Below, one piece after another: positions 1 through 38,519 of a stretch of DNA of 38,519 nucleotides. This stretch comes from Candidatus Vogelbacteria bacterium. GTDB taxonomy: Bacteria > Patescibacteriota > Minisyncoccia > Phycocordibacterales > JACRKE01. The notes beneath the pieces are model-generated. The model was not told where the DNA came from. It saw only the letters and a list, made by a program, of their open reading frames with translations, and searched no databases. The stretch's first letter is position 1, and the number at the start of each line of letters is the position of its first letter. The DNA lies in NCBI GenBank assembly GCA_016215335.1, contig JACRKE010000018.1, forward strand, positions 1 to 38,519, written 5' to 3'. The translations under genes and the position numbers were made by a program.

Positions 1-137
1 AAAAAACTGGTCGCGCGCAAAATCAGAAATGCAGAGAAAACTTTTTTGCTGGGTGGCGAGTGGTAGCGAGCGGCGGCGGGCTGGCTTCCTTAGTCGGGAT
101 CGGTTTGGTAAAAAGTTCGGATTTCATTCAGGAGGGA

Positions 138-261
138 CAGCCAACAAGGATAAGATTGAAAGGTTGCCTCGCGGCTTCGCCGCTCGGCATTGAATTTGGC
201 GAGGATTTGCCAGTCATTTCTGAACGAAACCGAAACCGCTCGCTCCGTGAGTTGGGGGTTC
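138..261 (+). repeat. Left arm of 124-bp inverted repeat
   Basis: This arm is the reverse complement of 1708-1831 with two mismatches (at 248 and 252). Its outer end begins with CAGCCA, the same bases that form the end of tRNA-Gln in the right arm, but no tRNA is seen here. The two arms enclose about 1.45 kb containing nearly all of the recombinase gene. Confidence 0.9.
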
Positions 262-345
262 ATTCCGCAAAGCGGAATACAAATGAAATTTGTGAGCCGA
301 CATTTTCTTTTCCGCCTTCGGCGGAAACCAAAGCGACAGTAATTA
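138..345 (-). pseudogene. Remnant of a second serine-recombinase 3' end
   Basis: Read on the minus strand this stretch matches the 3' end of the intact recombinase gene at 359-1840, which lies in the opposite direction. Bases 138-261 match 1708-1831 at 122 of 124 positions as an inverted repeat. Weaker similarity continues to about 345, with shared blocks such as GAGCCGAC and CAAAGCGACAG in the same order. Within the weaker part, 262-293 is an insertion made of two small perfect hairpins, and 309-327 is a third hairpin that replaces unrelated sequence. No start codon or recombinase body is present. It is best read as a decayed relic, or as an arm kept similar by gene conversion. The 100-codon plus-strand frame here is a shadow. 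Confidence 0.6.
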
Positions 346-358
346 GCCCAAAAGCAAT

Positions 359-1840
359 ATGAGCAAATTCTTTCTCTACGCTAGAAAATCAACCGATGAG
401 CCGGATAGGCAGATTTTGAGTATTGAGGCGCAAATAGCTGAGTTGCGTGAGTTTGGCGAGCGAGAGCATTTGGAGATCGTGCAGGAGTTTGTGGAAAGCC
501 AGACCGCCAAAGAGCCGGGCAGACCTATCTTTAATCAAATGCTCTCGCTCATAGAGAAAGGATTTGCTCAAGGAATTTTGGCGTGGCATCCCGACAGATT
601 GGCGAGAAATAGTGTGGATGGCGGCAGAATAATTTACTTGATTGATACCACCAAAATTCGCGAGTTGAAGTTTCCAACATTTTGGTTTGATGCCACGCCG
701 CAAGGAAAATTCATGTTGAATATCGCTTTTGGGCAATCCAAATACTATATTGATAATCTTTCAGAGAATGTAAAAAGAGGGTTGCGTCAAAAAGTAAGAC
801 GAGGCGAATATCCGGGTGTGGCTCCCACCGGATACTTGAACGACAAAGTGAATCACAAAATGGTCAAAGACCCGGAACGCTATCGCCTCGTCCAAAAACT
901 TTTTGAACTGTACGCAACCCGGAAGTATTCTCTGAAAGATTTACGAAATGAAATTACTGAAATTGGCTTAGTGAGCCGGAACGGATTGCGGCTGACAGTT
1001 TCCAATATCCAGATGATACTCCGCAATCCGTTCTACTATGGCGCGTTCAAGTTCAACGGCGAGTTGTACGAGGGCAAGCATGAGCCAGCGATAGCAAAGA
1101 AACTTTTTGATAAAGTGCAGGAAGTGATGTCGGAAAAATCCCGTCCCAAGAAGCGAGGCGAGAAAACATATATTTTTCGCGGATTATTAAAATGTGGAGA
1201 GTGTGGTTGCGCCATTACCGCCGAAACGCAAAAAGGACACTCGTATTATCGCTGTACCAAAAAGAAAGAGGTTTGCTCGCAACCCTATATCCGCGAAGAA
1301 ATTCTCGCCTCGCAGATTTCCGACATACTTCAAAAAGTTTCTTTGCCGGAAGATTGGTCGGACAATATGCTCGCTCAATTAGAAACAGACGAAGCGAGCA
1401 CCGCCCAATCTGATGCTCTGTTCGCTCAAAATCTCAAAAACGAGGTTAAGGCGTGCGAGGAGAAGCTAGACACGCTTTTAGACGCACATTTGGAAAAGAC
1501 CATCACCGGCGAGGAATACACCGCTAAGAAAAACAAAATCCTCGCACGCAAGATTGATATTGAGCAAAAATTGAAAGATTTTGAGCGACAGGGCAATCGC
1601 TGGCTCGAACGGACGCGGAATCTCATTTTAGCCGCTCACCAAGCCAATTCTGTCGCTTTGGGAGATAATTTCTCTGAAAAGAAAAATTATCTTGAAAAAG
1701 TCGGCTCGAACCCCCAGCTCGCGGAGCGAGCGGTTTCGGTTTCGTTCAGAAATGACTGGCAAATCCTCGCCAAATTCAATGCCGAGCGGCGAAGCCGCGA
1801 GGCAACCTTTCAATCTTATCCTTGTTGGCTGGGAGACTAG
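359..1840 (+). CDS. Large serine recombinase (resolvase/integrase family)
   Basis: A 493-residue site-specific recombinase expected to cut and rejoin DNA through a phosphoserine link. The N-terminal resolvase domain has the YARKS motif with catalytic Ser11 and a DRLAR motif at 79-83. A Recombinase domain spans about 155-255, followed by a zinc ribbon with Cys279, Cys282, Cys299 and Cys306. Residues from about 355 to 415 look like a coiled coil. This architecture is typical of large serine integrases. No clear Shine-Dalgarno precedes the ATG. The last codons and the TAG stop (1838-1840) lie inside tRNA-Gln on the other strand, and the C-terminal 40 or so codons form the right arm of an inverted repeat. 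The C-terminal [16 protein letters not shown] segment looks native to the family, so the repeat probably derives from the gene. The tRNA-end position suggests integration there. A full element with a second attachment site is not seen. Confidence 0.93.
1708..1831 (-). repeat. Right arm of 124-bp inverted repeat
   Basis: This arm covers the 3' end of the recombinase gene and stops within the 3' end of tRNA-Gln at CAGCCA. Its partner is 138-261. It contains two short internal hairpins, GCTCGC/GCGAGC at 1717-1731 and GCGGC/GCCGC near 1788-1800. Confidence 0.9.
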
Positions 1841-1900
1841 GAATCGAACCTAGATTGATGGATTCAGAGTCCATTGTCCTACCGGTTAGACGATCTCCCA
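1826..1900 (-). tRNA. tRNA-Gln (anticodon CUG), CCA encoded
   Basis: On the minus strand the acceptor arms TGGGAGA and TCTCCCA pair perfectly. The anticodon stem ATGGA/TCCAT carries the loop CTCTGAA with anticodon CTG, and the T-arm is CTAGG-TTCGATT-CCTAG. Discriminator G and an encoded CCA follow (CCA at 1826-1828). It is the only tRNA in the window with an encoded CCA. Both neighbours run into it: the recombinase stop overlaps its 3' end by 15 nt on the opposite strand, and the homing endonuclease stop overlaps its 5' end by 22 nt on the same strand. Confidence 0.95.
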
Positions 1901-2646
1901 ATATTTTTGTCAATAACTAACACTTTCCTCTTTGGAGCCAACTTATTTTTCTTGTAATCACGGAACTTTATAATTTCAATCGCGCGAAACACCTCCTTCT
2001 TCTTCGATAACTGTACCGAAAACGTGGAGCGATGTGGATGAAATCCTAACATTTTTAAGCCCCGTTGTACATTATTCAAAAGTGAATTGTTTCGGTTGCT
2101 AAAGAATAATTTGTACGTACCTGTCGGTAAATGTATACAGTGCGACCCATCGGTTTCGATGAGACCGCGCAGGTATGCTGCTAAATATACTTTATTTGAG
2201 CTAATCCACCGTGGCAAGCAAAAGTATACTCCCTTTTTGTTCCTTGACGGTATATTTAGACGCTTAGAAATGTATTGTTCATAAATGGTAATTATAAGGC
2301 AATTACTTCTCTTAACTTTAGCGACTGTTGGTCTCTTGCCAAACACCCGAAAAATTATTCCCGCGTACCTTTTAGCAAAACCTGGGTTGTTCGAATTTGA
2401 GGCAATCCTCAACACCTCTGATCGAGGAAAGACTCCTATGTTTCCATCTCCTAGTACTGCGCCAATAAGTTCTGCTAAATCTGCATTTCGTTCGAGTGGA
2501 GCGTAAGATGGTAAAAGCCCTATACTTCTCATCTCATCACGCCAAGGTCTTGAGTTATCAAGATTGCGCGATTTCATCGTCTCAGAGATTTTACGTACCG
2601 ATACGTTGGTCTCTTTTGTAAATCCCTTGCTCCAACCTTTACTCAT
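1879..2646 (-). CDS. LAGLIDADG homing endonuclease ending inside tRNA-Gln
   Basis: A 255-residue protein with the two helices of a double-motif LAGLIDADG endonuclease: LAELIGAVLGDG at 57-68 (acidic Asp67) and LAAYLRGLIETDG at 155-167 (Asp166). Such enzymes cut one long DNA site and copy their own gene into it. The N-terminal 50 residues look like a small DNA-binding extension. The gene sits directly upstream of tRNA-Gln on the same strand and its last codons use the tRNA 5' half. The TAG stop is the TAG of the D-loop GGTAG. No intron interrupts this tRNA. No clear ribosome binding site is visible before the ATG. The cut site is unknown; the tRNA-Gln region is the obvious candidate by position. 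Confidence 0.88.
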   Translation of the reverse strand: MSKGWSKGFTKETNVSVRKISETMKSRNLDNSRPWRDEMRSIGLLPSYAPLERNADLAELIGAVLGDGNIGVFPRSEVLRIASNSNNPGFAKRYAGIIFRVFGKRPTVAKVKRSNCLIITIYEQYISKRLNIPSRNKKGVYFCLPRWISSNKVYLAAYLRGLIETDGSHCIHLPTGTYKLFFSNRNNSLLNNVQRGLKMLGFHPHRSTFSVQLSKKKEVFRAIEIIKFRDYKKNKLAPKRKVLVIDKNIGRSSNR

Positions 2647-2760
2647 GTACTAAGTATACTATTGTTCACTTAACATTGATTGTGGAAAAATAGTGTGCAA
2701 AAAATACACAATGCGGTTCCAACTGTTGCAATAATTGCGCTTGAATATAGAATTACTTGT

Positions 2761-3798
2761 ATGAACTACAGAACATTAGGTAAAACAGGGCTAAAAGTTT
2801 CTGAGGTGGGATATGGCACTTGGGCGATTGCGAACGACGAAGGGTGTTGGTCTGGTGCGGACTTAAACGAAAGCTTGAAAAGTTTAAGCAGATATGTAGA
2901 ACTAGGTGGAAACTTTCTCGACACTGCGAGTATCTATGGGTTCTCGTCGACAAATCCTTGTCAACACGGTTCTGAGGAATTAATTGGCAAATTCTTGAGG
3001 CAAAGTGGTAAACGAGACAAGGTTCATATTGCGAGCAAAATTTACCCCAAAAACATGAAATGGCCGGCTTGGCGCGCGGTGCCCATTAGTGAAGTCTTCC
3101 CTGCCAGTCACATTGAGCACATTGTAAATGAATCGCTTCGCTCACTCAATATTGAGACTCTCGACCTTATGCAATTCCATGTATGGCAAGATGACTTTGT
3201 CAAAGAAGATGAATGGAAGAAAACGATCGATAGAATCACAAAAGCGGGCAAAGTGAAACACTGGGGAATATCAATAAATGACTACCAGCCAACTAACTGC
3301 CTTCGCACATTAGACACAGGATTAATCTCAACCATTCAAACTATTTTCAACATTTTCCATCAGCGACCGACGGAAAAACTTTTACCATACGCAAAGGAAC
3401 ACAATATTGGAATTATTGCGCGCGTGCCGCTTGATGAAGGAGGCCTTACTGGGAATATTACGAGCGCGACCAGGTTTAATAAAGGTGAATTTCGTGCGGA
3501 CTACTTCACGCCAGAGCGTCTCCTCGAACTGGATAAACATGTGCTTGAGCTAGAGAAGCTGATTGGCAACGAAGTTAAAACTCTGCCCGAGCTTGCACTG
3601 CGCTTTATCCTCTCGCACGACGAGGTATCGACCGTGATCCCAGGTATGCGAAAATTGAAAAATGTGGAAACGAATACAGCAGTCTCTGACGCAGGGAAGC
3701 TTTCACAAGAACTCATGACTGAGCTAAAAAAACAAACATGGGAGCGTAATTTCTACCCCGATGTCGACCCTTCGATGGCTCCGAGTTATCTCGAATAA
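2761..3798 (+). CDS. Aldo/keto reductase
   Basis: A 345-residue NAD(P)H-dependent oxidoreductase of the aldo/keto reductase superfamily, a TIM-barrel enzyme that reduces carbonyls. It starts MNYRTLGKTGLKVSEVGYGT, the usual opening of the family. The catalytic tetrad is visible: Asp54 and Tyr59 (DTASIY), Lys93 (ASKI) and His140 (LMQFH). The C-terminal IPGMRKLKNVETN region matches the cofactor-binding end. The frame is open for 27 codons further upstream, but the family start is at this ATG. The substrate cannot be told. It stands alone between the endonuclease gene and a convergent pyrG, so it may be cargo of the adjacent mobile region or a simple single gene. Confidence 0.93.
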   Translation: MNYRTLGKTGLKVSEVGYGTWAIANDEGCWSGADLNESLKSLSRYVELGGNFLDTASIYGFSSTNPCQHGSEELIGKFLRQSGKRDKVHIASKIYPKNMKWPAWRAVPISEVFPASHIEHIVNESLRSLNIETLDLMQFHVWQDDFVKEDEWKKTIDRITKAGKVKHWGISINDYQPTNCLRTLDTGLISTIQTIFNIFHQRPTEKLLPYAKEHNIGIIARVPLDEGGLTGNITSATRFNKGEFRADYFTPERLLELDKHVLELEKLIGNEVKTLPELALRFILSHDEVSTVIPGMRKLKNVETNTAVSDAGKLSQELMTELKKQTWERNFYPDVDPSMAPSYLE

Positions 3799-3920
3799 CT
3801 TTGAATTACGAAATTAGTCACAAAACCTGTTTTCTGCAATACGCAGAGGTCTCACCTCGAGAGTACCCGAGGAAAGACCTCGGAGAAAACGGTTTTGCTC
3901 ATCATTTCGTAATTCAAAGT
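3798..3920. terminator. Large nested inverted repeat between convergent genes
   Basis: The AKR gene (plus) and pyrG (minus) converge on this element. The outer arms 3798-3814 and 3904-3920 are 17-bp perfect complements. Inside them a second imperfect pair of arms (ACAAAACCTGTTTTCTGC against GGAGAAAACGGTTTTGC) encloses the 36-nt hairpin at 3846-3881 (GAGGTC...GACCTC). The whole 123-bp element could fold into one cruciform or RNA hairpin and may act as a two-way terminator, but it lacks a simple U-run. The 36-nt core recurs at 20208-20243. Confidence 0.6.
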
Positions 3921-3929
3921 GAATAAGAA

Positions 3930-5621
3930 TTATTTTCTATCTGCCGTGGCGGCCTTAATAAATGCCGTGAATAGCGGGTGGGGCTTAAGCGGGCCGCTTG
4001 TGTACTCCGGATGAAATTGAGTTCCAAGGAAAAATGGGTGGGTCTTTTTTGGCAACTCCATGATTTCCATAAGCACACCGTTTGGTGATTTGCCCGAAAA
4101 AATCATTCCTGAATTCTCCAGGCGCATTATATATTCTGGATTCACTTCGTAGCGATGACGATGTCTTTCGTGCACTATTGCTCCCCCGTTTTTCTTCTCG
4201 AAATTCCATCTGCTATTTTTTGATTTTGCGTAGGATTCAATTGCGATTGTTCCTTCGCGTAAAACTGCGAGATAGGCTCCAAGTCTCATACTGCCACCGA
4301 AGTTTGATTTCTGTAAATTAGCAAACTGTTCCGGCATTATGTCTATCACAGGATTACTGGTTTTCTTATCGATTTCTGTCGTGTGTGCGTCTTTAAGCCC
4401 TAAAACGTGTCTCGTGTATTCCACTACAGCGAGTTGCATTCCATAGCAGAGTCCAAGGTAAGGAATTTTGTTCTCTCTTGCGTATTTTATTACATAAATT
4501 ATGCCTTCAATTCCTCTTTTGCCAAAACCGCCAGGCACAACGATGCCGTCGTATTTTTTAAGTTCTTTGATTGACTTTGGATCCTTTTCGAATTTCTCTG
4601 AATCGATCCACTCAAGTATGGGCTTTTTTTTGTTCGCCCAGACGGCGTGCCTCAATGCCTCAACTACTGAAAAATATGCGTCCGCAAGCATAAAACTACC
4701 TGTTGTAAAATATTTACCCACTACTCCTATCCTCACTTCATGCTTATACTCACGTACCTCATCCGCCCAATCAAACCATTCTTTAGTAGTCTTTGTGCCA
4801 GCCTTCAGTCCAAGTTTTTTAAGTACTAGATCCGCAAATTTCTGCTCTTCAAACATTATGGGAATCCTGTAAACAGAACTCATGTCCGGGCCCGATATTA
4901 CACATTCCTCCGGAACACTGCAAAACATTCCTATCTTCTTTTTGCGTGGTTCATCTATGGGAAGCGACGCGCGCGCCACAATAAAATCTGCCTGAATACC
5001 GGCGCTGTTTAGAGTTCTCGCTGCGTATTGCGTCGGCTTGGTCTTCATTTCACCGAGTCGTCCAGGAATCGGCAAATAACTTACAAGTACAAAAAGGACG
5101 TCCTCAGGAGCCTGCTGCTTCATCATTCGTGCTGCTTCGAGGAATAAAATATTTTGATATTCACCTATCGTTCCTCCGATTTCGACCATTACGAAATCAG
5201 CATCTGCTTTTTTCTGTGCCTCTTTGAATCTTCGAATAATCTCTTCGGGAATGTGAGGCACCACTTCTACACACTTACCTCCATATTCAAGCGCTCGTTC
5301 CTTCTCAATTACCGTCCGATATACTCGCCCAGTCGTCATGTAGTTGTGTGAGAGAATGGTCGTGTCTAAAAATCTCTCGTATGAACCGATGTCTTGGTCG
5401 GTTTCGTCCCCGTCGTCGGTCACAAAGACTTCGCCGTGCTCTATCGGATTCATTGTGCCGGCGTCCACGTTTATATACGGATCAGCTTTTATAGCAGTGA
5501 CATTAAATCCGCGACGCTTGAGAAGTAGCCCTAAAGACGCAGTCGCAGTACCCTTTCCGACACCGCTCATAACACCACCAACCACGAAAATATACTTGGG
5601 AGTCTTTTTCTTTGTTGCCAT
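3930..5621 (-). CDS. pyrG: CTP synthase
   Basis: Converts UTP to CTP with ATP and glutamine. With the MATKKK start the protein has 563 residues, the normal length. The synthetase domain carries the P-loop-like GGVMSGVGKG at 15-24 and KADPYINVDAGTMNP. The glutamine amidotransferase domain carries the nucleophile Cys392 in LGLCYGMQ and the His537/Glu539 pair in FHPEYTSGP. Two further ATGs lie 5' in frame (to 5639), but MATKKK is the most family-like start. It is downstream of ftsX on the same strand after an 87-nt gap, so it may share transcription with prfB-ftsE-ftsX or have its own promoter. It ends 10 nt from the large inverted repeat. Confidence 0.97.
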   Translation of the reverse strand: MATKKKTPKYIFVVGGVMSGVGKGTATASLGLLLKRRGFNVTAIKADPYINVDAGTMNPIEHGEVFVTDDGDETDQDIGSYERFLDTTILSHNYMTTGRVYRTVIEKERALEYGGKCVEVVPHIPEEIIRRFKEAQKKADADFVMVEIGGTIGEYQNILFLEAARMMKQQAPEDVLFVLVSYLPIPGRLGEMKTKPTQYAARTLNSAGIQADFIVARASLPIDEPRKKKIGMFCSVPEECVISGPDMSSVYRIPIMFEEQKFADLVLKKLGLKAGTKTTKEWFDWADEVREYKHEVRIGVVGKYFTTGSFMLADAYFSVVEALRHAVWANKKKPILEWIDSEKFEKDPKSIKELKKYDGIVVPGGFGKRGIEGIIYVIKYARENKIPYLGLCYGMQLAVVEYTRHVLGLKDAHTTEIDKKTSNPVIDIMPEQFANLQKSNFGGSMRLGAYLAVLREGTIAIESYAKSKNSRWNFEKKNGGAIVHERHRHRYEVNPEYIMRLENSGMIFSGKSPNGVLMEIMELPKKTHPFFLGTQFHPEYTSGPLKPHPLFTAFIKAATADRK

Positions 5622-5708
5622 ATTTCGCATATGATACACCCGTGCTTAAAAAGCGTGAATATGGACAGAGTAAGCAAAAATAGGCGGATTAAAGCTTTTA
5701 TACCCTAA

Positions 5709-6635
5709 TTAAACTTTTAGATATCTATGCACAGCAATGAGACTTGCGAAAGCGCCGATTATAATTCCAAACAGCAACAGAGTTATGAAAAGCTGAAGAA
5801 TGTTTGCCGAATAGTAATCAATAAGGCTCATGCCGAGAAACCCGCTCGCGATTTCCGAGAACCATGCTACCAAAGGGTAAAACAGTACCGTAGTTATTAT
5901 CGCCCCCAAGCCTCCGGAAATAATTCCCTCCATAATAAATGGTCCGCGCGTGTAGTTGTTGCTGGCACCGACCAATTTCATGACTGAAATCTCCTCGCGT
6001 GCGGAGTAGATAGTAACGCGCACCGTGTTTACGGTGACCAGAATAGCGATAATGATAAGCAGAATTATGAGAGCAAACCCGAGCCGCTCCAGAGCCGACA
6101 AAATATTTGTAAGCCTGTCGATTACGAGTTTGTTCTGATAAAAATTTACTTTATCAATTATTGTCTTCTGCCCTGAAGCCAAAGCCGATTCATCGGCGGA
6201 AAGAAACTTAGCGATGCTTTCGTATTGCGAAGGATCCTTGGCCTTTATATTGAGTACTGCCCCAAGCGGATTCTCGCCAAGCTCGTCAAGCGCACCTATT
6301 ATCAGATTGTTGTCTTTGTGGCGTTCCTTAAACTGCCCAAGTGCGTCAGCGCGCGATAGATATTCGACGGATTTGACTTCAGGAAGCACTTCAACGGATT
6401 TCTTGAGCGAAAGGATATCCGCTTCCGGCGCATCTGTCTTCATGTAAACATTCACGTCGACTTTGGCTTTGACGTCCGCGATAATGCTCGAAAAAACCGT
6501 GCTAGAAAGCATAAGAGACCCGATAACGGCAAGGGCGATAACCATCACAAAGACAGAAGCAAGCGAAACAACACCGTTCCGCCAAAAATTCGTAAAGCCC
6601 GCCTTTATTACTCTTCTTAGTTTTTTGAAAAACAT
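5709..6635 (-). CDS. ftsX: Cell division protein FtsX
   Basis: The membrane half of the FtsEX complex, which controls cell-wall hydrolases at the division site. The 308-residue protein has an N-terminal basic segment, a first membrane helix at about 21-45, an extracytoplasmic domain at about 50-180, then three helices at about 186-206, 232-256 and 281-303. This matches the FtsX topology. The motif SAREEISVMKLVGAS after the second helix is the FtsX/MacB coupling region. It follows ftsE with a 105-nt spacer that is very AT-rich and holds tandem TGATAATTGA-like repeats, unusual inside this normally tight pair. Confidence 0.95.
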   Translation of the reverse strand: MFFKKLRRVIKAGFTNFWRNGVVSLASVFVMVIALAVIGSLMLSSTVFSSIIADVKAKVDVNVYMKTDAPEADILSLKKSVEVLPEVKSVEYLSRADALGQFKERHKDNNLIIGALDELGENPLGAVLNIKAKDPSQYESIAKFLSADESALASGQKTIIDKVNFYQNKLVIDRLTNILSALERLGFALIILLIIIAILVTVNTVRVTIYSAREEISVMKLVGASNNYTRGPFIMEGIISGGLGAIITTVLFYPLVAWFSEIASGFLGMSLIDYYSANILQLFITLLLFGIIIGAFASLIAVHRYLKV

Positions 6636-6740
6636 GAGTTAAATTTTCAATTTTAAATTTTCCAAAATTCTGGCTGGAGAATCTGTTTGATAATTGACCA
6701 TTGCAAATTCATTGCAAAATTGATAATTGATAATTGTGAA

Positions 6741-7421
6741 TTATAGACTGTACTTACCATCCGGATCGTCTCTTATTACCTTACCCGCGTCCAAAGTAAT
6801 CACGCGTTTCTTCAGCTCGTCCACCACTCCTCTATTGTGAGTTGTGAGAAGAATGGTAGTACCAAGTTCATTCACCTTCTTCAGTATCTGGACAATATCG
6901 TGAGTGTTTACGGGATCGAGATTGCCGGTGGGCTCGTCCGCGATGACCAACTCCGGCTGGTTGATAAGGGCTCTCGCAATCGCGACCCTTTGTTTCTCTC
7001 CGCCTGACAGTTCATGCGGAAAATTCGACATTTTTTTATCAAGCCCCACGAGCTCGAGCACGTCCGGAACATCCGAATCGATCTCATCGTCTGTGCGCCC
7101 CGCAGCCTCCATGGCAAAAGCTATGTTTTCGTAAGCGGTTCTTGATGGAATCAAGCGGAAGTCTTGAAAAACACATCCTATTTTCCTGCGATATAGAGAA
7201 AGTTTTTTCTTACGCAAATTTTGCACATTTACGGACTCGAAAGACACGGTGCCTTCACTCGGTTTCTCCTCGCCTAAAATCATTTTGATCAGGGTTGTTT
7301 TTCCGGCCCCCGAATGCCCAACAATAGATACGAACTCACCCCGCGCAACAGTGAATTTAACGTTGTGAAGAGCTATAGAACCATCTGGGTATACCTTAGA
7401 TACCTTATCAAAATACAACAT
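6741..7421 (-). CDS. ftsE: Cell division ATP-binding protein FtsE
   Basis: The 226-residue ABC ATPase partner of FtsX. It has Walker A GHSGAGKT at 35-42, a Q-loop in CVFQDFRL, the signature LSGGEKQRVAIARAL, Walker B VIADEPTGNLDP and the switch His in LLTTHN. Length is standard for FtsE. The gene begins 7 nt after the prfB stop, the usual prfB-ftsE-ftsX order seen in many bacteria. Confidence 0.96.
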   Translation of the reverse strand: MLYFDKVSKVYPDGSIALHNVKFTVARGEFVSIVGHSGAGKTTLIKMILGEEKPSEGTVSFESVNVQNLRKKKLSLYRRKIGCVFQDFRLIPSRTAYENIAFAMEAAGRTDDEIDSDVPDVLELVGLDKKMSNFPHELSGGEKQRVAIARALINQPELVIADEPTGNLDPVNTHDIVQILKKVNELGTTILLTTHNRGVVDELKKRVITLDAGKVIRDDPDGKYSL

Positions 7422-7428
7422 AATCTAA

Positions 7429-8316
7429 TTATAACGCCTTTTCCGCTTCGATGAAAGCGCCTAAGTCACCATAAAGCACCTTGTCAACGTTTGAAGTTTC
7501 AACTCCCGTCCTATGATCTTTAACCATCTGGTACGGATGAAAAACGTATGAACGGATCTGACTTCCCCACTCGTTTGCCGTAGTTTTGCTTATGTACATT
7601 CCCTTTTCTTTTGCTATTCGTTCTTCCTCCTGAATCTTGTAAAGTTTAGCTGCAAGCATCTCTATTGCTCTCGCTTTATTGTCGGATTGTGAACGTTCCG
7701 CTTCGCAATGCACGGCAAGTCCAGTGGGAATGTGGACAACCCTTACTGCCGTCTCTCGCTTGTTCACATTCTGTCCACCGGGCCCGCTTGAACGAGCGTA
7801 TTCGACTTTCAGATCGTCTGGGGGTATCTCAACCTGCACACCCTTTGGAAATTCTGGAATAACCTCAACCATTGAGAAAGAAGTGTGACGAAGTTTCTTG
7901 GCCGAGAAAGGAGAGATGCGTACAAGCCTATGGACACCTGACTCATTCTTTAGCGTGCCATAGACGTTTCTTCCTTCGACTAAAAATGTGAGATTACGAT
8001 AACCATTGTGTTCATTCACGTTTTGATGAATGATCTTCCATGTCCAAGCCATTTTCTCAATGTACTTTTGATACATTTCAAAAAGTATTCTTGAGAAATC
8101 CTCTGAATCATCGCCGCCAGCTCCAGAAAAAATTGAGACGATGGCGTTACCCTTGTCGTATTTGCCACCCTTACCACCGGTTTCAAGCTCTTCCTTGAGC
8201 TCACTGTGCTCCTTCACTATATTTTGGGCTCTTGTTTTATCAAGCCAAAAGTCAGGATCAAGCATCATGGCCTCGATCTCCTCTATGCGTTTTTTGATTT
8301 CGTCTGACATGTTCAA
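7429..8316 (-). CDS. prfB: Peptide chain release factor 2, short form
   Basis: Releases the finished peptide at UGA and UAA codons. The 295-residue protein has the stop-recognition tripeptide SPF at 135-137 (in RISPFSAKKLRHTSF) and the catalytic GGQ at 180-182 (in ARSSGPGGQNVNK). It is about 70 residues shorter than E. coli RF2. The missing part is N-terminal, which is common in CPR bacteria. No programmed-frameshift leader is visible because the frame is open from the first ATG. A second ATG two codons later (8310) is also possible. Its presence, together with UGA stops in neighbouring genes, shows that UGA is read as stop. Confidence 0.95.
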   Translation of the reverse strand: MNMSDEIKKRIEEIEAMMLDPDFWLDKTRAQNIVKEHSELKEELETGGKGGKYDKGNAIVSIFSGAGGDDSEDFSRILFEMYQKYIEKMAWTWKIIHQNVNEHNGYRNLTFLVEGRNVYGTLKNESGVHRLVRISPFSAKKLRHTSFSMVEVIPEFPKGVQVEIPPDDLKVEYARSSGPGGQNVNKRETAVRVVHIPTGLAVHCEAERSQSDNKARAIEMLAAKLYKIQEEERIAKEKGMYISKTTANEWGSQIRSYVFHPYQMVKDHRTGVETSNVDKVLYGDLGAFIEAEKAL

Positions 8317-8347
8317 AGTGTAAGGTTAAAAGTGCAATGTTACAAGC

Positions 8348-8512
8348 TGCGACCTAATTTTCTTGAGCGTAGCGATTAGAAAATGGAAGTGCCCTTGTGG
8401 TACGACCTAATTTTCAACGACCGTAGAGAGCATGGAAACGGAAGTACTCATGTGGTGCGACCCAGAAGACAAGGAAGTAGCAACAACTATGTTTTCGAAA
8501 GTACTTCTGTAG
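8348..8512 (+). repeat. Three degenerate tandem repeats of about 53-57 bp
   Basis: Units begin at 8348, 8401 and 8456 with TGCGACC or TACGACC. Each ends near GGAAGTRCTCATGTGG or a diverged form, and each has a GTAG block in the middle. Unit lengths of about 53, 55 and 57 are not multiples of three, so this is not protein-coding repetition. The array fills the gap between the prfB start and tRNA-Met. No further copies were noticed in the window. Function unknown. Confidence 0.5.
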
Positions 8513-8524
8513 TGCAGAGCACAA

Positions 8525-8553
8525 TTGATTTATAGCAGCAATTCCGCTAATAT
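8525..8553 (+). promoter_or_regulatory. Possible promoter of tRNA-Met
   Basis: TTGATT at 8525-8530 and TAATAT at 8548-8553 are 17 nt apart, and the tRNA begins 11 nt after the second box. A TATAGT at 8551-8556 is an alternative -10. Confidence 0.35.
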
Positions 8554-8563
8554 AGTAAGTCAC

Positions 8564-8636
8564 GTCGGGGTAGCTCAGTTGGTAGAGCACAGCACTCATA
8601 AAGCTGCGGTCATGGGTCCGACTCCCATCCCCGACA
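8564..8636 (+). tRNA. tRNA-Met (anticodon CAU)
   Basis: The acceptor arms GTCGGGG and CCCCGAC pair, the D-arm is GCTC/GAGC, and the T-arm is ATGGG-TCCGACT-CCCAT. The anticodon loop CTCATAA gives CAU (8597-8599). The first pair is G-C, so this is not an initiator. It is elongator Met or the lysidine-modified Ile tRNA, which cannot be told apart by eye. One anticodon-stem pair (31-39) is an A-A mismatch. No CCA is encoded. Confidence 0.92.
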
Positions 8637-8726
8637 CAAAAATTGTCCACTTTAAAATTAGAACTATAGGATGTATAATATAGAGCATAATACTGTCACG
8701 AGGATTTAGATAATGATGATTGAAAT

Positions 8727-9389
8727 ATGCCAATTTTAAAAACATTTGATAAAAAGTTTTTTAAGAAGTGGTCGGCAGACATGTCCTACATTCTGGGGTG
8801 CATGTACGCTGACGGCAATATGGTTTTAAGTAAAAGAGGTACTCATTTTGTTGCCATATACACTAACGACTACTCACTTCTTTTGGAAATGCGTGGTAAG
8901 ATGCGGTCTGATCATAAAATTTCCACCACTGTCTCGCCTACAGGAAATTGTTATCGTATTCAAATTGGTAGCATTGAGTTATTTGACGATCTAAGCAAAC
9001 TAGGATTGGTGATAAACAAGGCAAGTAGAATGAATTTGCCAAATGTTCCAGACAAGTATTTAGGAGATTTCGTCAGGGGCTATTTTGATGGAGATGGTTG
9101 CGTGTGGACCGGAATAGCGCACAAAAACCGCAGAACTCAAACAAAGATTCTTTTAGCAGTTTTCACCAGCTGTAGCAATGCTTTTCTCCGTCAACTTAGT
9201 CAGAGACTACACTCACGTAAACTTGGATATGGCTCATTGTATAAAATTAAAAAAGTGAATTGCTCAAGATTGCAATACTCAACTCATGACGCTTTAAAAC
9301 TGTATAGAATTATGTATAATAGAGAAACTTCTCTTGAACTGACCAGGAAACGTGTTATTTTCGAGAAGTTTATGAAGTTGCGGGCGTAG
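8727..9389 (+). CDS. LAGLIDADG homing endonuclease ending inside tRNA-Asp
   Basis: A 220-residue endonuclease with two LAGLIDADG-type helices: MSYILGCMYADG at 19-30 and LGDFVRGYFDGDG at 112-124, with acidic residues at Asp29 and in the second DGDG. It is shorter than and not closely similar to the one at 1879-2646. The gene lies upstream of tRNA-Asp. Its last codons read through the first ten tRNA bases and the TAG stop is tRNA bases 8-10. The downstream tRNA carries a group I intron without an ORF, so this may be the endonuclease that spreads that intron from outside. A CTGTCACG octamer at 8693-8700, upstream of the start, equals the intron-free anticodon junction of tRNA-Asp. Confidence 0.87.
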   Translation: MPILKTFDKKFFKKWSADMSYILGCMYADGNMVLSKRGTHFVAIYTNDYSLLLEMRGKMRSDHKISTTVSPTGNCYRIQIGSIELFDDLSKLGLVINKASRMNLPNVPDKYLGDFVRGYFDGDGCVWTGIAHKNRRTQTKILLAVFTSCSNAFLRQLSQRLHSRKLGYGSLYKIKKVNCSRLQYSTHDALKLYRIMYNRETSLELTRKRVIFEKFMKLRA

Positions 9390-9655
9390 CTCAACGGTAG
9401 AGCACTCCCCTGTAGAGTACTGCAGCTTTCTATCGAAAGATAGATTGAAACTCGCCGGGATAACGGTGAAGGCTAAGTCCGAAAGGATACGCGAATACCG
9501 TGGGAACCCCGTCGTATGCGGGGGCTCCGTAGAGACTAGATACCGGTGCACCTAAGGTAGAGTAATCTACACGGTGAAGATATAGTCCATGCCATTACGA
9601 AAGTAGTGGAGCGCATGCACGGGAGAGGCCGTGGGGTCGGCACCCATCGCCCGCG
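9380..9655 (+). tRNA. tRNA-Asp (anticodon GUC), split by a group I intron
   Basis: Exons are 9380-9413 and 9618-9655. Acceptor arms GCGGGCG and CGCCCGC pair perfectly, the anticodon stem is CTCCC/GGGAG, and the T-arm is GTGGG-GTCGGCA-CCCAT. Joining the exons at CTGT^CAC gives the loop CTGTCAC with anticodon GTC and discriminator G, the normal Asp identity. The junction is set by the P1 helix, where the exon CTGT ends in a U facing G, and by the terminal intron G at 9617. The T-loop is unusual (G54, G58). The first ten bases also encode the end of the upstream endonuclease. Confidence 0.88.
9414..9617 (+). ncRNA. Group I self-splicing intron in tRNA-Asp
   Basis: A 204-nt intron between anticodon positions 35 and 36. 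The P7 guanosine-binding helix forms from GACTA at 9534-9538 and TAGTC at 9583-9587, inside the classic R-like AGAGACTAGA and S-like GAAGATATAGTCC strings. P1 pairs exon CTGT(A) with intron TGCAG. P2 (CTATC/GATAG), P5 (TCC/GGA) and P9 (CCATTAC/GTAGTGG) all close with GAAA tetraloops. P8 is CACC...GTAGA/TCTAC...GGTG. It ends in G as required. There is no ORF inside. Subgroup was not assigned. Confidence 0.9.
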
Positions 9656-9660
9656 CAAAT

Positions 9661-9690
9661 GCAAAAACAACCCTTAAGGGTTGTTTTTGC
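9661..9690. terminator. Perfect 30-bp palindromic terminator after tRNA-Asp
   Basis: The 15-bp arms have no loop bases, and T-runs on both strands (TTGTTTTTGC) make it suited to work in both directions. It follows tRNA-Asp by 5 nt. Confidence 0.8.
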
Positions 9691-9730
9691 TCCTCAAAAA
9701 ACTTTCTTCATTAAAGTATTCTGGGGTATG

Positions 9731-9754
9731 GAAGTCCGTCGGATGACGGACTTC
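9731..9754. terminator. Hairpin GAAGTCCGTC/GACGGACTTC
   Basis: Ten-bp perfect arms with a 4-nt loop GGAT lie downstream of the minus-strand small gene. It may be that gene's terminator, although no long U-run follows. Confidence 0.45.
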
Positions 9755-9787
9755 AGGTTTATTAAAGTGGGTGACCACCAAGGCTTC

Positions 9788-10087
9788 TCAATTGCTATGC
9801 GCTCTGGATCTGGCCGTGTCGAATCCTTCTGAAACTCCAATCTCCGTACACTGTTCAAGCTCTTCAGCGATAACGTCGGACAGCTTAACCAGACAGATTG
9901 GAATGTCACCGCATTCCCTGCAGGACACTGAATCTATCAGAACAATTCTGACGTCATCGTCTAAATTCATGTAACATATTGTGTAGTCGGCGTTTGAATC
10001 TATCTTGCCAATTGACTTCATGGCATCCCACCAACCATCCATGTAGCAGACAGCCATGGAAACACTTTGAAAACGATAGGTCTTCAC
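9788..10087 (-). CDS. Small orphan protein with strong ribosome binding site
   Basis: A 99-residue protein I do not recognise. The start chosen is a GTG at 10085-10087, because AGAGGAGG lies 5 nt upstream on the minus strand. This is one of only two strong Shine-Dalgarno sequences noticed in the window. The longer frame to 10147 would ignore it. The protein is acidic, with four Cys including SCREC and CYM contexts, no membrane helix and no obvious motif. GC content looks a little higher than in the neighbours. The start style suggests a gene from another source. It sits alone between tRNA-Asp and tRNA-Thr. Confidence 0.6.
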   Translation of the reverse strand: MKTYRFQSVSMAVCYMDGWWDAMKSIGKIDSNADYTICYMNLDDDVRIVLIDSVSCRECGDIPICLVKLSDVIAEELEQCTEIGVSEGFDTARSRAHSN

Positions 10088-10235
10088 TCTCGCCTCCTCT
10101 AAAAAGTGGAATCGGAACAGGGAACAATCTAATGTTAACTTAATCACAAAAACAGAACCGAATCAAAAGCGCCGCCACAGATCAATTGATAAGTTCAAAA
10201 CAATATAATAAGATTAATCCACCGCCCACAAATAC

Positions 10236-10308
10236 GCCAATGTAGCTCAGGCAGTAGAGCATCTCCATGGTAAGGAGAAGGTCATCAGTGCAAATCTGAT
10301 CATTGGCT
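10236..10308 (+). tRNA. tRNA-Thr (anticodon GGU)
   Basis: Acceptor arms GCCAATG/CATTGGC, anticodon stem TCTCC/GGAGA with loop ATGGTAA (anticodon at 10269-10271), and T-arm ATCAG-TGCAAAT-CTGAT. The discriminator is T. The D-loop is unusual, with CA where GG normally stands before the TA. No CCA is encoded. A TATAAT at 10204-10209 may be its -10 box. Confidence 0.9.
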
Positions 10309-10328
10309 CAAAAATCAGTAAATATAAA

Positions 10329-10928
10329 TCAGATCACGTTCAGTTCTTTAAAAACTCTTTCAAACATACTAATTGCACGTTGTGCATCGCGTCTTGTGAG
10401 GTGATAGCCTGGTTCATGTGCAATTCTGTTTCTGATCTTGTGAGCTTCCCATGCGTCTTCAAGATTACTGAGTACACTTTCGTCTGCGTTTTTTAATCGT
10501 TCACCCAAAGTGTCGCCGACAAATCCTCGCTTGACTGTGGCTTCGTCAAGAATTTTGTCGGCTTCTATCACAGCGAGCTTCCACTCTGTATTAGAGTCAG
10601 TAGCCAAATGTTTCTGGATAGAATCCCAGATAACGTTTTTTTGTGGGCCCACCTTCTTGCTGCGATATTTTTCTGCAAAAGTGTTGCTTAAATTTTGCTC
10701 AATCTTCTTTTTCTCTATCATAAAGTACACTATGGCGGCAATCCCGAGCGCGCCAATTATTACAAGCACTGCCTCTATATAGATAAATGAATTCACAAAT
10801 CCTTCTGAATTCACATCAGGTAAATTACTCTTAGAGGTGCTCATATCAAAAAGAGCCCCAATCCATAGGAGTACCCTATAAACTGCATAAAAGATTGAAT
10901 CTATATCAACCAGTGAGAATGGCATCAA
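10329..10928 (-). CDS. Membrane protein with HEPN-like C-terminal domain
   Basis: A 199-residue protein of a type I have met in CPR genomes without a known function. Two hydrophobic segments lie at about 8-28 and 48-70, followed by a basic stretch (EKKKIEQ) and a soluble helical domain. The tail has KIRNRIAHEPG, an R-x4-H pattern like that of HEPN and DUF4145 domains, which are often nucleic-acid binding or RNase folds. The upstream text (AVIEADKILDE, GERLK) is the well-conserved part. It lies 13 nt downstream of gatA on the same strand, so it is probably transcribed with ligA-gatC-gatA. The HEPN assignment is inferred from a short motif only. Confidence 0.75.
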   Translation of the reverse strand: MMPFSLVDIDSIFYAVYRVLLWIGALFDMSTSKSNLPDVNSEGFVNSFIYIEAVLVIIGALGIAAIVYFMIEKKKIEQNLSNTFAEKYRSKKVGPQKNVIWDSIQKHLATDSNTEWKLAVIEADKILDEATVKRGFVGDTLGERLKNADESVLSNLEDAWEAHKIRNRIAHEPGYHLTRRDAQRAISMFERVFKELNVI

Positions 10929-10941
10929 TTTTTACTATTAA

Positions 10942-12372
10942 CTATCTCCCTAAACTCTTGCCCAACTTAATGAGAGAATCCTCTCCAAAACGAGGCGCCA
11001 TGAACTGAACTCCTTGTGGTAAATCCTTACCTTCTCTAGAAACCGTACCTCCTTGTACTGCCAGAGATGGAGTGCCTGTTATATTTGTTGGCGCGGTAAA
11101 AATGTCCTCAAGATACATCTCCACCGGATCATCTGATTTTTCTCCAATTTTAAAAGCTGGCCCGGGAGATGTCGGTATCATTATAGCAGATACGGAATCA
11201 GCACCTGTGAATACCTTGTCGAAGTCTTCCGCAATAATTTTTCTTAAAGATTTTGCCTTATTGTAGTATGCATCGTAGTAGCCATGAGAGAGAATGTACG
11301 CGCCTATCATTATTCTTCTGCGCACTTCCTTGCCGAATCCCATGGCGCGCGAAAATTTGTAATCTTCGAGTAGGTCTTTGCCGTCCACGTGCAATCCAAA
11401 ACGTACACCGTCATATCGTGCAAGATTAGCAGAAATTTCTGCCGGTACCACAATATAGTATGCAGGCAGAGCATGCTCAGCGTTTGGAAGCTCTATATCA
11501 ACAATTTCATACCCCTTAGACTTCAGCTCGTCAGCAGTTTTCTTAAAATTATTGAGTACATCTTCTGCAAGCCCTTTCTCGACAAATTTCCAAGGAATAC
11601 CAATGCGTTTTGCCTGCCTTTCTGTAGGCACGAATTTGTGAGCATTGTAATCTTCCGAAGTAGCATCAAGCGGATCATGACCGCGCATTGAGTTAAATAG
11701 AAGCTCTACGTCCTCAACATTTTTGGCTATCGGACTTATCTGATCAAGTGAACTTCCCATGGCAATCGCCCCGGAACGTGATACAACTCCGTATGTAGTC
11801 TTGAGCGCTACTGTTCCACACCATCCGGATGGCTGACGAACTGAGCCGCAAGTATCAGTCCCAAGTGCGCCTAAGGCCATGTTGGCAGCAACTGCAACTA
11901 CAGAGCCACCCGAAGAACCACCCGGCACACGTGAGGTGTCGTGTGGATTTCTTGTAGGTCCAAATACCGATGTTTGAGTCGAGCTTCCAAAGGCGAATTC
12001 ATCCATATTGGTCGAACCGAGCATGATGGCACCCGCTTGTTTCAAATTTGCGATCGCCGTTGCGTCATAAGTCGCGGTGTAGTTTTCTAAAATTTTCGAG
12101 CACGCAGTAGCCCGCTTTCCCTTTATTAAAATGTTGTTCTTGATCGCAAGCGGTATCCCGAGCAATGATGACTTGTCACCATTTTTCCTTTTTTTATCTG
12201 CTTCTCTCGCGGACGCGATCGCATCGTCAAAAATATCAACATAGGCATTCAGCTCTAGATTTTTCACTTTTGAAACTTCCAAGTGCGCATAAACCAGCGC
12301 TTCAGACGTGAGCTCGCCTGAATTCATCATTTCAACCGATTTCTTGATTGTGAGTTTTGAAGTATCCAACAT
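10942..12372 (-). CDS. gatA: Asp-tRNA(Asn)/Glu-tRNA(Gln) amidotransferase subunit A
   Basis: Releases ammonia from glutamine for conversion of mischarged Glu-tRNA(Gln) or Asp-tRNA(Asn). The chosen start (MLDTSKLTIKKSV) gives 476 residues. An ATG seven codons upstream (12393) would overlap gatC by 17 nt. The amidase-signature Ser-cisSer-Lys triad is intact; numbered from the longer start these are Lys85 (PLAIKNN), Ser160 (PGGSSGGS) and Ser184 (TDTCGSVRQPSG). The segment GWCGTVALKTTYG departs slightly from the usual FCG-V-G-LKPTYG. The gene starts 4 nt after gatC. gatB is not in the window. Confidence 0.95.
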   Translation of the reverse strand: MLDTSKLTIKKSVEMMNSGELTSEALVYAHLEVSKVKNLELNAYVDIFDDAIASAREADKKRKNGDKSSLLGIPLAIKNNILIKGKRATACSKILENYTATYDATAIANLKQAGAIMLGSTNMDEFAFGSSTQTSVFGPTRNPHDTSRVPGGSSGGSVVAVAANMALGALGTDTCGSVRQPSGWCGTVALKTTYGVVSRSGAIAMGSSLDQISPIAKNVEDVELLFNSMRGHDPLDATSEDYNAHKFVPTERQAKRIGIPWKFVEKGLAEDVLNNFKKTADELKSKGYEIVDIELPNAEHALPAYYIVVPAEISANLARYDGVRFGLHVDGKDLLEDYKFSRAMGFGKEVRRRIMIGAYILSHGYYDAYYNKAKSLRKIIAEDFDKVFTGADSVSAIMIPTSPGPAFKIGEKSDDPVEMYLEDIFTAPTNITGTPSLAVQGGTVSREGKDLPQGVQFMAPRFGEDSLIKLGKSLGR

Positions 12373-12376
12373 AGCT

Positions 12377-12688
12377 TTATCTTTTGCCTTCAAAAATTGG
12401 CTTTACGGCAATATAGTTGCCCTCGCGTCTTGGTGCTTCATTTAGAATGTCTTCTGTAAATTCGCCTGAATCGTGCGGATTTATGTCCTCCCGCATTATA
12501 TTTTTTAGCGTGCTATAGGGTACAGTTTGCTCACCCTCGTCTTTAATATCCAGCTTCTGAAGTACAGAAATATAGCCAACAATTGAGTTCAGATCTTTTG
12601 CAAGAACCGCCATCTCCTCTTCTGACAAAGCGAGTCTTGAAAGTTCGGCAAGTTTTATGATTTCTTCTCTGCTTAACATATTAGCCAT
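12377..12688 (-). CDS. gatC: Amidotransferase subunit C
   Basis: The 103-residue chaperone-like subunit that wraps around GatA and GatB. It begins MANMLSREEIIKLAELSRLA, the family's typical helix, and ends with EGNYIAVKPIFE, matching the conserved FxVPxVxE-like end. A start five codons upstream (12703) is open but would overlap ligA. MANM begins 4 nt after the ligA stop. It is tightly linked with gatA. Confidence 0.92.
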   Translation of the reverse strand: MANMLSREEIIKLAELSRLALSEEEMAVLAKDLNSIVGYISVLQKLDIKDEGEQTVPYSTLKNIMREDINPHDSGEFTEDILNEAPRREGNYIAVKPIFEGKR

Positions 12689-12692
12689 ATTA

Positions 12693-15322
<2,630 letters not shown>

Positions 15323-15323
15323 T

Positions 15324-15857
15324 TCAATCTCTGTAGAGATACTCGGATATATTAAGATTTCTAGGATTTGTGCCATTTTGCCAAGACACGTTAACTGTAA
15401 TCCTGTACTCTGTTGGAAGCGATGCTGTTTGAGTTACTGTAGTTGATCTTACAAATCTTGAATTGACATAATCAAGAGCCCCCAGAAGCAGCTCCTTCAC
15501 CCTGTATATTCTAAGACCTGTACTTTTTACCTGAAGCTGTGAACAAACTCCTCCAATTCCATCACATTGTCGAACTTTCGACGATATTGTATCTACATCA
15601 CATTTAGACACGCATTTGGATTTGATATCATCCCATTTACCATTCAGAGAAGTAGTGTCTTTCATATTATGCACCCACTCTATCGCATCTTGAGCCAGAT
15701 AAAATGCGGTAATCTGATCTTTCGCGAATTGTGAATCGGCCAAACTCTTCGCGGCAAGCGAAAGAGGTCCGACAATGGCAAAAACAATAACGGAGATCGC
15801 CACAAGCGCTTCCATCAAAGTATAACCCGAATTTTTTCTGTTAAGCTTATTCAACAT
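15324..15857 (-). CDS. PilV-like minor pseudopilin
   Basis: A 177-residue type IV prepilin-like protein: basic leader MLNKLNRKNSG, then YTLMEALVAISVIVFAIVG with Glu5, so prepilin peptidase should cut after Gly11. The AFYLAQDAIEWVHNMKD segment is typical of PilV/GspI-like minor pilins of CPR bacteria. Several paired Cys in the globular part may form disulfides. It probably belongs to the tip or initiation complex of the pilus, by analogy with PilV/W/X sets. Confidence 0.82.
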   Translation of the reverse strand: MLNKLNRKNSGYTLMEALVAISVIVFAIVGPLSLAAKSLADSQFAKDQITAFYLAQDAIEWVHNMKDTTSLNGKWDDIKSKCVSKCDVDTISSKVRQCDGIGGVCSQLQVKSTGLRIYRVKELLLGALDYVNSRFVRSTTVTQTASLPTEYRITVNVSWQNGTNPRNLNISEYLYRD

Positions 15858-15861
15858 GCTT

Positions 15862-16587
15862 TTAATTTTTAATGCGTTGCGAGATAGTAGTCTGGAGACT
15901 AAAAGGCGTTCTCAAATTTTCTTTCACTAAATCTATTTCTCCTGAAATTGCAACTATTACTCTTGGCTGATCACCCGGACCATCGCCTCTTAGGAAAAAT
16001 CTTAGATCTTTGATATTGACTTCGGGTGGTGTCATTAGCACCTGTCCATAAGCAGGAGGTGTGATCGACGTTCTAGTGGAAGAAACTATTTTTCCGCGAC
16101 AAGATATGTTGTTCGAATTTGACGGACTATTGCACTCGGAGGACAAAACACAGCCCGAAGATTTTGGATCGCAGTTGTCACCTCCCTTGAGTTCATACAC
16201 GACCGCAGCTCCACCCTGCCTCGCGGTTGGATCACCGGTCAGACGTTCCGTTGTGACAAGAGCAAGCGAAAAACTTCCCTCTGAAACGTCAGGACTAGAA
16301 CATTGAGTCTGGGAGAAATTACCACTGATTGTATTTATAGTTCCTCCACAGAAGAAATTACTCCCCATGGAAATCTTTCGCGACATAGACTCAAGTGATA
16401 CGTTTAAATTGTCCACCACCGCTCTTATGGCTTGGGCTTTCCTATTCGCGTCATTGATCGTAAAAATAGCACCTATGGCCACAATGCTCACAACTGAAAA
16501 AATGGCGGTCGAAACCATCATTTCTATGAGTGAAAATCCGCCGTTAGCACACTTCATCTTTAAAATTGGAGTTATTACTTGTTTCAT
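15862..16587 (-). CDS. PilW-like minor pseudopilin
   Basis: A 241-residue prepilin-like protein with leader MKQVITPILKMKCANGG, then FSLIEMMVSTAIFSVVSIVA with Glu5; cleavage after Gly17. The mature domain contains several Cys and a PilW-like AIRAVVDNLNVSLESMSRKI helix. Its start overlaps the stop of the upstream gene by 4 nt (ATGA-type coupling). Together with its neighbours it forms a compact minor-pilin set like FimT-PilW-PilV-PilX. Confidence 0.82.
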   Translation of the reverse strand: MKQVITPILKMKCANGGFSLIEMMVSTAIFSVVSIVAIGAIFTINDANRKAQAIRAVVDNLNVSLESMSRKISMGSNFFCGGTINTISGNFSQTQCSSPDVSEGSFSLALVTTERLTGDPTARQGGAAVVYELKGGDNCDPKSSGCVLSSECNSPSNSNNISCRGKIVSSTRTSITPPAYGQVLMTPPEVNIKDLRFFLRGDGPGDQPRVIVAISGEIDLVKENLRTPFSLQTTISQRIKN

Positions 16588-17435
16588 TTGACTGAACAGT
16601 TTCCAAAATTAGGATTATTACTGTTGTTATAGTTAGAGTCACAACTCTGTACACTTATTTGACCAGTACTCCAAACGGTTATCATTCTATCTTGAGCTGC
16701 ATTGTTTGTAGAATGCACGAATATGTTTAAATCAGATATTGATGAGTCTTGCGCTCCGTCTTGTCTGAATGCCCTCAAATTAGCTTCAGGGTTAGGCCGC
16801 ACAAAGAGAATCTCGGCTCGGGTGACTGGATTTGCCATGCAGGTCTTTAGATTGCCATCCGAAGCGCCAGGTGGATTTGTATTGATTGTAAGAGAACCGC
16901 TAGTCGAACTGGGGGAGGAATCCCGCATTAGATTTGTGCATATTAGTCCTATCTGGCTCTGGCCAGATATGGTGAACACTTGATCGCATTCCTCTCCCGA
17001 TGAACCTATACATTGTTCGACATTCGGATCATAACCGGTTCCAGTATACTGATTTGTCACATCCCAAAATATGTCATTCTTATTTTCATCAGCGAAAAGT
17101 ATGTACTTGCGAACGTCTTGACCACTGCGTGATTTAAAACCCGAATATTCAGGACCAATGAAATGTATTCCGTACGCCGGAGCTAGTTGTGAGCTGTTCA
17201 GTTCTGTCGCTCGAATACTAATACCGAAAACCTGCGCCTCGCGAATTGAGAGTGCGATATTTTGAGCGAGCATTTCTAGAGCAATCTTGTTGTTGAACTT
17301 GGGATAGTTGCCGAGGACTACCGTTGTCATCATTACAAAAATTGCTAGGGTTACCATGAGCTCGATAAGCGTAAAGCCGGAGGCTTCACGCTTATCTTTT
17401 ATCTTTTGTCTTTTGGATTTTGACAGCAAGTTCAT
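16584..17435 (-). CDS. FimT/GspH-like minor pseudopilin
   Basis: A 283-residue prepilin-like protein. The 20-residue basic leader ends REASG, followed by FTLIELMVTLAIFVMMTTVV with Glu5. The length and a RAEILFVRPNPEA stretch resemble GspH/FimT-type pseudopilins, although the middle region is larger than usual. The leader and cleavage site are encoded by a near-perfect hairpin, 17364-17396 (15-bp arms, one mismatch, loop GGA), on the DNA. It is 15 nt downstream of pilD. Confidence 0.8.
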   Translation of the reverse strand: MNLLSKSKRQKIKDKREASGFTLIELMVTLAIFVMMTTVVLGNYPKFNNKIALEMLAQNIALSIREAQVFGISIRATELNSSQLAPAYGIHFIGPEYSGFKSRSGQDVRKYILFADENKNDIFWDVTNQYTGTGYDPNVEQCIGSSGEECDQVFTISGQSQIGLICTNLMRDSSPSSTSGSLTINTNPPGASDGNLKTCMANPVTRAEILFVRPNPEANLRAFRQDGAQDSSISDLNIFVHSTNNAAQDRMITVWSTGQISVQSCDSNYNNSNNPNFGNCSVK

Positions 17436-17450
17436 ATGTTCAGAAACAAA

Positions 17451-18290
17451 TTAAAAATTGAACTGGAAGTAGCTAAAGATGTCATTTAATGTAATACCGA
17501 AGAGAAACACAACGAAAAGCGATGAAATCAGGAACGGTGCAAATGGAAGTTCTGTTTTCATTTTGATTGGATTTTTAGAGAATTTGCTGAATATTCTGGA
17601 ACCCAGCATGAGCAAGATGCCAATGACTGCCCCGGCCCAGAATGCAATAAATATTGCCGCAAAATTTTGGGAAAACGGCAGTAACCAACTCATACCGAGC
17701 ACAAGCTTGCCATCCCCTAGTCCCATCCACTTGCCACCGGAAAAGTACCACAGCCCGGCAAAGAAGAGTGTGGGTAGTGCTCCGCTTACAATATCGACAA
17801 ACCATGGATACGGCCCAATATTCATAAAATAAACACTTGATATTATGCGCAACAACGCAAGTATCGTGAATGTATACACCAGACCGTCCGGAATTATCTT
17901 ATGTCTCAAGTCATACACAAATATCGCGACAAGAATACTCATTGCCCCTAAATAGATAACAAAATTGAGTATCGCCTCTGAGTCAGTCAACCCGAGAAAT
18001 CCCATTTGTATAAGACGAGCGCAAGTAAGTACAAAGACAATGCCGGTCGCGAGCTCGACAAAGAAATATTGGTAAGAAATTTTAGCCTTACAGTGTCTAC
18101 ATCGCCCCAGAAGTTTCAGGAAACTGATAAGCGGGAACATATCCTGCCATTTAAGAGTACTTCCACACGATAGACACATGGAGCGACCGTTTACACCTTT
18201 GCCGGTGTTGTAACGGTAAATGAGAACATTAAGAAAACTACCAATAATTAGTCCAAAAACAAACACTATAAGAGACGATATTATAGTCAT
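17451..18290 (-). CDS. pilD: Prepilin peptidase PilD
   Basis: An inner-membrane aspartyl protease (279 residues) that removes prepilin leaders and usually methylates the new N-terminus. The N-terminal FGLIIGSFLNVLIYR motif, the two CxxC pairs (CLSC and CRHC) of the cytoplasmic zinc loop, and the catalytic Asp regions VYDLRHKIIPD and GLGDGKLV are all present, with about eight hydrophobic segments. It serves all pilins in this locus. It is separated from the two major-type pilins by the transposase insertion at 18360-19106. Confidence 0.95.
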   Translation of the reverse strand: MTIISSLIVFVFGLIIGSFLNVLIYRYNTGKGVNGRSMCLSCGSTLKWQDMFPLISFLKLLGRCRHCKAKISYQYFFVELATGIVFVLTCARLIQMGFLGLTDSEAILNFVIYLGAMSILVAIFVYDLRHKIIPDGLVYTFTILALLRIISSVYFMNIGPYPWFVDIVSGALPTLFFAGLWYFSGGKWMGLGDGKLVLGMSWLLPFSQNFAAIFIAFWAGAVIGILLMLGSRIFSKFSKNPIKMKTELPFAPFLISSLFVVFLFGITLNDIFSYFQFNF

Positions 18291-18359
18291 GTGCCAATTA
18301 TAGCACGAGCTAAAAGTTAAACCGTGTGTTTAATAGCCTACTTATCAACAATATAATTC

Positions 18360-18390
18360 ATTTTTCCAGGTACCGGGTACCTGGAAAAAT
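18360..18390. repeat. REP-like palindrome upstream of the transposase
   Basis: A 31-bp perfect palindrome: 15-bp arms (ATTTTTCCAGGTACC) and a one-base loop. It shares the GGTACC-N-GGTACC core with 19078-19106 and 32234-32252. Confidence 0.85.
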
Positions 18391-18399
18391 ATTTCGTGT

Positions 18400-18405
18400 T
18401 ATAAT
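18400..18405 (+). promoter_or_regulatory. -10 box of the transposase gene; likely leaderless mRNA
   Basis: A consensus TATAAT ends 6 nt before the ATG, so transcription would begin at about the start codon. The -35 position falls within the upstream palindrome and no consensus is seen there. Confidence 0.5.
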
Positions 18406-18411
18406 GTTTTT

Positions 18412-19071
18412 ATGCGACTTGATCCTATTGAAACCGGCGAGATCTATCACGTATACAACCGAGGCGTAGACAAAAGACAGATAACGCTAGATACACATGA
18501 TTCCAATCGCTTTGTACAAGGCCTGATTGAATTCAATACGACCGATGAAATAGGGAGTCTCAGGGATCATGAAGCCAATTCCGGCAGACTTCAAACAGCA
18601 AACCTCGAACATAAACCTCTAGTAGAAATTCTTTCGCACTGTTTGAATCCGAATCATTTTCATCTTATTCTAAGACAATTAATAGACAATGGAGTCAGTC
18701 ACTTCATGAGATCTCAAATAGGCGGATATGCGAGATATTTCAACAAAAGGCATAATCGTAGCGGTGCACTTTTTGAAGGGAGATTCAAGGCCAAATGGAT
18801 TGAAGACGAAGATATCCTTATGTATAAAAGTGTATACGTCAATCAAAACGATAGAGTACATAGACTACCAGATAACGCGAGGAGATTGGTTAGATCTAGC
18901 AATAAGGAATACTTAGAGGCAAGGAAAGTTGTTTCAGACCCGGCAAAAGTTCTCTCTTTTTTTGAAAATAACGTATCAAAATACCAAACGTATTCAGAAA
19001 AAACACTTATTGAGATACTAGAAGCCAAACGAATGAACAAAGAATTAGAGCAAATTGAGTTTAATGATTGA
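18412..19071 (+). CDS. REP-associated tyrosine transposase (RAYT, Y1/HUH family)
   Basis: A 219-residue IS200/IS605-like Y1 transposase that nicks single-stranded DNA at palindromes. The HUH motif is NHFHLIL, and the likely catalytic tyrosine lies in the following helix region GGYARYFNKRHNRSG. The opening ETGEIYHVYNRGVDK and the SGALFEGRFKAKWIEDEDIL block are typical of the RAYT group. The gene is flanked by two palindromes sharing one core, as expected of a RAYT with its REP elements. It is on the opposite strand to the pilus genes and splits them. The start at 18412 follows a TATAAT almost directly. Confidence 0.93.
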   Translation: MRLDPIETGEIYHVYNRGVDKRQITLDTHDSNRFVQGLIEFNTTDEIGSLRDHEANSGRLQTANLEHKPLVEILSHCLNPNHFHLILRQLIDNGVSHFMRSQIGGYARYFNKRHNRSGALFEGRFKAKWIEDEDILMYKSVYVNQNDRVHRLPDNARRLVRSSNKEYLEARKVVSDPAKVLSFFENNVSKYQTYSEKTLIEILEAKRMNKELEQIEFND

Positions 19072-19077
19072 GTGATT

Positions 19078-19106
19078 ATTTCCCAGGTACCCGGTACCTG
19101 GGAAAT
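19078..19106. repeat. REP-like palindrome downstream of the transposase
   Basis: A 29-bp perfect palindrome with 14-bp arms (ATTTCCCAGGTACC) and a one-base loop; same core as 18360-18390. Confidence 0.85.
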
Positions 19107-19115
19107 TTGAGTATT

Positions 19116-19150
19116 AAATAAGCCACCTTATTGATTGGTGGCTTATTTTA
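19116..19150. terminator. Terminator between transposase and pilin
   Basis: Arms AAATAAGCCACC and GGTGGCTTATTT (12 bp, loop 9 nt) followed by a T-rich stretch. It lies between convergent genes and can serve both. Confidence 0.8.
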
Positions 19151-19194
19151 ATTTCCTAGAAAAATATTTAACTCAGAAAAAACTCTCTGAATTC

Positions 19195-19629
19195 TTACTG
19201 ACAGGCGCCGGCGGTTGAGACAGGAGCGGGGTTTGTGGTTGCTATTGCCTTGCCTGTACTATCCACACACCAATGACCCAAACCCGCGCTCTTGAGCGGT
19301 ACGGCCACTCCGTAGGCAGTACCGGTACTTACACATTTTGCGCCACCTGTTCCGCCGTTTGAAACTGCGTTATCAATAATTGCCTTTACAGCAGTGTCTG
19401 TAAACATTGTGCTTGCGGTATCACAGACTGCTACGGCTGTACCATACGCCTGACTATTGTCTTCATAATAAAGCTGTGCCTGTGTTCGAAGACCTGACAG
19501 AGCCTCTTTCACTGCCGTATCACCACTCTTTGCTCTCGCACCATTTAATTGAGCCAATACTACAGCTGACAATATACCAATGATGGCGATAACCACCAGA
19601 AGTTCAATGAGTGTAAAACCTTTTTTCAT
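19195..19629 (-). CDS. Type IV pilin, major type (copy 1)
   Basis: A 144-residue type IVa-like prepilin with the short leader MKKG, then FTLIELLVVIAIIGILSAVV with Glu5. The globular part is small, rich in Ala, Thr and Gly, and has a C-terminal Cys (GACQ) plus others able to form a disulfide loop. It shares nearly identical DNA for its first roughly 55 bases with the next pilin at 19690, although the remainder differs. A terminator follows at 19116-19150. Which copy forms the main fibre cannot be told. Confidence 0.9.
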   Translation of the reverse strand: MKKGFTLIELLVVIAIIGILSAVVLAQLNGARAKSGDTAVKEALSGLRTQAQLYYEDNSQAYGTAVAVCDTASTMFTDTAVKAIIDNAVSNGGTGGAKCVSTGTAYGVAVPLKSAGLGHWCVDSTGKAIATTNPAPVSTAGACQ

Positions 19630-19689
19630 CTTATTGATTAGTACTTATAAATAATATTCCTTAAATAACATTAAGTAACAGCGGAGTCT

Positions 19690-20157
19690 TTATGATGGGC
19701 ACGCAGAAACAGATGTAGCAGGAAATTCCGCAGTCTTAACACCAGCAGCACCATTGGAATCAGTACAGTAATATGTTGGATTTCCAGTGGAAGCACTACT
19801 GCCTAACCATGCCGCAACCATCCATGCATTATTAGTGACAACACATACAACTCTTGAATTTGAAGCACTGGTTACACTACCACCATTAAGACCAACTATC
19901 CTTTCTAATGCCTTTTGATATACACCGGCAGCAAACTTACCTGCACCACAGTCAGTTCCAGCTGTACCATATACATTTGTCTGAGTACTGTCGTAATCTA
20001 TTTCAAACTGCGTTCTCATCGATCCAATGTTCGCCATGATACCCGCGTCCGCGCCTTTCTTGCGTGCGTTGCCGAGCTGGGTAAGCACCACACTCGAGAG
20101 AATACCGATGATGGCGATAACCACCAGAAGTTCAATGAGTGTAAAACCTTTCTTCAT
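19690..20157 (-). CDS. Type IV pilin, major type (copy 2)
   Basis: A 155-residue prepilin starting MKKGFTLIELLVVIAIIGIL. An ATG four codons upstream (20169) is open but the family leader begins here. The globular domain has six Cys and a C-terminal ACPS, and differs from copy 1 beyond the conserved helix. It lies 60 nt upstream of copy 1 and about 250 nt downstream of pilC, with a structured repeat in between. Confidence 0.9.
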   Translation of the reverse strand: MKKGFTLIELLVVIAIIGILSSVVLTQLGNARKKGADAGIMANIGSMRTQFEIDYDSTQTNVYGTAGTDCGAGKFAAGVYQKALERIVGLNGGSVTSASNSRVVCVVTNNAWMVAAWLGSSASTGNPTYYCTDSNGAAGVKTAEFPATSVSACPS

Positions 20158-20207
20158 AATATTTTGCATAATAAATTATTTAATTCTTGATACAAATTCA
20201 ATTCCAG

Positions 20208-20243
20208 AGGTCGCACCTCCGGATTACCCGAGGAACGACCTCA
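20208..20243 (-). repeat. Second copy of the GAGGTC...GACCTC structured element
   Basis: Thirty-one of 36 positions agree with 3846-3881. The 7-bp outer stem, the CCTC/GAGG inner stem and the ACCCGAGGAA string are kept. The seventh stem pair is G-C here and U-A in the other copy. It sits just upstream of pilin copy 2. The strand is uncertain, because the stem makes either reading possible. Confidence 0.6.
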
Positions 20244-20311
20244 TGCAACTCACGACCTCATACAATACAATCATATAAAACGTGCGGGAAAATGGAAGGG
20301 GATACCGGGAC

Positions 20312-20402
20312 TAGGTTGTAGGTAGTAGGTTGTAGGTGGTAGAAAATCCAAAATTCGCATTCTGAATCCCACTACAACCTACGCACTACAACCTACAACC
20401 TG
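20312..20402. repeat. G/T-rich heptad repeat hairpin upstream of pilins
   Basis: The left arm holds repeats of TTGTAGG, the right arm repeats of CTACAAC, so the spacer downstream of pilC can fold into one long stem. Related arms lie in the pilT-pilC and regulator-pilT spacers. Confidence 0.7.
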
Positions 20403-20404
20403 TA

Positions 20405-21610
20405 TTACAAACCAGCGGTAATATTATAAATCGGACCTAGTATCGCTACCAGCAGGAACGCCACACCAAGGCCAAGCGCCACAATCATAACAGGCTCGAT
20501 GAGGCCGACCAAGGTATCAACGGCAGAATCCACCTCACGCTTATAAAACCTCGCCATGGTCTTAAGTACAAAACCGAGCTTGCCAGTTTCTTCACCAATC
20601 TTTGACATCTGGATAATAATACGTGGCATCTCCGGATACTGCTCGAGGGCGCCCGAAAATGAACTGCCGCCCTTCACTTGGTTTACTGCATCAAGTAGAA
20701 TATTTTTGTACGTTTCGTCCCCCACTACGTCCGCGGTGACTTCAATCGCTTTAATCATTGGAATACCGGACTCGAGCATTGTGTCCATGTTGTCAGCAAT
20801 GCGAGAAAGATACATTTTGGTATACAAATTGCCTAGGTACGGAAAAGAGAATTTAAATCTGGAAAATGAATTCTTGCCTAGGGCACTCTTGCCGTATCGC
20901 CACAGAACGAAAGCGCATACGATAAATATAATGAGCAAAAAGACTCCGTAATTCACCACAAGGTTGCTCATGCCAATAACAATCTTAGTCATTAAAGGCA
21001 ACTCCTGGCCTGTCTCTTCTAGAATAGTCGCAAGTTGAGGGACTACCACAACCATCATTAAAATAATAATGACTATAAATGACACTACGACAAACGCCGG
21101 ATACATGAGGGCATTCTTCGCCTTTGAAACCAAGGCGTATTGTCTCTCAAGATAGTCTGCGAGATAGGAGAACGTTTCCGAAAGTTTACCGGACTCCTCC
21201 CCTGCTCTCACCATGCTTATATAAAAGTTGGAAAATACATCAGGGTGTTTTGCGAGCGCTCCTGAAATAGACATACCACCTTGTACATCATCAGTGACTG
21301 CCGTCATCTTGATTCTCAAGTTTTGATTTTCTGATTCAGCTCCAAGAAGCTTGAATATGTTTACAACAGGAACCTTGGCTTCGAAAAGTGTCGCCATCTG
21401 GCGCGAAAGCATTACAATATCGCGCATCTTTACCCGATTGAGCCAGGCAATCTCTTTCGCAAAAAAACCTCCTTCGTCGGCCGGATGAATTTCTATAATT
21501 ACCAAACTCCTGCGCTGAAGCGAAGCAATTGCAATATCAACACTAGGCGCATCGATGGTGCCGTTATTTTTTACTCCCTGCTGATCTGTTGCTTGGTATT
21601 TGAATAACAT
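20405..21610 (-). CDS. pilC: Type IV pilus inner-membrane platform protein PilC
   Basis: A 401-residue platform protein that couples the pilus motors to the pilin fibre. Two T2SSF domains are seen, at about 70-195 and 275-395. Each has the GMSISGAL or GGSSFSGAL glycine motif and AGEESGKLSE or IGEETGKLGF, and hydrophobic segments lie after each and at the C-terminus (VALGLGVAFLLVAILGPIY). The start MLFKYQATDQQGVKNNG is the family's usual opening. It lies between pilT and the pilins. Confidence 0.95.
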   Translation of the reverse strand: MLFKYQATDQQGVKNNGTIDAPSVDIAIASLQRRSLVIIEIHPADEGGFFAKEIAWLNRVKMRDIVMLSRQMATLFEAKVPVVNIFKLLGAESENQNLRIKMTAVTDDVQGGMSISGALAKHPDVFSNFYISMVRAGEESGKLSETFSYLADYLERQYALVSKAKNALMYPAFVVVSFIVIIILMMVVVVPQLATILEETGQELPLMTKIVIGMSNLVVNYGVFLLIIFIVCAFVLWRYGKSALGKNSFSRFKFSFPYLGNLYTKMYLSRIADNMDTMLESGIPMIKAIEVTADVVGDETYKNILLDAVNQVKGGSSFSGALEQYPEMPRIIIQMSKIGEETGKLGFVLKTMARFYKREVDSAVDTLVGLIEPVMIVALGLGVAFLLVAILGPIYNITAGL

Positions 21611-21687
21611 TGACTAGTTTGTAGGTTGTAGGTTGTAGGTTGTAGTGTATACAGGATTTGAATTTCCTACTTACTACTCCCTACTGC
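21611..21687. repeat. G/T-rich heptad repeat hairpin between pilT and pilC
   Basis: Three tandem GTAGGTT units at about 21621-21645 face a C/T-rich arm (CCTACTTACTACTCCCTAC), giving an imperfect stem in the pilT-pilC spacer. Confidence 0.6.
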
Positions 21688-22752
21688 CTAAGTTAGTCGT
21701 CTCTGCAGTGCTTCCGGATTCAATGTGTACTTGAATGCAGTCTCCTGTGTAATCTCGCCCCTTCTTACAAGATCCGCCAATGTCTGATTCATTGACACCA
21801 TGCCCTCTTCGGCGCTCGTTTCAAGGACGGATGTAATTTCGGCAGTTCTCGACTCACGGATCAAGTTGCCTATCGCGTAGTTATTGATAAGCAATTCGTA
21901 AGCCGGAATTCTGCCACCTGATACCCTGGGAATCAAACGCTGAGAGAAAATGGCGAGTAGGGATGTAGAAAGTTGAAGTCTAATCTGATTCTGCTGATCG
22001 CCGGGGAAAGTGTCTATGATACGGTCTATGGTCTGCGCAGCGTTATTAGTGTGTAAAGTCGAGAAAATCAAATGGCCGGTCTCAGCAGCTGTAACAGCTG
22101 TCGCCATTGTTTCCGAATCACGCATCTCTGCGATCATGCCAACGTTCACATCTTCGCGAAACATTGCGCGAAGCGCCGTGCTGAAATCTTTGGTATCCAC
22201 TCCAACTTCTCGTTGATCAATAATAGATTTATCTTCAGTAAACAAATATTCTATGGGGTCTTCAACAGTAATAATGTGCTTGGATCTTGATGAATTAACA
22301 AGCTGAACCATCGAGGCGAGCGTGGTGGATTTACCCTGTCCAACAGGACCCACTACTATGAAAAATCCTTGCTCTTTGAACGCAAAATCTTTTATTATCG
22401 GTGGCAAATTAAGCTCTTCGATGGTTGGAATTTTAGCCGGTATCAGACGAAGAGCCGCTCCCACATGACCCTTTTGGAAGAATGCATTACCTCGAAAGCG
22501 AGTCCCATTTGCTAGGCTGTAAGCGAAATCCAGATCTTTCTGCTTGAGCAACAACTCACGTTCGTCAGGATGGAGCATCTCAAGAGTAAGTGCCATTGAG
22601 TCTTCCGGGGATAGGACGGGCTTGTTAACAAGAGGAACGAGCTCCCCGGACACGCGGATCGTGGGATGGCGCAGAGAAGAGATATGCAAGTCAGATGCGC
22701 CTTGCTTTATAACTATGTCTATTAAGTCAGCTATCTCTTTTGCGTAATCCAT
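21688..22752 (-). CDS. pilT: Type IV pilus retraction ATPase PilT
   Basis: A 354-residue hexameric ATPase that depolymerises the pilus. Start MDYAKEIADLIDIVIKQGAS; the longer frame to 22803 only translates the intergenic repeat. Walker A is GPVGQGKST at 135-143, where most PilT proteins have GPTGSGKST. The Walker B region reads MIAEMRDSETM, where GEMRD is usual. The His-box TGHLIFSTLHTN is intact. The changes are conservative and the enzyme is probably active. Retraction with PilD, PilB and ComF suggests a DNA-uptake role. Confidence 0.93.
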   Translation of the reverse strand: MDYAKEIADLIDIVIKQGASDLHISSLRHPTIRVSGELVPLVNKPVLSPEDSMALTLEMLHPDERELLLKQKDLDFAYSLANGTRFRGNAFFQKGHVGAALRLIPAKIPTIEELNLPPIIKDFAFKEQGFFIVVGPVGQGKSTTLASMVQLVNSSRSKHIITVEDPIEYLFTEDKSIIDQREVGVDTKDFSTALRAMFREDVNVGMIAEMRDSETMATAVTAAETGHLIFSTLHTNNAAQTIDRIIDTFPGDQQNQIRLQLSTSLLAIFSQRLIPRVSGGRIPAYELLINNYAIGNLIRESRTAEITSVLETSAEEGMVSMNQTLADLVRRGEITQETAFKYTLNPEALQRRLT

Positions 22753-22760
22753 TTTGGTTA

Positions 22761-22830
22761 GTTTGTAGTTAGTAGTGAGTAGTTTGTAGTGAATGCAATC
22801 CAATACTCACTACTGCCTACTGACTACTCA
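22761..22830. repeat. Heptad-like hairpin between the regulator gene and pilT
   Basis: The arms GTAGTTAGTAGTGAGTA and TACTCACTACTGCCTACTG pair with few mismatches. The stop codon of the response regulator lies in one arm. Confidence 0.65.
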
Positions 22831-23220
22831 CTGTGTTTTATTTTCAGATGTAATTTGTTTAACTTTTTCCACCACCTCCGTCGGAGTTGAGCTCGCCTTT
22901 ATAATGTAGCCCCGAGCACCAGACTGCATACCTTTCTCAATATCTTCTTTCTGGCCGAGATTAGATAGGAATATAACTACAGAACTCTTGGCTAGATTCT
23001 GTTTTTTGAGCTCTTCCATAAATCCAAATCCGTCCATTACAGGCATCATAATATCAAGCAGAATTATTTGAGGCTTCGCTCCGTCCACGATTTTCTGGAG
23101 CGCTTCAGTAGCATCTGAAAAAGCCGATACATCGAATCCACTGTCGGTGAATTTGAGCGAGTACATGTCGAGCAGGAATTTGTCGTCGTCGATTATGAAA
23201 ATTGTTTTTTTCTCTGCCAT
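22828..23220 (-). CDS. CheY-like response regulator
   Basis: A 130-residue single receiver domain without an output domain. The acidic pocket DDD is at 11-13, the phosphoacceptor Asp56 is in LLDIMMP, the conserved Ser is in FLSNLG, and the Lys is in YIIKASS. Placed between pilB and pilT, it probably tunes the pilus motors, like PilG/PilH-type regulators. No histidine kinase is in the window. Confidence 0.93.
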   Translation of the reverse strand: MAEKKTIFIIDDDKFLLDMYSLKFTDSGFDVSAFSDATEALQKIVDGAKPQIILLDIMMPVMDGFGFMEELKKQNLAKSSVVIFLSNLGQKEDIEKGMQSGARGYIIKASSTPTEVVEKVKQITSENKTQ

Positions 23221-23267
23221 TGTTCCTATTATAGCACTGTTATTGATTCGAGCATGTGGAGAGTATG

Positions 23268-24845
23268 CTAAAACTTCATAGCCTCCTCGAATGGAATGAG
23301 ACCTTGCATAGACTTTATGATTGCATCCTCTTTAATAGTAAGCATGCCTTTTGCTCTCGCCACTTTGTATATCTCACTATCTTGTGGAGTCTTCAAGATT
23401 ACGCCCTCAAGATCTCTATCCATCTCAAGCGCTTCGTATACACCAATTCTGCCTCTTACCCCAGTAGCACAAGTGGTTGATTTTTTGGGTCTACATACAC
23501 TGTTCACTTTAGAAATCTGGTCTTTAATACCTGCCGGAAGATCAGAGAATTCTCGGTCTATAATAAGCCTAATAGCATCATCGATAGGCACAACTTCTTT
23601 CTCTTCGCAGAGTTTTCTAGAAAGTCTCTGCCCAATAGATAGAATAAGCGTAGGTGCGATTAGGTATGGGTCTACTCCCATATCGACTAGACGCGATATG
23701 GCACCAACAGCAGTATTAGTATGTAGTGTAGACAAAACCAAATGACCGGTAAGAGCAGCTTGAATGGCAAGCTGAGCAGTCTCCTTGTCGCGGATTTCTC
23801 CAACCATTATTACATCCGGGTCTTGACGGAGAATAGAGCGCAGACCTTCGGCAAAAGTGTATTCAATCTCTGGGTGGACTTGGGATTGGTTTATACCCGG
23901 AATGTTGTACTCAACCGGATCTTCAAGTGTTACTATGTTCATTCCGTCCTTATCAAGAGAGTTCAACATAGCGTATAGAGTCGTGGATTTACCGGAACCG
24001 GTTGGACCCGTCACCAAAATCATTCCGTACGGCTTATCCAGAGCTCTTTTAACTGTAGCAAGTGTGCTGTCGCCCATTCCCATCTGTTCTAGTGAACGAA
24101 CTCCAGTGAGCTGATCGAGAATACGAATTTCGACTTTTTCACCGAAGAAAGTAGGCAAAGTGGAAACACGGAAGTCAACTGCACGATTTTCTATCACGGC
24201 CGAGAAACGACCGTCTTGTGGCCGTCTCTTTTCGTCTATCTTAATATTGGCAAGAATCTTTATACGAGCAACCACAGCATCGTGAACCCCCAGAGGCAGA
24301 AAAAGACTTGTGTTCATGTCGCCATCTACACGGAAACGAACACGAACTCTCTTATCAAGCGGCTCAATGTGAATGTCTGAAGCGTTGCCTTCAGTGGCAT
24401 GCTGGATAATGACTGCAACAATTTTACTTACTGGTGCCTCTTCAATAATATCTACTTCAACATGCTGTGACATGCTTTCCTGGAGCTCTTTCGACGCGCG
24501 ATCTCGTTCCTGCATCTCCGTATCGAATTGCCCAAGCGCAGTATCGATCTGGCCGACAAGTCCTTTGTAGTTGTCTAAAATTTTAGTGTAAGCATCCTCG
24601 CTAATCTGGAAAATCTTGAAGGGAATATTACTTTTAGAAGAAATGAACCCCGCCGCACCTCTGGCATCCACGTCATCCGGTTTTACAAATCCAAGATCGA
24701 GCATTCCGTCTGCAAGACCAAGCGGAACAAATTTATAATGTTGGGCCGTTTCTTCCGGCACATATTTAAGAACTTCAAATGGTATTTTGAAGTCAATTAC
24801 CTGTCTGACTGGAACAGTGATTGTTTGTTCTTTTCCGAATACCAT
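23268..24845 (-). CDS. pilB: Type IV pilus assembly ATPase PilB
   Basis: A 525-residue extension ATPase of the GspE/PilB family. The N-terminal region is a shortened MshEN-like domain, followed by a coiled linker. Walker A is GPTGSGKS at 280-287, the Asp box is SDIHIEP, Walker B is DVIMVGEIRD, and the His box is TGHLVLSTLHTN. The usual C-terminal CxxC zinc knuckle is altered, with CRPKKSTTC before GVRGRIGVYE. It is upstream of the response regulator and pilT. Confidence 0.96.
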   Translation of the reverse strand: MVFGKEQTITVPVRQVIDFKIPFEVLKYVPEETAQHYKFVPLGLADGMLDLGFVKPDDVDARGAAGFISSKSNIPFKIFQISEDAYTKILDNYKGLVGQIDTALGQFDTEMQERDRASKELQESMSQHVEVDIIEEAPVSKIVAVIIQHATEGNASDIHIEPLDKRVRVRFRVDGDMNTSLFLPLGVHDAVVARIKILANIKIDEKRRPQDGRFSAVIENRAVDFRVSTLPTFFGEKVEIRILDQLTGVRSLEQMGMGDSTLATVKRALDKPYGMILVTGPTGSGKSTTLYAMLNSLDKDGMNIVTLEDPVEYNIPGINQSQVHPEIEYTFAEGLRSILRQDPDVIMVGEIRDKETAQLAIQAALTGHLVLSTLHTNTAVGAISRLVDMGVDPYLIAPTLILSIGQRLSRKLCEEKEVVPIDDAIRLIIDREFSDLPAGIKDQISKVNSVCRPKKSTTCATGVRGRIGVYEALEMDRDLEGVILKTPQDSEIYKVARAKGMLTIKEDAIIKSMQGLIPFEEAMKF

Positions 24846-24908
24846 GATGTTTTATTCGGGAAGATTGAAGTGCATGCTAATCTTCTACGATCCCCGACGG
24901 TGCCTCAA

Positions 24909-25487
24909 CTAAGGAGACACGAAGCCTCCACCGACTCCTGTATCCACATTCGAATTACTATTCTGACCGGAACTTGAATTTAATGCTGGATTTGTTGGCT
25001 TTGTAACTTTTTTAGTCGTCGGATTATTTGTAGATGAATTAGTGTTTTTGGCTTTGTTTTCCGTGGCTGTTTGATTCAAACTATTGACTTGGGTCGTTGA
25101 ATTGGAAGACTGGATAAGACTTGCTTGGGACGAAAGAGACCCGGCACCGTTTATTACTCCAGAAATTTCCAGAGGTGAAAATGGATTGTCCCTACCTGGA
25201 GTTTGTTCTGGTAATGGTCTACTCATGTCTTTCAGTGCTAAAAATACTACGTCCTGCAATATTGCTCGATCTAGATTCAGATCTTGCATTTTGAGCAATG
25301 TGGCCAAAAATTTCTGTCCCACCACTGAATCAGTATCTTTTGGAACAACTTGCCCGCTAAGTGATGGTTTACCTGATGTATTCAGTGCCGCCGATTCACC
25401 ACTGTCACTTTGACCAAGGAAAAAATAGATAGCTGAAACTATAACTAGGACCAAAACTGCGACTAAAATTATTGTTTTCTTATTCAT
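24909..25487 (-). CDS. PilP-like anchored pilus protein
   Basis: A 192-residue protein with one N-terminal membrane helix (about 5-24) and an extracytoplasmic part. The GRDNPFSPLE string resembles the R-NPF motif of PilP proteins, and the position after pilM-pilN-pilO is where pilP normally lies. The last 75 residues are a low-complexity tail of Ser, Asn, Thr, Lys and Gly, ending GVGGGFVSP. There is no lipobox Cys, so it would be held by its helix instead of a lipid. Assignment rests on position and one motif. Confidence 0.65.
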   Translation of the reverse strand: MNKKTIILVAVLVLVIVSAIYFFLGQSDSGESAALNTSGKPSLSGQVVPKDTDSVVGQKFLATLLKMQDLNLDRAILQDVVFLALKDMSRPLPEQTPGRDNPFSPLEISGVINGAGSLSSQASLIQSSNSTTQVNSLNQTATENKAKNTNSSTNNPTTKKVTKPTNPALNSSSGQNSNSNVDTGVGGGFVSP

Positions 25488-25488
25488 T

Positions 25489-26022
25489 TTACTTGATCCA
25501 GTATGTCCTAATCTCGATTGAATAATCGTTCATGTCTTTGTCGGACGCGTTGAATGAAAGGCTTGTTACATCCACCAATCTTAGACTAGTCTCCAGATCG
25601 TGCAAAAATAGCCTGAGATCGTTATACGAACCGGATACATTGAATGAAAGCGTGACCGAACCATACGACTGATTACTGCCGATTACCTGCGGTGCCATCG
25701 AATCATTTTTGATTTTCGCGTTTTTGACCCGCATGTTGTACTTGGTGGCGATGTTGTTCATGTCTATAATAAGCCTCACATTATCGATACTGTCCGGGAG
25801 CATTCTGTTTATGTTGTCTAGCTCAGTAGGAGAAAAAGAGTTGTACTCTGCTAGTTTCTTCTCTCGAACTTTACGCAAATTCTTGTCGTTCGATAAAGCG
25901 CTATCAAGCTCGTCAGCTTTGGCTTGTTTAACATATATCTCATCAATAATACTTCTCGTGAATCCAAAGAAAAGAGTAAGCGCTACGAGAACTAATAGAA
26001 GTGGTAGTATGAAGCGTGTCAT
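25489..26022 (-). CDS. pilO: Pilus alignment protein PilO-like
   Basis: A 177-residue bitopic protein with a membrane helix at about 4-22, a coiled coil at about 28-65 (KQAKADELDSALSNDKNLRKVREKK), and a ferredoxin-like C-terminal domain (GSVTLSFNVSGSYNDLRLFLHDLETS) typical of PilO. It would pair with PilN to link PilM to the envelope. It is one base upstream of the pilP-like gene and downstream of pilN. Confidence 0.88.
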   Translation of the reverse strand: MTRFILPLLLVLVALTLFFGFTRSIIDEIYVKQAKADELDSALSNDKNLRKVREKKLAEYNSFSPTELDNINRMLPDSIDNVRLIIDMNNIATKYNMRVKNAKIKNDSMAPQVIGSNQSYGSVTLSFNVSGSYNDLRLFLHDLETSLRLVDVTSLSFNASDKDMNDYSIEIRTYWIK

Positions 26023-26029
26023 AATTATT

Positions 26030-26647
26030 CTACTGTACTTTTATTGATTCGTGATAAGAGAAGAGCGCAGGATCGGCGTCGGCAGAGAAATTAAACGTCA
26101 CGCTTCCATCCGGCGAAAGATTCAGATCAGAAAAAACAATGTCTGAAAAATATTTCTGGGCTCCTGGTTTTATATACTCCGCGGACTGTGAAGCTATGGA
26201 CTCGTAGTCTCTGGCCTGGCCCGTCATCTTAATTTCTATTAAGCCATTTACTCCATAATTGTAAGTGAGACCTTTGAATCTAATACTAGTAAGAGTAGTT
26301 TGCTCAAGATATTGAAGTGCTGGAATCAATGTAATGTGACGAGAAAGCAAACCTCCAGAATTTTTCTTGCCCATGGCGGCTGTTATCTTAGTATTCAGCC
26401 TGCTCATCATTTCAAGAGTTCCGGGGTCAAAAGATTTCTCTGCTATTTTAAGCTGGTCCTTTTTGTTGGCTATAGAATTATCAAGCTGCATGCTGAAAAG
26501 CCAAACGCCTCCATGCGTAAGAACAGCGGCAAGAAAGAGAATTACGGCCACAAACAAAACTAGCCCCACAGGTCTTCTGCCGGCTTTTACCGCACCTGTC
26601 GGTCCGGCTAAAGTTTTCTTTGGAATAAATGATGTTTGAATTTCCAT
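26030..26647 (-). CDS. pilN: Pilus alignment protein PilN-like
   Basis: A 205-residue bitopic protein. The short N-terminal MEIQTSFIPKKTL resembles the PilN cytoplasmic segment that binds PilM. A membrane helix follows at about 28-52, then a coiled coil and a small alpha/beta domain (SIRFKGLTYNYGVNGLIEIKM). Its start shares one base with the pilM stop (ATG at 26645-26647), so it is coupled to pilM. Confidence 0.88.
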   Translation of the reverse strand: MEIQTSFIPKKTLAGPTGAVKAGRRPVGLVLFVAVILFLAAVLTHGGVWLFSMQLDNSIANKKDQLKIAEKSFDPGTLEMMSRLNTKITAAMGKKNSGGLLSRHITLIPALQYLEQTTLTSIRFKGLTYNYGVNGLIEIKMTGQARDYESIASQSAEYIKPGAQKYFSDIVFSDLNLSPDGSVTFNFSADADPALFSYHESIKVQ

Positions 26648-27777
26648 TACGCTTGCTCTTGAATTGCCCTAAGCGCCAAGCCCACCGCAACCGAAAACGT
26701 GGGCCCCGCATCCTTTAAAACATTATCTAGAAATGCAGGAGCTTCTACTTTTCTAAATGGATCACCGTATGTTACTTCTACTCCGAAACTTTTTTTCGCG
26801 ATATCTGAAAGCCCCTGCAACAAACTTCCGGAACCAATCATAATCACTTTTGCAATCGATCTCTTGTACTTTCTTTGATAATTTACTAAAAATTCGTTCG
26901 CTTCATAGAACACATATTCGAGAACCGGATTGATGAGAGTCACAATGTCGCCTTCTTGCTGACCTATGAGGCCAACCTTTCTTTTAATCTCTTCAGCTTT
27001 TGCAAATGGTATGCCCATAGATTTAGAGATGGCGAGTGTCATATCTTGTGAACCTTTGCTTATTGTCTGGGTAGCTTTAATCACTCCGTAGTCCACAATG
27101 GAAATCTTTGTACTACTAGCGCCCATGTCGAGCACAAGTACCGGTAATAGATCGTGGCCCATAACTGCGCGTACCGCACTGAAGGTCTCAATCTCGAATC
27201 CTCCTGTCTGCAATTCGAGTTTGGTCACAATATCTTTGTACTGTTGAATTATTGTGTTATGAATCGCAACTAACAGAACTTCAACTCCGTTAACCTTTTC
27301 CGCTTCAGGTGCTCTCGCATCCACGGGCCCTTCAGTAACAGGCTTTGGAATAATCCACCAATCAAGGGTCACTTCTGATACAGGAACAGGAACATATTTC
27401 CTTGCCTCAATTGGAACGATCTGATCTACGATGTGCGAGTCGCTTGCCGGAATGTCTATGAGCGTAATGAAACTCGAACGCAGAGGGATCGACACTGAAG
27501 CGCGCTTAGTGTTCACGTTCGACTCGCGCATGACATCCTCAAGGGCTTCTGTGATCTTTGTAATGTCGAGACTCGTCGCCTGACCAATTTCTGAAGTGGC
27601 ATAGGGGCCGAGAGCGATCTCCCCGTAAGTCTCGAGCACTGCTTTGCCGTGATCTTTTTTAAGCTGGACAACCTTAATAGACGATGAGCCAATGTCTACA
27701 CCCACTACACTGTTACTTTGTTTTTGGAAAAGAGCTAACTTGTTCAGTCCGAACAGATTCGAAAATGGGTTTGGCAT
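26647..27777 (-). CDS. pilM: Pilus assembly protein PilM
   Basis: An actin-like cytoplasmic ATPase-fold protein of 376 residues from the MPNPFSNLFGL start; an ATG six codons upstream (27795) is also open. The phosphate loops VVGVDIGSSSIKVVQL and LVLDMGASSTKISIV, and the adenosine motif MIGSGSLLQGL, are present. It is the first gene of the pilus string and binds the PilN N-terminus. Confidence 0.95.
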   Translation of the reverse strand: MPNPFSNLFGLNKLALFQKQSNSVVGVDIGSSSIKVVQLKKDHGKAVLETYGEIALGPYATSEIGQATSLDITKITEALEDVMRESNVNTKRASVSIPLRSSFITLIDIPASDSHIVDQIVPIEARKYVPVPVSEVTLDWWIIPKPVTEGPVDARAPEAEKVNGVEVLLVAIHNTIIQQYKDIVTKLELQTGGFEIETFSAVRAVMGHDLLPVLVLDMGASSTKISIVDYGVIKATQTISKGSQDMTLAISKSMGIPFAKAEEIKRKVGLIGQQEGDIVTLINPVLEYVFYEANEFLVNYQRKYKRSIAKVIMIGSGSLLQGLSDIAKKSFGVEVTYGDPFRKVEAPAFLDNVLKDAGPTFSVAVGLALRAIQEQA

Positions 27778-27799
27778 ATCATGAATTAGTGTCAAAATA

Positions 27800-27805
27800 A
27801 TTATA
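27800..27805 (-). promoter_or_regulatory. -10 box of the pilus operon
   Basis: A consensus TATAAT on the minus strand lies 22 nt before the pilM ATG. No clear -35 is seen at 17 nt. It is the only obvious promoter for the pilM-first gene string. Confidence 0.5.
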
Positions 27806-27937
27806 CCACAGCGTGAATCAAAATAAGGTGGAAATGTGTGTTAGTTATCCACAAGAGCGCTTCGCGCAGAAAACAAAGCACAAAGCACAAAAAACCAAAC
27901 AGTTTATGTTTCGTGCCTTTTGCTCTAAAATATGTTC

Positions 27938-28615
27938 ATGCTGAAAGATCTTTTCACAAACGTAAAACATGTCGTCTTTTCGCTCCTGTTTCCGGAGAAC
28001 TGTCGCGGATGCGGTAAAGCAGATGTTCTACTCTGCGAAGAATGTCTGGCGTTAGTACCTGAAAATCATGAAAATCCTTACAAAAATGTTTGGAGCATCT
28101 TCCCGTATGAAAATAGACTAATACGGAAATCTATCCAAGATTTAAAATTCAAGAACAGAAAAGAGTTCGCCGCGCCCTTAGGCGCGGCTCTTTATGAATA
28201 CCTGATAGACCTACTAGCTGACGAAAACCTATTTTCCGGAAACTGTGGAAAAGTGACCTGGCTTATAGTACCTGTGCCCTTGTCTAAAGAACGTTTAAAG
28301 ACACGTGGCTATAATCAAGCCGGGCTTATAGGACAAAGTATTGTAGATAAAGATAAATCGGACATTTTTATAATGGACAATAGTGTCCTATATAAAAGAC
28401 ACGAAACAGTATCTCAAGTAGAGATTAAGGACCGCAAAAGACGCCTAGAAAATCTTAAAGGACTATTCGCTGTCCGTAATGCACAGCTTATCCACAAGGC
28501 TCACATTATAGTGCTAGACGACGTCGTAACTACTGGTGCCACAATGCGAGAAGCAATGAAAACCTTAAGGTCAGCAGGAGCAAGAAAAGTGATCGGCCTC
28601 TCTGTCGCCCACTGA
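27938..28615 (+). CDS. comF: ComF family phosphoribosyltransferase-like protein
   Basis: A 225-residue ComF/GntX-type protein involved in natural transformation in other bacteria. An N-terminal zinc site CRGCGKADVLLCEEC, a helical linker, and a type I phosphoribosyltransferase core with the PRPP loop IIVLDDVVTTGATM are present. The family KTRGYNQA motif is intact. An ATG two codons upstream (27932) is possible. A short palindrome GCCGCGCC/GGCGCGGC (28169-28188) lies within the coding sequence. Divergent from pilM, it fits a competence locus. Confidence 0.94.
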   Translation: MLKDLFTNVKHVVFSLLFPENCRGCGKADVLLCEECLALVPENHENPYKNVWSIFPYENRLIRKSIQDLKFKNRKEFAAPLGAALYEYLIDLLADENLFSGNCGKVTWLIVPVPLSKERLKTRGYNQAGLIGQSIVDKDKSDIFIMDNSVLYKRHETVSQVEIKDRKRRLENLKGLFAVRNAQLIHKAHIIVLDDVVTTGATMREAMKTLRSAGARKVIGLSVAH

Positions 28616-28625
28616 ATTTTTGCAT

Positions 28626-28663
28626 GAAGACTGTCCTCCCCCGGCTTCGAGAGGACAGTCTTC
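28626..28663. terminator. Hairpin after comF
   Basis: Thirteen-bp perfect arms (GAAGACTGTCCTC/GAGGACAGTCTTC) with a 12-nt loop lie 11 nt after the comF stop. It is a likely terminator, although only a short T-run follows. Confidence 0.6.
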
Positions 28664-28851
28664 TGGAATTTGGCCGCACCAAGCTAAGCCTGCTTCCCTG
28701 CTTTGAAAAAAATCGTGACGGTGTTAGATTGGAAAGTAGAGCTGATGTAATTAGGTATATTCGACCTATCGGAACGAGTAATCCGAAGCACAAACGAAGA
28801 TACATTAAAATACTGGAGGGTGAGCCAGCCGGCACGGCAGCGGTTTGCTAA
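28664..28851 (+). pseudogene. Possible homing-endonuclease remnant fused to tRNA-Ser
   Basis: A reading frame of about 75 codons (open from 28624) runs into tRNA-Ser and stops at TAA in its anticodon loop. The stretch VRLESRADVIRYIRPIGTS plus NPKHKRRYIKIL ends exactly where the tRNA begins. It resembles, from memory, C-terminal ends of LAGLIDADG proteins with a G-x-NP(K/R)H motif. No LAGLIDADG helix remains, so if real it is a remnant. The placement mirrors the two complete endonuclease genes that end inside tRNAs. It could also be a chance frame. Confidence 0.35.
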
Positions 28852-28901
28852 ACCGTACACGGGGTAATTCTCGTGAATGGGTCCGATTCCCATACCCTCC
28901 G
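28815..28901 (+). tRNA. tRNA-Ser (anticodon GCU)
   Basis: An 87-nt class II tRNA with acceptor arms GGAGGGT/ACCCTCC, anticodon stem GCGGT/ACCGT with loop TTGCTAA, a long variable arm (ACACGGGGTAATTCTCGTGA) and T-arm ATGGG-TCCGATT-CCCAT. Discriminator G. No CCA is encoded. Confidence 0.94.
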
Positions 28902-28932
28902 CATTAAAACGAGATTAGATTTTAGACCAGAA

Positions 28933-30147
28933 ATGGAAATAGTCAAACAAGAAAATAACAAAATAGAAAATCCAGAAAAACAGGAACGCGTAGTTTTTGT
29001 TGAAACTATAAGAAAATCAGTCATGGATACTTTTCCGTTTGTTTCAGAGGATCAAAAAAATATTTTTAACAACAAATTTAAGCCCATAATTGAAAACTGT
29101 GGTGATTTATCTGAAGCAGAACTTGTAAGAAATATCAGACTGGTTTTGGCCAGCCTAGAGAATACACACACAAAATTAGAGGAGAAATGGCAAGTAAAAT
29201 ATTACTTAGATAAGCCAATTTTTTATAAGGCTGGTAAGTTTTGGGTAGAAGACAACGGTTCAGTCTTAGAGGTTCTCAGTATAAATGGTATTTCGATCGG
29301 CGATTTAGTAAAAGAAAAAATGGAGGAACGCGGCGGAGGAACAATCGATAATAAAATCAACTGGGCATTAAGAGATTTGGAGTGTTCGCAAACAGCAAAT
29401 TCGATTGTATTAGAAGCAAAGAAAGAGAACGAGGTTTATGCTTTGGAGGTAAACTTTGTCGTTGATAGAAAGTCCGGGATACCCATGACAAGCAAAAGGG
29501 TTGTCAGCGGCAAAATGTTGGATCAGGAGACTGGCTATTTGCAAATAAAAAGTTGGTCAGGCCAAGTAAATTTCGATGGTAAAAATGTTGCTGATTTAGT
29601 AGAGGAAGAATTAGCGTCTTTAAAAACATCCAAATTTTTAATAATAGATGTTAGAGAGAATGGTGGCGGTGATAGCCCATTGGCGGAAAAATTAGCAGGT
29701 CATTTTGTAAAAAAAGGAACACATTATGGGACTGTCCTAAAGAGACAAGCTGGAGAAGATGAGCTTATAAGGTCTGGACTCGAACTGGAACCGCAAGGAG
29801 ATTTTTTAGACAAGAAAAAAGTAGTCGTTTTAACAGGTCCAAGATGTTTAAGCTCTAATGAAATGTTTATTATGATGATGAAGGATACGGGCATTGCGAA
29901 GACTATTGGTCAGACAACGGGTGGTGGTTCCGGTAATCCAAGGTCTTTTGAGATTTCTCTTAATGGAAAAACATACACGCTTAAGGTCTCGTCCTGGAAA
30001 ATGATTAGGAACAACGGCAACGATTTGGAAAGTGTCGGAATCGAGCCAGATTTGCCTGTCGCGATAACCCCGGAAGACGTGGTAAATCATCGAGATGTTG
30101 AATTAGAAGTAGCTAAGAAATATTTTCAAGAGCATCGACTTGATTAA
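28933..30147 (+). CDS. S41 family peptidase without signal peptide
   Basis: A 404-residue protein from MEIVKQENNK; the open frame upstream to 28873 runs through tRNA-Ser and is not used. The S41 tail-specific protease core is seen: ENTHTKLE, KFLIIDVRENGGGDS and the nucleophile region GPRCLSSNEMF (Ser307/308), followed by IAKTIGQTTGGGSG and a C-terminal ESVGIEPDLPV. No PDZ domain is obvious and there is no signal peptide or membrane helix, unlike secreted CtpA-type enzymes. It should therefore act in the cytoplasm, if active. It is followed by the SET-domain gene at 41 nt. Confidence 0.88.
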   Translation: MEIVKQENNKIENPEKQERVVFVETIRKSVMDTFPFVSEDQKNIFNNKFKPIIENCGDLSEAELVRNIRLVLASLENTHTKLEEKWQVKYYLDKPIFYKAGKFWVEDNGSVLEVLSINGISIGDLVKEKMEERGGGTIDNKINWALRDLECSQTANSIVLEAKKENEVYALEVNFVVDRKSGIPMTSKRVVSGKMLDQETGYLQIKSWSGQVNFDGKNVADLVEEELASLKTSKFLIIDVRENGGGDSPLAEKLAGHFVKKGTHYGTVLKRQAGEDELIRSGLELEPQGDFLDKKKVVVLTGPRCLSSNEMFIMMMKDTGIAKTIGQTTGGGSGNPRSFEISLNGKTYTLKVSSWKMIRNNGNDLESVGIEPDLPVAITPEDVVNHRDVELEVAKKYFQEHRLD

Positions 30148-30187
30148 AACGGAACGAGAGTCCTAATCTCCCCGTACCCGCCAAGTT

Positions 30188-30619
30188 ATGAAATTACCCA
30201 CTTCGGATAGGATTTATCTTTCGAGATCGAAAATAAAAGGAGCTAACCGTGGAGTCTTCGCTCATTCCAAAATAAAGAAAGGGGAAATTATTGAAAAGTG
30301 CCCGGTCGTAATAATCCCTGCGGTAGAATTGCCAGACATAAACAAAACGACGCTTCTGAACTACTATTTCTGTTTCGCAAAGGATGAGTCAAAGTGGGCT
30401 ATTGCGCTTGGTTTTGGTTCCCTTTATAACCATTCATACGAGCCGAATGCGACTTATACTAAGGATTACAAAAATTCACTGATCTACTTCACTGCGATTA
30501 AAGATGTGCTGAAGGACGAAGAGATTACAGTGAACTACAACAGTGGAGATCCGGAGGACAAAACACAACCCTACAACTTCGGAGTTCCACCCTACAAGGA
30601 ACTCAAAAGAAGCAAGTAG
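30188..30619 (+). CDS. SET-domain protein (putative protein lysine methyltransferase)
   Basis: A 143-residue stand-alone SET domain. The start of the fold is SKIKGANRGVFAHSKIKKGEII. The cofactor and pseudoknot motifs are GSLYNHSYEPNATY (NHS at 81-83) and DEEITVNYN with the catalytic-type Tyr117. There is no zinc post-SET. SET domains transfer methyl from SAM to protein lysines. The bacterial target here is unknown. It is on the same strand as the S41 gene and the VIT-like gene, each within about 50 nt. Confidence 0.9.
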   Translation: MKLPTSDRIYLSRSKIKGANRGVFAHSKIKKGEIIEKCPVVIIPAVELPDINKTTLLNYYFCFAKDESKWAIALGFGSLYNHSYEPNATYTKDYKNSLIYFTAIKDVLKDEEITVNYNSGDPEDKTQPYNFGVPPYKELKRSK

Positions 30620-30668
30620 CCTTAGAAGAACACAACCTTATGGTGCAAAAACGTGTTAACATTGATGC

Positions 30669-31172
30669 ATGGTAAGTAAGATGAAAAATGTGAGAGCTTC
30701 TTATCTAAGAACCTTCGTATTCGGTGTCGAGGACAGTCTTGCCTCCACAGTCGGATTACTTTCAGGTGTTGCGGCGGCAAACATGTCACGGGAAGGAATA
30801 TTCCTGACCGGTGTCGTCCTAATATTCGTAGAGGCGGTATCAATGGCGGCAGGAAGTTTTCTCTCAGAAGAATCATCCGAAAATTATCTGACAAAAAAAG
30901 ATGCGGTTAGAAGGGTGCCTGTAATCGAATCCGCAATAATGTTTTTCTCGTACGTTTTTTCGGGCATTATCCCTCTGTCGCCATACTTTATCCTAGAGGG
31001 CGATGAAGCATTTAAAGTATCGATATACTTATCTCTTGTATCCCTATTCCTACTTGGACTCCTAAGTGGCTACCTTTCAAAAACTAGTTTTATAAAAAGT
31101 GGTTATAGAATGCTTCTTGTCGGGGGCTTAGCAATAGCTGTAGGTGTAATAGTGGGCGGAGCCTTTAATTAG
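30669..31172 (+). CDS. VIT1/CCC1-family metal transporter-like membrane protein
   Basis: A 167-residue membrane protein. FGVEDSLASTVGLLSGVA is the signature first helix of the VIT family, and EAVSMAAGSFLSEESSENY is its second conserved motif. Two or three more hydrophobic helices follow, at about 82-105, 115-130 and 143-165. Family members move iron or manganese. It lacks the cytoplasmic metal-binding domain of eukaryotic forms. A start four codons later (MKNVRAS) is also possible. Confidence 0.88.
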   Translation: MVSKMKNVRASYLRTFVFGVEDSLASTVGLLSGVAAANMSREGIFLTGVVLIFVEAVSMAAGSFLSEESSENYLTKKDAVRRVPVIESAIMFFSYVFSGIIPLSPYFILEGDEAFKVSIYLSLVSLFLLGLLSGYLSKTSFIKSGYRMLLVGGLAIAVGVIVGGAFN

Positions 31173-31182
31173 ACCCTAAAAC

Positions 31183-32220
31183 TTATTTGAATTTACAAAC
31201 GAATATTCTCGGATAGATATATGAATCTGCAACGGAGGTGGGAACTTTGAGTTCCAACGTCTTCGTAATTTTAAACCTAGAATCTATAAGCTTTTGATAA
31301 AGAAGTTTGTGTTCTGTAGTGTAGACCACGAGAATCCCCCTTTGACTTAACGCCTCTTCACAATACCTGACAAAACGTTCATACAGCTTATCTAAATCTT
31401 CTTCCTTCGAGATCTGCATGCCAAAAGGTAGATCGGAGGTAATCACATCGAATTTCCCGAGTTCGGGCGAATCGAAAATGTCCGTGGTCTTTAGGTCAAC
31501 ACGTTTTATTAACCCAGCTTTCTTTATATTTTCCGCTGCAAGTGCATTGCTTTTGCCGTTAATATCAAACCCGGTGAGCTTAAGTTTCAGATTAAATAGT
31601 CCAGCCTCAATAAGAAGCGTTCCGCTCCCGGAAAACACGTTTAAGTAGTTTTTTGCTGCATTGAGATCGCAAAGTGTGTTCACGGCGTATGCAATAGTAG
31701 GGTTCAACCCTCCTTTAATATTCGCCACGCGATAATCGCGCACAGAAAGTGGTCTTGGAGTAAGTCTCACCGCAAGCTCCCACACATCCTCCTGCTTACC
31801 AATACAAATCTCCATGTCAGGATCTTCTGCACGTGCTAGCTTATATGTTTCAGTGATGTAAGACGCAATCTCGCGCACTTCCATCGACTCTTTGCCAGCG
31901 CAAACAAGTTTAAACGTTTTGAATTTATCTTCGCTTGTTTTAAGAGCAATGTGGATCAAGTCACCTAAAACTGATTTATGTTTTGAGAGATAAATTGGAT
32001 TAAGCTTTGCACCGATCCTCACAACATATGCCTTAAGTACACTCTTAAGTGAGAGCAAATTTTTAAGATCAGAAACTGGCTCGAGATAGATTTTGTCTTC
32101 CCCTTCGTGGACTACAATCAAATCCTTGTACTTGGCAATTTCTTCAAGAGCAACACCCCTTAGGCCAGGAATAAAGCTAAGTTTAAGCAAGTCTTCAGTT
32201 GCATCAAGTTTGTTACTCAT
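31183..32220 (-). CDS. THUMP-type RNA methyltransferase
   Basis: A 345-residue SAM-dependent methyltransferase. The N-terminal half resembles a THUMP RNA-binding region, ending in RLTPRPLSVRDYRV and NPTIAYAV. The Rossmann half has LNVFSGSGTLLIEAG (SAM loop, 193-207) and TSDLPFG at 261-267, which takes the place of the N/DPPY motif of amino-methylating enzymes. This combination is typical of RlmL, TrmN/Trm14 or TrmG10-like guanine-N2 methyltransferases. The exact RNA target cannot be told. It is downstream of the ABC-F gene on the same strand. Confidence 0.88.
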   Translation of the reverse strand: MSNKLDATEDLLKLSFIPGLRGVALEEIAKYKDLIVVHEGEDKIYLEPVSDLKNLLSLKSVLKAYVVRIGAKLNPIYLSKHKSVLGDLIHIALKTSEDKFKTFKLVCAGKESMEVREIASYITETYKLARAEDPDMEICIGKQEDVWELAVRLTPRPLSVRDYRVANIKGGLNPTIAYAVNTLCDLNAAKNYLNVFSGSGTLLIEAGLFNLKLKLTGFDINGKSNALAAENIKKAGLIKRVDLKTTDIFDSPELGKFDVITSDLPFGMQISKEEDLDKLYERFVRYCEEALSQRGILVVYTTEHKLLYQKLIDSRFKITKTLELKVPTSVADSYIYPRIFVCKFK

Positions 32221-32233
32221 AACTTTTGAAATT

Positions 32234-32252
32234 AAAGGTACCTGGTACCTTT
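32234..32252. repeat. Solo REP-like palindrome, RAYT family
   Basis: A 19-bp palindrome AAAGGTACC-T-GGTACCTTT with the same GGTACC-N-GGTACC core as the two copies around the transposase 13 kb away. It lies between the ABC-F stop and the methyltransferase start. Confidence 0.7.
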
Positions 32253-32253
32253 T

Positions 32254-33711
32254 CTACTTATCCAACTCGAGAGTTTGATCTATGCGGATCTGCGACACAA
32301 ATTCAGGAACGTGAGACACTAGAATCATGGCCCCTGTATATTTATTGATCGCCTCAGCGATTACCGGTATGTGACGAAAATTTATATGATTTGTGGGCTC
32401 GTCAAGAAGAAGGAGTCCCGGTTTTTCTAATACCAGCCTCGCGAATGCGACCAGACCCTTCTGTCCTTCGGAAAGGTTTCCAATCTTTGTAAATACTGCG
32501 TCTCCTGTAATAAGAAATCCTGCTGCAACCTTACGGATATGTTCTTCGATTTTGTTGTCTGAAACCTTGAGCAATGTTTCGAAAACTGTCTCTTCAAAAT
32601 TAAGTGTCCTAAAATCTTGTTCGTAGTAGCCAACTTTAACGCCTGGAGTAATGGTCGAGCCTTTTGCTGTTCCCCTTGCAATGGCCTTGAGTAATGTGCT
32701 CTTGCCTATTCCGTTTGGCCCCGCTAAAAGCAATCGCTGATTACGCCTAAGTTCCACTTTTGCTTTCCTCTGATGAATTTTGTGCTTCACCATAGTGCTA
32801 AATGACTCGAGCTTAAATAAAACACCCGAAAGATCTTCCTGCATTGGAATCACAAATGGTCGAATGGTTTTGTCTTCTTTTCTGCTATCAACTTTTTCTT
32901 CTTCAAGCTCTTCTGCGAGATCTCGCATACGCCTAGCGACCAATCGTAACCGTCCACCTTTGTTCGCGAAAAAGTTCGCCTTGTCCTTCTTCTCTTGAAT
33001 GGTTTTCGCAAGCTGCGCATTCAATCTTTCTTCTTTTTCGAGTCTTGCCGCTATCTGATCTCGCACGTCAAAATAGTTGCCAACATACTGATCAACTTTT
33101 TTTGTGAAAACATCCAGATAAAGAACTCCTTCGGTGAAACTATTAAGGAAACCTGCATCGTGGGAAATCACGATACAACTTTTGTCATAGTTAATGAGAA
33201 ATTTTGTGAGGTGTTCAATGCCCGCCTTATCGAGATTGTTCGTGGGCTCATCGAGCAGTAGCAAGTCTGGGTCTTGAATAAGTGCAGACGCAAGAAGGAG
33301 GCGAGCCTGTTGGCCGCCCGAAAGTGTCCGCACGACACGGTCGTGCGGACAGTCTAAATTGACCACATCGAGTACTGCCTCAATCTTCGGATCAATATCG
33401 TAAACTTTCCGTGTAAAAAACTTCTCGAAAAATTCTTTCAGAGTGTAGTCGAGTTCGGCGGGCCGAACGACCTGTTTAGCCATAGCAATCGTAAGTCCGT
33501 GCATTATCTGGATGTCTCCAGCTTCCGGCTTGAAATCTCCAGAAATAAGATGAAAAATTGTACTTTTGCCGGCACCATTTTGGCCCATGAGAGTAATCTT
33601 ACTTCCACGTCTCACACTGAAATCAACCGTATCTAAAATAGGCTTCTTGTGTCCAAATTCAAAAGAAACTTTTTCGAATCTTACTATTACATCCTCTTTT
33701 GCCATGAACAA
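32254..33711 (-). CDS. ABC-F family ATPase
   Basis: A 485-residue protein with two ABC ATPase domains and no membrane helices, the ABC-F layout of ribosome-associated translation factors. Domain 1 has GQNGAGKST, signature LSGGQQARLLLASAL and LLLDEPTNNLD. A charged linker follows (about 225-300). Domain 2 has GPNGIGKST, a degenerate signature LSEGQKGLVAFARLV and LLLDEPTNHIN. A start two codons later (MAKED) is possible. A 27-bp palindrome lies in frame just before the first signature. It may be an EttA/Uup-like factor. Confidence 0.93.
   Translation of the reverse strand: MFMAKEDVIVRFEKVSFEFGHKKPILDTVDFSVRRGSKITLMGQNGAGKSTIFHLISGDFKPEAGDIQIMHGLTIAMAKQVVRPAELDYTLKEFFEKFFTRKVYDIDPKIEAVLDVVNLDCPHDRVVRTLSGGQQARLLLASALIQDPDLLLLDEPTNNLDKAGIEHLTKFLINYDKSCIVISHDAGFLNSFTEGVLYLDVFTKKVDQYVGNYFDVRDQIAARLEKEERLNAQLAKTIQEKKDKANFFANKGGRLRLVARRMRDLAEELEEEKVDSRKEDKTIRPFVIPMQEDLSGVLFKLESFSTMVKHKIHQRKAKVELRRNQRLLLAGPNGIGKSTLLKAIARGTAKGSTITPGVKVGYYEQDFRTLNFEETVFETLLKVSDNKIEEHIRKVAAGFLITGDAVFTKIGNLSEGQKGLVAFARLVLEKPGLLLLDEPTNHINFRHIPVIAEAINKYTGAMILVSHVPEFVSQIRIDQTLELDK
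33325..33351. repeat. 27-bp perfect palindrome inside the ABC-F gene
   Basis: Twelve-bp arms TGTCCGCACGAC/GTCGTGCGGACA with a 3-nt loop, encoding the residues around CPHDRVVRT directly before LSGGQ. Confidence 0.8.
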
Positions 33712-33746
33712 AGAGAATACCTTATATAAAGGCCTTTGTTAAGTTT

Positions 33747-34979
33747 TCACTGTCCGAAGCTGAAAGAAGAGAGCACGGATTCAAGTTTAGAGAACATTAA
33801 TTCGGAAAATTCAGCACTCAACTCTTTACCGGATTCAAAAACATTCCATCCCACGTTTAGGGTGATTGAATAGCAATTACCGTAATAGTAAGTGCGATAC
33901 TGACGGCTTGCTAGTCTGTGTCCAGCGCTTGCATCACCATACCGATCGTAGTAAAAAGTGAGACCATTGATTAATTTTGTCTCCGTTTTTGCAATTCCGG
34001 GACCTTGCTCATTCGTAGTTTTACAATCTGCGGCAGTTGGCGTCACGCGCACTTCAATATTTGCCGCCTCAAATCCAGGTGAAGTCTCTCCACCTACATA
34101 CCAGAGACAAGCCTCTGCTCGTCTACCGACAACAGCATTCGGAGTCGTGTCGCATGAAATACTGTATGAACCAGGAGTTTTGTCCGTGTTCAGCTCAGTT
34201 GATAGCGCAAAATCAGAAGGATAAGAAAAGGTTAAGACTGAGCTCGAGTCGGTAAATGTTTTTATACCAGTTGTATTGTTTTCTGCTGTGGAGAAACTAT
34301 TTTCGACAAAGGCACCTCTAGTCGAATCAAATACCCATTCTGAAATTATGGTCCTACCAACACTGTTGTCGTAGGCTGAAGTTATTAGATTACCTTTTTG
34401 TGATTTTTTATAACCACGAGTAAAGACATCTCTCGAAGACTGACCATTTTTAGAGATAAAATTGTACTGCACTATTTTTTTCCTAGCCCAGTCGTAACCG
34501 TATACATACATGAAAGTGCCATTACAGCTTGCATACTGATACATAATAATAAAATCTTTGTATCCGTTCGGATCTAGTTGCTCCACGACAAGTTTTCCAT
34601 CTGATGCTGTACCCTTAGCAAATTGTAGAGTTCCCAGATCAAGAACTGCACCACTATTTGCTGTGAGCACATAGTTACCGCTGTAGATTTCTGTACCCGC
34701 AGGAGCTCCACAATAGCCAGGCTCGGGTTTAATCGATGTTTTTTGGTCAGAAGAAAGCAGATTTACTGCAACATATTGATCAGGCCCGAAAAGTAATGCA
34801 GAAGACAGAACATTGACCGGCGGTTGTGACAGCAGGTTTACCTGCTTGCTTGCTTTAATTTCATTATTAATTGGAACAACTGTCGGTTCGACTGTGGCTT
34901 CAGGCTTGCGGAAGTAATAGAACACAAGGCTCATAATAACAACGACTACTCCGACCCCAATCCAAAAAATTTTCTTCAT
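33747..34979 (-). CDS. Membrane-anchored extracytoplasmic protein, function unknown
   Basis: A 410-residue protein I do not recognise. Residues 1-4 are MKKI, followed by one membrane helix (about 5-22, IGVGVVVVIMSLVFYYF). The rest is expected outside the membrane, with a Pro/Val-rich linker and a large globular part rich in Tyr, Ser and Thr. Cys residues (CGAP, ASCNG, SCDTTP, EACLW, ADC, GNCYS) suggest disulfides. The middle has a beta-rich, WD-like composition without clear repeats. It is separated from the ABC-F gene by 35 nt and may be a surface protein. Confidence 0.75.
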   Translation of the reverse strand: MKKIFWIGVGVVVVIMSLVFYYFRKPEATVEPTVVPINNEIKASKQVNLLSQPPVNVLSSALLFGPDQYVAVNLLSSDQKTSIKPEPGYCGAPAGTEIYSGNYVLTANSGAVLDLGTLQFAKGTASDGKLVVEQLDPNGYKDFIIMYQYASCNGTFMYVYGYDWARKKIVQYNFISKNGQSSRDVFTRGYKKSQKGNLITSAYDNSVGRTIISEWVFDSTRGAFVENSFSTAENNTTGIKTFTDSSSVLTFSYPSDFALSTELNTDKTPGSYSISCDTTPNAVVGRRAEACLWYVGGETSPGFEAANIEVRVTPTAADCKTTNEQGPGIAKTETKLINGLTFYYDRYGDASAGHRLASRQYRTYYYGNCYSITLNVGWNVFESGKELSAEFSELMFSKLESVLSSFSFGQ

Positions 34980-35112
34980 AAATTGTGGTGTATAAAATCG
35001 TACAATATTTAATTCTGCAAATCATAGCACGTATTTCTGCAAAAAAATTAGCACGAAGACTGCCCGCTGGTGCCTCGATGTAATCTTCAGAAATTTAAAC
35101 CCACGCTAGGCC

Positions 35113-35463
35113 CTACTCAAACTCATCGTCAATATCTAAAAAATCCATGAGCTGCTGGCGAAGTTCAAAGCGATACTTTTGATCCAGGACACCTAGCGTC
35201 TTTAAAATCCGTGTAAGATCAACAACACGCACCTGCGCGAGCTCGAGGGTTGAGTCTTGAGCGAGACCGTTCTCCTTGGATTTCTTAACCGGAATAGTGA
35301 GGTACACCTGACGATCTGTCGTTGTGAACGGAATTATTACTGCTGTGTTTATATGCGACGCGTTCGTTCTGTTGTTCTGTATAACAACAGCCGGTCTAAC
35401 GCCTTTTTTCTCCGCCCCCTTGGTTTGGCTCAGTTGAACTACTACAATATCGTACTTTTTCAT
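35113..35463 (-). CDS. MazF/PemK-like toxin
   Basis: A 116-residue protein of the MazF endoribonuclease family. It opens KKYDIVVVQLSQTKGAEKKGVRPAVVIQN, containing the conserved RPAVVIQ strand. The motifs AVIIPFTTTD and LDLTRI-like VRVVDLTRIL follow. Such toxins cut mRNA when freed from their antitoxin. Its ATG overlaps the stop of the antitoxin gene by 4 nt, so the pair is coupled. Confidence 0.92.
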   Translation of the reverse strand: MKKYDIVVVQLSQTKGAEKKGVRPAVVIQNNRTNASHINTAVIIPFTTTDRQVYLTIPVKKSKENGLAQDSTLELAQVRVVDLTRILKTLGVLDQKYRFELRQQLMDFLDIDDEFE

Positions 35464-35708
35464 TCTAGGCCGACCCGAAGATTAATCGGATTGTTTGCAA
35501 TATCAAGCCACATCTGCATATCAGGACTATCTGCGAGTGCATTGCCGGACTCAAACATAAGCTGTCCAATCCGCGCACGTTCAGCTTTGCGAAGCGCGGC
35601 CTCAAGCACATCGCGTCTGGTACGATCTTCCGCCTTGGCCCAATCGTCCAAGAACTTAAGTAACTTCGCATCTATATTAGTTGTTAGTCTAGCAGTTTTA
35701 ATATGCAT
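35460..35708 (-). CDS. Ribbon-helix-helix antitoxin
   Basis: An 82-residue protein starting with a basic beta strand (ARLTTNIDAKLLKFLDDWAK), then RTRRDVLEAALRKAER, the ribbon-helix-helix fold used by MazE/CopG-like antitoxins. The acidic C-terminal half would bind the toxin. It is first in the operon and is expected to repress it through the palindromic site at 35714-35734. Confidence 0.88.
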   Translation of the reverse strand: MHIKTARLTTNIDAKLLKFLDDWAKAEDRTRRDVLEAALRKAERARIGQLMFESGNALADSPDMQMWLDIANNPINLRVGLE

Positions 35709-35713
35709 GCTGT

Positions 35714-35734
35714 GTATGTATTATACGTACATAC
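35714..35734 (-). promoter_or_regulatory. Operator/promoter of the toxin-antitoxin operon
   Basis: GTATGTA and TACATAC arms with a 7-nt spacer lie 6 nt before the antitoxin start. A minus-strand TATAAT lies within them. An upstream TTGACT at about 35753-35758 with TATAGT 16 nt downstream is another promoter option. The overlap of -10 and palindrome suits autorepression. Confidence 0.6.
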
Positions 35735-35831
35735 TATAAAAGACATCCTCGGAAGTCAAATCATACCACTTCTCAGGAAAATAGGCTCGCTTATCTTTGT
35801 CGTTTTTGTAGCATTCATGCTCCATGCATAA

Positions 35832-35873
35832 ATACACAAGTCTGTCTTGTGTACACAAGACAGACTTGTGTAT
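35832..35873. repeat. 42-bp perfect palindrome without loop
   Basis: Two 21-bp arms (outer end ATACACAAGTCTG) meet without spacer. It lies in a 386-nt gap (35709-36094) that otherwise holds the TA promoter, two copies of TTTACCACGAYGTAGC (about 35927 and 35961) and another palindrome. No gene is supported in this gap. Confidence 0.85.
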
Positions 35874-36024
35874 AAATTCTTTGCACTAAAAATCCCCGAG
35901 TACCGTCTGGTCACGAGGAGTCCGCCTTTACCACGACGTAGCCTTGGCATAGTAGGGTTTTACCACGATGTAGCTTGAATAAGCGAAGTCTGGTGAAGGC
36001 CTTTGCGGGATGGCCTACCTCTCT

Positions 36025-36056
36025 CCGCCGCCGATGGCCTTGGCCATCGGCGGCGG
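36025..36056. repeat. 32-bp GC-rich palindrome
   Basis: Fifteen-bp arms CCGCCGCCGATGGCC with a TT loop, downstream of the minus-strand membrane gene. It could serve as that gene's terminator, but no U-run follows. Confidence 0.75.
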
Positions 36057-36094
36057 GTGAAGGGTTTATGTGTACTTGGTTACTGCTAAGGCTA

Positions 36095-36991
36095 CTAAGT
36101 TGTGCTAGTCGTCTTCTTGCTGCTGCCCATCGAATCGATGCCTCGTCCTTCAGCCGTGATGCCGACCGACGTTAGAGATCCGGTGTAAAGCTCACCGCGA
36201 ACTGCGTCCACGTGGCTCTTATTCTGAACAAGATTCGCACGGAGCCTCTTGGCTACGACATCGAAGAATCCTACGCGCGTCTGAACGCCGATGCTCTCTA
36301 TCAAGTTTGTTGGCCCTATTGCCTTCTTGAAATCGGCCTCGACCACCCTGAGTTCCGCCTCGACGCGGTCGAGCAGCACCTTACCGATTCGCACTGTGTC
36401 CTCTTTTGGCACTAGGGCGATAGGCTTACCATCTCTCATAAGCGAGCCGGTGCAGGTCGACATGAAGTTGACGGAAAGAATGACTTTACAGCCAAGGAAC
36501 TCAAGCTCTCGACTGTCACCGTTACTGATCGACTCCGCGAAGAACGTAGTCGGCACGCTCATGTGGTAGCTCGCATGTTGCCCAGCCGCAAGTTTCTTCT
36601 CTTCCCACGCCGACTTGCCCTCCTTCTCTGTCAGTATCAGCACACTACCGGGCCCGACGTAGACGAAAAATCTGGATATACAGAGAACGGAAAAGAAAAA
36701 TGCTGACGCGATCACCGTGTGCACTCGGATGTCGAATCGTTCCCAGAAGCACGGGGTACTTGACCAATTTGGCACGCAGAGATTTCGATCGGCAGTGTAC
36801 CTTGTGCCACGGCATAGACCCCGCAGGAATTTCACTCCGGCCGAGGCAACGACCACTCCCATGAAGAGAAAGAGGAAGTAGCCAAAACTAATTGAATCCC
36901 TTTTCCACATTTCGGAAGCGCTGTTCAGGAACACTACTAGGGCCAACGTGTAAAGAAATGCGTTCAACGAGACGAGAAACCTGTAACTCAC
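36095..36991 (-). CDS. GC-rich membrane protein, function unknown
   Basis: A 298-residue protein starting at a GTG. AGAGGTGA lies 5 nt upstream, one of two strong Shine-Dalgarno sequences noticed in the window. Hydrophobic segments are at about 5-24, 34-56 and 90-112. The soluble part after 115 (VYVGPGSVLILTEKEGKS, then a long stretch ending in GITAEGRGID) has a faint resemblance to SPFH/band-7 proteins, which is not enough for a name. GC content is clearly higher than in neighbouring genes. These traits suggest recent transfer. Confidence 0.7.
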   Translation of the reverse strand: MSYRFLVSLNAFLYTLALVVFLNSASEMWKRDSISFGYFLFLFMGVVVASAGVKFLRGLCRGTRYTADRNLCVPNWSSTPCFWERFDIRVHTVIASAFFFSVLCISRFFVYVGPGSVLILTEKEGKSAWEEKKLAAGQHASYHMSVPTTFFAESISNGDSRELEFLGCKVILSVNFMSTCTGSLMRDGKPIALVPKEDTVRIGKVLLDRVEAELRVVEADFKKAIGPTNLIESIGVQTRVGFFDVVAKRLRANLVQNKSHVDAVRGELYTGSLTSVGITAEGRGIDSMGSSKKTTSTT

Positions 36992-37045
36992 CTAGATCAC
37001 CTCTTTCCTGCCTTTTAGGCAGATAATGTACCAAGTTTAGCGTAA

Positions 37046-37101
37046 ATGCCGTATAGCGATCAAATGACTAAGGATATAGCCATCTTGTCGCTACACGGCA
37101 T
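37046..37101. promoter_or_regulatory. Inverted repeat upstream of the GC-rich gene
   Basis: Arms ATGCCGTATAGCGA and TCGCTACACGGCAT match at 13 of 14 positions, with 28 nt between them. It lies 55 nt upstream of the GTG start in a 409-nt gene-free stretch (36992-37400). A smaller hairpin CTGCC/GGCAG is at 37008-37022. Outer inverted arms ACTGCTCACAA and TTGTGAGCAGT enclose the dispersed repeat that follows. Confidence 0.45.
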
Positions 37102-37202
37102 AATTTTCAAGATACCAAAATCTAACTATATTATACAGCACATTGTGATTATTTGTCAATGTTGCCGTTACAAACAGGAACTGCTCACAACTCCAAATAA
37201 GC

Positions 37203-37280
37203 GTCTTTGCGAGGTACTCCGAAGCAATCTAGGTTTATCGGAGCAATACACTGGATTGCTTCGGATTACCTCGCAAAGAC
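37203..37280. repeat. Dispersed palindromic repeat, copy 1
   Basis: Long imperfect arms starting GTCTTTGCGAGGTA and containing CCGAAGCAATC, closing with GATTGCTTCGG and TACCTCGCAAAGAC. The core words (gaagcaat...attgcttc, tcgcaa-gac) are, from memory, those of a palindromic repeat family found in many bacterial phyla. Copy 2 lies at 38208-38283, on the other side of the pseudouridine synthase gene. Confidence 0.75.
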
Positions 37281-37400
37281 AGAGCGAGATATACAGCGTA
37301 TATTAGCCAGCACTCGTTTTTTGTGAGCAGTTACTACAAACAGGAACAAATAAATGCAGAAAGGCTATAAAAAGGCCATGTTTAATGCTATAGTTTAGGA

Positions 37401-38195
37401 ATGCAGACAGGCAAAATGAAACATTCGAATCCGAAGCGCCGGCCCCGCCTCGGGCGGGGCCGGCGACCAGAGCCCTCCTCTTCTTTGGAGCCCGCCTTTC
37501 CCATGCGCATTAATAAATATCTCGCCATGGAATCAGTGAGTACTCGCCGAGGCGCTGACGAGCTTGTCGCAAAGGGTAAGGTGATGATCAATGGCAAAAA
37601 AGCTTTGCTTGGGCAAAAGGTAAACGAGGGCGACAAAGTTGAAATCGCGACTAACAAGAAAGCAAAACCCTTTCGCTATTACGCCTACAACAAGCCGAAA
37701 GGTGTCATTAGCCACTCGGCACAATTCGGCGAGGACGACGTGGTAAAAGCCTCCGGACTCAAGGGTGTATTCCCTATTGGCAGACTCGACAAGGACTCAC
37801 ACGGACTCATAATTCTCACAGATGATGGACGCATCACTGACAAGCTACTGAACCCAGACTATTATCACGAGAAAGAGTACGTGGTACAGGTTCAGCACGA
37901 TCTTCGTGCGAGCTTCAAGGAGTACATGGAGGCTGGCATAACAATCGACGACTACACTACAAAACCGTGCAAGGTGAAAATTATTGGTCCGAAGAAATTT
38001 GGCATAATTATTACAGAAGGCAAAAAGCATCAGATCCGTCGCATGTGCGAAATAATGCACAACGAAGTAACAGACTTGAAACGAACGCGTATTATGAACA
38101 TTCGTCTTGCTGACCTACCAGATAATGCATCACGCCAGATTCTAGGCGATGAACTGCACGAATTTCTAGAGTTGTTGGATGTTGTGGAACGATAA
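37401..38195 (+). CDS. RluB/RluF-family pseudouridine synthase
   Basis: Isomerises uridine in rRNA to pseudouridine. The S4 RNA-binding domain starts at MRINKYLAMESVSTRRGAD (Met35, 37503). The catalytic domain has GRLDKDSHGLIILTDDG with Asp130 and the family motifs YVVQVQ and GKKHQIRRM. The N-terminal 34 residues are Arg/Pro-rich and encoded partly by a 29-bp palindrome, so translation may truly begin at 37503 or at Met6 (37416). No ribosome binding site decides. The gene is bracketed by the two copies of the dispersed repeat. The exact rRNA site cannot be told. Confidence 0.92.
   Translation: MQTGKMKHSNPKRRPRLGRGRRPEPSSSLEPAFPMRINKYLAMESVSTRRGADELVAKGKVMINGKKALLGQKVNEGDKVEIATNKKAKPFRYYAYNKPKGVISHSAQFGEDDVVKASGLKGVFPIGRLDKDSHGLIILTDDGRITDKLLNPDYYHEKEYVVQVQHDLRASFKEYMEAGITIDDYTTKPCKVKIIGPKKFGIIITEGKKHQIRRMCEIMHNEVTDLKRTRIMNIRLADLPDNASRQILGDELHEFLELLDVVER
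37437..37465. repeat. 29-bp GC-only palindrome at the start of the pseudouridine synthase gene
   Basis: Thirteen-bp arms CGCCGGCCCCGCC with a TCG loop. If in the mRNA leader it would form a very stable hairpin 38 nt before the ATG at 37503. Confidence 0.8.
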
Positions 38196-38207
38196 TGCTT
38201 TCAAGAG

Positions 38208-38283
38208 CGTCTTTGCGAGGGTAAATCCGAAGCAATCCAGTATCTCCTAGATTGCTTCGCGCCATGGCGCTCGCAATGACGAC
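38208..38283. repeat. Dispersed palindromic repeat, copy 2
   Basis: Begins GCGTCTTTGCGAGG like copy 1, contains TCCGAAGCAATCCAG facing CTAGATTGCTTCG, and ends GCTCGCAATGAC. An internal GCGCCATGGCGC palindrome is present. Confidence 0.75.
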
Positions 38284-38314
38284 ATTAGTACGAAGCTTAT
38301 AAATTGCAATTATC

Positions 38315-38407
38315 ATGAGCCAAAACACAGTCCGCCAAAAACCTAGACGACACAAAAAATGGCGCTTTTATATTCTTAAAGCTGTGAATTACGAAATGTA
38401 CTTTTAA
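38315..38407 (+). CDS. Possible 30-residue basic peptide
   Basis: ATG to TAA frame reading MSQNTVRQKPRRHKKWRFYI and ending AVNYEMYF, followed 20 nt later by a good terminator. The Arg/Lys-rich front and aromatic rear are unlike random sequence, but there is no ribosome binding site or family match. The rest of 38284-38519 holds only the terminator. Confidence 0.25.
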   Translation: MSQNTVRQKPRRHKKWRFYILKAVNYEMYF

Positions 38408-38426
38408 CAAAAATTGACGCATACTA

Positions 38427-38456
38427 GAAAGGCACCCGATGAGGGTGCCTTTCTTT
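38427..38456 (+). terminator. Rho-independent terminator
   Basis: Arms GAAAGGCACCC/GGGTGCCTTTC (11 bp, loop 5 nt) followed by TTTC. Confidence 0.8.
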
Positions 38457-38519
38457 CACACATGTATCCACAAATTCTAACCAACCTACAAAAGATTGTC
38501 ACATATATCACACACAAAT

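Follow-up and report, generated by a model that had tools for sequence, protein, structure and literature searches.

Endonuclease genes directly 5' of tRNA genes in CPR bacteria as a probable homing cassette with a recoded tRNA

Some integrases insert at the 3' ends of tRNA genes and restore the gene. Mobile nucleases also work without an intron: in T-even phages the free-standing enzymes SegF, SegG and MobE perform intronless homing, and free-standing enzymes of T4 cut hundreds or thousands of bp away from their own gene (PMC2988022). Among these, T4 SegB lies between tRNA genes and has its target in the tRNA region, while the intron-encoded GIY-YIG enzyme I-TevI represses itself through a target-like copy upstream of its gene, an operator that overlaps a late promoter (PMC2988022). 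In CPR bacteria, insertion sequences bearing LAGLIDADG genes interrupt rRNA genes; tRNA goes unmentioned in that account (PMC11270868). Synthetic Cleave and Rescue (ClvR) elements, engineered in insects, combine a nuclease against a needed gene with a linked, recoded and resistant copy of that gene (PMC7951863). Our search of the open-access literature turned up no paper that describes endonucleases next to the 5' ends of tRNA genes in CPR bacteria, which is not proof of novelty.

Here we describe a LAGLIDADG homing-endonuclease-like gene that runs into a tRNA-Gln gene in a 38,519-nucleotide stretch of a Candidatus Vogelbacteria genome (the window), together with its relatives. It resembles T-even intronless homing in having a stand-alone gene near its presumed target, a linked allele unlike the target allele and, as we infer, inheritance by break repair. 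The differences are that the presumed cut would fall in the adjacent tRNA gene, tens of bp from the endonuclease gene, a site to which the recoding of the tRNA and the relic left by the split target both point; that a complete replacement tRNA is carried; and that the enzymes are LAGLIDADG and HNH proteins of bacterial chromosomes, whereas those of phage are GIY-YIG. The position between or beside tRNA genes is shared with SegB, which however targets sequence between tRNA genes at a single phage locus and for which a recoded, isoacceptor-specific partner is not described (PMC2988022). As in I-TevI, a target-like sequence lies at the endonuclease promoter in 12 of the 19 loci of the closest clade (the window has none); unlike in I-TevI, the genes are not intron-encoded and the sequence would be only a putative operator. 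The rRNA insertions involve the same bacteria, nuclease family and class of RNA-gene targets, but they interrupt the rRNA genes, whereas the tRNA here is intact. The likeness to integrases at tRNA 3' ends is that of a mobile element exploiting a tRNA gene and bringing a replacement part, yet there is no integrase, the 5' side is used and the replacement is recoded rather than identical. Compared to ClvR, finally, the nuclease and the linked recoded copy would recur in a natural form, with a single protein and with tRNA genes as presumed targets.

The initial annotation had the LAGLIDADG gene entering tRNA-Gln by 22 nt and stopping at the TAG of its GGTAG, and both coordinates and codons agree with this (Table 1): the closing 22 nt of the open reading frame, stop included, are also the opening 22 nt of the tRNA, and the final codons, ATT GGG AGA TCG TCT AAC CGG TAG, end on the GGTAG of the D-loop. 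This is a genuine overlap of a protein gene and a tRNA gene, of which annotation should take heed.

Table 1. Coordinates of the endonuclease gene, the tRNA-Gln gene and their overlap in the window
Feature	Position	Strand	Remarks
LAGLIDADG homing-endonuclease-like gene, 255 aa	1879..2646	(-)	core conserved to FRDY (residue 231), then 24-residue tail
Endonuclease stop codon TAG	1881-1879	(-)	
tRNA-Gln(CTG), intact	1826..1900	(-)	extra D-loop C: TCTAACCGGTAGGAC, not TCTAAYGGTAGGAC; ARAGORN 1900-1826 (-), Rfam concordant (64.4 bits)
ORF end (GRSSNR-stop) overlapping tRNA acceptor strand and D-arm	1879..1900	(-)	
ORF tail between FRDY and tRNA	1901..1953	(-)	non-conserved
TATACT, -10-like element	2653..2658	(-)	6 nt 5' of endonuclease ATG

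The window protein matches the Pfam family LAGLIDADG_3 (PF14528, 3e-6) and, by sequence, I-HjeMI (4e-4). Its predicted structure, computed from a five-sequence alignment with a mean pLDDT of 68, resembles the two-repeat LAGLIDADG fold of I-DmoI, which is also the closest fold match (Foldseek 2.4e-6). Both catalytic acids are kept, an invariant D67 in GDGN and D166 in LIETDG, where relatives have E. We rejected an origin as a group I intron-encoded endonuclease: the tRNAs found by ARAGORN and Rfam are uninterrupted, the window has no match to an intron family, the gene stands free, and the intact tRNA follows directly on its 3' side.

The exact site of the stop has a local explanation. In Gln-clade relatives the conserved FRxY is usually followed by zero to one more residue and a stop mostly 3-11 nt 5' of the tRNA. 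In the window a TAA immediately follows FRDYKK in an adjacent frame (AAGAAAAATAAG), and the native stop was probably lost through a small indel. The TAG at tRNA position 20 is in frame only owing to the extra D-loop C (TCTAACCGGTAG); without it, the window frame would be open through the entire tRNA, and that frame has no stop at all in 139 of 167 tRNA-Gln genes. In another frame, 164 of the 167 have a TAA at position 13, a stop there thus being ordinary for an intruding reading frame. Since the pLDDT falls to ~30 from residue 231 on, the 24-residue tail outside the predicted fold is probably functionless and the exact overlap a one-off. We conclude that the overlap in the window arose by secondary loss of the stop, a local accident and not a family trait.

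The adjacency of endonuclease and tRNA, in contrast to the overlap, extends through the family. We searched GTDB contigs, together with 397 genomes from the order and 380 from the phylum, by protein similarity alone; tRNA adjacency was never a criterion. All 19 Gln-clade loci with a readable 3' end (window included) lie directly 5' of tRNA-Gln(CTG). Immediately 5' of tRNA-Ser and tRNA-Tyr genes are more distant LAGLIDADG relatives, whose stops mostly lie inside the tRNA; a third set lies on the 3' side of tRNA-Leu(CAA). A screen of the window's own genome (~30 tRNAs, fetched loci) yielded two further frames ending in a tRNA, both endonuclease-like: another LAGLIDADG gene at tRNA-Leu(TAG) and an HNH-like gene at tRNA-Arg(TCG), the latter assigned by its Cys/His pattern and without a Pfam hit. 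A sister LAGLIDADG family had all of its 30 best loci at tRNA-Leu (GAG 25, TAG 5). The HNH-like family lies at Arg(TCG) in 4/4 and at Arg(TCT) in 6/6 cases, with one or two cases each at Gln, Pro and Met; its weaker matches are mostly away from tRNAs. The adjacency goes far beyond chance. Of the frames upstream of tRNAs, those ending inside the tRNA made up 36/98 among endonucleases versus 6/164 among other frames (Fisher 3e-12), and those ending 1-12 nt before a tRNA 36/98 versus 13/164; taken together, 72/98 endonucleases compare with 19/164 others (Fisher 1e-24, computed over all fetched loci of a non-random genome sample). Some Gln-clade members have a CTP synthase neighbour in common, so that part of these occurrences is vertical rather than due to fresh insertion. 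Among viral contigs, the search for carriers gave a single weak match.

Several loci vary on this arrangement. One Gln-clade endonuclease with its tRNA-Gln (L002) lies on a contig labelled Woesearchaeota that has an archaeal-looking ftsZ, which would mean inter-domain transfer or mis-binning. The endonucleases of L016 and L017 have an additional N-terminal ROS/MUCR-like zinc-finger region (Pfam 1e-7, run on L017). At L249 an HNH-like rather than a LAGLIDADG gene is located 5' of tRNA-Gln(CTG) and meets TAA at tRNA position 13, so this tRNA hosts two unrelated nucleases. A mirror layout, with the endonuclease 3' of tRNA-Leu(CAA) or overlapping it, occurs at L023, L024, L030, L040 and L051, and L024 has a relic of a tRNA 3' half (1409-1427) between tRNA and endonuclease. 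The window itself contains a second LAGLIDADG gene (8727-9389, (+)), which is related to the tRNA-Leu clade and lies 3' of tRNA-Met (8564-8637) at a distance of 89 nt.

To compare linked and unlinked tRNAs, we used a covariance model and fetched regions to gather tRNA-Gln genes in ~150 genomes belonging to the order. The standard D-arm, CGTCTAANGGYAGGAC, was present in 0/19 linked tRNA-Gln(CTG), 76/99 nuclease-free CTG genes and 47/47 TTG genes (Fisher 1e-10). Because the covariance model was trained on linked tRNAs and favours altered forms, the sampling bias runs against this result. The alterations are of at least six different kinds: the stems GTG:CAC, GGC:GCC, TGC:GCA and CGC:GCG, A15G with ATC:GAT, and bases inserted in the D-loop or stem, the D-arm of the window's tRNA differing from the standard by a single inserted base. 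Within one genus, an altered carrier and a non-carrier with the standard D-arm occur side by side in g9, g15, g64, g83 and g142; in g15 carrier and congener share the acceptor TGCCGAT and the D-arm alone differs. The picture in genus g57 is mixed. The D-arm is also altered in 23/99 unlinked tRNA-Gln(CTG) genes, to which drift or past escape could contribute. When the endonuclease tree was set against the D-arm classes, its backbone lacked resolution.

Upstream of the endonuclease start, 12 of the 19 loci carry a piece of the 5' half of a standard tRNA-Gln (p<=0.005, shuffling), or 13 if L004 (p = 0.055) is added. The relic lies 20-32 nt 5' of the ATG in two classes of spacing, ~20 and ~30 nt, that are one helical turn apart; it usually ends in GGTAGGA, followed by AAA and a -10 element. 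This element, often TGNTATAAT, stands 5-7 nt 5' of the ATG and is TATAAT or TATACT in most relatives, the TATACT of the window having the same position. Agreement with the standard, taken over the 12 relics, is 89% at positions 9-23 and 28% in the acceptor, and position 24 matches in none. These proportions, together with the relics of L007 and L009, where acceptor and D-arm are both still readable, indicate that the relic began as a split tRNA of which the D-arm part was retained. The window's own upstream region has no recognisable relic, and no convincing 3'-half relic was found downstream of tRNA-Gln. In the Ser and Tyr clades, where the clade's own tRNA served as query, few relics were significant (L027, L047), probably because the linked tRNA that forms the query is itself altered.

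Partial tRNA-Gln copies also occur at loci without an endonuclease. In L133, L158, L185, L210 and L218, tRNA-Gln positions 1-~23 are followed by a hairpin (ATGAAAAGCAAACTGCTTTGCTTTTCATCC in L158) and an intact standard tRNA-Gln(CTG), an arrangement that may be a small element or a scar with the same breakpoint. L096, whose genus has a carrier, shows a 26-nt direct repeat ending at the D-loop GGTA just 5' of an intact tRNA-Gln(CTG), which resembles a break-repair scar. Tandem tRNA-Gln-like copies with an altered T-arm lie upstream of an intact tRNA-Gln in L206, L215, L228 and L231.

Judged from its sequences, the LAGLIDADG clade at Leu(GAG) is an independent repeat of the combination of altered tRNA and relic. 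The standard tRNA-Leu(GAG) core, GGYAGACGYRCTACCTTGAGG, is found in 0/30 linked versus 18/57 unlinked genes (Fisher 2e-4). A relic like AATTGGTAGACGCTAYTACCTTGAGG, corresponding to tRNA positions 14-39 and reaching the anticodon loop, stands right before the -10 element and ATG at 16/25 loci, located via a pattern anchor without a formal test. Short upstream pieces of the anticodon arm or 5' half of their own isoacceptor are present at Arg(TCG), Pro(TGG) and some Ser loci, several of them individually not significant.

We consider it likely that endonuclease and tRNA form a homing cassette, that is, a case of intronless homing that carries a recoded, cut-resistant tRNA. The proposal builds on adjacency, isoacceptor specificity, a D-arm that is altered in carriers and ordinary in most non-carriers, the relic and the -10 element, as counted in metagenome-assembled and related genomes whose counts are not fully independent. 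From these we infer cleavage, resistance, direction of transfer, co-transcription and regulation as follows. The endonuclease would recognise and cut the ordinary tRNA gene, in the Gln clade the D-arm of tRNA-Gln(CTG) from TCRTCTAATGGTAGGA onwards. Repair from the donor would insert the endonuclease gene and a complete tRNA whose recoded D-arm escapes cutting, and the left part of the split tRNA would remain upstream of the endonuclease start. With no promoter space left, transcription of the new tRNA would have to start at the promoter of the endonuclease and read through that gene, after which RNase P would free the tRNA. Since only the D-arm part of the relic is kept, at a fixed distance to the -10 element, the relic may have become an operator through which the endonuclease represses its own gene. 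The window copy departs from this scheme in that its stop has moved into the tRNA and a recognisable relic is absent.

Two other readings address the same observations. Endonucleases might merely parasitise the RNase P-repaired 5' flank of tRNAs, the D-arm changes being drift in a dispensable C34 isoacceptor. That C34 tRNAs can be redundant through wobble, and that conservation is weaker in the CTG isoacceptor than in TTG, fits such neutral docking; yet it predicts neither the complete absence of standard D-arms in carriers, nor the switching of D-arms within genera, nor upstream relics of a split standard tRNA, and tRNA-Tyr(GTA), the sole Tyr isoacceptor, is used as well. We therefore think it quite improbable. 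Alternatively, the upstream fragment could have evolved as an operator that mimics the target while a mutation of its own let the linked tRNA escape, with no insertion of a cassette. The autorepression of I-TevI is a precedent (PMC2988022), and the conservation of the D-arm part over the acceptor, together with the fixed distance to the -10 element, with two spacing classes separated by about one helical turn, speaks for an operator. However, L007 and L009 still have both the acceptor and the D-arm from the 5' half of a tRNA, and the Leu and Arg clades carry fragments of their own isoacceptor, for which reason we regard this origin as unlikely.

The initial annotation had raised a further possibility from the overlap: on a shared transcript, RNase P, in cutting at the tRNA 5' end, would remove the stop codon, so that each transcript could give either a tRNA or a complete protein, never both, and endonuclease dose might have a built-in limit. 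Its premises hold up in part. The overlap is real, and co-transcription of endonuclease and tRNA-Gln is likely, as there is no promoter room between the genes, a -10-like TATACT precedes the ATG, and no promoter-like site rises above background near the window tRNA; the endonuclease message is likely leaderless. The window's genome has an RNase P RNA candidate almost at the Rfam cut-off (95.8 bits, slightly below 100), and stops lie inside the tRNA in 14/18 Ser and 5/5 Tyr relatives, groups in which a dose limit is possible. Yet when we tabulated the stops of homologues, 16 of the 19 Gln-clade members stopped ahead of the tRNA, mostly by 3-11 nt, and because their stop lies 5' of the tRNA it survives RNase P cleavage; this is largely the outcome that the initial annotation had named as refuting its idea. 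As a family trait, both the stripping of the stop and the dose limit are thus rejected. The only Gln-clade stops inside the tRNA are those of the window and of L016 and L017 (one genus; TAA, position 13), two lineages with unlike frames and stop codons. Further, the window's tail lies beyond the predicted fold, and the search for tmRNA in the window's genome gave only tRNA cross-hits and nothing at or above the Rfam cut-off. Dose control by this route is very unlikely.

Near the window's tRNA-Gln, a large serine recombinase frame (359-1840, (+)) enters the 3' portion of this tRNA in antisense orientation, and recombinases like it terminate at the 3' side of tRNA-Gln in L012, L015 and L037. With recombinases ending at its 3' side and endonucleases at its 5' side, tRNA-Gln is exploited from both ends. 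A 124-nt inverted repeat (138-261 and 1708-1831, 98% alike) includes the tRNA-Gln 3' end and lies near the contig end; it is either a genuine element end or an assembly fold-back.

The homing cassette, if true, accounts for endonuclease genes placed exactly at tRNA 5' ends, and predicts that the standard tRNA gene is cut and the linked tRNA spared. On a wider view, where we find the balance even, CPR bacteria would harbour a natural class of cleave-and-rescue elements, in which unrelated LAGLIDADG and HNH nucleases, each dedicated to one isoacceptor, split the standard tRNA, install a recoded one, keep the left half-site as an operator and so drive tRNA evolution. Such elements would be the natural counterpart of synthetic cleave-and-rescue elements. 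A core RNA would then have been reshaped by selfish nucleases, and the D-arm and anticodon-arm sequences of several CPR tRNAs would be the marks of attack and replacement.
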